42,174 bases of DNA from Eubacteriales bacterium. GTDB taxonomy: Bacteria > Bacillota > Clostridia > Tissierellales > GPF-1. The notes under the pieces are model-generated. The model made no database searches and had not been told where the DNA came from. It saw only the letters and a list, made by a program, of their open reading frames with translations. Shown here one piece after another: positions 1 to 42,174 of this stretch (position 1 is its first letter; every line of letters begins with the position of its first letter). A program made the translations under genes and the position numbers. The DNA lies in the NCBI GenBank assembly GCA_030625815.1, contig DAOUQF010000032.1:1-42174 (forward strand). Direction: 5' to 3'.

Positions 1-670
1 GCAAAACAGAAGCAGGCAATTCCGGTGTAATCGGTCCTTCGATCATCTGCTGAACCACTTTTGCCTTGCCTTCTCCGCTCGCAATCAATACGATCTTTCG
101 AGACTGCATAATATTCTTAATCCCCATGCTGATCGCTTGGGTTGGCACTTCATCAATGGAATCGAAAAAACGCGAATTGGCTTCAATGGTCTCCGGTTCC
201 AATTCTACGATATGAGTTCTCGCCTCAAACTTTACATCGGGTTCGTTGAATCCAATATGTCCATTGTTGCCAATGCCCAAAATCTGAATATCAAGCCCGC
301 CGGCCTCTTCAATCATCTTGTCATAGCCCGTGGCTGCGACTGTCATGTCCACCGCAATCCCGCTTGGGATATGAATATTTTCCAGACGAATGTTAATATG
401 ATCAAATAGATTCTCTTTCATAAAATAATGATAGCTTTGTTCATTATCCGGAGACAATCCGATATACTCATCCAGGTTGAAGGATACGACCTCTTCAAAA
501 TCAATATCTCCCGCTTGATAGCTCCGAATCAACTCCTTGTACATCCCCACAGGGCTGCTGCCGGTTGCCAATCCAATCACAGCATTGGGTTTTAAGATCA
601 ATTGACTTGCAAATATATTTCCTGCCTTGCGACTCATTTCCTCATAATTTTTAGCTACGATTATCTTCAT
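1..670 (-). CDS. nagB: Glucosamine-6-phosphate deaminase, 3' end outside window
   Basis: This enzyme converts glucosamine-6-phosphate to fructose-6-phosphate and ammonia, the last step of cytoplasmic amino-sugar catabolism. The first 223 codons are in the window and the C-terminus is cut off by the left edge; the family is usually about 240-265 residues, so 20-40 residues are missing. Visible motifs are the phosphate loop ATGSSP (residues 35-40), SFNLDEYIGL with the catalytic Asp near 67, and GIGNNGHIGFNEP with the catalytic His near 138. The ATG at 668-670 follows AAGGAG at good spacing. It has its own promoter with an operator-like palindrome, which suggests regulation by a GntR-type NagR. 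The identification is firm; partial status is due only to the window edge. Confidence 0.95.
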   Translation of the reverse strand, partial: MKIIVAKNYEEMSRKAGNIFASQLILKPNAVIGLATGSSPVGMYKELIRSYQAGDIDFEEVVSFNLDEYIGLSPDNEQSYHYFMKENLFDHINIRLENIHIPSGIAVDMTVAATGYDKMIEEAGGLDIQILGIGNNGHIGFNEPDVKFEARTHIVELEPETIEANSRFFDSIDEVPTQAISMGIKNIMQSRKIVLIASGEGKAKVVQQMIEGPITPELPASVL

Positions 671-684
671 CTCTTTACTCCTTC

Positions 685-733
685 TTGGTATAATGTATAT
701 ACCAATTTTATCGAAACTCACTCGCCTTGTCAA
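685..733 (-). promoter_or_regulatory. nagB promoter with NagR/GntR-like operator
   Basis: Read on the minus strand, TTGACA (728-733) and TAAAAT (705-710) are separated by exactly 17 bp, a near-consensus housekeeping promoter. Immediately downstream of the -10, at 685-705, lies a perfect inverted repeat TTGGTATA-N5-TATACCAA. Its TGGT...ACCA core resembles known operators of the GntR-family amino-sugar repressor NagR/YvoA. Its position over the start site would block initiation. Repressor identity is inferred. Confidence 0.7.
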
Positions 734-766
734 TCCTCCCTGCCAAATTCCCCTGGAATATTTGCA

Positions 767-798
767 GAAAAAAAGAGAACTGTCTACGACAGTCCTCT
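767..798 (-). terminator. Intrinsic terminator of degV-like gene
   Basis: An 11-bp stem (774-784 with 788-798, including one G-U pair in the minus-strand RNA) and a 3-nt loop is followed on the minus strand by seven U residues (767-773). It begins a few bases after the stop codon of the DegV gene. Confidence 0.85.
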
Positions 799-803
799 GC
801 TTG

Positions 804-1643
804 CTAAAAGGATACAATTACTCCGCCTTCATTGGCGTAGGTTGAGCTGAGCCCCCGAGTTTTTACAATGATCACATCACGAAACTCATACATGCCTTCA
901 ATCAGTTCCTTCACATATTGCGCCCGCTCCGGTGCGTTGCAATGAGCAATCGCCACCAAATTGTCTTTGGAAACGGTTCCATACTTTGGCATTTCATCAA
1001 CCAATTTTTTCAAGGCCTTTTTGCTGCCGCGCGCCTGGGTGCCCGAAACAATGGAGCCCTCCTTGTCCGTTGTCAAAATCAGTTTCAAATTCAAGACTCG
1101 GATGATTGTTGCCTTCATCTTCGACAATCGACCGTTTTTCTCCAAGGTATCGACCTTATCCAAAACGAATAATGTTTTCGTTTGCTCTATATAGTGCTCC
1201 ACTTCCTCTACGATCTGTTCAAATTTCTGCCCGATTTTCGCCAACTCATCAATCTTTAATGCAATCAGCACTTCCTTGCTGGATGCTGACTTTGAATTGA
1301 AAATATACGCTTTCTTCTCCGGAAATTTCTCCAAGAACAAACGCATGGCATTCATGGCACTATTGTAGCTGCCGCTTAACTCCGATGATAGAGTCACACC
1401 AAACAGCCAATCATGAGAACCTTCAAATTTTTCCAAATAGGTCTGAATCGATGGACAGGCGCTCTTAGGCACCTCTTCGCTCTCATCAATCTTCTTTAAA
1501 TAATCATTCAAATCCAGATTTTCATCATCCACAAATTCTTCGCCATTCAAGGTGAATGTCAAGGGTGCCAATTCAATGTTCATCTCGTTTTCCATTTCCT
1601 TGGTAATATCGCAACTGCTGTCTCCAACTATCTTATAATGCAT
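804..1643 (-). CDS. DegV family fatty-acid-binding protein
   Basis: This 279-residue protein opens with a DegV signature (IVGDSSCDIT near residue 5) followed by LAPLTFTLNGEEF. It also contains TLSSELSGSYNSA around 95-107 and a C-terminal SSTYANEGGVIVSF, where DegV proteins close over a bound acyl chain. DegV/FakB proteins bind fatty acids and in Firmicutes can present them to the kinase FakA for phospholipid synthesis; no fakA is seen here. The frame stays open upstream to 2009, but that stretch overlaps the HAD gene and translates to low-complexity sequence. The ATG at 1641-1643 has a strong GGGAGGT site 7 bases upstream, so I start there. It is flanked by its own terminator and by the terminator of the upstream gene, so it is probably monocistronic. 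The bound lipid is unknown. Confidence 0.9.
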   Translation of the reverse strand: MHYKIVGDSSCDITKEMENEMNIELAPLTFTLNGEEFVDDENLDLNDYLKKIDESEEVPKSACPSIQTYLEKFEGSHDWLFGVTLSSELSGSYNSAMNAMRLFLEKFPEKKAYIFNSKSASSKEVLIALKIDELAKIGQKFEQIVEEVEHYIEQTKTLFVLDKVDTLEKNGRLSKMKATIIRVLNLKLILTTDKEGSIVSGTQARGSKKALKKLVDEMPKYGTVSKDNLVAIAHCNAPERAQYVKELIEGMYEFRDVIIVKTRGLSSTYANEGGVIVSF

Positions 1644-1708
1644 CTGCTTACCTCCCTTTTTTCCGTGTACAATCCTTATCAGTATATCATATATACCCTG
1701 ACTATAGG

Positions 1709-1732
1709 AAAAACCGCCTTGCTCAGCAAGAC
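1709..1732 (-). terminator. Intrinsic terminator after HAD gene
   Basis: A 7-bp stem (1716-1722 with 1726-1732, one G-U pair) and 3-nt loop is followed on the minus strand by GG and five U residues (1709-1713). It separates the HAD gene from degV. Confidence 0.65.
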
Positions 1733-1743
1733 GATTCTTGGTT

Positions 1744-2478
1744 TTATTGGAAATTATTAATAATCGATGGCCATGCATCGATAAATTCTTGATGAGAGTC
1801 AAATACCCATGCCGCACCTTCCTCATAAAGAATCTGATCTGACAAGACCCCGGTATTGATGGCAAAAACCAAGGCGCCTGCTTCAACCGCTGACCGCACC
1901 CCCAAAGGCGCATTCTCCACAACAATGGCTTCCGCCGGCTGCACCCCCGCAATCTCCATGGCGCGAAGATAGGGTTCCGGATTCGGCTTGCCCTTCCCAT
2001 AATCCACACGCGTTACCATATGGGCGAGATCAATTCGACCTTCCAACTCATCCAGCAGCTTCTCCTTGATCCCTTCATAATAGCCGCCTGTGGCAATCAT
2101 CGGCACTTGCCCCGTCTCAATCACAGAATCCAGCATGGCTATGGTATCCAAAAAGAGATGATCCACATCGTAGGTGCTGAAAATCGCCACTTTCTCTAGA
2201 ATCATCTGCTCTTTTTCTTCTTTTGGTAGAAGGGGAATTCCATACTTCATTGATACGCGATCGATGGTCTCGTCATTCGGACGCCCTTCCTCGATAAAAA
2301 TCTCATCGGGATTCAGGGTTATCTGATAATACTTAAAATAGATTGCCTCCCAGGCATCTTGATGTCCCTGCATGGTATCATATAAAACTCCGTCCCGATC
2401 AAAAATGACAACCTTCGGAACCGGACGTTTGGAGAGTTGTTTTAGTGTTTCTTCCCATGATAAACGATTCAACTTCAT
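1744..2478 (-). CDS. HAD-superfamily sugar-phosphate phosphatase/phosphoglucomutase-like
   Basis: A HAD hydrolase of about 244 residues with the beta-phosphoglucomutase-type helical cap. Motif I is FDRDGVLYD near residue 27 (two catalytic Asp), motif II is IATGG near 127, the motif III Lys lies in GKGKPNPEPY near 160, and motif IV is VVENAPLG near 185. Members dephosphorylate or isomerise small phosphorylated metabolites; the substrate cannot be read from sequence. Start choice is uncertain. GTG (2479-2481) and ATG (2476-2478) directly abut the site AAGGGGTGAT, whereas TTG at 2470-2472 sits about 8 bases beyond its core and has better spacing. I list the ATG conventionally. A terminator follows the gene. 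Confidence 0.85.
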   Translation of the reverse strand: MKLNRLSWEETLKQLSKRPVPKVVIFDRDGVLYDTMQGHQDAWEAIYFKYYQITLNPDEIFIEEGRPNDETIDRVSMKYGIPLLPKEEKEQMILEKVAIFSTYDVDHLFLDTIAMLDSVIETGQVPMIATGGYYEGIKEKLLDELEGRIDLAHMVTRVDYGKGKPNPEPYLRAMEIAGVQPAEAIVVENAPLGVRSAVEAGALVFAINTGVLSDQILYEEGAAWVFDSHQEFIDAWPSIINNFQ

Positions 2479-2605
2479 CACCCCTTCATCGAAAGCGTAA
2501 CCAGTATCGCGTCGAGAATCAAGCTTTTTTCTCTGAAACGATCATATTCTTCAAAATTTGTTCTAGATTTTCCTCTTCTTCCACAACAGGTTTTCCTTTG
2601 TCAAG

Positions 2606-2630
2606 AAAAAAATCCCCCGCTATGCGGGAG
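2606..2630 (-). terminator. Intrinsic terminator of the small membrane-peptide gene
   Basis: A 7-bp GC-rich stem (2614-2620 with 2624-2630, one G-U pair in RNA) and 3-nt loop precedes a seven-U run (2606-2612) on the minus strand. It lies 6 bases past the stop codon of the 39-codon gene at 2637-2756 and supports that gene being a real transcription unit. Confidence 0.9.
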
Positions 2631-2636
2631 ATTCAA

Positions 2637-2756
2637 TTAACGCTGCAATATATCATGGATTAATGTTTCATAATTTTTTTCTTCAATGCTGATGGGATTC
2701 GCCCAAATCAAGGCACAAAAACCGGCAACCGCAAATGAAATTAAAATTGTCATCAT
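2637..2756 (-). CDS. Small single-span membrane or secreted peptide, 39 aa, unknown function
   Basis: Reading the minus strand gives a 39-residue protein beginning MMTILISFAVAGFCALIWA, a hydrophobic segment of about 18 residues with one Cys, followed by the polar tail NPISIEEKNYETLIHDILQR. No family is recognised. Support for a real gene is a strong GAGGTGAT site 8 bases before the first ATG, an upstream TTGTCT-17-TATATC promoter, and a clean intrinsic terminator just after the stop. The tail is amphipathic and acidic in its first half. It could be a small membrane regulator, a peptide signal precursor or a toxin-like peptide; the sequence does not decide. It is a complete three-part transcription unit of its own, lying between a HAD gene and a membrane-protein gene on the same strand. 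Confidence 0.7.
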   Translation of the reverse strand: MMTILISFAVAGFCALIWANPISIEEKNYETLIHDILQR

Positions 2757-2776
2757 ATTTATCACCTCAATATAAT

Positions 2777-2805
2777 GATATACAGGATTGAGGACTTTGA
2801 GACAA
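2777..2805 (-). promoter_or_regulatory. Promoter of small membrane-peptide gene
   Basis: On the minus strand TTGTCT (2800-2805) and TATATC (2777-2782) are 17 bp apart. The -10 lies about 20 bases upstream of the start codon, giving a short leader that carries the GAGGTGAT site. Confidence 0.55.
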
Positions 2806-2848
2806 TCGATTCGTTAAAGTTTTGTCACAATCTTTTCACGGATTTGTC

Positions 2849-3610
2849 TTAATTCAAATAACTGTCCGAAGTGCGGCTATGCCCTCTCACCCTCCAAGTA
2901 AACATGGTAAGGATAAACACAATCAACAGAGTCATCGACATCACAATCACCATGCGATAACCCAGATCCGTCGTGACTTCTGAAATCCCCTCCATGCCCC
3001 AGACCACAACCAGCGAGAAAATCCAATCGCGTTTTTGAAAGATTAGCACCGACGCGATAAAAAGCGCGGCGATGATCACGATCAACGCGTATTCCATCGG
3101 CTCGAAAACAAAAGAATTCCATCCCACTTCACGCAAGTAGACCGCCCAGGCCAGAACAGCACTGGCACTCAGCCATGCCAGAGCAATACTCAATCCAAAA
3201 GTCATGCGAAGCGGCGCTTCCCTTTCATGCAGGCGATGATAAGCAATGCCAAAAAAGAGAACCGAAACACTGATCAAAACGGCAGCCCAGCCCAGTCGGC
3301 CGGTTCCCGTCGCATAAGCCCAGCCAGCGGCAAACCCCTGTCCGATCAAATAGGGCACGCCAAGGGTTCCCGCGATCTCAGCTTGACCCTTTTGATGAAT
3401 CATAACAAAGGAGAGCGCCGATGTTACAATCACGACAGGCCACACCCAAAAAGTGAGTTCCGTCGGTGTCACATAGGTTTCCACACGACCATAGAGATCC
3501 ATCAGAGATTCTCCGAATCGACCCGTCCACAGGCTCGCAAAGGCAACCCACCACACCGCCATTCCCGCTCCATTGATTCCTGTCCATAATGGTAGATTCT
3601 TTTCCTTCAT
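2849..3610 (-). CDS. Multi-pass membrane protein rich in tryptophan, unknown function
   Basis: This 253-residue protein has about seven or eight hydrophobic segments (roughly 12-29, 51-71, 83-100, 106-124, 136-158, 171-190, 194-207, 218-239) and an Arg/Ser-rich cytoplasmic tail. Tryptophan is unusually frequent and several residues sit at predicted membrane interfaces (VWWVAF, TFWVWP, LAWLSASAVLAWA). This recalls tryptophan-rich sensory (TspO-like) proteins, but it is longer than the five-helix TspO and I do not see a clear TspO signature, so the link is only suggestive. An AAAGGTGG site lies about 9 bases before the ATG. There is no obvious terminator immediately after it; the next downstream unit is the small peptide gene with its own promoter. 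Confidence 0.75.
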   Translation of the reverse strand: MKEKNLPLWTGINGAGMAVWWVAFASLWTGRFGESLMDLYGRVETYVTPTELTFWVWPVVIVTSALSFVMIHQKGQAEIAGTLGVPYLIGQGFAAGWAYATGTGRLGWAAVLISVSVLFFGIAYHRLHEREAPLRMTFGLSIALAWLSASAVLAWAVYLREVGWNSFVFEPMEYALIVIIAALFIASVLIFQKRDWIFSLVVVWGMEGISEVTTDLGYRMVIVMSMTLLIVFILTMFTWRVRGHSRTSDSYLN

Positions 3611-3664
3611 CTTTTCACGCCACCTTTCTATGTCTTATTTACCCCTAGGCTTCCCGTTCAATGC

Positions 3665-3694
3665 AAAAAAAAGACAATCCAAAAGGATTGTCTT
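3665..3694 (-). terminator. Intrinsic terminator of tRNA-Val
   Basis: A perfect 10-bp stem (3671-3680 with 3685-3694) with a 4-nt loop is followed on the minus strand by six further U residues (3665-3670). It starts one base after the CCA end of the tRNA. Confidence 0.95.
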
Positions 3695-3695
3695 G

Positions 3696-3771
3696 TGGTG
3701 GGCACTACTGGGCTCGAACCAGCGACCCCTAGCTTGTCGAGCTAGTGCTCTCCCAACTGAGCTAAGCGCCC
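3696..3771 (-). tRNA. tRNA-Val (anticodon GAC)
   Basis: A 76-nt cloverleaf with encoded CCA is read on the minus strand. The acceptor stem GGGCGCT/AGTGCCC pairs with one G-U. The D arm is GCTC-AGTTGGGA-GAGC, the anticodon stem is CTAGC/GCTAG with loop TCGACAA, the variable loop is GGGTC, and the T arm is GCTGG-TTCGAGC-CCAGT. The three central loop bases are GAC, decoding GUC/GUU valine. Position 33, almost always U, is C here, which is the one odd feature. It is a single tRNA gene with its own promoter and terminator. Isotype is firm from anticodon and acceptor. Confidence 0.95.
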
Positions 3772-3784
3772 TCACGCTAGCCTT

Positions 3785-3813
3785 ATTGTACCGTAGCGGG
3801 GAAAAAATTTCAA
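3785..3813 (-). promoter_or_regulatory. tRNA-Val promoter
   Basis: On the minus strand TTGAAA (3808-3813) and TACAAT (3785-3790) are exactly 17 bp apart, with the -10 about 14 bases before the tRNA 5' end. Confidence 0.8.
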
Positions 3814-3839
3814 TAGCTTGAAAAATAGTCAGATTATTT

Positions 3840-5207
3840 TTATTTCGCCAATTGGGTGATGGCCTTCTCGTAGATCTCGGTCAGAGCGATCAATTCCTCA
3901 ATGGCGATGTACTCATTAGGCTGATGCGCCAATTTGTCAGAACCCATCAGACCCGGTCCAAAGGCGACCACGTTATCCATGGCGCGGGCATAGGTGCCGC
4001 CGCCGATGGTAAAGGGTTCTCCCTCCATATCCCCCGTCACTTCCCTGTAGACATTCATCAAAGTTTGAACCAAAGGATCCTGCTTCTCGCGATAGATCGG
4101 CGCCAGATGACTGAATTTCTCCGCTGCCCATCCCTTTTCCACGCTGGCATATGACTGCATCGCTTCCCAAACCGATTCCTCGCGCTCGCTGATGGGATAA
4201 CGAATATTCACGTGAAAGTTCGCCTCGCCCTTTTCATAGTGAAAAAGACCGACATTGAAGGTTAATGCGCCGTACTCATCACTCATCTTGCACCCGAAAG
4301 CATCACCGTCTGTCTCTAAGCCGATCAATTCCATATAGGACTCCAAACAGGCATCCTGAATCCCATGTTGCAGCAGAAAATCGATCAAATGGGAAACCGC
4401 GTTCTCACCAGCCTCCGGCGTGGAGCCATGAGCAGATTTTCCAATTCGCTTGATGGACCATTGATCCCCTTGTTTTTTCAATTCAAAGCGCGAATCCCCA
4501 TCAATCACATCTTGAATCGATTGAATCCAGACTGCTACACCGCCGCCCCCAAGGATCGCTGTTGCCGCATCCGGCACCATATTTACCGCATTGCCGCCCT
4601 CTAAGGATAGAAGTTTCACTGCTGTTTCATTCTGCGTGAAGATTCGACTGAATTTCACATCCATGATTCCCTTTTCTCCATGGATCAATGGAAAGGCGCC
4701 ATCCGGTGTAAATCCAACGGTCACGCCGCCCTCTTTTTCAACATAATGGTGAATGCCGCCCCATCCCGTTTCCTCATTGGTGCCAAAAATCATCCGCACC
4801 CGCCGCTTTAATGGAATTCCAGAATCCAAGACCCGCTTCATGCCGTAAAGCGCCGCCATCGCCGGTCCCTTGTCATCAATGGTTCCGCGGCCAAAAAGCT
4901 TGCCGTCCGAGATATGCGCTTCATAGGGCGCAAATTCCCAGCCATCGCCTTCCGGCACAACATCCAAGTGCGCTAAGATGCCAACGACTTCCTCGCCTTC
5001 CCCGAATTCGGCGAAGCCTGCATACCCGTCCATATTTGTTGTACGAAACCCCAATCGATCGCAGATGCGTAAAGCTTCTTCCAATGCGGCTGCCGGTCCG
5101 GGACCAAAGGGCATCCCCGGTTCCGCTTCTCCCTCCACGCTTCGAATGCGAATCAAGGTCTGCAAATCCTGAATCATCTCTTTTGTTTCTGTTGACCAAT
5201 TTTCCAT
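3840..5207 (-). CDS. pepV: M20-family Xaa-dipeptidase (PepV type)
   Basis: A 455-residue cytoplasmic zinc dipeptidase of the PepV group, which cleaves dipeptides with an N-terminal L- or beta-amino acid. The dinuclear metal site is visible: GILAHLDVVP (His80, Asp82), GRGTIDDKGP (Asp111/112), the catalytic and ligand Glu pair in TNEETGWGG (145-146), TPDGAFP (Asp169), and a C-terminal LAHQPNEY His. A lid insertion occupies roughly 190-330. Length fits the family. The ATG follows AAGGAAGGCGG. A 6-bp inverted repeat lies in its 5' leader. It stands downstream of purA but is separated from it by a terminator, so it is transcribed alone. Confidence in the family is high; exact peptide preference is not readable. 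Confidence 0.93.
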   Translation of the reverse strand: MENWSTETKEMIQDLQTLIRIRSVEGEAEPGMPFGPGPAAALEEALRICDRLGFRTTNMDGYAGFAEFGEGEEVVGILAHLDVVPEGDGWEFAPYEAHISDGKLFGRGTIDDKGPAMAALYGMKRVLDSGIPLKRRVRMIFGTNEETGWGGIHHYVEKEGGVTVGFTPDGAFPLIHGEKGIMDVKFSRIFTQNETAVKLLSLEGGNAVNMVPDAATAILGGGGVAVWIQSIQDVIDGDSRFELKKQGDQWSIKRIGKSAHGSTPEAGENAVSHLIDFLLQHGIQDACLESYMELIGLETDGDAFGCKMSDEYGALTFNVGLFHYEKGEANFHVNIRYPISEREESVWEAMQSYASVEKGWAAEKFSHLAPIYREKQDPLVQTLMNVYREVTGDMEGEPFTIGGGTYARAMDNVVAFGPGLMGSDKLAHQPNEYIAIEELIALTEIYEKAITQLAK

Positions 5208-5223
5208 TTGTTCCGCCTTCCTT

Positions 5224-5252
5224 GACTTGATACAAGTCTTTTCCTTATTTTA
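5224..5252 (-). promoter_or_regulatory. pepV -10 element and palindrome in the 5' leader
   Basis: A -10 hexamer TAAAAT (5247-5252, minus strand) has only a weak T-rich -35. Just downstream is a perfect inverted repeat GACTTG-ATA-CAAGTC (5224-5238), positioned near the start site where a repressor could bind, or as a short RNA hairpin before the ribosome site. No regulator is identified. Confidence 0.4.
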
Positions 5253-5270
5253 CCACAAGTTTCATTCCAT

Positions 5271-5298
5271 AAAAAAACTGGATGTCTCCATCCAGTTT
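5271..5298 (-). terminator. Intrinsic terminator of purA
   Basis: A perfect 10-bp stem (5275-5284 with 5289-5298) and 4-nt loop ends in a seven-U run on the minus strand (5271-5277), 13 bases past the purA stop. Confidence 0.95.
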
Positions 5299-5311
5299 AA
5301 AAGTTATTCTA

Positions 5312-6598
5312 TTAAAATATTTCTTTGCGCATAATCGTCTCGGATCGCTTCGGTCCAATGGAGAACATATCCACCGGTACTCCTGTCAATTCCTCAATGC
5401 GCGCCAAATACTTTTTCGCAGTTTCAGGCAGATCGTCATAGGTTTCAATTCCCTGCATGCTCTCCACGCTCCAGCCTGGATGAGATTCGTAAACAGGCTC
5501 ACAAAGCGCCAAGGTCTGCAAAGACGCCGGGAAGGTCTTCACAACCTCGCCGTTTAACAGATAACCGGAACAAATCTCCAACTCTTCCAATCCCCCCAAG
5601 GTATCCAACTTGGTGACGACCAAAGAAGTCAATCCGTTGATCTGTGCCGTATATCGCAGCATCACGGTATCCAACCAGCCACATCGTCGCGCGCGGCCTG
5701 TTGTTGTTCCGAACTCAAATCCTTTTTCGCGAATCCATTCACCCGTCTCATTTTCCAATTCTGTCGGGAATGGACCCTTTCCAACTCGTGTTGTATAGGC
5801 TTTCACGACTCCGATGGCTCCATCCAGGTCGAATGGTGACAGACCCGTGCCGATGGCAACGCCGCCAGTTGTCGGATGAGAACTGGTCACATAGGGATAG
5901 GTGCCAAAATCGATATCCAAGAGGGTGCCTTGCGCACCTTCCAACAAGATCTTTTTATCCGCTTGCTTGGCTTCCTGCAAAAGCGCAACCGTGTCCACGA
6001 CGAAAGGCTTCAATTTTTCCAAAGCAGCCATCACTTCCACAATCGTTTGATCCACATCGAATCCTTCCGCGCCGTATAACTTCTCGATCAATTCATTTTT
6101 TCCTTCAATATTCTTGCGAAGAATTTTTTCGAACACTTCAGGATAAAAGATGTCCGCGAATCTGAGTCCGCTTCTCTCCATCTTATCCACATATGCCGGA
6201 CCAATGCCCTTGATCGTTGTGCCGATCTTCGCTTTCCCGCGTTTTTCTTCTTTCAAAGCATCCAATTTCAGATGTGTTGGCAAAATGATATGCGCGCGAT
6301 CACTGATGCGTAGATTGTCGGTTGTTATGCCCTTATCCTTCAAGTATTGAATCTCTTCCAACAATGCAAATGGATTGACCACAACACCGTTGGCAATCAC
6401 AGCCAGTTTGTCAGAATAGAAAATCCCCGACGGAATCAAATGCAATTTATAAGTGTTTTCACCGATCACAACCGTATGACCCGCGTTGTTTCCGCCTTGA
6501 TAGCGCACCACCAAATCTGCTTTTTCCGCTAAATAATCCGTAATTTTTCCTTTTCCTTCGTCACCCCATTGGGCGCCAAGTACTGTATAGATTGACAT
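5312..6598 (-). CDS. purA: Adenylosuccinate synthetase
   Basis: PurA joins IMP and aspartate using GTP to give adenylosuccinate, the first committed step to AMP. The 428-residue length is typical. The N-terminus GAQWGDEGKGK is the GTP/IMP-binding P-loop with catalytic Asp13, followed by GGNNAGHTV containing the catalytic His41. Further family signatures are GIGPAYVDKMERSGLR near 130 and TTTGRARRCGW near 298. GAGG lies 8 bases before the ATG. It has its own promoter downstream of dnaB's terminator; the 376-bp upstream gap carries a DnaA-box cluster and a purine-operator-like inverted repeat. Order yybS-gdpP-rplI-dnaB-purA is conserved in Bacillus and many clostridia. Confidence 0.98.
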   Translation of the reverse strand: MSIYTVLGAQWGDEGKGKITDYLAEKADLVVRYQGGNNAGHTVVIGENTYKLHLIPSGIFYSDKLAVIANGVVVNPFALLEEIQYLKDKGITTDNLRISDRAHIILPTHLKLDALKEEKRGKAKIGTTIKGIGPAYVDKMERSGLRFADIFYPEVFEKILRKNIEGKNELIEKLYGAEGFDVDQTIVEVMAALEKLKPFVVDTVALLQEAKQADKKILLEGAQGTLLDIDFGTYPYVTSSHPTTGGVAIGTGLSPFDLDGAIGVVKAYTTRVGKGPFPTELENETGEWIREKGFEFGTTTGRARRCGWLDTVMLRYTAQINGLTSLVVTKLDTLGGLEELEICSGYLLNGEVVKTFPASLQTLALCEPVYESHPGWSVESMQGIETYDDLPETAKKYLARIEELTGVPVDMFSIGPKRSETIMRKEIF

Positions 6599-6648
6599 GA
6601 TTCATACCTCACATTTTTTAATAAATTCTGGGTCTATCGACCGTGCTT

Positions 6649-6677
6649 ATTCTACCAGAAAGTCTGGATAGATGCAA
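6649..6677 (-). promoter_or_regulatory. purA promoter
   Basis: On the minus strand TTGCAT (6672-6677) and TAGAAT (6649-6654) are separated by exactly 17 bp, about 50 bases before the purA start codon. The inverted repeat at 6685-6720 lies directly upstream of the -35. Confidence 0.7.
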
Positions 6678-6684
6678 TGGAAAT

Positions 6685-6720
6685 CCGTATGTTTTACAAA
6701 GAATTTCAATAATCATACGG
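6685..6720 (-). promoter_or_regulatory. Inverted CCGTATG repeats upstream of purA, possible purine operator
   Basis: A perfect inverted repeat CCGTATG (6685-6691) and CATACGG (6714-6720) with a 22-bp AT-rich spacer lies 8 bp upstream of the purA -35. The arrangement (CCG at the outer edges, A/T-rich flanks, inverted copies) is like the paired PurBoxes bound by Bacillus PurR, whose core is CCGAAC rather than CCGTATG. Assignment to PurR is inference. Confidence 0.4.
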
Positions 6721-6808
6721 GTTATATTCGATATTTCTTTGTAATCATTGTTCCTAATTATTGAATTTCCCTAGATTCAGGGATTGACATTCTCTTAACA
6801 CAAGATCT

Positions 6809-6940
6809 TGTGGATGGTTTTCCCACATTATCCACAGTATCCACAGACTTATACACAAGTGTTCTGTGAATATCTTGTGGATTATCCACAAAACCTGAAT
6901 AATACCCCTCTTCCATCCACACCCCATCCCCTTTTCCACA
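6809..6940. promoter_or_regulatory. DnaA-box cluster between dnaB and purA
   Basis: Within 63 bp there are three perfect TTATNCACA boxes: TTATCCACA at 6828-6836, TTATACACA at 6849-6857 and TTATCCACA at 6882-6890. One-mismatch boxes lie at 6837-6845 (GTATCCACA), 6865-6873 (opposite strand), 6876-6884 (opposite strand, overlapping the last perfect box) and 6932-6940 (TTTTCCACA). Weaker copies occur at 6809-6817 and 6913-6921. The neighbouring 6700-6790 is AT-rich. No dnaA or dnaN gene is in the window. This may be a DnaA-binding regulatory or titration site, or an outlying part of the origin region. Confidence 0.85.
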
Positions 6941-6963
6941 AAAAAGAGGGGCTAAGCCCCTCT
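6940..6963 (-). terminator. Intrinsic terminator of the yybS-gdpP-rplI-dnaB operon
   Basis: A GC-rich stem AGAGGGGC/GCCCCTCT (6945-6952 with 6956-6963) and 3-nt loop precedes six U residues on the minus strand. It follows dnaB directly. Confidence 0.93.
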
Positions 6964-6974
6964 ATTCTTCGTGT

Positions 6975-8300
6975 TTATGACTCTAGAGACATAAATTTTG
7001 TGTATTCCCCACGGAATGCCAGTTTTACAGTTCCCGTTGGACCGTTTCTCTGCTTGGTGATAATGACTTCCGCCAAACCTTGATCCTCCGATTGTTCATC
7101 ATAGTAATCATCCCGATACAACATAAGCACCACATCGGCATCCTGCTCAATGGCGCCGGATTCACGTAAATCCGACATAATCGGCCGGTGATCCGCCCGC
7201 TGTTCCGGAGCACGAGACAATTGAGACAGGGTCACCACCGGGCAATCCAACTCCCGGGCCATCAATTTCAATCCCCGCGAAATCTTCGATACCTCCTGTT
7301 GACGGTTCTCTGAATTCCCATCGGAATCCATCAGCTGCAGATAATCGATCACAATCATGTCCAATCCGCGTTCCGCCTTCATTCGTCTGCATTTCGCCCG
7401 AATATCATTGAGGGACACGCCGGGGGTATCGTCGATAAAGATATTCTTCTCTGCCAGTTTCTGCATGGCCGCAATCAACATCGCCCAAGCTTCATTGTCC
7501 AAGTCGCCATTTCGAATTCGATTCAATTCAATATTCGACATGGAGGACAGCATCCGCTGCGCCAACTGCTCTTTCGCCATCTCCAGCGAAAAAACCACAA
7601 CCGTAGCATCTGCATGAACCGCCGCATTCTCCGCAAAGTTCATAGCCAAAGCCGATTTCCCCATGGCAGGGCGCGCAGCTACCAGAATCAAATCCGATCG
7701 CTGCAAGCCATTCAGCTTGGCGTCCAGGCTGTTGAATCCCGTGGTGATGCCCGTCAACTTGCCCGCATTTTTTGATAATTCTTCAATCTGATCCAGGGTT
7801 GTTGACAAGATCTCCCGCATGGAGGTAATGGTTCCCGTGTTCTTGCTTTGCGCAATTTGGAAAATCGAGGTTTCCGCCTGAGCCAAGATCTCGGTTACCT
7901 TGCGCTGATCGCGGTAACTCTCCGCCATAATCTGATTGGAGGTTTGAATCAAGCGGCGCAAGACCGCCTTCTCTTCAATAATTTCACAATAGGTGCGAAT
8001 GTTCGCCGTCGTTGCCAAGGCATCGGTGATCCCAATCAAGTAGGTCTCTCCGCCAATGGCTTCCAGCATATCTTTTTTCTTTAGAATTTCTGAAAGGGTG
8101 ATCAAATCGACGGGCTCATTGGTATTGTACAGCTCCATCACCGCTTCAAAAACCAATTCATTCCCCTTGCGGTAAAAATCTTCCGGATGAAGAATTTCCG
8201 AAGCCGTCACAATCGCGTCTCGATCCAAGAGCATGGCTGCCAAAGCCGATTGTTCCGCTTCTATATTGTGCGGTGGAATCTTGCTAATTAGTTCTTCCAT
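6975..8300 (-). CDS. dnaB: Replicative DNA helicase
   Basis: DnaB (called DnaC in B. subtilis) is the hexameric 5'-3' helicase of the replication fork. The 441-residue protein has the N-terminal primase-interaction domain (about 10-110), a linker, and a RecA-like motor with Walker A AARPAMGKS near 209-217, Walker B MIVIDYLQLM, the SQLSR motif and a C-terminal REYTKF tail. A GTG immediately precedes the ATG; AAGGAG is 7 bases from the ATG, so I use the ATG at 8298-8300. The gene starts 15 bases after rplI and ends the operon. No intein insertion is present. Its 3' side abuts the DnaA-box cluster. Confidence 0.98.
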   Translation of the reverse strand: MEELISKIPPHNIEAEQSALAAMLLDRDAIVTASEILHPEDFYRKGNELVFEAVMELYNTNEPVDLITLSEILKKKDMLEAIGGETYLIGITDALATTANIRTYCEIIEEKAVLRRLIQTSNQIMAESYRDQRKVTEILAQAETSIFQIAQSKNTGTITSMREILSTTLDQIEELSKNAGKLTGITTGFNSLDAKLNGLQRSDLILVAARPAMGKSALAMNFAENAAVHADATVVVFSLEMAKEQLAQRMLSSMSNIELNRIRNGDLDNEAWAMLIAAMQKLAEKNIFIDDTPGVSLNDIRAKCRRMKAERGLDMIVIDYLQLMDSDGNSENRQQEVSKISRGLKLMARELDCPVVTLSQLSRAPEQRADHRPIMSDLRESGAIEQDADVVLMLYRDDYYDEQSEDQGLAEVIITKQRNGPTGTVKLAFRGEYTKFMSLES

Positions 8301-8315
8301 CACGGTTCTCCTTAT

Positions 8316-8765
8316 CTAGTCCTGATCGGCAACTTCTATCGTAATTTCAGCCTTTACCTTCGGGTGCAGTTTAATCTCAACCGGGAATCGTCCCAGCATG
8401 TTGATCTTTCCGCCCTTCAACTTCATCTTCTTGCGATCGATATCATATCCCTTGCTTTTTAAAACCTGAGCAATCTCTTTGATCGTAATGGAACCAAACA
8501 ATTTGCTTCCCGCACCTGATTTGCTCTTCATCACAATCTGCTCTTTTTCAATGGATTCCTTGACTCGACGCGCTTCTGCCAGGACCTCTTCCGCGCGAAT
8601 CTCTTTCCCGCGATTTTGCTCTTCCACTTCTTTCAGCTTTCCACTCGTCGCTTCCACCGCATATCCCTTTGGCAACAAAAAGTTGCGGGCATAACCTTCC
8701 TTCGCGTTGATCACATCGCCCTTTTTCCCAATATCCTTTACATCTTTCAACAATACTACTTTCAT
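8316..8765 (-). CDS. rplI: 50S ribosomal protein L9
   Basis: L9 is a 149-residue ribosomal protein that binds 23S rRNA domain V near the L1 stalk. The N-terminal rRNA-binding domain MKVVLLKDVKDIGKKGD and the signature GYARNFLLPKGYA are present, followed by the long connecting helix and the C-terminal domain ending VEIKLHPKVKAEITIEV. Full length. A GGAG-type site lies in the end of gdpP and only one base separates the two genes, so translation is probably coupled. Confidence 0.98.
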   Translation of the reverse strand: MKVVLLKDVKDIGKKGDVINAKEGYARNFLLPKGYAVEATSGKLKEVEEQNRGKEIRAEEVLAEARRVKESIEKEQIVMKSKSGAGSKLFGSITIKEIAQVLKSKGYDIDRKKMKLKGGKINMLGRFPVEIKLHPKVKAEITIEVADQD

Positions 8766-8766
8766 C

Positions 8767-10815
8767 TTATTCCTTCTCCTCTTCTATATATTCATCGATC
8801 GCCTGCTTCAGCATTTTTTTCGCCAAGGCAAGACTGGTATCGATTTGGGTTGCAGCCGAATTCATATGACCGCCTCCCCCTAATTTTTCCATAATCATCT
8901 GCACATTGATCTCATCCATCGATCGACCGGAGATATGAATCCGTCCCCCGTAATTTGTCACAACAAAGGATGCACGCACACCGCGCACCTTCAACAATTC
9001 ATCCGCCGATTGTGCGGCCACCAGAATGGAAATATCCAAATCCTGATCGAATTGAGACAGAGCAAAACAACTTTTATAAATTTCCGCTTCCTTCAATACA
9101 GAAGCCTTTTGCACCAGAATCGAAAGATCATCCTTGAACAACTTTCGAACCTCCATGGTATCCGCACCCGCGCGTTTCAAATAGGATGCCGCCTCAAAGG
9201 TTCTCACCCCGGTTTTATAGGTGAAGTTCTTCGTATCCACCGTAATTCCCGCCAACAAGGCATCCGCCTCATAAGGCAGAAGCTTCATGGCGTCCCCCAT
9301 ATAACTGATGACCTCTGCGATCAATTCACAGGTTGAAGACGCGTAAGGTTCCATATACATCAGGGTCACCGGCTCGATAAAGGATGCTGTCCGGCGATGA
9401 TGATCAAACAGAATCAATTTCTTCGCCTTTGGAATCAGCTTCGGTGCTTCCGACGAGTCCGGACGATGATTGTCTACCACGACCAAGAGATCGTTGGGCT
9501 GAAAAAGTTCCTCTGCTTCTTCCGGAGTCAAGAAGTTTGCGCTATATTCTTCGTCTTCCTCCAGCAATCTTTGCATCAAATTATCGACAGAGGGATTGCT
9601 CTCCGCAAAGACGATATATCCTTTTTTATCTAGATTTTGTGCGATGGCCAAAAATCCCACAGCCGCGCCCAAAGCATCCATATCCGGCACCTTATGGCCC
9701 ATGATAAAGACACGATCGCTTCCCGCAATCAATTCCTTCAAGGCATGAGCAATCACTCGCGCCTTAACGCGATTTCGTTTCTCCAGGGTCTTCGATTTCC
9801 CTCCATAGAAATTCAAGGTATCCGCCTGTTTCACAACCGCTTGATCCCCGCCCCTTCCCAGGGCGATTTCCATGGCGACTCCCGCATATTCATACACCTT
9901 CGTAAAAGAATCGCTTCCCGCGCCAATTCCCATGCTGAGGGTAACCGGCATGGAATTTCCGACATCAATTTCCCGAATCCCATCCAAGAGTTCGAATTTT
10001 CGATCCACCAGCCAATTCAATTGGCGATAATTCAACACCATCATATACTTTCCAGCATCATATTCCCTAAGCGCCGCACTCATGCGCACTGCGTATCCAT
10101 CTAAAATTCGATGCACAGCCGCATCAATCTGAGACATCTTGAACTCTTCCCCCAAGGATCCCAGCTCTTCATAATTGTCGATTTGAATCATGGCAATGCA
10201 GGGTTGATTCATTTCCAATCGTTCCTTTAAATCCGTCAATTCCGTTCGGCTGATCCAATACAGCATGGCGAGCCGGGTGCTCTTCTCATCCTTGGGCTCA
10301 ATCACATTGCACAACACCTGATAGGTTTGCTCTCCCAAAGAGACCATCACTGATTCTTTCTCGAAAAGAGAAAATGAAAAGTTTGGAATGATCCGGCCCA
10401 TGCTTTCGCCAATCCACTCCTGACCCTCCATGGTCGTCTGAAAAACCTCGTTGTACCAGAGGATCGAACCATTCTCCGATACAAGAGAGAAAGGTATTGG
10501 AAGATTAAAAATCAGATCCCGAGTCACGAGATCCATTTCCCCCGCCATGCCCTCCACAAGCCGCATCCACTGGTGTTGATTCCCATTTTTCCGAATCAAA
10601 TAATAAGAAAATCCATAAAAAAATAGAAATCCAACCAATAGACCCAGGCTAAGATTAAAAACAGCCACCAGACAAGCCAGCAAACCGACGCCAATTAAAA
10701 TTTGTCGTTGCTCAAATCGAACCTGCTTCACAACGCGCTGAATCTTTTTCTCTTCCTTTTCCACGCGATGCCTTCGATTCCTTTTGATTATGCGAACCCA
10801 ACGTTTCAACTTCAT
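8767..10815 (-). CDS. gdpP: Cyclic-di-AMP phosphodiesterase GdpP (YybT)
   Basis: GdpP is a membrane-bound enzyme that hydrolyses c-di-AMP to pApA, setting levels of this osmotic and potassium signal. Its 682 residues have the full architecture: a basic N-terminal tail, two membrane segments (about 40-56 and 58-76), a PAS domain (about 90-190), a degenerate GGDEF domain (about 190-335, no intact GGDEF motif), a DHH domain (about 355-510) with GHKVPDMDALG, VVDNHRPD and LFDHHRR as metal ligands, and a DHHA1 domain with GGGGHMNSAA. It lies between yybS and rplI as in Bacillus. Confidence 0.97.
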   Translation of the reverse strand: MKLKRWVRIIKRNRRHRVEKEEKKIQRVVKQVRFEQRQILIGVGLLACLVAVFNLSLGLLVGFLFFYGFSYYLIRKNGNQHQWMRLVEGMAGEMDLVTRDLIFNLPIPFSLVSENGSILWYNEVFQTTMEGQEWIGESMGRIIPNFSFSLFEKESVMVSLGEQTYQVLCNVIEPKDEKSTRLAMLYWISRTELTDLKERLEMNQPCIAMIQIDNYEELGSLGEEFKMSQIDAAVHRILDGYAVRMSAALREYDAGKYMMVLNYRQLNWLVDRKFELLDGIREIDVGNSMPVTLSMGIGAGSDSFTKVYEYAGVAMEIALGRGGDQAVVKQADTLNFYGGKSKTLEKRNRVKARVIAHALKELIAGSDRVFIMGHKVPDMDALGAAVGFLAIAQNLDKKGYIVFAESNPSVDNLMQRLLEEDEEYSANFLTPEEAEELFQPNDLLVVVDNHRPDSSEAPKLIPKAKKLILFDHHRRTASFIEPVTLMYMEPYASSTCELIAEVISYMGDAMKLLPYEADALLAGITVDTKNFTYKTGVRTFEAASYLKRAGADTMEVRKLFKDDLSILVQKASVLKEAEIYKSCFALSQFDQDLDISILVAAQSADELLKVRGVRASFVVTNYGGRIHISGRSMDEINVQMIMEKLGGGGHMNSAATQIDTSLALAKKMLKQAIDEYIEEEKE

Positions 10816-10825
10816 ATCTGTCTCC

Positions 10826-11779
10826 TTAGACCTTTGTACTCGGCAATCGCCGGAAGTTAAAGAATCGATCCATCATTCCCAACATCAGCACCGCATACTG
10901 AACCACCGCAAATATCAAGCTCATGATAAAAATCAAAACGATAACGGTTTTGTTTTTTGTCCGCTGTCCAATTATATAAGCCACAACGGCCCATCCCTGC
11001 ACCAAAAAAGCGGACATACCCAATATCATAATGTTTTGCGTTAATATCCCCGGCTCAAAATAATGTTGATACTCCAAGAACAACGCCGCCACATACATGG
11101 CAAGGATTCCAAAAACCATGCCTTGCGGCAAGATGAAAAGCTTCAATTCCGGCGCATCCGGCACCGGTGTTTTGATCCTTTTTAAAACCACCACCATCAA
11201 TCGCATATTGATATACGCGATCAACATAGCTGTAATCAATAAACTTGCCGGCAGGGTTCGCTTCACCATCTCGATCATCGCCGTAAACTGCGCGAGCGTC
11301 GTTTCCGCCTGAGCTGCATCCAAATTGGTTTGAGCCGCCACCGTTGTTTCAATTACTGTTTGCATTTCCCCGGTTAGGGTGCCCACATACTCTACCATAT
11401 TCATCCCGCTGACCAATTGGAAAAGAACGGCCGCGCCGGCAAATCCAATTAATGCCGCAAATCCGCCTACAATGACAATCTCGCCAAAGCTTCTGCCCTG
11501 ATGGATCCCCCAGGCGATCCCAATCGCAGGAATCCCCAAACTCAAGGTCATGGATAAAGCTGCAATTGGCATAAACAATAGAGAACAAACGCCCAAACTC
11601 GCCAGCACGGCAATGATAGTCGCTTTCGTTCCCTGGCGAAATCCCAAGACCAAGAATGGCAACGGATACAAAAATAACAATGGTGTAAATAACATCTGTC
11701 CCAAATATCCAAGAACCGCGGCAAGCCCAACCATCATGGCGCCTTCGGTCATCATCCTCGATCGATTTTCATTTCCCAT
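10826..11779 (-). CDS. yybS: YybS-family (DUF2232) membrane protein
   Basis: A 317-residue integral membrane protein with about eight hydrophobic segments, in the position of yybS immediately upstream of gdpP. The family's function is not established; the conserved linkage suggests a role near c-di-AMP or envelope physiology, which is inference. A hydrophilic Ala/Thr/Gln-rich loop (about 130-165) separates the two halves. The frame is open upstream to 11806, but an AGAGGGG site lies 7 bases before the ATG at 11777-11779, giving MGNENRSRMM as the start. It is the first gene of the operon, behind a good promoter. Confidence 0.88.
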   Translation of the reverse strand: MGNENRSRMMTEGAMMVGLAAVLGYLGQMLFTPLLFLYPLPFLVLGFRQGTKATIIAVLASLGVCSLLFMPIAALSMTLSLGIPAIGIAWGIHQGRSFGEIVIVGGFAALIGFAGAAVLFQLVSGMNMVEYVGTLTGEMQTVIETTVAAQTNLDAAQAETTLAQFTAMIEMVKRTLPASLLITAMLIAYINMRLMVVVLKRIKTPVPDAPELKLFILPQGMVFGILAMYVAALFLEYQHYFEPGILTQNIMILGMSAFLVQGWAVVAYIIGQRTKNKTVIVLIFIMSLIFAVVQYAVLMLGMMDRFFNFRRLPSTKV

Positions 11780-11829
11780 TCTGTAACCCCTCTCAATTCT
11801 AAGCAATTCTTCCCAAACTATACTCTTCT

Positions 11830-11857
11830 ATTATAACGGAAACCCCCAAAAGTGCAA
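11830..11857 (-). promoter_or_regulatory. Promoter of the yybS-gdpP-rplI-dnaB operon
   Basis: On the minus strand TTGCAC (11852-11857) and a consensus TATAAT (11830-11835) are separated by 16 bp, about 50 bases upstream of the yybS start. Between this promoter and the next terminator (11858-12020) I see no supported gene. Confidence 0.7.
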
Positions 11858-12020
11858 TCCATCCCGCTCAATCAGGCATTTGTCAATCGCTGCCAACTCC
11901 CTTTGAGATCTGTCTATTCAATCACGAAATGGATATATAAGGTATAAGCAAAGATGCACAAACAGAGGAAGCGGTCATGAAAGCTGCCATGGCGGCATTG
12001 ACAGGCCCATTCATTTGTTT

Positions 12021-12050
12021 AAAAAAAAGGAGAGGGACTAATCCCTCTCC
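12021..12050 (-). terminator. Intrinsic terminator after the nitronate monooxygenase-like gene
   Basis: A perfect 9-bp stem GGAGAGGGA/TCCCTCTCC (12029-12037 with 12042-12050) with 4-nt loop is followed by eight U residues on the minus strand (12021-12028). Confidence 0.95.
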
Positions 12051-12064
12051 TTGCTCTGCTCTGT

Positions 12065-13102
12065 TTAAAGAACTGCTTCAATTTCCGCAAAAATTTCTTT
12101 TACAGATTTAATCGAATGAATCTTTCCAACCTGACTTCCGGTAAACAAGAGTCCACCGTCCACATCGCCACGCACAGCACGCTCCAGGGCGTCTGCAATG
12201 CAGTAAATGGTTTTCGATGGATCACATGGAGTCAAACAGTTTCGACATCGCGCACGTTCTTTCGCGCCTTCGACAGTAAATTGATTTTTCAAAGCCCGAC
12301 CCGGCAAGCCGACAGGACTCTGAATGATAATCACATCTTCTTCCTTGGCTTCCACATACTTTTGCTTGTATCGGGGATCCGCGTCACACTCTTCCGTCGC
12401 AATAAACCGAGTCCCCATCTGCACACCGTCCGCGCCCATGTCCAAGGCGGCCTTCACATCTTCCGGCGTAACAATTCCACCCGCAACCACCAATTGAATC
12501 TTATCTTTGACTTGCTCCTCAAAGGGCGCGATCGCTTCGCGAACCGACAGCAGCAAATCCTCCAGGGTTTCCATCTCCTCTTTTTCGAAGTAAGAGGCTT
12601 TAAATCCAAGGTGCCCCCCGGCTTCCGGTCCTTCAATAACGATCAATTGCGGAATGTATTCCCATTTCTTTTTCCAGATTTTCAAAATAATTTTAGCCGC
12701 CTTCGCGCTGGAAACAATCGGCACCGCTTGGGTATCCGTTCCCTTCACAAATTTCGGCAACTCCAAGGGCAATCCCGCTCCCGAAACGATAAAGTCCGCT
12801 TTCAGGGAAACCGCCTTCTTCACATAGGTTACATAATCCGTAATGACCGTCATAATATTGAAACCCACAACCCCATCCATGGATAGGCTGCGCGCCTTTT
12901 GAAATTCCTCTTCCATCGCTCGCAAGTTGGATTCCAGAAATGCCTTAAAATGATCGACTTGACGATAGCCAATGCCTACCGCCGAGATGGTGCCTGCGCC
13001 GCCGCATGCCGCAACGCTGCCCGCCAATCGTCCTGCCGATACACCAATCCCCATCCCGCCTTGAATCACGGGAAATTTCGTCCACTTCTTTCCTATTTTC
13101 AA
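12065..13102 (-). CDS. Nitronate monooxygenase / FabK-like FMN enzyme with Cys-rich insert
   Basis: This 345-residue TIM-barrel flavoprotein belongs to the 2-nitropropane dioxygenase/enoyl-ACP reductase II superfamily. Family features are the N-terminal FPVIQGGMGIGVS, the EGPEAGGHLG segment with the catalytic His164, VVAGGI near 206-210 and the FMN-phosphate loop GADGVQMGTRF near 223-233. A C-terminal segment RCRNCLTPC...C (Cys286, 289, 293, 301) looks able to bind metal or an Fe-S cluster. It may oxidise nitronates or reduce enoyl thioesters; no fab genes adjoin it, so I do not choose. No ATG is available: the start is probably TTG at 13100-13102, about 11 bases after AGAGAGG. A clear terminator follows. 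Confidence 0.85.
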   Translation of the reverse strand: MKIGKKWTKFPVIQGGMGIGVSAGRLAGSVAACGGAGTISAVGIGYRQVDHFKAFLESNLRAMEEEFQKARSLSMDGVVGFNIMTVITDYVTYVKKAVSLKADFIVSGAGLPLELPKFVKGTDTQAVPIVSSAKAAKIILKIWKKKWEYIPQLIVIEGPEAGGHLGFKASYFEKEEMETLEDLLLSVREAIAPFEEQVKDKIQLVVAGGIVTPEDVKAALDMGADGVQMGTRFIATEECDADPRYKQKYVEAKEEDVIIIQSPVGLPGRALKNQFTVEGAKERARCRNCLTPCDPSKTIYCIADALERAVRGDVDGGLLFTGSQVGKIHSIKSVKEIFAEIEAVL

Positions 13103-13133
13103 TTTTATCGATTCCTCTCTTCAATCTCTTTTG

Positions 13134-13162
13134 AGTATCTAATACTTAGACTACCTAAGCAA
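13134..13162 (-). promoter_or_regulatory. Promoter of the nitronate monooxygenase-like gene with two inverted repeats
   Basis: On the minus strand TTGCTT (13157-13162) and GATACT (13134-13139) are 17 bp apart. AGTAT-CTA-ATACT (13134-13146) covers the -10 and CTTAG-N5-CTAAG (13145-13159) fills the spacer. The two palindromes together look like an operator for an unidentified repressor. Confidence 0.5.
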
Positions 13163-13206
13163 TTACTCTGATTTTACCATAAAAAAAGAAAAAAAACGAT
13201 GAATTT

Positions 13207-13887
13207 TTAGAGAACAAATGCCTCTCCCGGCGCGAGAAACCATGCTTTTCGACCAGAACTTTTCAATAATTCCACAAAATCTTGCGGCTCAATCTCAATC
13301 GCGGGAAAGGTATTGTAATGGATCGGAACCACTTGATCGACATTCAACAGCTCTGCCGCCATGGCCGCCTGACGCATGTCCATGGTATAGACACCGCCAA
13401 TGGGCAATATCGCAGCATCCAAGGGATAAAGCGTCGCCCAGAGTTTCATATCGGAAAAGATGGCCGTATCCCCCGCATGATAAACCCGCTTCCCATCCAT
13501 CTCGATGATAAATCCAACCGGGGCGCCCATATACTCCACGGAGAAGGGCTCCTCATGAAAGATGGAAGAAGAATGCACCGCCGGCACCATCGTGATCTTG
13601 GTTTCTCCGAGATCCAAGGTTCCCCCAATCCCGAGGGGCTCCACCTTCGCCCCTAAACTTTGCATATGCGCCGTCAGTTCATAAATACCGATCACCTTGG
13701 CTCCATTTTGCTTCGCCACTTCCAAAGCGCCCGTCATATGATCGCCATGGGCATGGCTCAACAAAATATAATCGATATCCGTTATCGCTTGCACTTGCTC
13801 CGCTTCGGTGAAAAACGGATCAATCAAGAGTCGATATTCCCTTCCCCGAAGTTCAATGCTGGAATGGCCATGAGCAATTATTTTCAT
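13207..13887 (-). CDS. UPF0173-type metal-dependent hydrolase, metallo-beta-lactamase fold
   Basis: A 226-residue protein with the metallo-beta-lactamase fold. Metal ligands are visible in LLSHAHGDHMTGA (HxHxDH), in VYHAGDTAIF (His and Asp) and in VVPIHYNTFP (C-terminal His). The start MKIIAHGHSSIEL and the order of motifs fit the UPF0173 (YtkL-like) group, whose substrate is not known. I start at the ATG 13885-13887, which follows GGGGGAGGAAG; the frame's upstream extension lacks a site. The ATG overlaps the TGA of the preceding nitroreductase gene (ATGA), so the two are translationally coupled. It is the last gene of the surE operon. Confidence 0.9.
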   Translation of the reverse strand: MKIIAHGHSSIELRGREYRLLIDPFFTEAEQVQAITDIDYILLSHAHGDHMTGALEVAKQNGAKVIGIYELTAHMQSLGAKVEPLGIGGTLDLGETKITMVPAVHSSSIFHEEPFSVEYMGAPVGFIIEMDGKRVYHAGDTAIFSDMKLWATLYPLDAAILPIGGVYTMDMRQAAMAAELLNVDQVVPIHYNTFPAIEIEPQDFVELLKSSGRKAWFLAPGEAFVL

Positions 13888-14645
13888 TTTTCTTCCTCCC
13901 CCATCCATTCACGCCAATACGCGCGAACCGATCGATCCATTTCCATCGCAAAATCCGATACCATCTTCCGCTTAAAAAGCTTTTCGCCAAAGCTGACGCC
14001 CCACTCTTTTTCCTTTTCCGCATATCGCGCGAACATCTCGTCAAAATCATCGGCTCCAAGGGTCTGATAGGTCTCGTCAAAAACCACATACTTTTCATCG
14101 AATCGCGGCGTCATCGGACGACTCGCTCCCTCGGGGGCTTTCCCAAAGACAAGAAACGCCGCCGGGAACACCCAGCGCGGCAAAGAAAACAATTCTTGAT
14201 GCGTCTCCTTTTGCTCCATAATGTCTCCGATATAACAGGATCCCACCCCGAGGGATTCCGCGGCAATCACCGCTGTTTGCGCGGCAATCACAGCATCATT
14301 AATCCCCAAGAGCAGATCCGAAGCCTTCGGCGCCAATTCCTCGGCGCTAAATTCTTTTTCCAATCCAACCGAACAAAAATAATCATGCCATTTTTGAAGA
14401 TCTGCAAGAAAGAGCAGCCCGAAACTCGCCTTCCCGATAAAGGGTTGATGATCGCAGGTCTCTGCCAGGGTTTGCAGGGTTTCCTTCGATCGAATTTGAA
14501 TCACGGAATACATCATCATATTCCCCGCCGTCGGCGCCCGCATGGCGGCATGAAGAATCGTTTCCCGCTCTTCGTCCGTGACGGCCGGACCGCCAAAATT
14601 CCGCAAAGACTGCCGCTTCTCAATTGCTTCCAAAATTGGATTCAT
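13884..14645 (-). CDS. Nitroreductase-family FMN oxidoreductase
   Basis: A 253-residue FMN-dependent NAD(P)H oxidoreductase fold. The N-terminal FMN-phosphate site KRQSLRNF, the AMRAPTAGNMMMYS segment and the mid-protein AAESLGVGSCYIGDI, typical of nitroreductase helix F, are all present, and the domain covers about 1-190. The C-terminal 60 residues are charged and less typical. The electron acceptor is unknown. Two ATGs are in tandem; GGAGG stands 3 bases from the first and 6 from the second, so I use 14643-14645. It lies between surE and the metallohydrolase in one operon. Confidence 0.88.
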   Translation of the reverse strand: MNPILEAIEKRQSLRNFGGPAVTDEERETILHAAMRAPTAGNMMMYSVIQIRSKETLQTLAETCDHQPFIGKASFGLLFLADLQKWHDYFCSVGLEKEFSAEELAPKASDLLLGINDAVIAAQTAVIAAESLGVGSCYIGDIMEQKETHQELFSLPRWVFPAAFLVFGKAPEGASRPMTPRFDEKYVVFDETYQTLGADDFDEMFARYAEKEKEWGVSFGEKLFKRKMVSDFAMEMDRSVRAYWREWMGEEEK

Positions 14646-14657
14646 CATTTTCCTCCT

Positions 14658-15371
14658 TTAGCATCCGTATGGAATTCTGGTCACAGAGATCATCCCCTCT
14701 GCAACCGCTTTGGAATCACACCCTTCTCGGTGATCCTCCAAAAAGGTTGAATCGGTCATATCGATATAAAACCGACCGTCCTCCCGTTTCATCAGGGTTC
14801 CGCCCTGATGCATTCTCTTTCCGATAAAGGTTTCTGAAATCTCCGGGAATCCCTCCATAATTGTCTTCGGCAGATTCACGCTGATCAGCTCTTCCACTCG
14901 CGTTTCCTCCGCAAAATATCGATCCACCAATTCCGCCGCCACTTCGGCGCTTCGAAGGTTTTCTTCCTCCGTTGGACGAAATCCCTCATAGGAGAAGGCA
15001 ATGGCATTGATCCCTTGAATCTGACCCTGGCGCGCAGCGCCAACGGTTCCCGAATAATACACATCGGTTCCCAGATTGAGACCGTTGTTGATTCCCGTCA
15101 CAACCAAGTCAATCGTTGTCTCATATTGCTTTTCCATCAATTTGGTGCCCAGGATTACGCAATCCACCGGGGTGCCCGACAAAGCAAATACCCGATCTTC
15201 CCGCTCTTCCATTTCAAAGGGAAGAAAAAGAGACAATCGCATACTGCAAGCGCTATTGTTCTCCATGGGAGCCATCATATATACCTGATGCGCTTTCTTC
15301 TCCAAGGCTTCTTTCAGGCTCCAAATCGCCTTTGATTCAATTCCATCATCATTGGTCAATAAAATATTCAT
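14658..15371 (-). CDS. surE: 5'-nucleotidase SurE
   Basis: SurE is a metal-dependent phosphatase of nucleoside 5'- and 3'-monophosphates and polyphosphate, associated with stationary-phase survival. The 237-residue protein has all motifs: ILLTNDDGI at the N-terminus (metal Asp pair), MAPMENNSACS, SGTPVDCV, and GINNGLNLGTDVYYSGTVGAA. A GTG precedes the ATG; GGAGG is 5 bases from the ATG at 15369-15371, which I prefer. It heads an operon with the nitroreductase and metallohydrolase genes. A -10-like TAAAAT lies upstream in the region shared with the divergent gene. Confidence 0.95.
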   Translation of the reverse strand: MNILLTNDDGIESKAIWSLKEALEKKAHQVYMMAPMENNSACSMRLSLFLPFEMEEREDRVFALSGTPVDCVILGTKLMEKQYETTIDLVVTGINNGLNLGTDVYYSGTVGAARQGQIQGINAIAFSYEGFRPTEEENLRSAEVAAELVDRYFAEETRVEELISVNLPKTIMEGFPEISETFIGKRMHQGGTLMKREDGRFYIDMTDSTFLEDHREGCDSKAVAEGMISVTRIPYGC

Positions 15372-15467
15372 CACTGCCTCCTCAATTCTCTCTCTCTCAT
15401 TTTAACAAATAATTCCCCTATGATATAGTAAGAATAGAATACAAACCCCTAAATTTCGGAGAAAATT

Positions 15468-15845
15468 ATGGAAATTGAATATGCAAAATTATACCAAACC
15501 ATTCTAAAAAAAGAAAAGATGCTCCTTGATGGTGGAGTTCGAGCATCGGCTGAACAAATCCAAACCCTGCTCACTCATGATTTTCATGAACACTGCAGTT
15601 CAGGCATCCGATACAAATATCAGATTGGAGATGTCTTTTCTCATCCAAATGACATACAAGAACCGTATGCAATCACAAATTTTCAAATCGAAATTTTGAA
15701 CGATACATCAATTCTTGCTACTTATACGCTGACTCAACTCACGCAAAACCAGCCTAGCAGAGTCACTCTGCGCAGCTCCATTTGGGTTCACCAAAATAAC
15801 CATTGGAAAATAAAATTCCATCAAGGCACAATCGCCGGCCAATGA
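15468..15845 (+). CDS. Small NTF2-like (DUF4440-type) protein
   Basis: A 125-residue soluble protein with the alpha+beta cone layout of the NTF2/SnoaL superfamily: N-terminal helix, LLTHDFHEHCSSG, then long strands ILATYTLTQL and a final WVHQNNHWKIKFHQGT. This C-terminal strand pattern is common in DUF4440 proteins. Such domains bind small ligands or act as immunity or enzyme modules; no function can be given here. CGGAGAAAA lies just before the ATG. It is transcribed divergently from surE and is the first plus-strand gene in the window. Confidence 0.75.
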   Translation: MEIEYAKLYQTILKKEKMLLDGGVRASAEQIQTLLTHDFHEHCSSGIRYKYQIGDVFSHPNDIQEPYAITNFQIEILNDTSILATYTLTQLTQNQPSRVTLRSSIWVHQNNHWKIKFHQGTIAGQ

Positions 15846-16004
15846 AGCTGTTGAGTCGTTCGGGTCCAAATCATTCCCCGATAAACCTTCGCCTCCCCTT
15901 GCAGTGAACAATTTGTGAAACTTTCCCCAAGTGCCTACTCAAAAATCCAAGAATTGGGTACAATAGTATCATAGAATAAATTATCACTAAAAGGAGGAGA
16001 TTTC

Positions 16005-16565
16005 ATGGTACAAATCCATATCTCTGATGCAAAATACACACGCTCTGTCGGAATTACCACAAGCCTGATTGGTTTGCTCTTAATGATTGCACCTCAATTC
16101 ATCGGTTCACTGGTTGTTGGCCTTCTGGGTGTCGCCTTGATCGCCCTTGGGGTTATGGGGCTCTTTGTTTCCCTTTCCCTATTCCGGGGAATCAGCCGCG
16201 GGTTCTCAATCATCCCCATTGTAACCGGAATCATCCTGCTTATCTTTCCAGGGATCGCTTCCATCGTCATCGGCCTCAGCCTGATCATAACCGGCGCCTA
16301 TCAAGTCAGCAAACGGCAAAGCACCGGTCCCACTTATCAAGATCGTCATCTGATCATAGCCGTTATCCTGATCATAAGCGGCGTTTATGCCCTGCTCCGA
16401 CCGACGCAGTCTTTGGGATTGCTCGTTTTGATCCTCGGCGTCGTCCTCTTCGTCTTGGGAATTTACATGATTATTCAAAAACCAAAAAAAGAAAGCCACT
16501 CCACCATTTCCAAAGAGGAAATGATCCAAAGAGCCACTTCCGCGAAGGATGTTACCAAAGATTAA
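16005..16565 (+). CDS. DUF308/HdeD-like six-helix membrane protein
   Basis: A 186-residue protein made of about six hydrophobic helices in three hairpin pairs, with a Lys/Glu/Ser-rich cytoplasmic tail from about 157. The repeated pattern (LIGLLLMIAPQFIGSLVVG, FSIIPIVTGIILLIFPGIAS, LIIAVILIISGVYALLRP) is that of DUF308/HdeD proteins, implicated in acid or envelope stress in enterobacteria but unproven in Firmicutes. A strong AAGGAGGAG site precedes the ATG, and an intrinsic terminator follows. Monocistronic and convergent with the GNAT fusion gene. Confidence 0.85.
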   Translation: MVQIHISDAKYTRSVGITTSLIGLLLMIAPQFIGSLVVGLLGVALIALGVMGLFVSLSLFRGISRGFSIIPIVTGIILLIFPGIASIVIGLSLIITGAYQVSKRQSTGPTYQDRHLIIAVILIISGVYALLRPTQSLGLLVLILGVVLFVLGIYMIIQKPKKESHSTISKEEMIQRATSAKDVTKD

Positions 16566-16569
16566 ACTC

Positions 16570-16598
16570 AGCCCCCATGTTGCCATGGGGGCTTTTTT
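16570..16598 (+). terminator. Intrinsic terminator of DUF308 gene
   Basis: A perfect 10-bp stem AGCCCCCATG/CATGGGGGCT (16570-16579 with 16584-16593) with 4-nt loop runs into six T residues (16593-16598). It overlaps the stop codon of the convergent minus-strand gene. Confidence 0.93.
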
Positions 16599-17742
16599 AA
16601 CGCTGTTTGATCAAGGTATAGCACTCATATCCTTTGGGTTGATCAACGCAAGTATTGATGACGCGGTAGCCTCGTTTTTCGTAAAATTGGCATGCCTGAA
16701 ATTTCCCCGTCCCCAAATAGAAATTGCGAATCCCTTTTTCTTCCGCCCAGGTTTCAATTTTCTCCATCGCCTGGGTTCCCACACCCAATCCCCGTGCCGA
16801 TTCATCGACCCAAAGGAGACTGATATAGAGCCAGTTCCGTTCGATATAACCGTATACGCCGCCCAACACCTCTTTATTTGCATCCAGCATCAAGACTGTC
16901 TTTTCTTCCCGAGTTTGATCAATCCCATGTCGCTTGCACATCTCTTGATTCTTCGCCTTCAACCAATCCGCCGTTTTCCCCTCAAGACCCTCCTGAGTCA
17001 ATAAACGACCCTTAGCCGGCAGCACCGCCTCGGTTGCAAAATAGAAAAATCCATTATAAAAGCCCTTCGGCATATTGGCAAGTTCGCCTTGCTTCACCCA
17101 CCCCGTATGCAAAAGATAGGCCTGCAGCTCCGGAAAACTCGTCACAAACTCCATTTGCAGAGCCCCAAACCGTTCCCTGGTTTCAAAGGCTGCCGCGTTT
17201 ATCAAGGCTTTTCCGATTCCACTTCCCCGATATTCAGGCTCCACATAGAATCCAAATATATTGAAATAATCCCAGCTGATCTGTCCGGCAATCGCACCCA
17301 TGCGATTCTGATTTTCATCTTGAATTTCAATCACAAGGGTTGAAAAAGTCTTTTCTCCGATTATTGAACGGTTATAAGCACTCAATCCAGTCGAGATGAT
17401 TTCTTTATCCTTCGCTAAATCTCCTTGCGCTTCAACTTGATCCAGCCAAATACCCTCTGAAAAACCGCCCCTGCTCTTTCTTTTTTCATCGGCGAGGCAC
17501 ACAATCTCCTCGAAAGAATGACCCGCCTCTTCCGCCATGGCACGAACAACCTCAAAAAGATCCGCCAATTCTTCCGCTTCGTACTCCTCTTGCCACTCCT
17601 TCAGCTCTTCCAGGCACTTTGCTTCCAAGGCCTGACGAAACTCAGCTCCCGAAATCTTGCGGATTTTCGCTATTTTCCCGTCGGATTCGATCAATTTGGG
17701 AATCCGATCCCGAACCAGTTTCTGATAAGCTATGATTCTCAT
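16597..17742 (-). CDS. Fusion of MazG-like pyrophosphohydrolase with two GNAT acetyltransferase domains
   Basis: This 381-residue protein has three parts. Residues 1-105 (YQKLVRDRIPKLIES, then CLEELKEWQEEYEAEELADLFEVV) match small all-alpha MazG/PRA-PH-like pyrophosphohydrolases, whose acidic helices bind Mg for nucleotide hydrolysis. Residues about 113-245 form one GNAT domain with the acetyl-CoA loop VEPEYRGSGIGKAL. Residues about 246-381 form a second with DESARGLGVGTQAM and the C-terminal FYEKRGYRV. The combination is unusual to me; a damaged-nucleotide or antibiotic-type substrate is only a guess. I start at the ATG 17740-17742 after GGGAGGTG; the upstream extension runs into the yitT terminator. 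A TATAAT lies just ahead of the ribosome site. Confidence 0.85.
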   Translation of the reverse strand: MRIIAYQKLVRDRIPKLIESDGKIAKIRKISGAEFRQALEAKCLEELKEWQEEYEAEELADLFEVVRAMAEEAGHSFEEIVCLADEKRKSRGGFSEGIWLDQVEAQGDLAKDKEIISTGLSAYNRSIIGEKTFSTLVIEIQDENQNRMGAIAGQISWDYFNIFGFYVEPEYRGSGIGKALINAAAFETRERFGALQMEFVTSFPELQAYLLHTGWVKQGELANMPKGFYNGFFYFATEAVLPAKGRLLTQEGLEGKTADWLKAKNQEMCKRHGIDQTREEKTVLMLDANKEVLGGVYGYIERNWLYISLLWVDESARGLGVGTQAMEKIETWAEEKGIRNFYLGTGKFQACQFYEKRGYRVINTCVDQPKGYECYTLIKQR

Positions 17743-17768
17743 AGTAACACCTCCCTCTCCATTATACG

Positions 17769-17801
17769 AAAAGAAGGATTTACTGGGTAGTAAATCCTTC
17801 T
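17769..17801 (-). terminator. Hairpin terminator overlapping the yitT-like stop codon
   Basis: A perfect 13-bp stem (17772-17784 with 17789-17801) and 4-nt loop is followed by a short four-U run on the minus strand. The stop codon (17780-17782) lies within the stem. The short U-tract may allow some readthrough into the MazG-GNAT gene. Confidence 0.7.
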
Positions 17802-18637
17802 CCATATACCTCATGAACATCCGCCACAATCATAAAGGATTGCGGATCCACCTCGTGCACAATGCGCTTTACCTTCATCACTTCGTATCGCTCCACCACG
17901 CAGAGCAAAACTCCTTTATCTCCCTGGGTGTAAGCGCCCTTTCCCTGCATCATGGTCGCCCCTCGATCCATTTCCTTTAAGATCCGCTGACTGACCGCTT
18001 CCGGACTATCGGTAATAATCCAAAAGGCCTTCGACGCCAAAAAACCATCCAATACCACATCCACCAATCGAACGATGGTAACCAGAGCAATCACCGACAA
18101 GAGCGCCGTTTCTATCTGCTGATTCACAATCCCCGATGTAACAACAATCGTTACGTCAATCAGAAGCAGAAGATGCTGCGTCTTCACGGAAGGAAAGAAG
18201 CGATTAAGGATCGCCGCCAACAGATCGGTGCCCCCCGTGGTTGCTCCGCGAGTGAACACAAGTCCAAGCCCCAAGCCGGTCAAACCGCCTCCGATCAAAG
18301 CGGCAAGCAAGACATTGTCCGTCATGGATACATGGGGAACCAACCGCAGAAACACGGAAATCATAATTGTTCCATAGAAAGTTTTAAATCCAAAACTCTT
18401 TCCCAACAATAAAATCCCCAATAAAAACAAGGGGATATTAATCGCCAAATAGGATACCTCTACTGGAAATTGAAAAAGCTTGTATAAAAGAACCGCCACG
18501 CCGGATACACCGCCGGGCGCGATCGTATTGACTTGAAAGAAACCAACAACGGCCCAGGCAATCGATCCACACCCAACCGTAATAAAACAATAATCCCAAA
18601 ATGCACGAATCCATCGATTCTGTTGTCGCTGAAACAT
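17780..18637 (-). CDS. YitT family membrane protein
   Basis: A 285-residue protein with a five- or six-helix YitT membrane domain (about 10-195) followed by a C-terminal soluble DUF2179 domain (about 205-285). Family signatures are SIAWAVVGFFQVNTIAPGGVSGVAVLLYKL, split across helix 1-2, and GLGLVFTRGATTGGTDLLA; the C-terminal part has MMQGKGAYTQGDKGVLLCVV. The role of YitT proteins is not settled. The ATG at 18635-18637 sits 6-8 bases after AGGAGGTG; the longer frame from 18655 lacks a site. It has its own promoter and ends in a hairpin containing the stop codon. Confidence 0.9.
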   Translation of the reverse strand: MFQRQQNRWIRAFWDYCFITVGCGSIAWAVVGFFQVNTIAPGGVSGVAVLLYKLFQFPVEVSYLAINIPLFLLGILLLGKSFGFKTFYGTIMISVFLRLVPHVSMTDNVLLAALIGGGLTGLGLGLVFTRGATTGGTDLLAAILNRFFPSVKTQHLLLLIDVTIVVTSGIVNQQIETALLSVIALVTIVRLVDVVLDGFLASKAFWIITDSPEAVSQRILKEMDRGATMMQGKGAYTQGDKGVLLCVVERYEVMKVKRIVHEVDPQSFMIVADVHEVYGEGFTTQ

Positions 18638-18658
18638 GGCCGCACCTCCTATCACCTT

Positions 18659-18687
18659 ATTCTATGTGGCTGCTCCTTATTGTACAA
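18659..18687 (-). promoter_or_regulatory. Promoter of yitT-like gene
   Basis: On the minus strand TTGTAC (18682-18687) and TAGAAT (18659-18664) are 17 bp apart, 22 bases before the start codon. Confidence 0.6.
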
Positions 18688-18765
18688 GTAAAGAATTCGT
18701 CATTTTTTTCAATAATTCAACCCCCAGCGGGTATCCATAATTTGTATAATCTTAAGGAGGAGATC

Positions 18766-19560
18766 ATGAAGAACAAACTACCCAGCCTGCTAATTCTAAT
18801 TATCGGTCTTGCCCTCGGGGCAATCGGTTGTGCCCATGACGAAGCGGAACTTGTTGTGGGGATGGAATTGGCATACCCCCCATTTGAAACAACCGATCCC
18901 GAAGGCAACCCCATGGGAATCAGCGTTGATCTGGCTTATGCCCTGGGGGAATATCTCGATCGTCCAGTCCGAATCGAAAACACCGCTTGGGGCGGCCTGA
19001 TTCCAGCCCTTCAATCCGGCAAGATTGACATGATCTTGTCTTCCATGACCATTCGACCCGATCGACTGGAACAAATCGACTTTTCAGATCCCTATGCCGA
19101 TGCGTATTTGGCCTTGCTGGTCAATCAAGACTCTCCGGTTCAACTCGCTGATGACCTGAATCACCCTGATCGCGTCCTTGCGGTAAAAACCGGTACCACA
19201 GGACACCTCGTCGCAATGGATCTCTTCCCGGAGGCCGCCATCAATACCTTTAACAATGAAAACGCCTGCGTCCTTGAGGTTGCCCAGGGAAAAGCCGACG
19301 CCTTTCTCTATGATCAACTCACCATCTACAAGAACTGGAAACTCAACGAGGCAACGACACGGCCCGTGCTAGAACCCTTCCAGGACTCCCCTGAACAATG
19401 GGGAATCGGCATCAAAAAAGGAAACGATGAGTTGAAGAATCAAATCAATGCATTTTTACAGGAATTCAAGGCATCCGGCGGATTCGACAAACTGCAGGAG
19501 ACCCATCTCTCCGAGCAAAAAATCTTATTTGATGAGCTTGGAATCCCATTATTCTTTTAA
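18766..19560 (+). CDS. Amino-acid ABC transporter substrate-binding lipoprotein
   Basis: A 264-residue lipoprotein: the signal peptide MKNKLPSLLILIIGLALGAIGC ends in lipobox AIGC (Cys22), split as a hydrophobic core from 8 to 19. The mature part is a family-3 solute-binding protein (GMELAYPPFETTDPEGNPMGISVDLA, SGKIDMILSSMTIRPDRLEQIDFSDPY, VKTGTTGH). Such proteins capture polar amino acids outside the membrane. Start is the ATG 18766-18768 after AAGGAGGAG; upstream frame extension is rejected. TATAAT at 18745-18750 gives a very short leader. It leads a three-gene importer operon. Confidence 0.93.
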   Translation: MKNKLPSLLILIIGLALGAIGCAHDEAELVVGMELAYPPFETTDPEGNPMGISVDLAYALGEYLDRPVRIENTAWGGLIPALQSGKIDMILSSMTIRPDRLEQIDFSDPYADAYLALLVNQDSPVQLADDLNHPDRVLAVKTGTTGHLVAMDLFPEAAINTFNNENACVLEVAQGKADAFLYDQLTIYKNWKLNEATTRPVLEPFQDSPEQWGIGIKKGNDELKNQINAFLQEFKASGGFDKLQETHLSEQKILFDELGIPLFF

Positions 19561-19565
19561 CCTGT

Positions 19566-19593
19566 GCAAAGGGGGCGTCATTCCCTCCTTTGC
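19566..19593 (+). other. Intercistronic RNA hairpin after the binding-protein gene
   Basis: GCAAAGG (19566-19572) pairs with CCTTTGC (19587-19593), extended by three more pairs including a G-U, giving a 10-bp stem with an 8-nt loop. There is no T-run after it. Such hairpins commonly protect the 3' end of the binding-protein mRNA so it is made in excess over the membrane parts. Confidence 0.6.
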
Positions 19594-19613
19594 CTTTGCC
19601 ATCGGAGGAACCC

Positions 19614-20402
19614 ATGAATCGACCCTCGCTTTTTATTCGAGATCCAAAAAAAACCGATCCGGCTCGAGGCAAAATCGCATTGAATATTGCGCTTGTCGCG
19701 GCCGTTTTGTTTGCAATCGTGCAATTTTCCCTCTCTCGCATTGATCATATTCCCCGCTGGGATCAAATATGGACCTATCGGATCCTTTTTTTTAAAGGAT
19801 TTGGCATGACGATCATCGTCAGCCTTTTCGCCTTGATCCTCAGCCTCACCTTTGGCACCCTAGCAGCCCTGGGCAATCATTCCAAGGTCTATTTTTTTCA
19901 CTACTTAAGCAAATTTTATATCGAACTGATCCGAGGCACTCCGCTTTTGGTGCAGATTGTCTTTTTCTACTATATCATCGGAACCGCCTTTCAAATCGAA
20001 AACAAAATTATCGGAGGCATACTCATCCTATCGACCTTTTCCGGCGCCTATGTTTCTGAGATTATTCGCGCGGGAATCGAATCCATCGAAAATTCGCAAT
20101 TGGAGATCGCGCGGGCTTTGGGGCTAAATCACAGACAGATCTATCGATTGATTATTTATCCCCAGGTCATTCGGCAAGTCCTGCCCCCCTTGGCCGGTCA
20201 ATTCGCTTCCATTATCAAGGACAGCTCCCTGCTTTCCTTTATTGCAGTTCGTGAATTTACCAAAGTCACTTTTGAAGTCACCGCCATCAACTTTGCCACC
20301 TTCGAAAGCTATGCGCTCTTGGCTGTCGGCTATCTGCTTTTGACCCTCCCGATCTCCTTGTGGACGAAACGATTGGAAAGGAAATTTTACTATGAATCTT
20401 AG
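19614..20402 (+). CDS. Amino-acid ABC transporter permease
   Basis: A 262-residue HisM/GlnP-type permease. Hydrophobic segments begin near 18, 58, 95, 130 and 220. The ATPase-contact EAA loop reads ESIENSQLEIARALGLNHRQIYRLIIYPQ, given here as two joined pieces, around 160-190, with the conserved EAxxxxG pattern (EIARALGLN). ELIRGTPLLVQ is the family signature at the N-terminal side. Start is the ATG 19614-19616 after GGAGG. The last 11 bases overlap the ATPase gene. It forms the membrane channel, probably as a homodimer since only one permease gene is present. Confidence 0.93.
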   Translation: MNRPSLFIRDPKKTDPARGKIALNIALVAAVLFAIVQFSLSRIDHIPRWDQIWTYRILFFKGFGMTIIVSLFALILSLTFGTLAALGNHSKVYFFHYLSKFYIELIRGTPLLVQIVFFYYIIGTAFQIENKIIGGILILSTFSGAYVSEIIRAGIESIENSQLEIARALGLNHRQIYRLIIYPQVIRQVLPPLAGQFASIIKDSSLLSFIAVREFTKVTFEVTAINFATFESYALLAVGYLLLTLPISLWTKRLERKFYYES

Positions 20403-21126
20403 TCTGAAACACCTCACAAAAAAATTCGGAGAAAAGACCGTTCTAAACGATGTGTCCTGCTCCCTTGGTGAGATTCGCTCCCTCGCGATTATCGGACCCT
20501 CCGGCGGCGGCAAGTCCACCCTGATCCGATTGATCGCCGGTTTGATTCCCCCCAGTTCCGGAACCATTCAATTGGATAAACAGACCGTCCTCAATGACGA
20601 AGCCTTTCTCATTGAGTACCGAAAGAAATTGGGCATGGTGTTTCAAGCCTACAATCTATTTCCCCACCTTACAGCCATTGAAAACGTCATGCTGCCCTTG
20701 ATCCATGTCCATCATATCCCGAAGGAAACTGCGCGCAAGCAGGCAAAAGAATGTCTGCAGCGCTTTCAATTGGAAGAGCATGAAGATAAATTGCCCGCGC
20801 ATTTATCCGGGGGACAGCAACAGCGCGTCGCCATCGCTCGCGCCATTGCCAGCGAATCAAAATACCTGCTCTTCGACGAACCCACCTCGGCTCTCGATCC
20901 AGAATTGACAGGGGAAGTCTTGGATATGATCAATGAATTACGCCAAGAGGGAAAGGAATTTATCGTCGTCACCCACGAAATGGGGTTTGCAAAAAACGCC
21001 TGCGACTATGTTGTCTTTATTGCCGATGGAAAAATCATCGAGCATGGCGCAAGCCAATCCCTTTTTTCCGATCCTCAAACAACGGAACTGCAAAGCTTCC
21101 TCTCACGCATTCTGGAATGGAATTAA
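20392..21126 (+). CDS. Amino-acid ABC transporter ATP-binding protein
   Basis: A 244-residue GlnQ-type ATPase. Walker A is GPSGGGKST near 36-44, the Q-loop is VFQAYNLFP, the ABC signature is LSGGQQQRVAIARA, Walker B is LLFDEPTSALDPE, and the switch His is in VVTHEMGFA. This last sequence is typical of polar-amino-acid importers. The gene starts inside the permease gene (11-bp overlap) after AAAGGAAA, so translation is coupled. It ends the operon; the hairpin downstream carries a U-tract only for minus-strand transcripts. Confidence 0.95.
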   Translation: MNLSLKHLTKKFGEKTVLNDVSCSLGEIRSLAIIGPSGGGKSTLIRLIAGLIPPSSGTIQLDKQTVLNDEAFLIEYRKKLGMVFQAYNLFPHLTAIENVMLPLIHVHHIPKETARKQAKECLQRFQLEEHEDKLPAHLSGGQQQRVAIARAIASESKYLLFDEPTSALDPELTGEVLDMINELRQEGKEFIVVTHEMGFAKNACDYVVFIADGKIIEHGASQSLFSDPQTTELQSFLSRILEWN

Positions 21127-21170
21127 AAAAATCCCGGCACGATGGTTGATCACTCAACCATCATGCCGGG
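21125..21170 (-). terminator. Intrinsic terminator of the glycerol operon
   Basis: A 17-bp stem (21133-21149 with 21154-21170; the one non-Watson-Crick position is G-U in the minus-strand RNA but C-A in the plus-strand RNA) precedes seven U residues on the minus strand (21125-21131). Polarity therefore favours the glp operon; the plus-strand ABC operon has the hairpin without a U-tract. Confidence 0.93.
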
Positions 21171-21175
21171 TACCC

Positions 21176-21541
21176 CTATTCCGTCCGTTCCATACTTCTT
21201 GTGGCAACAATATTCACGCCTGTATCGAGGATATTTTCAATCACAACATCCCCCACTTTCACCGGCGCTTCCACCTCGACCTCATTGATCAGCTTCATCG
21301 CCTCAAAGATCAAGGGTTTCGCCAAAGGAATATGGGTTTTCACAGGCAATCGGCGCAACCTGGCGCCGCGAATCTTAACCGTTGTCGGCACAACCCGCGT
21401 CGGATTGGTCATTTCTTTCTTTCCATAGACCTCACCGCGCTTGCATTGATTCCCCGTTATCACATATTCTCCATTTTCCTCGGTCACCGTCAACCGACAA
21501 CCGATTGGACAACTGATACAAATCATTTTTCTTTCTTCCAT
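21176..21541 (-). CDS. DUF1667 Cys-rich protein of the glycerol operon
   Basis: A 121-residue protein with MICISCPIGCRL at the N-terminus and a fourth Cys in GNQCKRGEVYG (Cys8, 11, 15, 33), a likely [4Fe-4S] or metal site. The remainder, with RVVPTTVKIRG and a beta-rich end, fits DUF1667. Proteins of this family are regularly encoded with GlpA-type dehydrogenases in clostridia and presumably act as the Fe-S partner passing electrons from glycerol-3-phosphate oxidation; that role is inferred from context. AAGGAGG precedes the ATG. It is the last gene of the glp operon, followed by a strong terminator. Confidence 0.88.
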   Translation of the reverse strand: MEERKMICISCPIGCRLTVTEENGEYVITGNQCKRGEVYGKKEMTNPTRVVPTTVKIRGARLRRLPVKTHIPLAKPLIFEAMKLINEVEVEAPVKVGDVVIENILDTGVNIVATRSMERTE

Positions 21542-21552
21542 CTCGATCCTCC

Positions 21553-22812
21553 TTAACGGTCTTCCACATCAACGGTGATTTTTTTCACTCCGGAACCATC
21601 AAACAATGAAACCGGCAATTTCACACGTTCCATCTCGCCTGGAGCCATATGCCCGCGCCGCTTGGCTTGAACTTCTTTCCCATCGACCCGAACCACAACC
21701 GTTTGTCCCACATAGATATCCCGCACCCGCATAAAAAGTTCCAGGACTTGATCCACTTGGGATGGACGCACCCTTTGCGGCACAATATATCCGATGCCTT
21801 GCCCCGGCACCGTCTCAATTGAAGCCTCCTCGATCCATTCTGATTTCGCAATAAACTTCGCAGCGAATTTGCCAGCTCTCCGCGACTCGTCCGTCACCCA
21901 ATCCACCAAATCATGCACATGCAAGACATTTCCGCAGGCGAAAATCCCCGGCACACTCGTTTCCATGGACTCGTTGACAATCGCGCCACGAGTTCTCATA
22001 TCCAATTGCACCCCGGCCCCCTTCGCCAATTCATTCTCCGGAATCAAACCGACAGAAAGCAAGAGAGTATCCACATCAAACTGAATTTCAGTCCCCGGGA
22101 TTGGTCGGCGGTTTTCATCCACCTTCATAACCGTTGCTCCCTTCACCCGGTATTTCCCTTGAATATCGGTTACCGTATGGCTAAGCATCAATGGGATATC
22201 ATAATCGTTGAGACATTGCACAATATTCCGGGTCAATCCACCGGAAAACGGCATCAATTCCACACAACCCAAAACCTTCGCACCCTCCAGGGTCAGCCGG
22301 CGCGCCATAATCAAACCAATATCCCCAGATCCCAGAATCAACACCTTTTTGCCAACCATATATCCTTCCATATTCAAATATCGCTGCGCCGTACCCGCTG
22401 TAAATACGCCGGCAGGACGGAATCCTGGAATTGCCAGCGCCCCGCGAGTCCGCTCGCGGCAACCCATGGCCAAGATGACAGCCTTCGCTTCCAGGGTGAC
22501 AAAACCTTCCGCTTTGCTGATGACATGCAAGATCCGATCTTCGTTGATATCCAAGACCATGGTATCCAGCCGATACTCGATCCCCAGCTCCTTCAATTCA
22601 TCAATAAAGCGCTCCGCGTATTCCGGACCCGTCAGTTCTTCCTTAAAAATATGCAAACCGAATCCGTTATGAATGCATTGCTGCAGGATTCCGCCCAACT
22701 CACGGTCTCTCTCCAAAACCAGAATCTTATCGACTCCGTCTTTCTTTGCTTCAATAGCCGCCGCAAGTCCAGCAGGACCGCCGCCTACCACGATCAAATC
22801 GTATGCTTTCAT
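21553..22812 (-). CDS. NAD(P)/FAD-dependent oxidoreductase of the glycerol operon
   Basis: A 419-residue flavoprotein with two Rossmann folds: FAD site VVGGGPAGLAAAIEAKK at the N-terminus, NAD(P) site LILGSGDIGLIMARRL near 165, and the C-terminal FAD motif VPGIFACGNVLHVHDLV near 290-305. A Cys in GGILQQCIHNGFG could take part in electron transfer. The last 100 residues lack a named domain. It overlaps glpA by 4 bp and precedes DUF1667, a trio typical of clostridial glycerol-3-phosphate oxidation. It probably takes the place of GlpB as electron conduit from GlpA, possibly to NAD(P) or a ferredoxin; direction is not readable. Confidence 0.9.
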   Translation of the reverse strand: MKAYDLIVVGGGPAGLAAAIEAKKDGVDKILVLERDRELGGILQQCIHNGFGLHIFKEELTGPEYAERFIDELKELGIEYRLDTMVLDINEDRILHVISKAEGFVTLEAKAVILAMGCRERTRGALAIPGFRPAGVFTAGTAQRYLNMEGYMVGKKVLILGSGDIGLIMARRLTLEGAKVLGCVELMPFSGGLTRNIVQCLNDYDIPLMLSHTVTDIQGKYRVKGATVMKVDENRRPIPGTEIQFDVDTLLLSVGLIPENELAKGAGVQLDMRTRGAIVNESMETSVPGIFACGNVLHVHDLVDWVTDESRRAGKFAAKFIAKSEWIEEASIETVPGQGIGYIVPQRVRPSQVDQVLELFMRVRDIYVGQTVVVRVDGKEVQAKRRGHMAPGEMERVKLPVSLFDGSGVKKITVDVEDR

Positions 22813-24260
22813 TCATCAGCACCCCCTTTGGTTTCTCCAACGAGAATATGGGAATCTTTTCCTTCCAATTCCACTTCCATCGGACTGATCTTCAATTCCC
22901 TTGCTAAGATCTCAACAACCCGCGGTCCGCAGAAACCACCTTGGCAACGGCCCGCGCCAGGTCGACATCGTCTTTTGACGCCATTGACTGTCCGGGCGCC
23001 CGCATTCCGATGAATCGCGTCCACAATCTCCCCTTCGGTAATCGTTTCACAGCGACAGATGATCCGTGCAAATGAAGGTTCCACCCGAATCAAATCCACT
23101 TTCTTTTTATCGCTCAATTCCTCAAATCGAAGTTTCTTTCTTGTTTTCGGATTGAAAGTCGGATTTTTTTTCGCATCGGCTCCCAGGATTCCCGCACAAA
23201 TCGTCTCAGCCACATAAACCGCAATGGCAGGAGCGCAAGACAATCCCGGAGACTTGATTCCCACAGCATTGACAAATCCCGGCACTTGCTTCGATTCCTC
23301 CACGATAAAATCTCCTGTGGAAGGCTCGGCGCGCAACCCCGAAAAATTGGTGATATTCATATGGAACGGCAGATCTTCAATGGTCAATTGCGCCTTCTCA
23401 CGCACAAAGGCCAGTCCGTCCGCTGTCGTATTGATCGCGTTCCGATCATTAACGTCTTCCGCATTGGGACCCACAATGATATTGCCGTCCACCGTTGGCG
23501 ATACCAATACCCCTTTTCCCATCTTAGTTGGGCATTGAAAGACAACGGTATTGACAAGTCCGCCCGTCTCATTGTCCAACAGAAAATACTCGCCGCGTCT
23601 CGGTTTAATGGAGAATTCCGATTCGGCGACCATTCCGTAAATTTCGTCACCATGGATCCCCGCCGCATTCACAATCAAACGCGCTTCCACCTCGCCCGTG
23701 GCAGTCGTCAAAATAAATCCGCTTTCTTTCTTCTCAATTGCCGTCACTTCGGTGTTCAATCTCAGTTCCGCCCCATTGTCCATGGCATTTTCCGCATAGG
23801 AAATCGCCAATTCCCATGGACCCACAATCCCTGCCGTCGGCGCGTACAACGCCGCTACTGCCCTTTGGCTCACATTGGGTTCAATTTCCCGAATTCGATC
23901 CGCTTCAATTATCTCCAGATCCGGAACCCCGAGCCGCTTTCCATTCTCCAATAATTCTTCCAGCGTTGGCCGATCTTCTTCGTCAAAGGCCAACACCAAG
24001 GACCCAATCCGTTTAAACCGCACGTCAAGATCCTCACAAACTTGATCGTACATCGCATTTCCTTCCACATTAAATCGAGCCTTTTTTGAACCAAAAGGCG
24101 CATCATACCCTGCATGTACAATCGCGCTGTTGGCTTTCGTGGTTCCATCCGCCACATCATTTTCCATTTCCAACATGACAACCTTCAATTGATACCGCAT
24201 CAATTCCCGCGCAATCCCGGTACCAATCACTCCAGCACCAATAATGGCAACATCATACAT
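22809..24260 (-). CDS. glpA: Glycerol-3-phosphate dehydrogenase, GlpA-like, with BFD Fe-S domain
   Basis: A 483-residue FAD enzyme oxidising glycerol-3-phosphate to dihydroxyacetone phosphate. Residues 1-360 are a DAO-type FAD domain: AIIGAGVIGTGIARE, TTKANSAIVHAGYDA, IVNAAGIHGDEI, and VGIKSPGLSCAPAIA near the end. Residues about 395-455 form a BFD-like [2Fe-2S] domain with ICRCETITEGEI and CRPGAGRCQGGFC supplying the Cys ligands. This layout is that of the anaerobic-type GlpA rather than aerobic GlpD. AAAGGAGG precedes the ATG. Its 3' end overlaps the next flavoprotein gene, consistent with a complex. Confidence 0.92.
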   Translation of the reverse strand: MYDVAIIGAGVIGTGIARELMRYQLKVVMLEMENDVADGTTKANSAIVHAGYDAPFGSKKARFNVEGNAMYDQVCEDLDVRFKRIGSLVLAFDEEDRPTLEELLENGKRLGVPDLEIIEADRIREIEPNVSQRAVAALYAPTAGIVGPWELAISYAENAMDNGAELRLNTEVTAIEKKESGFILTTATGEVEARLIVNAAGIHGDEIYGMVAESEFSIKPRRGEYFLLDNETGGLVNTVVFQCPTKMGKGVLVSPTVDGNIIVGPNAEDVNDRNAINTTADGLAFVREKAQLTIEDLPFHMNITNFSGLRAEPSTGDFIVEESKQVPGFVNAVGIKSPGLSCAPAIAVYVAETICAGILGADAKKNPTFNPKTRKKLRFEELSDKKKVDLIRVEPSFARIICRCETITEGEIVDAIHRNAGARTVNGVKRRCRPGAGRCQGGFCGPRVVEILARELKISPMEVELEGKDSHILVGETKGGADE

Positions 24261-24365
24261 TCCGCAAACCTCCTTTACGTAAAAAGATCACAGTGCGCCA
24301 ATTATGACCCCTGTGACCTTCTCCATTTATCCTGGCAATATTTAGTTACCCAATTCCACTTCGAA

Positions 24366-25193
24366 TTAGAAGATCAACAGAACCATAGTAGTTGTAATAA
24401 AGATCGCGAATGCTGGCGGGTCAATGTGAGAGTCGCACTCTGAGTTCAATGCTGTTACTCCGATATCGCCAATAATCGCTGAAATGGACGCAAATACCAT
24501 CGCCATCCAGATGCTGCCGGTTACCAATGCCGCAACGCCGGCCAACAAGGTAATATGGTGAGTTGCCGGTGCATCGAAACCAGCTTGCGCAAAGATCAAC
24601 GTCGCTGCTGAAATACAGAAACCAATGGCTGCAACGCCTGACCACTGAGCCAAGAAACCGATTACGGCGCCTAGAGAAACCCCTAGAAGGATATCATATA
24701 CAATGCCTTTGCCGTTCGGCATATACACACGGCCTTCCACTTTGTTGCCGAGCAATCCAGATGAACCAAATACCAAACGTACAATCACGCCTGAAATCCA
24801 AACTGTCATGGCAACAGTATCGGTTGGAGTTCCCCAAATACTTCCCAATAAATAATTAATCAAAAGACCGATTACACCAAATACACCACCGACGATCAGA
24901 ATCGTAGGATCCTTAAATTTGTTCATGCTGGTTAAAATATCCGCGCCATTGCCCAATACTTTTTTCTTGTTTGCCGCAAATGCCGCTGCTGCAACGCCGC
25001 CTGCAAAGGCAATATGCGGTCCAAACAAATAACCAAAGGTCACTGTTCCCAACCAGTCAAAGTCAGATCCTACCATCACAAGGCCCACACCAATAAGTCC
25101 TGAAAAGCCAGTAAAGATAAATGCTGGTAACGCGCCGATCAATGCGCCGAAAAGCCCACCGCCGAATGCCGCCATAATCATATAAATTGTCAT
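24366..25193 (-). CDS. Internally repeated membrane protein of the glycerol operon, candidate transporter
   Basis: A 275-residue, highly hydrophobic protein with about eight to ten membrane segments and Gly/Ala-rich helices. The two halves look related: FGPHIAFAGG (57-66) corresponds to ATHHITLLAG (210-219), both preceded by Gly-rich helices, and the C-terminus has SHIDPPAFAIFI. Polar His/Asp/Pro residues inside membrane segments suggest a substrate path. It lacks the NPA motifs of the aquaporin GlpF family, and I do not recognise a named family. It lies between glpK and glpA, so glycerol or glycerol-phosphate uptake is the obvious hypothesis. GGAGGG precedes the ATG. Gaps of 130 and 105 bp separate it from its neighbours. 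Confidence 0.8.
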   Translation of the reverse strand: MTIYMIMAAFGGGLFGALIGALPAFIFTGFSGLIGVGLVMVGSDFDWLGTVTFGYLFGPHIAFAGGVAAAAFAANKKKVLGNGADILTSMNKFKDPTILIVGGVFGVIGLLINYLLGSIWGTPTDTVAMTVWISGVIVRLVFGSSGLLGNKVEGRVYMPNGKGIVYDILLGVSLGAVIGFLAQWSGVAAIGFCISAATLIFAQAGFDAPATHHITLLAGVAALVTGSIWMAMVFASISAIIGDIGVTALNSECDSHIDPPAFAIFITTTMVLLIF

Positions 25194-25222
25194 TTAGTAT
25201 TCCCTCCATTTTCCTTTTTATT

Positions 25223-25283
25223 TTTGCCCTAGAATAAAAAATAATAAAAAAAACTTTAATAATAAGAAAACTTTGCCCTAGAA
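25223..25283 (-). repeat. 12-bp direct repeats between glpK and the membrane-protein gene
   Basis: TTTGCCCTAGAA occurs at 25223-25234 and 25272-25283 in an AT-rich gap, with a short TCCGC/GCGGA hairpin nearer glpK at about 25300-25313. Within a polycistronic mRNA these could mark a processing or stability element. No promoter is evident. Confidence 0.45.
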
Positions 25284-25323
25284 AAAATGTTGATGAATTC
25301 CGCCGGAGCGGAGAGGAAAAGGC

Positions 25324-26883
<1,560 letters not shown>

Positions 26884-26885
26884 TT

Positions 26886-26899
26886 AGCAAACGTTTTCT
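26886..26899. promoter_or_regulatory. cre-like site in the glpK leader
   Basis: AGCAAACGTTTTCT is near-palindromic and fits the catabolite-responsive element consensus apart from its ends. It lies downstream of the leader terminator and could act as a CcpA roadblock. Weak evidence alone, stronger together with the site over the promoter. Confidence 0.35.
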
Positions 26900-26907
26900 T
26901 TTAGCCG

Positions 26908-26957
26908 AAAAAAAACACACGTGAACAGACCTATTGCATAGGCTGCTTTCCCGTGTG
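26908..26957 (-). terminator. Leader terminator of the glycerol operon, probable GlpP target
   Basis: On the minus strand CACACG (26952-26957) pairs with CGTGTG (26916-26921), enclosing an inner CCTAT/ATAGG hairpin, followed by eight U residues (26908-26915). It stands about 90 bases upstream of glpK and 30 bases after the predicted start site, preceded by a direct repeat GATGGAGA (twice in 26960-26975). The adjacent glpP gene encodes an antiterminator that, with glycerol-3-phosphate, is known in Bacillus to prevent such leader termination. Confidence 0.8.
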
Positions 26958-26993
26958 ATCTCCATCGTCTCCATCACTATCAACTCTGTATTA

Positions 26994-27030
26994 ATAATAC
27001 CATTTCATTCTGTTTATGTAAACGTTTTTT
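26994..27030 (-). promoter_or_regulatory. glp operon promoter with overlapping cre-like site
   Basis: On the minus strand TTTACA (27017-27022) and TATTAT (26994-26999) are exactly 17 bp apart. On the plus strand TGTAAACGTTTTTT (27017-27030) overlaps the -35 and matches the 5' two-thirds of a CcpA cre site. This fits glucose repression of glycerol use. Confidence 0.65.
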
Positions 27031-27107
27031 TGCAATTTTCTTCAACATGATCCTAAATTTAACATTCATTCATGGAGCGCACATATGCAAAAGATTTGAT
27101 TTTCCCC

Positions 27108-27680
27108 TTACAGGTACCAGATTTCTTTGCGGCTTGTTGAAATGCCCACAGCACCTGCCTGCAGACTATCAATCACATCTTCTTTGTCCTTGATCAGCCC
27201 CCCGGCAATAATGGGGACATTCAATTCCTGTTTTAAATACCGCGTCATTTTCGGAATAATGCCCGGCAGGATCTCAACGGCATCGGGACGGATATTCTTT
27301 ACAGAATGAATCCCTCGTTCCAAGGATAAAGAATCCAATAGAAACAAGCGCTGAATCGTAAACAGATTCAACTCCTTCGCCTTTTTCAAGAGACTTATTC
27401 GCGTAGTAATCACCCCATCAAGGTGACAGGTCTTTGACACATACTCCAAAGCGACCGATTCCTTAGTCAAGCCTTCCATCAAATCCATATGTACGAATAC
27501 CAATTTCCCAGAGTCCTTCAAGCGTTTGGATACTTCCGCTAAATTCAAGATATTCCCTTTTAGCAAAAATATAATTTCACATGGGGAAGCAATCGCCTCA
27601 TCAATCATACTATGGTCGTTGATTGCTGCGATTATTGGATTGCGTTCGATTTTGTCAAAAAATAAATGGTTGCTCCTCAT
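27108..27680 (-). CDS. glpP: Glycerol-3-phosphate-responsive antiterminator
   Basis: A 190-residue GlpP protein. It has a small TIM-barrel-like fold recognisable from FVHMDLMEGLTKE, LDGVITTRISLLKKAK, the segment LFLLDSLSLERG and the phosphate-binding end VPIIAGGLIKDKEDVIDSLQAGAVGISTS. In Bacillus GlpP binds glycerol-3-phosphate and the nascent leader RNA to prevent termination and stabilise mRNA. The gene lies directly upstream of and parallel to the glp operon, whose leader carries a terminator. CAGGTG precedes the ATG. A TTGACA promoter is upstream. Confidence 0.95.
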   Translation of the reverse strand: MRSNHLFFDKIERNPIIAAINDHSMIDEAIASPCEIIFLLKGNILNLAEVSKRLKDSGKLVFVHMDLMEGLTKESVALEYVSKTCHLDGVITTRISLLKKAKELNLFTIQRLFLLDSLSLERGIHSVKNIRPDAVEILPGIIPKMTRYLKQELNVPIIAGGLIKDKEDVIDSLQAGAVGISTSRKEIWYL

Positions 27681-27728
27681 AATAACACCTGCTCTTTCTC
27701 TGGGTCTGATGACTACGGTTGCCTTTTT

Positions 27729-27758
27729 ATTGTTTCACACAAAACAAACCACTGTCAA
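27729..27758 (-). promoter_or_regulatory. glpP promoter
   Basis: On the minus strand TTGACA (27753-27758) and AACAAT (27729-27734) are 18 bp apart, about 50 bases before the glpP start. Confidence 0.5.
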
Positions 27759-27798
27759 TATAGATATTTTTTTGTCAAAGATCAACTGCGCCCATCAA

Positions 27799-28611
27799 TT
27801 ATCCCAAGGCAACATCCAAAAACATCATCACTGCAAATCCAATCATAACGCCCCAGGTTGCAATATGGCCGTTCTTTTCAAAATGCGCTTCCGGAATCAA
27901 CTCCTCCGCCACGACATAGATCATCGCCCCGGCAGCAAACGCAAGAGCAAACGGCAAAACAACCTTCATCGACAAGACCAAAAAAGCACCCAATACACCG
28001 GCAATCGGCTCTACCATTCCAGAAAACTGTCCATACATAAAGGCTTTCTTTCTTGAAAACCCCTCCCTTCGCAAGGGAATCGAAACTGCGGCTCCCTCCG
28101 GGAAATTCTGAATCCCAATCCCGATAGCCAGAGAGATCGCGCCTCCCAAGGTGGCGACCGGATGCTCCGATCCCAAAGCCCCAAAGGCAACGCCAACGGC
28201 AAGCCCTTCCGGAATATTGTGAATGGTAATGGCCAAAACAAGAAGCAAGCTCCGTTGCCAGCTGCTCTTTACCCCTTCCCGGTGTTCATGCCCTTCAATA
28301 TCCAAATGCAGATGTGGCAAAAACTTATCCACCAGGTAAAGGAACAAGCCTCCCGACAAGAACCCCGCTGTTGCCGTCACGACGGCATTTTGTCCAATTG
28401 TTTCCGCCAAATCAATCGCTGGACTCAACAGCGACCAAAAGCTGGCTGCTATCATCACCCCTGCAGCGAATCCCAACATCCCGTCGAGGGTTCGCTTTTT
28501 GATGGTGACAAAGAAAAACACCATCGCCGCTCCCATCGCTGTAAGGCCCCACGTGAATAAAGTCCCGATCAGCGCCTGAAAAATTGGTGCCTGTTCTGAA
28601 AACCACTGCAT
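27799..28611 (-). CDS. ZIP family divalent-metal transporter
   Basis: A 270-residue ZIP transporter with eight hydrophobic segments, moving zinc or other divalent ions into the cytoplasm. The binuclear metal site is visible as ITIHNIPEGLAVG in TM4 (His131, Asn132, Glu135) and GIQNFPEGAA in TM5 (Gln168, Asn169, Glu172). A cytoplasmic loop HLHLDIEGHEHREG (100-113) is the usual His-rich sensor loop, and EELIPEAHFEKNGH closes the family signature. It belongs to the GufA-like bacterial ZIPs. AGGGAGGG precedes the ATG. It is separated from glpP by a glpP promoter, so likely a separate unit. Confidence 0.93.
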   Translation of the reverse strand: MQWFSEQAPIFQALIGTLFTWGLTAMGAAMVFFFVTIKKRTLDGMLGFAAGVMIAASFWSLLSPAIDLAETIGQNAVVTATAGFLSGGLFLYLVDKFLPHLHLDIEGHEHREGVKSSWQRSLLLVLAITIHNIPEGLAVGVAFGALGSEHPVATLGGAISLAIGIGIQNFPEGAAVSIPLRREGFSRKKAFMYGQFSGMVEPIAGVLGAFLVLSMKVVLPFALAFAAGAMIYVVAEELIPEAHFEKNGHIATWGVMIGFAVMMFLDVALG

Positions 28612-28677
28612 ATGCGCCCTCCCTTTTTCCCGTCTTTACTTAATTACCCATTTTTTTGCTTTCCCTTCAATTTTCTC

Positions 28678-28708
28678 AAAAAAAAAGAGAAGGAAATTTC
28701 CCTTCTCT
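28678..28708 (-). terminator. Intrinsic terminator of MATE-ade operon
   Basis: An 8-bp stem AGAGAAGG/CCTTCTCT (28686-28693 with 28701-28708) and 7-nt loop runs into nine U residues on the minus strand (28678-28686). It begins within the ade stop codon. Confidence 0.9.
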
Positions 28709-30488
28709 ACTCCACTGCAACAACAACCGGTATAAACTCCTGTTTCACAACATCAATCATTCCGAGATCACTCATCTTCACATCGGGAATCACTGGCAAG
28801 GCAATGGTTGCCGCCCGTAGATGCGGCGCCTGATTATTGACCCCCATCCCACGAATTCCAGAAGAAACAATCTCAATTTCCTTCATAACATTCCCGCCTG
28901 GATGAGCGGATAAAATCCCCGCAATCGGCAATTCCAAAACCCCTTGCACGGTTTTTTCCTTCGCATACGCAATCCCGCCGCCGCATTTCTGCAAGACTTG
29001 GGCAATTTGAACGGCCTCTTCCGGATCGCGATAAACCAAAGAAAGATTATGACAGTCATGCGCCACGGTCGATCCCACCGATCCCGTTTCAAGGCCAAAT
29101 CCCCGAACCAAGCCGACAGCAAGATTTCCCGTGCCGTATCGATTCACAACGGCGACATAGTATAGATCGGTTTGCGAGAGGTCTAAAACCCCGTCTCGAA
29201 TTGGAATCCATTCCTCGCCCAAATTCGTTCGCGCCCCATTGAGGCTCTGATATTCAATCACGTGACATTTCGCTCTTCGCCCTTCTACGTGAATCTGAAG
29301 CTCGGAAACCTCCAAGGTTTCCAGTTTCATCGTATTCCGGGATTCCACTGCAAACTCTTGCTTGGCGCTCACGACAATGCATTTCCCATCCTTAGCCACC
29401 AAAGCGCCTTCCAAAAAGACTGCCGTCGGCCGAAAATCTTTCAAGTCGGGCAGCAATTGCAAATCAGCCGTATACCCGGGTGCAATTGCTCCAAGATTTT
29501 TGATCGCAACTTCCTTTGCCGCATAGAGGGTTGCATGGCGGATCGCTCGCACCGGATCCATCCCCCCAGCCACTGCCTTTCGAATCCCGTGGGACACATG
29601 CCCCTTTTCAATCAAATCCTTCGGCTCCCGATCATCGGTGCAAAAGGTCAGATTCAGGGGAGAATCGAATTCTAATGTCTCTTTTACAATGCCTGCGGCA
29701 TTTTGGCTCATGGAGCTCTCTCGGGCATCGACAATCAAGCCACTGCGCAATTTTTCCCGCGCATTAAAGCCGATTCGGGTTTCATGACAGGATTCAATCC
29801 CTGCACAAAGATAGGCGGAAAGGTCTCTTCCCTTCACTGCCGGAGCATGCCCCTGAACAAACACATCGCGCTTCAAGGCTAGAGCCAAGATCGCTTGCAT
29901 GCGCTCACTCCCGCCTAAAACCCCCGGATAATCCATCACTTCGCCGATCCCGATAACGCGCTCGAGATCCAACAGCTGTTCAACCTCTTTCACCCCAAAT
30001 ACCGCACCAGCACCCTCGAATTCCGGCACCGCCGGCACACAGGAAGGAGCCAGCAAGTAATGCCGCAAGGGAAGTCCGTAACTGGCTTCATGCATATACT
30101 CCACCCCTTCGATTCCCAAAACATTGGCAATCTCATGGGGATCGGAAACAATCGTTGTTGTTCCGTGGGGAACCACGACCTCCGAATAATGCGCCGGGGT
30201 CATCATGCCACTCTCCACATGAACGTGGCTATCGACAAAACCGGGCGCTAAAAATTGACCCTGGCCGTCATAGACCTCTGTCGCATCCAACCCAATTTTC
30301 TCACGATTTTCCTGATCCGGATTGGCTTCCACATGGGCGATAAACCCATCATAAATCCCCACATCGGCTGGATAGATTTCACCTGTAAACACATTCACCA
30401 ATTGTACGTTTTGAATCAACAAGTCAAAGGGACGCTCGCCCAAGGCAGCTTCCACCAACGCTCTTCGATTCTTCGGTTCCATTCTCAT
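28707..30488 (-). CDS. ade: Adenine deaminase
   Basis: Ade converts adenine to hypoxanthine and ammonia for purine salvage or nitrogen supply. The 593-residue protein has the amidohydrolase barrel with metal ligands in PGFVDSHVHVESGM, DPHEIANVLG, FVQGHAPAVKGRDL and CTDDREPKDL, and the C-terminal Ade domain ending GSVGSTVAHDCHNLS and GGIAYAKEK, each given as short pieces. Length is typical. The start ATG 30486-30488 follows AGGAGG; the frame runs further upstream into the MATE gene and that extension is rejected. It begins 10 bp after the MATE stop, so the two are cotranscribed, hinting that the exporter may handle a purine-related compound. Confidence 0.96.
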   Translation of the reverse strand: MRMEPKNRRALVEAALGERPFDLLIQNVQLVNVFTGEIYPADVGIYDGFIAHVEANPDQENREKIGLDATEVYDGQGQFLAPGFVDSHVHVESGMMTPAHYSEVVVPHGTTTIVSDPHEIANVLGIEGVEYMHEASYGLPLRHYLLAPSCVPAVPEFEGAGAVFGVKEVEQLLDLERVIGIGEVMDYPGVLGGSERMQAILALALKRDVFVQGHAPAVKGRDLSAYLCAGIESCHETRIGFNAREKLRSGLIVDARESSMSQNAAGIVKETLEFDSPLNLTFCTDDREPKDLIEKGHVSHGIRKAVAGGMDPVRAIRHATLYAAKEVAIKNLGAIAPGYTADLQLLPDLKDFRPTAVFLEGALVAKDGKCIVVSAKQEFAVESRNTMKLETLEVSELQIHVEGRRAKCHVIEYQSLNGARTNLGEEWIPIRDGVLDLSQTDLYYVAVVNRYGTGNLAVGLVRGFGLETGSVGSTVAHDCHNLSLVYRDPEEAVQIAQVLQKCGGGIAYAKEKTVQGVLELPIAGILSAHPGGNVMKEIEIVSSGIRGMGVNNQAPHLRAATIALPVIPDVKMSDLGMIDVVKQEFIPVVVAVE

Positions 30489-30498
30489 CGATTTCCTC

Positions 30499-31878
30499 CT
30501 ATTCAAAGCCTTCACGAATCACATTATTCACCCACCGCTTGCTTTTAAACCGCGGGATTGTAATAAAACTCTTTAAAATTTCTTCAAAAAATACACAAGC
30601 CAAAACCCAGTGTACAGGCAGGTGCCAAACAAGGGTTGAAACAAAGGCCAGGGGAACCCCGATTGCCCATACCCCGACCAAATCCAAAATCATGCAGTAC
30701 CGCGTGTCTCCGCCGCTGCGCAAAACCCCAACGATCATAACAAAGGTAAACATCTTCGGCAATTGAAAGCCCGCGACAACGGCCAAGGCTTTCATTAAAC
30801 TCGACTTCGTTTCAGCATCCAAGGCATAGAATTGCACAATCCCCGCTCGACTCAGATAAAGTGCGGCTCCGATCACGATAGCCAATATCACCGACATGCG
30901 CAAATACTTCGCCCCATACTGATAGGCATTGGATTCCTTGCCTGCACCAATTTCGTTGCCAATCATCACCGCCGCGGCATTCCCGATCCCCATAAACAAA
31001 GACTGGAAAAAGTCCGATACCACATAACAAATCTGCACAACAGCTACCGCTTCCGTTCCCAAAAAACCATAGGCAATATAATATACTGTTACCCCCAATG
31101 CCCAGGTTGCCTCATTAACAAATACAGGAGCGGCTGTTTTGATCACCCGCTTCACCATGGGAAGATCGTAATCCCGCATCTCTTTCCGGCTCGCCGCCAA
31201 GGGATGACCCTTTCGAAGATAGATAATCCCAATCAAAATCGCCATTTCAATGGCGCGGGAAATCACCGTCGCCGTCGCGGCACCCGCCACGCCCAACCGT
31301 GGAAATCCAAAATTCCCGTAGATCAATATGTAATTCAAAAAGGTATTCAGCGATAAGGCAACCACGCTTGCCGCCATGGGCAATTTGGTGCGATGCACGC
31401 TTCTGGACGCATAGCTGTAAGCGAAGGTTATAGCGGTTAGCGGGTAACTCCAGGCAATAATCCGCAGATAGGAAACACCCAGCCTCACCACCTCGGGATC
31501 GTCAATAAAGATTCGCATAATCTGCTGAGGAAAGACCAAGGCCATCATCATAAAGAATCCACTGATCAAGAACCCAAAACTCAACATGATCCCTTGAACC
31601 CGATGGATATTTTTCAGATCTTTTTTTCCCCAGAATTGCGAGGTGAAAATCGACATGCCGCTGAAACCGCCAAAAACAAATAAAATAAACAAAAAGAAAA
31701 TCCGATTCGCAATCCCCACAGCCGCAATGGACTCCGCCCCCAAAGAACCAATCATCATGGTATCCACCATATTTAAAGAGGTGCCGATCAATGACTGAAG
31801 GGCGATTGGTGCTGCGATCGTCATCATCGTGCGATAAAACCGCTGATTCTCATCCGCTGTCAATCTTTGTGTCTTCAT
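30499..31878 (-). CDS. MATE family efflux transporter
   Basis: A 459-residue multidrug/toxin extrusion protein of the NorM/DinF superfamily with twelve predicted helices in two related halves. Signatures are PIALQSLIGTSLNMVDTMMIGSLGAESIAAVG, given by parts at residues 22-53, and MGIGNAAAVMIGNEIGAG in the second half. Members couple drug export to Na+ or H+ entry; the substrate is unknown. AGGAGG precedes the ATG. It is upstream of ade in one operon and follows the histidine kinase gene, from which a terminator separates it. Confidence 0.93.
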   Translation of the reverse strand: MKTQRLTADENQRFYRTMMTIAAPIALQSLIGTSLNMVDTMMIGSLGAESIAAVGIANRIFFLFILFVFGGFSGMSIFTSQFWGKKDLKNIHRVQGIMLSFGFLISGFFMMMALVFPQQIMRIFIDDPEVVRLGVSYLRIIAWSYPLTAITFAYSYASRSVHRTKLPMAASVVALSLNTFLNYILIYGNFGFPRLGVAGAATATVISRAIEMAILIGIIYLRKGHPLAASRKEMRDYDLPMVKRVIKTAAPVFVNEATWALGVTVYYIAYGFLGTEAVAVVQICYVVSDFFQSLFMGIGNAAAVMIGNEIGAGKESNAYQYGAKYLRMSVILAIVIGAALYLSRAGIVQFYALDAETKSSLMKALAVVAGFQLPKMFTFVMIVGVLRSGGDTRYCMILDLVGVWAIGVPLAFVSTLVWHLPVHWVLACVFFEEILKSFITIPRFKSKRWVNNVIREGFE

Positions 31879-31935
31879 TCCAAGTCCTCCTGAGTATTGC
31901 CCCTAGTATACTGAATCCACCCCTGATAAAGCAAG

Positions 31936-31962
31936 AAAAAAAGATGCGAATCTTCGCATCTT
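31936..31962 (-). terminator. Intrinsic terminator of response-regulator/kinase operon
   Basis: A 10-bp stem AAGATGCGAA/TTCGCATCTT (31941-31950 with 31953-31962), in which the innermost pairs may open to enlarge the 2-nt loop, precedes a U run (31936-31942) on the minus strand, directly after the kinase stop codon. Confidence 0.9.
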
Positions 31963-31964
31963 TC

Positions 31965-33374
31965 TTACCGTGGGAATTTCAGGGTAAATAAAACGCCCTC
32001 TTCCCGATTCTCTACCCCGCGTTCTCCGTGATGCGCTTTGACGATTTGATCGACGATCGCCAATCCCAAACCCATGCCGCGCGACTCTTCCTTTCGGCCT
32101 CGATAAAAGCCTTTCCACAATTCAGCAATTTCCTCGGGGTCAATCGCTTCTCCTCGATTCCAAACCTGAACCGTTAAATGAGAAGGATCCGAAGAAATCG
32201 TAAATCGAATCAATCCATTCTCGCCGGTATGGCGTTTGGCATTATTCAATAAATTAAATACCGCCTGAGACAATCGCTGGCGATCCGCCCAAAGGATCAA
32301 GGTGGTATCTTCCATTTCACTATGGATTTCAATTTCCTCAGACCCCGCCATTCGCCGGAATCGATCCGCAATGCCATCCATCCAAGGCTTCACTTCAATC
32401 TTTTCCTTCTTCATTTGAAAAGCCCCGGACTCCAACTGAGACAGATCCGTCAAGTCCCTGGCCATTCGGCTCAAAAACTGAATCTCTTCCTCAATCACCT
32501 GATAATACTCGCGGCGTTCCGCCTCATCTGTCGGCAATCCATCCTCCAGCCCTTCCACATACCCCTGAATAACAGCCAACGGCGTCTGCAGCTCATGGGA
32601 AACCTTGGCGACAAAGCCCTTTCTCATCGCCTCCAAATTCTTTTCCTTCGCCAGCTCGCTTTGCAGCCGTTCGATCGTATCCGCCAATTGCTGTGACAAT
32701 TCATTGATGCTTCCGCCCAATTCTCCAATTTCATCGGAACGCTCCTCAGAAAACCGCTCCCGGAAATCCAATTTTGCCATGGCTTTTGCTTGGCTGTTCA
32801 ACCGGGCAATGGGACGGCTCAAATTCCGCGCGGCAAACCAGGCTGCACCGATTCCCAAAACCAATCCCATTAAAAAGATTCGTTTTAAAAAAATCAAAAA
32901 TGCAGAAACTGCCGCTTCCACCTCACCCATAGGGCGCTGCAAAAGAATCGTCGATCCCTCATCGGTCTGATGGCGATTCACCAGCCACTCTCCCGGTTGA
33001 TTGTTCAGGGTGGTAATCCCGTTGTATTCGTTGCCAATTCCATCCTGATCCCATTTTCCGTGCCCCTGGCCGCGCATGCCCTGCATGCCTTGACCTGAGG
33101 TTCCCTTCCAATAGATCAACTCTCCGTTCTCATTAAAGATTTGCACCAAGGCGTCGCTTTGAAGCGCCAGCGCCTCCCACTCGGCCAAGGGCGCCTCTTG
33201 CGATGCAAGCTCAACTCGCTCAAACTCCACCATCAACTCGGCCAACCGCTGCAATTCCACTTCCTGATAATAGACCGGAAAGGCTTGAGACCCATAGAGA
33301 TAGCCGATGGAGAAGACCAATAAAAAAAGTCCTACGATCATCAGTAGCATACGCTCTCGAATTCTCAGTCTCAT
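31965..33374 (-). CDS. Two-component sensor histidine kinase
   Basis: A 469-residue membrane kinase. TM1 is about 8-28, an extracellular domain spans 29-155, TM2 is about 158-182, HAMP is about 183-235, the HisKA box is KVSHELQTPLA (His260), and the HATPase domain has NLLNNAKRHTG and GMGLGLAIV near the C-terminus. The extracellular part holds an unusual Gly/Gln/Met/His-rich stretch (about 93-112, GQGMQGMRGQGHG), which could bind metal such as copper or silver, or recognise the similarly Gly/Gln-rich secreted protein encoded upstream. Both ideas are inference. It overlaps the response-regulator gene by 4 bp. Confidence 0.95.
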   Translation of the reverse strand: MRLRIRERMLLMIVGLFLLVFSIGYLYGSQAFPVYYQEVELQRLAELMVEFERVELASQEAPLAEWEALALQSDALVQIFNENGELIYWKGTSGQGMQGMRGQGHGKWDQDGIGNEYNGITTLNNQPGEWLVNRHQTDEGSTILLQRPMGEVEAAVSAFLIFLKRIFLMGLVLGIGAAWFAARNLSRPIARLNSQAKAMAKLDFRERFSEERSDEIGELGGSINELSQQLADTIERLQSELAKEKNLEAMRKGFVAKVSHELQTPLAVIQGYVEGLEDGLPTDEAERREYYQVIEEEIQFLSRMARDLTDLSQLESGAFQMKKEKIEVKPWMDGIADRFRRMAGSEEIEIHSEMEDTTLILWADRQRLSQAVFNLLNNAKRHTGENGLIRFTISSDPSHLTVQVWNRGEAIDPEEIAELWKGFYRGRKEESRGMGLGLAIVDQIVKAHHGERGVENREEGVLFTLKFPR

Positions 33375-34048
33375 ACATCCTCCTCAAAACGATATCCCGC
33401 ACCCCGCACCGTTACAATTTGCTTTCCGGCAACGCCCAGTTTTTTTCTCAATCGCTTGATATGGGTGTCTACCGTGCGATCGTCCCCAAAATAATCGTAT
33501 CCCCATACCCGGTCAAGAATCATTTCCCTTGTCAAAACCCGATGGGCATTGTTCACAAAATAAAAAAGCAACTCATATTCCTTCGGCGACAAGACAATTT
33601 CGCTTCCGTCCACCTGAACCTGATGGGATTGAGGGGACAAAACAATTTCCCCCATTTTCACAAAAGATTCCGCCGCGCGTTTCTCGCGCCGCTTCATGAC
33701 GACACGAACCCTCGCCATCAATTCCCTCGGGCTGAAGGGCTTCGTCATATAATCCTCTGCGCCCAATTCAAATCCAAACAACTTGTCTTCTTCATCGCCG
33801 CGCGCCGTCAACATGATCACAGGAAGATCAGACTCGCTGCGCAACTGACGCAAAACCGACCAGCCGTCCACTTCCGGCATCATCACATCCAGAATCACAA
33901 GATCAACCGCATTTTCATCCAGAAGATCGATTGCTTCCTGGCCATTTCTCGCTTCTAGCACCTCATAGCCGTCACGCTGCAAATAGGTCCGTACAATCTT
34001 TCGAAGCCGTTCTTCATCCTCCGCAACAAGCACACGCAATCCATTCAT
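33371..34048 (-). CDS. OmpR-family response regulator
   Basis: A 225-residue regulator. The receiver domain (1-115) has acidic pocket Asp11/Glu12, phospho-acceptor Asp54 in VILDVMMPE, Thr81 and Lys103 in TKPFSP. The winged-helix domain (about 130-225) has YELLFYFVNNAHRVLTRE and the recognition helix DDRTVDTHIKRLRKKL. It partners the overlapping histidine kinase. A TATAAT lies at the downstream edge of the preceding terminator, so it can be transcribed independently of the secreted-protein gene, with AAGGAGGG before the ATG. The neighbouring secreted protein is the natural candidate target. Confidence 0.96.
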   Translation of the reverse strand: MNGLRVLVAEDEERLRKIVRTYLQRDGYEVLEARNGQEAIDLLDENAVDLVILDVMMPEVDGWSVLRQLRSESDLPVIMLTARGDEEDKLFGFELGAEDYMTKPFSPRELMARVRVVMKRREKRAAESFVKMGEIVLSPQSHQVQVDGSEIVLSPKEYELLFYFVNNAHRVLTREMILDRVWGYDYFGDDRTVDTHIKRLRKKLGVAGKQIVTVRGAGYRFEEDV

Positions 34049-34076
34049 CGATCTCCCTCCTTTTCTTTATTATAAC

Positions 34077-34116
34077 AAAAAAGCGGAAAAACATCCGATT
34101 GGATGCATCCGCTTTT
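34077..34116 (-). terminator. Terminator of the DUF2680-like gene
   Basis: Nested hairpins: outer AAAAGCGGA/TCCGCTTTT (34079-34087 with 34108-34116) and inner CATCC/GGATG (34092-34096 with 34101-34105), followed by a U run on the minus strand. Confidence 0.85.
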
Positions 34117-34127
34117 CCATGAATGTC

Positions 34128-34628
34128 TTATGCTTGTGGAAGTACGCAAGTGCCGTCTTGAACACGCGCGCCTGTTCCAGCCTGTGTGCCTTGACCGTTT
34201 CCGACCCCTTGACCCTTGGCATTGCCTTGATTGTTCGCATTTCCTAATCCCGCGCCTTGTCCGTCACCAAATCGCATACCCAATCCTTGCAACAATTGAG
34301 CCTGTTGCTGCGTGCCGTCACAATCGGCAATCTGCGCTTCCAAAGTTGCGGTGGTTTCATCCGCTTCTTCCTGAGTCAATTCATCGCCAACCATGGCTAG
34401 AATTTGCGCCTTCTTGGCTTCCAACATCTGTGCGACAAAGGCTTCGCTTACACCCTCTTCAGCGGCCAATGCGCCAAAGCGGCCTTGGCCTCTCATCTGC
34501 CACGCCTCTTCCGTTGTCTTGCCTGTTAGATTCGCGTAAATGTCAGCCGGTGTCGATCCCTCCGCTGCAAATGCCATGGAACCAAATACCATAAATCCTA
34601 CCAAAAGTAACAAACCAATCTTTTTCAT
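34128..34628 (-). CDS. Secreted DUF2680-like protein with Gly/Gln-rich tail
   Basis: A 166-residue protein with a Sec signal peptide (MKKIGLLLLVGFMVFGSMAFA, cleavage after AFA near 21, shown in outline). Residues 25-105 are helical with the repeated pattern ADIYANLTGKTTEEAWQ, EEGVSEAFVAQMLEAKKAQI and LTQEEADETTATLEAQIADCDG, which fits DUF2680-type proteins. The tail (about 115-158) is low complexity, rich in Gly, Asn, Gln (GLGNANNQGNAKGQG), and a terminal Cys follows in DGTCVLPQA; with the Cys in ADCDG it could form a disulfide. It lies upstream of and parallel to a two-component system whose sensor has a similar Gly/Gln-rich segment. AGGAGG precedes the ATG. Confidence 0.8.
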   Translation of the reverse strand: MKKIGLLLLVGFMVFGSMAFAAEGSTPADIYANLTGKTTEEAWQMRGQGRFGALAAEEGVSEAFVAQMLEAKKAQILAMVGDELTQEEADETTATLEAQIADCDGTQQQAQLLQGLGMRFGDGQGAGLGNANNQGNAKGQGVGNGQGTQAGTGARVQDGTCVLPQA

Positions 34629-34721
34629 TTTCTTCCTCCTGTTTTTTTGTTGTTTTGTTCTACACCCTTATGATAGGCTCCTTCTGTGTCGGTCTTGTGA
34701 CAATTGCATGAAAGTTTTTGA

Positions 34722-34750
34722 TTGCAAGAATCCCGCAAGAGGCGTATCAT
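34722..34750 (+). promoter_or_regulatory. Promoter of PII-like gene
   Basis: TTGCAA (34722-34727) and TATCAT (34745-34750) are exactly 17 bp apart, 32 bases upstream of the start codon. Confidence 0.6.
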
Positions 34751-34782
34751 AAACTCATTAATCATAAGAAAGAAGGCCAACA

Positions 34783-35130
34783 ATGAATGCATTATTTATC
34801 GTACTCAATGATTTGACTCGCTATGACGAGGTCATGGATATCTTCTACGAACTCCATGTCGGCGCAACCACCATGGACACAACCGGTATGCGCAGTGTTT
34901 TGGAGCGACACCACGAACCGATTCCCTTTGTCGGACGATTTGATCGCATCTTTAAAGAAGGACAGCCCTACAACAAAACCATCTTCAGTGTCATTCGTGA
35001 CGATCGTCTCCTCGATAAAATCACGTCTCGCCTGGAAGAAGAGGTCTTCGATTACTTTAAAGAAGAAGGAAAAGGCATGATGTTTGTCATGCCCGTTGCC
35101 ACGATTTACGGCTGCGCCAAGCGCGAATAA
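34783..35130 (+). CDS. PII-like ferredoxin-fold protein, unknown function
   Basis: A 115-residue protein whose pattern (MNALFIVLNDLTRYDEVMDIFYEL at the start, a central loop, then RLEEEVFDYFKEEGKGMMFVMPVATIYG given in two pieces) suggests the beta-alpha-beta ferredoxin-like fold of the PII superfamily. The segment GATTMDTTGM after the first helix sits where PII proteins bind nucleotide. I see no T-loop tyrosine and do not assign a ligand. It is monocistronic with promoter and bidirectional terminator. Regulation of a transporter or enzyme by binding is the general PII role; the partner is not apparent nearby. Confidence 0.7.
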   Translation: MNALFIVLNDLTRYDEVMDIFYELHVGATTMDTTGMRSVLERHHEPIPFVGRFDRIFKEGQPYNKTIFSVIRDDRLLDKITSRLEEEVFDYFKEEGKGMMFVMPVATIYGCAKRE

Positions 35131-35177
35131 AAAAAGAGAAGCCGCCACCGAAAAACAATTCGGTGGCGGCTTCTTTT
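35131..35177. terminator. Bidirectional terminator between convergent genes
   Basis: A long stem AGAAGCCGCCACCG/CGGTGGCGGCTTCT (35137-35150 with 35161-35174, extended by A-T pairs) has an A-run on the left and TTTTATT on the right, so it can end transcripts from both sides. Confidence 0.93.
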
Positions 35178-35688
35178 ATTGCAAAGGTTCTGAAATTGCA
35201 TGATCGAACTGAGAAAGTTCTTTGATCGTAGTCTCCAAACGGCTGGAATCCCAATCCAAAGCCAACCGATACTGAAGCTCTCCCGCCTCATTGACAAACC
35301 AAAAAATCAATTTTCCCGCTTTTTTCATTTTTTCCAGCCACATCTTCTGCACCGACAAATTGATTCCTCCCGGAATGACCCATTCCGGTGTGATCGCCAG
35401 CTCTTTTCCTTCCAGCCAGAAATCAATCAATAGATTCACGGTTTCTTCATCTTCGTTTTCTTCCAGCCGCGCGCCATAATCCACTTGACGCAAGCCGGAA
35501 GCCAAAACCTCCAGATCCAGTTCCATGCAAACATACTGAATGTGAATATTTTTTTGAAGAAATAACGCCGTCCCGACACCCCAGGTCAGATTATCAGAAA
35601 GAAATACAGGCATCTCCATTTCACATTGTCCCGATTCGCATCGCTCAATCAGATATTCCTTCTCTTCTAATACAACACGTTCTCCCAT
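35176..35688 (-). CDS. Hypothetical protein, 170 aa
   Basis: I do not recognise this family. The 170-residue soluble protein is acidic, has no signal peptide or membrane segment, and includes an EENEDEETVN acidic stretch near 75-85. It is predicted mixed alpha/beta; two Cys lie in ERCESGQCEM near 16-22, spaced C-x4-C. Aromatic residues are frequent in the C-terminal half (EWVIPGG, IFWFVNEAGELQYRLALDW). GGGAGG precedes the ATG and a bidirectional terminator follows. It sits downstream of the lipoprotein gene but beyond that gene's terminator, so it is probably expressed alone. Confidence 0.7.
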   Translation of the reverse strand: MGERVVLEEKEYLIERCESGQCEMEMPVFLSDNLTWGVGTALFLQKNIHIQYVCMELDLEVLASGLRQVDYGARLEENEDEETVNLLIDFWLEGKELAITPEWVIPGGINLSVQKMWLEKMKKAGKLIFWFVNEAGELQYRLALDWDSSRLETTIKELSQFDHAISEPLQ

Positions 35689-35738
35689 CTCTTCCTCCCA
35701 AACATAAAACTGACTTTCGTCAACAAATCGATTTTCGC

Positions 35739-35760
35739 AAAAAAACCGGCTTTCGCCGGT
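35739..35760 (-). terminator. Intrinsic terminator of lipoprotein gene
   Basis: ACCGGC/GCCGGT stem (35745-35750 with 35755-35760), TTTC-type loop, and seven U residues on the minus strand, three bases after the stop codon. Confidence 0.92.
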
Positions 35761-35763
35761 CCT

Positions 35764-36396
35764 TTACTTCGTTACGCTGCTAATATCCATCATCAAAGCC
35801 TTGCCATCCACTTGAATTTCATAAATGACGCGAACCTCTTGCCCCTCTTGAATAAACTCAAGAATCGGATTTACGATGGTACTGTCTAAAGTTACCGTCT
35901 CTTCCCCGGTATTCACGAGGATATGATTCTCGTCTTTTCGGCTTTCATACGTTCCAACGATCTCTTTGCGGTTTGCAGCCAAATATGCTTCTTCATCCTG
36001 GACCGTCAATTCCTTTTCAAGCATTGGAATTCCGATCTGAGCCAAAGCATAGGCATAATTCGACTCTAATCTATTCGGATCTCCCTTTTCTCCAAGTCCG
36101 ACAATCAACTCTACCACACCGTCCAAATAATTCGCACGCTTCACGGCCAAGACTTGATCTTCGTCCACTTCCATCTCATTTACGATTAAAACGACGTCAA
36201 CTTCGTCAAAACGATAAATCCCTGGGGTCTGTACCGCTTCTTTCACCGCTGCCTGCATCGTTTCATCTAATTCATCCAGATAGACTTCTGTAAAGGAAAC
36301 TGGTCCAGTCTCTATTTTTGGTTCTGCTGGCGCACACCCACTCAGCAATGCAATTACCAATACGAACAGTAGGCTTCCTGCTACCCATTTTTTCAT
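35764..36396 (-). CDS. Lipoprotein of unknown function
   Basis: A 210-residue lipoprotein with signal peptide MKKWVAGSLLFVLVIALLSGC in outline and lipobox LSGC (Cys21). The mature region has a folded alpha/beta part (about 35-145) and a C-terminal beta-rich part (about 150-210) ending VRVIYEIQVDGKALMMDISSV, similar in pattern to small OB-like barrels in Gram-positive lipoproteins. No family is recognised. A TTGATT-16-TAAGAT promoter is at 36434-36461 on the minus strand, divergent from the hydrogenase operon. AAGGGGG precedes the ATG. Confidence 0.8.
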   Translation of the reverse strand: MKKWVAGSLLFVLVIALLSGCAPAEPKIETGPVSFTEVYLDELDETMQAAVKEAVQTPGIYRFDEVDVVLIVNEMEVDEDQVLAVKRANYLDGVVELIVGLGEKGDPNRLESNYAYALAQIGIPMLEKELTVQDEEAYLAANRKEIVGTYESRKDENHILVNTGEETVTLDSTIVNPILEFIQEGQEVRVIYEIQVDGKALMMDISSVTK

Positions 36397-36520
36397 TGAT
36401 TTTCCCCCTTGAACTTGCTTTACTATCTACTCTATCTTACAGTAATTTCGCAAAAAATCAATAGTTTTCACGTCTCTTCATAAAAAGTTAACGCCTGAAA
36501 ACCGGAAAGGAAAACGCTTA

Positions 36521-36572
36521 TTGTTATTTTTTTAACATGTACTTAAAAAGACTATTGATATTTTTTTATCAA
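36521..36572. promoter_or_regulatory. Two tandem Rex-like operators upstream of hydrogenase operon
   Basis: Site 1 (36521-36538) is TTGTTA-N6-TAACAT and site 2 (36555-36572) is TTGATA-N6-TATCAA; both are 18-bp palindromes with the geometry of the Rex consensus TTGTTAANNNNTTAACAA. Outside the four consensus N positions, site 1 differs at positions 7 and 18, and site 2 at 4, 7 and 15. Their starts are 34 bp apart and site 2 contains the -35 hexamer. Rex represses fermentative and hydrogenase genes in clostridia when NAD+ is high relative to NADH. Confidence 0.65.
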
Positions 36573-36583
36573 TGAGATAGGAT
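36555..36583 (+). promoter_or_regulatory. Promoter of hydrogenase operon
   Basis: TTGATA (36555-36560) and TAGGAT (36578-36583) are exactly 17 bp apart. The -35 is the left arm of the second Rex-like palindrome, so bound repressor would exclude RNA polymerase. Confidence 0.65.
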
Positions 36584-36616
36584 AAGGATGGAAATTTAGG
36601 AAAACGGAGGAAAAAG

Positions 36617-36859
36617 ATGGTTATTCAAGTTTGTATCGGCAGTGCGTGCCATTTAAAAGGATCTTATGAGGTTATTCAGAAGCTAAAGGGAAAGATTGCG
36701 GAGGGTGCCCTGGAAGATCAGGTCTTGCTGAAGTCGTCCTTCTGTCTGGGTCAATGCGCCCAAGCCGTATCGGTAAAAATTGACGATGAGCCCGTCTATT
36801 CAGTGTCTCCTGATACTGTCGATGAGTTTTTTGCTGTCTCCATTAAAGGAAGGCTCTAG
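36617..36859 (+). CDS. Thioredoxin-like [2Fe-2S] ferredoxin domain protein
   Basis: An 80-residue protein with the NuoE-like thioredoxin-fold [2Fe-2S] motif: QVCIGSACHLKG (Cys6, Cys11) and SSFCLGQCAQAV (Cys43, Cys47). It is a small electron carrier equivalent to the C-terminal domain of HydC/NuoE-type subunits. It is the first gene of the hydrogenase operon and ends immediately before the HydS start codon, with no gap, so expression is coupled. The likely role is electron transfer to or from the Fe-S clusters of its neighbours. GGAGG precedes the ATG. Confidence 0.92.
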   Translation: MVIQVCIGSACHLKGSYEVIQKLKGKIAEGALEDQVLLKSSFCLGQCAQAVSVKIDDEPVYSVSPDTVDEFFAVSIKGRL

Positions 36860-38587
36860 ATGTCTTTCATCGATTTTGACAAAGAAAAATGCGATGAGTG
36901 CTATAAATGCCTGCGCACCTGCCCAACCAAAGCCATTGCCTTTCTGGGCGATCGCCGAGAGATCATCAATGAACTTTGCATCAAATGCGGCAAATGTCAG
37001 GTAGTCTGTCCCCAAGGCGCCCTCACGATTGCTCAGGATCTTGACAAGGTCAAACTGTCGATTCGATCGAATCGACAAGTGATTGTTTCCATTGCGCCCT
37101 CCTTTGCATCCGCCTTCTCCATGGATGATCCCAGCCAGATTGTAACCGCACTCAAATATCTGGGCTTTACCCATGTCGAGGAGACAGCGATTGGCGCCGA
37201 AGTCGTTTCTCAGACCTACGAAACATTTATTGAAGATGGCGAGAAGAAAAATCTGATAACAACCAGCTGTCCTTCCGCCAATTACTTGGTGGAGCAATAC
37301 TATCCGGAATCCATTCCGTATCTGCTGCCCGTGGTTTCACCCATGATTGCTCATGGCAAACTAATGAAGGATCGCTTCGAAGACGCCTATGTGGTCTTCA
37401 TTGGTCCTTGCATGGCAAAAAAAGTGGAGGCTGAAGGCTTTCAGCATCGCGGAGTCATCGATGCCGTGATCACCTTCGAGGAACTGAGGGATTGGTTTGC
37501 CTCGGAGAAACTAACCTTGTCCCAGCTGACGCCAACGCCTTTTGATCATATCTCAACCAAGCGCGGGTGCGCCTACCCCTTAGGCGGAAGCCTATTCAAA
37601 AGCGATTTCCGAACCCGAATCAACCATCAATACAAATATGTTCGCGTCGATGGAATCGAAGAATGCAAAGATATTCTCGATGCCATGAGAAAGGGCGCCT
37701 TGGACCACTATTGCATCGAGATCAACATCTGCAGCGGCTCCTGCATCAATGGACCCGGAATGCCCGACGACGGCACCTGCCATTTTGAGCGGGAAATGCG
37801 CCTGCATCAATACGTAGATACAAAGAAAACCCTCAAGGAAGCCAGAAAGAAAAATCACTTCGAATTTGAACATCTCGATCTTTCAAAAACCTTTGAGGCA
37901 AAAAATCTCTGCTACGATATTGCCACGGAAGCCGATATCCAAGGCGCTTTGGTTCGCATGGGCAAATACACCAAACAGGATCAATTGAATTGCGGCGCTT
38001 GCGGATACGACACCTGCCGCGAAAAGGCACGCGCTGTTGTGATGGGTATTTCCGACGGACAGATATGCATGCCGTATCTCCGCCAAAAAGCAGAGAGCAT
38101 GCAATCGGTCATCTTTGATTCGACCCCAAACAGCATCGTTATCCTGGATCGCGACTTGATGATTCGAGATGTCAATCCGGCCTTTGATCGCGCCTTTAAT
38201 CCCGAAGGCAGCCCGGTGAAGCACTTCCCCATCGCTGCTTTTTTAGAAGACGACCTCTTCCTGCAGGTGCAGGAAACCAAAAAAAGCATTCTCGGGCAAA
38301 GAATTCATTTCCCGTCGATCCATAAAACCTTTATCGTCAATATCGTCTTGCTGGAAAAAGAAAATTTGATTCTGGGCATTCTGGCCGACATCACGCAAGC
38401 AGAGAAGAATCAAATCGAATTGATGCGGGTCAAACGCGAAACGGTCATGACCTGTCAAAACGTTATCGAAAAGCAAATGCGCGTCGCCCAAGAAATTGCG
38501 AGCCTGCTTGGCGAGACCACAGCGGATACAAAGATCAATCTCAACCGCCTCAAAGACATCGTTTTATCCGACGAGGGGGATTTCTAA
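36860..38587 (+). CDS. hydS: HydS-like sensory [FeFe]-hydrogenase with Fe-S and PAS domains
   Basis: A 575-residue protein: two [4Fe-4S] motifs (Cys11/14/17/21 and 40/43/46/50), an H-cluster domain (about 72-330), an additional Fe-S domain (about 350-405; CGACGYDTC, Cys378/381/386 and 403), a PAS domain (about 412-515) and a coiled C-terminus. H-cluster ligands are kept: Cys137 in TTSCPSAN, Cys184 in IGPCMAKK, Cys291 and Cys295 in NICSGSC. The residue before Cys137, the proton-transfer Cys of catalytic enzymes (TSCCP), is Ser136, and the Met of the usual MAC motif is replaced by Asn289. This fits a sensor with low turnover. The next gene, a PP2C phosphatase, overlaps by one base. Confidence 0.9.
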   Translation: MSFIDFDKEKCDECYKCLRTCPTKAIAFLGDRREIINELCIKCGKCQVVCPQGALTIAQDLDKVKLSIRSNRQVIVSIAPSFASAFSMDDPSQIVTALKYLGFTHVEETAIGAEVVSQTYETFIEDGEKKNLITTSCPSANYLVEQYYPESIPYLLPVVSPMIAHGKLMKDRFEDAYVVFIGPCMAKKVEAEGFQHRGVIDAVITFEELRDWFASEKLTLSQLTPTPFDHISTKRGCAYPLGGSLFKSDFRTRINHQYKYVRVDGIEECKDILDAMRKGALDHYCIEINICSGSCINGPGMPDDGTCHFEREMRLHQYVDTKKTLKEARKKNHFEFEHLDLSKTFEAKNLCYDIATEADIQGALVRMGKYTKQDQLNCGACGYDTCREKARAVVMGISDGQICMPYLRQKAESMQSVIFDSTPNSIVILDRDLMIRDVNPAFDRAFNPEGSPVKHFPIAAFLEDDLFLQVQETKKSILGQRIHFPSIHKTFIVNIVLLEKENLILGILADITQAEKNQIELMRVKRETVMTCQNVIEKQMRVAQEIASLLGETTADTKINLNRLKDIVLSDEGDF

Positions 38588-39741
38588 TGAGCTACTATAT
38601 CGATATTGCCACCCAAAGCCTGAATAAGGTCGGCGAGGAATTATGCGGTGACAAGGTCGAGATATTTCGCGATACCGCACGAACTGTCATCGTCCTTGCG
38701 GATGGATTGGGAAGCGGTGTAAAAGCAAATATCCTCGCAACCATGACCACCAAGATTGCCGGAACCATGCTGATCAAGGGGGAATCCATCGAAGAAACCC
38801 TCGACACCCTGATGAAAACCCTGCCAGTTTGCCAGGTGAGAAAGATCGCCTATTCCACCTTTGGCGTGATCTCCATTGGCCCGGAAGGCACCTGTGTCAT
38901 GCTGGAATACGACAATCCGCCAATTTTTGCCCTTCGAAAGGGCGAGATCCTGCCGATTCAAAAACGAGAGATCTCCTTTGACGGAAAGATCGTTCGCCGA
39001 TCCAGCTTCTCGCTGCAGGAAGGCGACAGCCTCACCCTGGTAAGCGACGGCGTTATCCATGCCGGCGTAGGCGAAACCCTGAACCATGGATGGGAATGGG
39101 AGCACGTCGCCAGCTTTCTATCGCGGCAATCCGTCAAAACGGCGGATCAATTGAATCAACGACTGATCGACGCCTGCGCAAAACTCTATAATCACCATCC
39201 CGGAGACGATACAACAGCTGTAACGGTTAAGCTTCGCGCACCGGAGACCCTCAGCTTGTTTACGGGTCCCCCGATCGATCCCGATGACGATGCCTATCTC
39301 GTCAAAAAGTTCATCAGGCAGAGCGGCAAAAAGATTGTTTGCGGCGGCACTGCCGCCAATATCATTGGCCGGGAACTCCATCGTGAAATCGAGACCTGTC
39401 TGGATTACTTGGATCCGGAGATTCCGCCCGTTGCAAAGATCAAAGGCATTGATCTGGTCACCGAAGGTGTCCTAACCCTGCAAAAGACCATTGATCGCCT
39501 GGAAGCCTTTCGATTGAAACTCCCGGGCTATGATCCGAAACGCGAAGACGGTGCAACCCGTCTGGCAAAATTGTTAATCAACGACTCTACCCATATTCAG
39601 TTCTTTATCGGCCGGGCCATCAATCCCGCCCATCAGAATCCGGATTTTCCCGCTGCCTTGAGCATCAAAATGCATGTGGTGGAATCCCTGATCGAGGAAT
39701 TGAAGAAAATTGGAAAAGAAGTCGAAGTCCATAGATTTTAA
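38587..39741 (+). CDS. SpoIIE/PP2C-type phosphatase of the hydrogenase operon
   Basis: A 384-residue serine phosphatase. Residues 1-215 form the PP2C/SpoIIE domain, with metal-binding Asp residues in GDKVEIF, VLADGLGSGVKA, TLVSDGVIHAG and HPGDDTTAVTV. The region 216-384 is a separate domain I cannot name (KKIVCGGTAANIIGREL, LVTEGVLTLQKT), with a Gly-rich loop. Phosphatases of this type accompany sensory hydrogenases in clostridia, and probably dephosphorylate an unknown protein in response to the HydS state; the substrate and link are inferred. The start ATG shares its A with the hydS stop (TAATG), with GAGGGGG upstream. Confidence 0.9.
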   Translation: MSYYIDIATQSLNKVGEELCGDKVEIFRDTARTVIVLADGLGSGVKANILATMTTKIAGTMLIKGESIEETLDTLMKTLPVCQVRKIAYSTFGVISIGPEGTCVMLEYDNPPIFALRKGEILPIQKREISFDGKIVRRSSFSLQEGDSLTLVSDGVIHAGVGETLNHGWEWEHVASFLSRQSVKTADQLNQRLIDACAKLYNHHPGDDTTAVTVKLRAPETLSLFTGPPIDPDDDAYLVKKFIRQSGKKIVCGGTAANIIGRELHREIETCLDYLDPEIPPVAKIKGIDLVTEGVLTLQKTIDRLEAFRLKLPGYDPKREDGATRLAKLLINDSTHIQFFIGRAINPAHQNPDFPAALSIKMHVVESLIEELKKIGKEVEVHRF

Positions 39742-39753
39742 GAGGTGACCTTT

Positions 39754-41199
39754 ATGAGAGTATTCGAAAATCAAGTGCAATTTGTCAAGTACGAGGTTCT
39801 GCGCGAAGTCGCGCGCTATTCCTTCGAAGACAACCTGGAAAAAGGGAAAAAAGTCATTCCCCTGATTCTGAACCCCGGACCCGAGCCGCGATTTCGCTGC
39901 TGTGTCTATCACGAGCGCGAGGTGACAAAGGAACGCATCCGCATGGCGGAAGGTGGCGATTCCGCCAACCCGTTGATTGTGGAAGTCCTCGATTCCGCTT
40001 GCGATCAATGCCCGGTACAACGATATACCATCAATGAGAATTGCCGAGGCTGCCTGGCTCACCGATGCGAACAAGCCTGTCCCGTTAACGCCATCACCTA
40101 CATAGGCGGAAAAGCCATTATGGATCACAGCAAGTGCATCGAATGCGGACGCTGTGCACAAGCCTGCCCCTATAATGCCATCTCCGATGTGATGCGTCCC
40201 TGCAGAAGAGCCTGCCCAACGGGCGCCATCGAAATCAACAAAGAGAAAAAGGCAGTCATCAATCCCGACAAATGCATTGAATGCGGCGCCTGTGTATATC
40301 AATGTCCCTTTGGAGCGATTCAGGATAAATCCGAAATCACCAAGGTCATCGAGAGCCTTAAGGGAGATCGGTCCGTCTATGCCATGGTCGCCCCCGCCTT
40401 CTCCACCCAGTACAATTCGGCGGAACTCGGACAAATCATCGCCGGAATCAAGGCCCTCGGATTCCAAGACGTCATCGAAGTCGCCTTGGGCGCGGACCTC
40501 GTTTCCATCGAAGAAACCAAGGAATTGGCGACTCATTTAGAGTCCCATTCCGTGATGACAAGTTCCTGCTGTCCCGCCTTTGTCCAATATGTGGATCACG
40601 AGTATCCCGAATTGAAAAAATTGGTTTCCACAACAGTCTCCCCCATGATCGCAACCTCGCGATTGATCAAAAAGATCGATCCCGACGCGATTACGGTATT
40701 TATCGGCCCTTGCGTCGCAAAGAAATCCGAGAAAAAGCAGGCAGATCTCCTAGGAGACACGGAGTATGTGCTAACCTTTGAAGAGCTTTCCGCCCTCATC
40801 GACGCGAAGGGCATCGCTTTGGAAGAACTGGAGCCAATCCCTTTGAACAATGCCTCGTATTTTGGCCGAATCTTCGCCTCGACAGGCGGATTGACCGAAT
40901 CCGTCAAACATGCGGCGAAGCAATTGAATTTGGGACTTGAGATCAAGAGCTTGGCTTGCGACGGCATCAAGGAATGCGACAAAGCCTTGAAGTTGACGAA
41001 GTTCAATCGCCAGACAGCGAATTTCATTGAAGGAATGGCCTGTATCGGCGGTTGCATCAAAGGACCTGTTACCATGCATCATGGTAACAAGGACAAAAGT
41101 GCAGTCGCGACCTACGGAAACCTCGCCATGGAAGAGGATCAGCAAGATGCCCTGCGTGTTTTTGACTTGCAGGAGATCTCTCTCCATCGACACAAATAG
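39754..41199 (+). CDS. Group-B-type [FeFe] hydrogenase
   Basis: A 481-residue protein with all three H-cluster signatures intact: TSSCCPAF (Cys272 proton-transfer, Cys273), SPMIA with Met298, FIGPCVAKK (Cys320) and EGMACIGGC (Met428, Cys430, Cys434). The N-terminal 200 residues are Cys-rich: Cys49/50, DSACDQCPVQ, CRGCLAHRCEQACP, CIECGRCAQACP, RPCRRACP and CIECGACVYQCP, giving at least three [4Fe-4S] clusters. This architecture is that of clostridial group B enzymes, whose physiological direction is uncertain. Start ATG 39754-39756 follows AGAGGTGA; the three-codon upstream extension is rejected. A terminator follows. It probably exchanges electrons with ferredoxin in the cytoplasm. Confidence 0.92.
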   Translation: MRVFENQVQFVKYEVLREVARYSFEDNLEKGKKVIPLILNPGPEPRFRCCVYHEREVTKERIRMAEGGDSANPLIVEVLDSACDQCPVQRYTINENCRGCLAHRCEQACPVNAITYIGGKAIMDHSKCIECGRCAQACPYNAISDVMRPCRRACPTGAIEINKEKKAVINPDKCIECGACVYQCPFGAIQDKSEITKVIESLKGDRSVYAMVAPAFSTQYNSAELGQIIAGIKALGFQDVIEVALGADLVSIEETKELATHLESHSVMTSSCCPAFVQYVDHEYPELKKLVSTTVSPMIATSRLIKKIDPDAITVFIGPCVAKKSEKKQADLLGDTEYVLTFEELSALIDAKGIALEELEPIPLNNASYFGRIFASTGGLTESVKHAAKQLNLGLEIKSLACDGIKECDKALKLTKFNRQTANFIEGMACIGGCIKGPVTMHHGNKDKSAVATYGNLAMEEDQQDALRVFDLQEISLHRHK

Positions 41200-41202
41200 A
41201 AG

Positions 41203-41228
41203 AAAATGCGCCGCGGGGCGCATTTTTT
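41203..41228 (+). terminator. Intrinsic terminator of hydrogenase operon
   Basis: Stem AAAATGCGCC/GGCGCATTTT (41203-41212 with 41217-41226) and 4-nt loop runs into T residues to 41228, just after the stop codon. Confidence 0.92.
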
Positions 41229-41334
41229 ATTTAAAATCTTTGTGAATTTATCAATTGAATCGAATGAACCTGCCAAATCTTGGTATAATACAAGTAGCGA
41301 CTCAGAACATAAGAATCGAATTCAGGAGGTTCAG

Positions 41335-42090
41335 ATGAATAAAAATAATGTTTTTATTGCAACGCTTTTAATCCTATTCGGGGTTTCCCTATTGCTAATC
41401 CGCTATGACTTTGTTGGCGCCGAGGTATTTTTGGTTGCATGCGGGGGTGCTTTCCTTGCAAGCTATGGCACAAATAAAGGAGCTTTCAATCTCCTGATCG
41501 GTGTCTTTCTTGTGGGACTGGGGCTCAACAATATCTTGGACTTATCCATCTCTTCGAGTTTTATCCTGCTGATCCTGGGGGGATTATTCTATCTGCTCTA
41601 CTTCACAAAAAAAGGGACCGGATATATCTATCCCGGCATGATCCTGGCAGTCATCGGCATCAATCAATTGCTTGAGGAATGGACGAATCTTCCTTCCAAC
41701 GGATTGTTCTTCATTCTGCTGGGGGTTGGATTTATGACGACCTACCTTTTCGAGAAGGAACGCTTGCAATCCAATCGGCTTCTCGGTGCGGGTCTGATCA
41801 TCCTGCTGATCGGCGTCGTCCTTTTTATCACCTCGAATATCATGACGCCGGAAGTTGAAAATCTGTTTCGAATCGGTGCAGTGCCAGCCCTCTTTGTTCT
41901 GATCGGTTTCTATCTGCTTTTTCAACCCAGAAAGAAAAAGGAAGAGGACGATGATGAAACCCTGACCTTCAGCCAAGAATTCCCCGCTGAGAAGAATTTG
42001 GATTCCGAGAAACCGACAGCCAAAAAACCGAAAAAACGCAAACCCAAGATCCATTATGCCACGAAGGAAATCCATCGGGACGATGAATAA
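41335..42090 (+). CDS. LiaF/LiaI-type (DUF5668-like) multi-helix membrane protein
   Basis: A 251-residue membrane protein with about eight short hydrophobic helices in repeated hairpins (FIATLLILFGVSLLLI, NLLIGVFLVGLGLNNIL, SSFILLILGGLFYLLYF, YIYPGMILAVIGINQLL and so on), followed from about 205 by a long charged tail, acidic then Lys-rich (RKKKEEDDDETL, KKPKKRKPKIHY). The repeated pattern is that of the LiaI/LiaF transmembrane region, associated with envelope stress; a regulatory C-terminal domain is lacking. Start is the ATG 41335-41337 after AGGAGG; upstream frame is rejected. TATAAT at 41284-41289 is the likely -10. Confidence 0.8.
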   Translation: MNKNNVFIATLLILFGVSLLLIRYDFVGAEVFLVACGGAFLASYGTNKGAFNLLIGVFLVGLGLNNILDLSISSSFILLILGGLFYLLYFTKKGTGYIYPGMILAVIGINQLLEEWTNLPSNGLFFILLGVGFMTTYLFEKERLQSNRLLGAGLIILLIGVVLFITSNIMTPEVENLFRIGAVPALFVLIGFYLLFQPRKKKEEDDDETLTFSQEFPAEKNLDSEKPTAKKPKKRKPKIHYATKEIHRDDE

Positions 42091-42119
42091 AAAAATGCTG
42101 CGATTGCTCGCAGCATTTT
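42089..42119. terminator. Bidirectional terminator at right end
   Basis: A perfect 12-bp stem AAAATGCTGCGA/TCGCAGCATTTT (42092-42103 with 42108-42119) with 4-nt loop. A seven-base A-run on the left gives a strong U-tract for minus-strand transcripts; on the plus strand the four T residues at the stem end are the only tract. Confidence 0.88.
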
Positions 42120-42174
42120 CTATGTCTCAAATAGATGCAGATAATCTCCATATCCTTCTTGTTCCATCTCTTCC
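42120..42174 (-). CDS. C-terminal end of a minus-strand gene, cut by window edge
   Basis: The minus strand reads EEMEQEGYGDYLHLFET followed by TAG (42120-42122) with no stop before the window edge. A strong terminator follows immediately, with its U-tract on this strand, which supports a real gene end. The product cannot be identified from 17 residues. Confidence 0.55.
   Translation of the reverse strand, partial: EEMEQEGYGDYLHLFET

Follow-up and report, generated by a model that had tools for sequence, protein, structure and literature searches.

The hfs operon and its upstream region

The window (the whole stretch of 42,174 nucleotides that was analysed) carries at 36617-41199 four genes on the plus strand in the hfsABCD layout of Thermoanaerobacterium, as judged by gene order and families: a 2Fe-2S-type protein, a PAS hydrogenase, a PP2C phosphatase and a ferredoxin-type hydrogenase. 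The operon is a new copy of this known cluster, with which fermenting bacteria are thought to monitor hydrogen or redox state and to tune their ethanol and hydrogen output accordingly. The four gene identities and the tight packing given in the preliminary description are borne out by profile scores and coordinates. The features are as follows:

36521..36538, no strand: Rex-like operator, TTGTTA-N6-TAACAT, 2 mismatches to TTGTTAANNNNTTAACAA
36555..36583, plus strand: promoter-like site, TTGATA-17-TAGGAT, 9 of 12
36617..36859, plus strand: hfsA-like gene, 80 aa, thioredoxin-like [2Fe-2S] ferredoxin family (PF01257, 40.6 bits, cut-off 24.8)
36860..38587, plus strand: hydS/hfsB, 575 aa, with 2x[4Fe-4S], H-cluster domain, C-terminal Fe-S motif, PAS-like domain and output helix
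38459..38554, plus strand: output helix of HydS (residues 534-565), where the protein is most conserved
38587..39741, plus strand: hfsC, SpoIIE-type PP2C phosphatase, 384 aa (PF07228, 68.3 bits, residues 31-216)
39238..39738, plus strand: HfsC C-terminal domain, residues 218-384, Rossmann-like predicted fold, without a Pfam or NCBIfam name
39745..41199, plus strand: hfsD, group B [FeFe] hydrogenase, likely start ATG 39754 (TIGR04105, 568.9 bits, curated cut-off 450)
41203..41226, no strand: inverted repeat 3' of hfsD, candidate bidirectional terminator

hfsA and hydS abut (0 bp), hydS and hfsC overlap by 1 base, and hfsC is separated from hfsD by 3 bp if the latter starts at GTG, or by 12 bp if it starts at ATG 39754, which by eye has the better ribosome-binding site. 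The promoter-like site is weak, two such sites having been found in the scan against a shuffle average of 5.4, and the inverted repeat was reported by the scan on the minus strand only, with a T-rich tail on the plus strand seen by eye. No kinase is encoded within the four-gene module (36617-41199); a histidine kinase and a response regulator are encoded as a pair outside it, at 31965-34048 on the opposite strand.

The hfsABCD clusters of T. saccharolyticum and T. thermosaccharolyticum, as presented in the excerpted reports (PMC5707799, PMC11837493), have the same four-gene content, a likeness judged from gene content: a small first gene, a PAS-bearing [FeFe] hydrogenase, a serine phosphatase and a ferredoxin-linked hydrogenase (group B per PMC8924675). 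HfsA is described in the excerpt of PMC11837493 as aligning well with no known protein, whereas the first gene of the window matches PF01257. The ferredoxin hydrogenase/sensory hydrogenase/AdhE cluster of R. albus 7, as described in PMC6776011, likewise combines a group C sensory enzyme with PAS, a phosphatase and a catalytic hydrogenase, but it includes AdhE, which in the genome of the window is encoded in full length elsewhere (contig C23), and its catalytic enzyme is typed there as group A1, whereas that of the window belongs to group B.

HydS/HfsB matches Fe_hyd_lg_C with 191 bits and has the features of a group C (M2f) enzyme: its C-terminal four-Cys Fe-S motif scores 33.8 bits against PF04060 (cut-off 23), and C299, M353 and M497 of CpI are replaced by S136, G182 and N289. 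Of 69 HydS sequences, that of the window among them, 38 have C at position 136, 12 have A and 11 have S, so that the first of these replacements is not general in the clade. The PAS_8 score of the window protein, 18.8 bits, lies under the Pfam cut-off of 21.8; for 7 of 8 homologues, a PAS model scores above its cut-off. HydS shares with known sensory [FeFe] hydrogenases its changed residues round the H-cluster and its additional Fe-S motif at the C terminus; TmHydS has a PAS-like domain, as HydS of the window may, whereas TamHydS has none. As no kinase domain was reported for HydS in profile searches, its output must be another protein. Contig C55 of the same genome encodes a TamHydS-like protein of 433 aa (likeness by domain make-up and neighbours), and on this contig a small RsbW-like ATPase is encoded beside the second, group D-like sensory hydrogenase.

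For HfsC, the best structural match is the SpoIIE phosphatase domain 5mqh (Foldseek E 6e-15). Its GD, DGxG, SDG and GDD motifs, which we take to be the metal-binding Asp motifs of SpoIIE/PP2C phosphatases, are intact, and D22, D39, D154, D207 and D208, aligned to SpoIIE, are invariant in 67 sequences (window included). Fold and metal-site motifs are thus those of SpoIIE/RsbU-type PP2C phosphatases, from which HfsC differs in lacking the N-terminal regulatory region and in having a C-terminal Rossmann-like domain in its place. These C-terminal ~165 aa are covered by no Pfam or NCBIfam model. Their predicted structure has a pLDDT of 91.6 and gave no match at E 0.001 in a Foldseek PDB search; in a second structural search the best Z scores were 9.7 (6s6y_F, formyltransferase/hydrolase complex) and 9.5 (7awt_G, NADH quinone oxidoreductase). 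Because these matches are just middling, we describe the model as a Rossmann-like arrangement and claim no function for it. In hfsD, the alignment to CpI shows that the relay Cys and the Met of the MAC motif are kept, and the TIGR04105 score places the enzyme in group B.

Rex-like sites were searched with the consensus TTGTTAANNNNTTAACAA, taken as quoted in excerpts of PMC8457756 and PMC9600882. In a graded scan of 250-base regions, with the hfsA start re-set by motif, a site with at most two mismatches was found in 19 of 46 hfsA upstream regions (window included), against a mean of 0.8 and a maximum of 3 of 46 in shuffles; exact patterns occurred in 0 of 60 upstream regions of 180 bases. The 42-kb window contains two other Rex-like sites besides 36521..36538, the genome's own adhE is preceded by Rex-like sites with one and two mismatches, and the genome encodes a Rex-type DNA-binding domain. 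From these sequences, transcription of the hfs operon is probably gated by Rex (NADH/NAD+). A palindrome at about 36554-36573 (ATTGATA-N6-TATCAAT) did not recur exactly in any of the other 59 upstream regions scanned and was set aside as unproven; it recurs with one mismatch in a same-genus locus (L011) that was cut off at that point in the 59-region scan.

Pairing of HydS with HfsC and the conserved core

Across the 69 HydS sequences (window included), the output helix has a mean majority fraction of 0.87, with 20 of 32 columns at 95% or above. When stretches of 30 residues are compared, the helix has a mean of 0.89, and no stretch outside it exceeds 0.74. The helix lies around QMxxAQEIAxLLGETTAETK.

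In a search of 291 genomes across the class, the HydS tail with this near-invariant last helix was found in 88 and the HfsC C-terminal domain in 86, the latter in ORFs of ~390 aa, a few fragments excepted. Both were present in 84 genomes and adjacent on one strand in 81 of these 84, as counts that ignore shared ancestry. The pairing, which is near-obligate, is clearly broken in two genomes, one having the HfsC domain without the HydS tail (G176) and one the reverse (G120). As the helix and the domain co-occur and adjoin, the sequences point to HfsC as the partner of the HydS sensor.

The preliminary description had made its circuit depend on a conserved gene order. This order holds for B and C, hydS lying directly 5' of hfsC in 75 of 77 related loci, so that the arrangement is not due to chance, and for A, a homologue of which lies two genes before hfsC in 59 of 77; it does not hold for D, which is replaceable, a group B gene being found within two genes of hfsC in 28 of 77 loci (at a score limit of 350 bits, and leaving out L036, where the copy is split, and L082, where it is cut). 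In 4 of the 77 loci the gene immediately 5' of hfsA encodes AdhE, and in 3 further loci AdhE is encoded next downstream of hfsC, at a distance of 206-420 bases. B and C, in most loci together with A, make up the constant core, and their partners vary (group B enzyme, HydABC, AdhE). An 859-aa gene in L073, AdhE-like by length, proved to encode a P-type ATPase.

For a group D sensory enzyme, identifying the interaction partner has been called critical (PMC13104023, published in 2026, as excerpted). The near one-to-one pairing of helix and HfsC names a partner for the PAS-bearing group and gives residues to mutate.

Proposed mechanism and competing explanations

With a probability of roughly 60%, we take hfsABCD to be a signalling core of HfsA, HydS/HfsB and HfsC that switches the HfsC phosphatase, with HfsD as metabolic partner. 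HydS would use its H-cluster and Fe-S domains to read H2, the redox state of ferredoxin, or both, HfsA being the likely electron feed. The PAS-like domain and the C-terminal helix of HydS would dock on HfsC and switch its PP2C phosphatase; the additional domain at the C terminus of HfsC is a probable binding site for a ligand or the substrate. HfsC would in turn dephosphorylate some Ser/Thr-phosphorylated regulator, which would shift adhE and hydrogenase expression or activity, and with them the balance of H2/acetate versus ethanol.

The circuit from H2 or redox state through a PAS hydrogenase and a phosphatase to adhE and hydrogenase genes has already been proposed in print for hfsABCD and for R. 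albus (PMC5707799, PMC6776011, both as excerpted). The preliminary description had put forward the same route as far as the phosphatase; the knockout data, the Rex-like operator and the output helix are not part of it. New here are the HydS-HfsC pairing, the BC(A) core with variable partners, the Rex-like sites 5' of hfsA and a TnpB-like gene in relatives. The comparisons strengthen the step from HydS to the phosphatase. It is doubtful, by analogy, that the C-terminal Fe-S cluster passes the signal on by redox, because the excerpt of PMC13104023 reports that in the related TamHydS this cluster is not reduced by H2.

In Thermoanaerobacterium the hfs system steers ethanol yield: as reported in the excerpt of PMC5707799, loss of hfsA or hfsB raised ethanol about 1.8-fold together with adhE transcripts, loss of hfsC or hfsD gave no such rise, and wild-type C and D were needed for the effect. 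The like cluster in R. albus responds to H2 transfer, the cluster with the sensory hydrogenase and AdhE being down 111-fold in co-culture (PMC6776011, as excerpted).

A somewhat unlikely alternative is partner switching of the SpoIIE/RsbU kind, in which the target of HfsC would be an anti-anti-sigma-like or DRTGG-type protein phosphorylated by the RsbW-like ATPase of contig C55. SpoIIE is the nearest solved structure to HfsC, and in one related locus (L084) such an ATPase, a DRTGG protein and a group D-like protein form a same-strand run directly upstream of hfsABCD. The ATPase is, however, encoded close to hfsC in just 2 of the 77 loci, one of which (L079) has it on the opposite strand, and the ATPase of the window's genome, a putative kinase by sequence, passes HATPase_c but scores 26.5 against the HATPase_c_2 cut-off of 27.4. 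Of 28 relatives with HfsC, 25 have a DRTGG gene (E up to 1e-100), as do 9 of the 32 that lack HfsC, a co-occurrence that may reflect hydrogen metabolism alone.

We judge it unlikely that the four products form one electron-transfer enzyme, with HfsA and HfsB as accessory or inhibitory subunits of HfsD and the phenotypes arising from altered ferredoxin/H2 cycling instead of dephosphorylation. B and D are both [FeFe] proteins, and the authors of PMC13277313 (as excerpted) allow for HfsABC being a functional hydrogenase in its own right; but C keeps its PP2C motifs and pairs with B, D is as replaceable as described above, and deletion of B raised hydrogenase activity as well as adhE transcripts (PMC5707799, as excerpted). 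In T. thermosaccharolyticum, expression of hfsD alone, with hydAB and nfnAB present, sufficed for high ethanol (PMC11837493, as excerpted), and part of the phenotype may for this reason be plain electron flow.

That HfsC works in the pathway of the general PASTA kinase PrkC, as an additional phosphatase that acts on PrkC substrates under redox control, is very unlikely: the genome does encode two Hanks-type kinases, one of them of the PrkC type (645 aa, with three PASTA stretches), but a PP2C-like gene, seen by eye, adjoins PrkC, and the PrkC query had no match in 80 related loci. The second Hanks-type kinase, by eye near transposase-like ORFs, was set aside.

TnpB-like genes and structured RNAs in related loci

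In relatives, some hfs loci contain a gene for a TnpB-like, nuclease-dead protein, with a conserved structured RNA after it. A search of 391 genomes gave 14 strong matches, every one of them in an hfs locus, besides six weak and partial ones that were set aside; the genome of the window itself yielded no member of this family. With positions assigned by eye from alignments, the RuvC-I and RuvC-III Asp are each kept in 0 of 18 sequences and the RuvC-II Glu in 4 of 18, while the zinc CxxC pairs are kept in 18 of 18. The protein thus resembles the TldR repressors, nuclease-dead relatives of TnpB (PMC13418256, as excerpted), in its TnpB/Cas12f homology, lost RuvC residues and retained zinc ribbon, and the loci resemble theirs in the structured RNA directly downstream, like a guide-RNA scaffold, and in the tie to non-transposon genes. 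The context differs, being hfs/adhE/hydABC here and flagellin or csrA for TldR (same excerpt). Searches of open-licence PMC papers turned up no link of TnpB or TldR with hydrogenase or hfs genes.

We suggest tentatively, with somewhat less than even confidence, that HydS and HfsC form a switch dedicated to relaying H2 or redox state to a phosphatase and that its outputs can be exchanged, one of which, in several clostridial lineages, would be a domesticated nuclease-dead TnpB with its own pseudoknotted RNA, encoded in one gene run with hydABC or adhE. If so, fermentation control in these relatives of the window would be RNA-guided, or at least RNA-dependent, and coupled to a hydrogen sensor; a TnpB-like protein working with its RNA would add an unforeseen regulator.

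A search for guide targets within the loci (9-19 kb) gave best matches of 7-10 bases, within the random-guide range in 13 of 14 loci; the 10 bases in the remaining one (L086, Ruminiclostridium hungatei DSM 14427), against a random maximum of 9, were not credited. At gathering scores, Rfam returned only tRNAs in the seven loci scanned.

Identity and active sites of the four-gene module

Four ORFs lie on the plus strand at 36617-41199, with a spacing of 0 bp, a 1-base overlap and then 3 or 12 bp, and were assigned with Pfam/NCBIfam.

ORFs of the module (36617-41199)
First ORF (hfsA), plus strand, 80 aa: thioredoxin-like [2Fe-2S] protein
Second ORF (hydS, or hfsB), plus strand, 575 aa: [FeFe] hydrogenase-type protein; domains: two [4Fe-4S] motifs, H-cluster, C-terminal Fe-S motif, PAS (weak match)
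Third ORF (hfsC), plus strand, 384 aa: SpoIIE/PP2C protein, last ~165 residues outside every Pfam/NCBIfam model
Fourth ORF (hfsD), plus strand, 484 aa: group B hydrogenase (TIGR04105, 568.9 bits, cut-off 450)

The ORF and family calls agree with the preliminary description in coordinates, number of genes and family assignments, and the module has the hfsABCD layout presented in excerpts of PMC5707799 and PMC11837493. TsHfsB is putatively sensory and TsHfsD belongs to group B according to part of a review (PMC8924675). When hfsA or hfsB was deleted in T. saccharolyticum, ethanol went up ~1.8-fold and adhE transcript levels two- and threefold; in the same excerpts (PMC5707799), deletion of hfsC or hfsD gave no such rise, and ethanol was not substantially raised in a strain without all four genes.

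In the window HydS, S136, G182 and N289 occupy the positions of CpI C299, M353 and M497 (matched by motif; reference positions from excerpts of PMC10055695 and PMC8163306). Of 69 HydS sequences, a set that includes the window, 38 have Cys at the C299 position, and relay loss is therefore no rule in this clade. A PAS model scored above the Pfam cut-off in 7/8 HydS homologues scanned alongside the window protein. In the group B protein, aligned to CpI, the relay Cys and the MAC-motif Met are both retained, with Gly in place of M353. In HfsC, the PP2C motifs (D22, D39, D154, D207, D208) align with those of SpoIIE and are invariant in all 67 sequences, the window's included; the structure nearest to its AlphaFold2 model (pLDDT 91.0) is SpoIIE 5mqh.

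HydS and HfsC as a conserved pair

A contig scan with HfsC yielded at least 582 relatives, of which the best 80, biased to near relatives, were kept; gene calling recovered hfsC in 77 of these loci, and loci truncated by contig ends were scored as misses. Among these 77, from the best 80 of at least 582, hydS is immediately upstream of hfsC in 75 and an hfsA homologue two genes upstream in 59, a group B hydrogenase (>350 bits) lies within two genes of hfsC in 28, HydB of an electron-bifurcating-type HydABC is found in 17 (16 of these within five genes), and AdhE is immediately upstream of hfsA in 4 (3/4 confirmed by Pfam, 4/4 by sequence search). Because of these counts we regard hydS-hfsC, mostly with hfsA, as the constant unit, and hfsD as one exchangeable partner among several. 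In two loci (L023, L024) hydS occurs twice, the gene order being hydS-hfsA-hydS-hfsC.

The best-conserved stretch of HydS is residues 534-565 around QMRVAQEIASLLGETTADTK, predicted from sequence to be its last helix, with a mean majority fraction of 0.87 and at least 95% conservation in 20/32 columns, compared to 0.53 in the H-cluster domain and 0.48 in the PAS region. In 291 genomes drawn evenly across the class, the HydS tail was found in 88 (E <= 0.01), nearly always within HydS-sized ORFs; the C-terminal domain of HfsC, found in 86 (E <= 0.001), lies in ORFs of ~390 aa bar a few fragments. Both occur in 84 genomes (Fisher's test 2e-65, with shared ancestry left in) and are same-strand neighbours, 640-743 bases apart, in 81 of them; in the other three they lie at opposite ends of one contig (G100), ~16 kb apart (G152) or on two contigs (G299). 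Six genomes have one alone: three give weak matches (G138, G094, G261), one has its match at a contig end (G115), and G176 (HfsC domain) and G120 (HydS tail) are real exceptions at this sensitivity.

We infer from these patterns that HydS would signal through this helix, with HfsC as the receiver, which fits the T. saccharolyticum genetics, where hfsC and hfsD are required for the effect of hfsB loss. The circuit of the preliminary description, from H2 or redox state through HydS to the phosphatase, is supported in part, and the same hypothesis was already published for hfs and R. albus systems: in excerpts of PMC6776011, an eight-gene R. albus cluster (ferredoxin-only hydrogenase, AdhE, sensory group C hydrogenase) is 111-fold down in co-culture; the authors suggest that H2 is sensed via PAS and a phosphatase subunit. 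The present comparison adds a testable sensor-phosphatase interface.

HfsC residues 218-384 have a Rossmann-like predicted fold (pLDDT 91.6) with invariant GG, LxxEGxxT and NxAH motifs. Foldseek against the PDB returned nothing at E 0.001 for this domain; the best VIA-align Z scores were 9.7 (formyltransferase/hydrolase complex chain) and 9.5 (NADH quinone oxidoreductase chain). That it binds a ligand is a guess.

Rex-like sites and kinase candidates

A site two mismatches off the clostridial Rex consensus (from excerpts of PMC8457756 and PMC9600882) lies at 36521-36538. Three sites in the whole 42-kb window reach two mismatches, and one site alone is therefore weak evidence. Sites with at most two mismatches occur in 19/46 usable hfsA upstream regions, the window's among them, as against 0.8 on average and at most 3 of 46 in 60 dinucleotide-shuffle rounds, and 0, 0, 2 and 1 regions with four permuted palindromes. 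The window's genome encodes a Rex-type DNA-binding domain, and its adhE has Rex-like sites with one and two mismatches within 60 bases upstream; a scan of the region ahead of its hydC gave none, and ahead of the second group A set and of the cluster on C55, another contig of this genome, the best site has three mismatches. Rex control of the hfs operon is probable. A one-mismatch site at 26873-26890 lies just upstream of an FGGY carbohydrate kinase gene (25324-26847, minus strand).

The gene content bears out the earlier statement that no kinase is encoded in the four-gene module. A histidine kinase and response regulator pair is located at 31965-34048 (minus strand), ~2.6 kb from hfsA. The genome search gave two Hanks-type kinases, PrkC beside a PP2C-like gene and another near transposase-like ORFs. 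A better lead is the set on C55, in which a 143-aa RsbW-like ATPase adjoins a TamHydS-like (group D-like) protein and a DRTGG protein.

Locus L105 (own genome, C55)
2087-5774: second sensory-type hydrogenase (group D-like, 433 aa), RsbW-like ATPase, DRTGG, PHP-like and HATPase genes

In one related locus (L084, 3811-11641) the group D-like set with ATPase and DRTGG genes lies upstream of hfsABCD in a single same-strand run; in another (L079) the ATPase is eight genes upstream on the opposite strand. The DRTGG gene (E 1e-100 or better) is present in 25/28 relatives with HfsC, own genome counted, and in 9/32 without.

A TnpB-like gene and its RNA in related loci

In 7/77 loci (from the best 80 of at least 582), the gene directly 3' of hfsC encodes a TnpB/Cas12f-like protein of 464-524 aa (profile against PDB, E 1e-11; NCBIfam TnpB model, 5/7). 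The window's genome gave no match.

Nuclease-dead TnpB-like gene followed by a conserved pseudoknotted RNA (hfs loci, relatives)
L035, L046, L047, L064, L074, L086, L089; L108-L121; L137-L143

Searching 391 genomes from across the class produced 20 matches at E <= 1e-10, of which six were partial and left out; the 14 strong ones (E 1e-125 or better) occur one per genome, and 3 coincide with loci already in the analysis. Since 11 adjoin hfsC and 3 (L137-L139) follow adhE in the one-strand order (hfsA)-hydS-hfsC-adhE-tnpB, all 14 lie in hfs loci. L137-L139 represent three genera within a single family, and their hfsC and adhE are separated by 206-420 bases; AdhE here stands within the hydrogen-sensing gene run. 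Across 18 distinct sequences, the RuvC-I and RuvC-III Asp are each kept in 0/18 and the RuvC-II Glu in 4/18, and the zinc CxxC pairs in 18/18.

The stop codon is followed by a ~80-145 nt element that combines two hairpins with a pseudoknot, and then in most cases by a terminator-like inverted repeat (by eye; absent in L119). A covariance model trained on 15 sequences, including six of the seven loci (not L064), recovered 7/7 (E 1.5e-4 or better) in a set of 87 sources, with no other match below 0.01 there, the window included; L119, outside the training set, also matches. In the alignment, fitted to two of three helices with the pseudoknot outside the model, 9/15 tested pairs vary in both partners, and pairing holds in 99.6% of cells. 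The observed value was reached by 0 of 500 shuffles on four of five measures; for the number of pair types, the fifth measure, 374 shuffles reached it. Covariation in the pseudoknot amounts to a single pair in two sequences; its remaining four pairs do not vary.

Gene and RNA share the build of the TldR cassette, as described in part of PMC13418256, and would make a candidate RNA-linked regulator in relatives of the window. A search of the related loci yielded no secure guide or target, and several species have little room ahead of the terminator; DNA targeting may therefore have been lost.

In L111-L114, a conserved leader lies ~100-250 bases past this RNA, ahead of a membrane protein gene; L047 and L086 also have it, unreported by Rfam at gathering scores. 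We take the membrane protein to be TerC-like, and the leader presumably resembles the yybP-ykoY manganese riboswitch.
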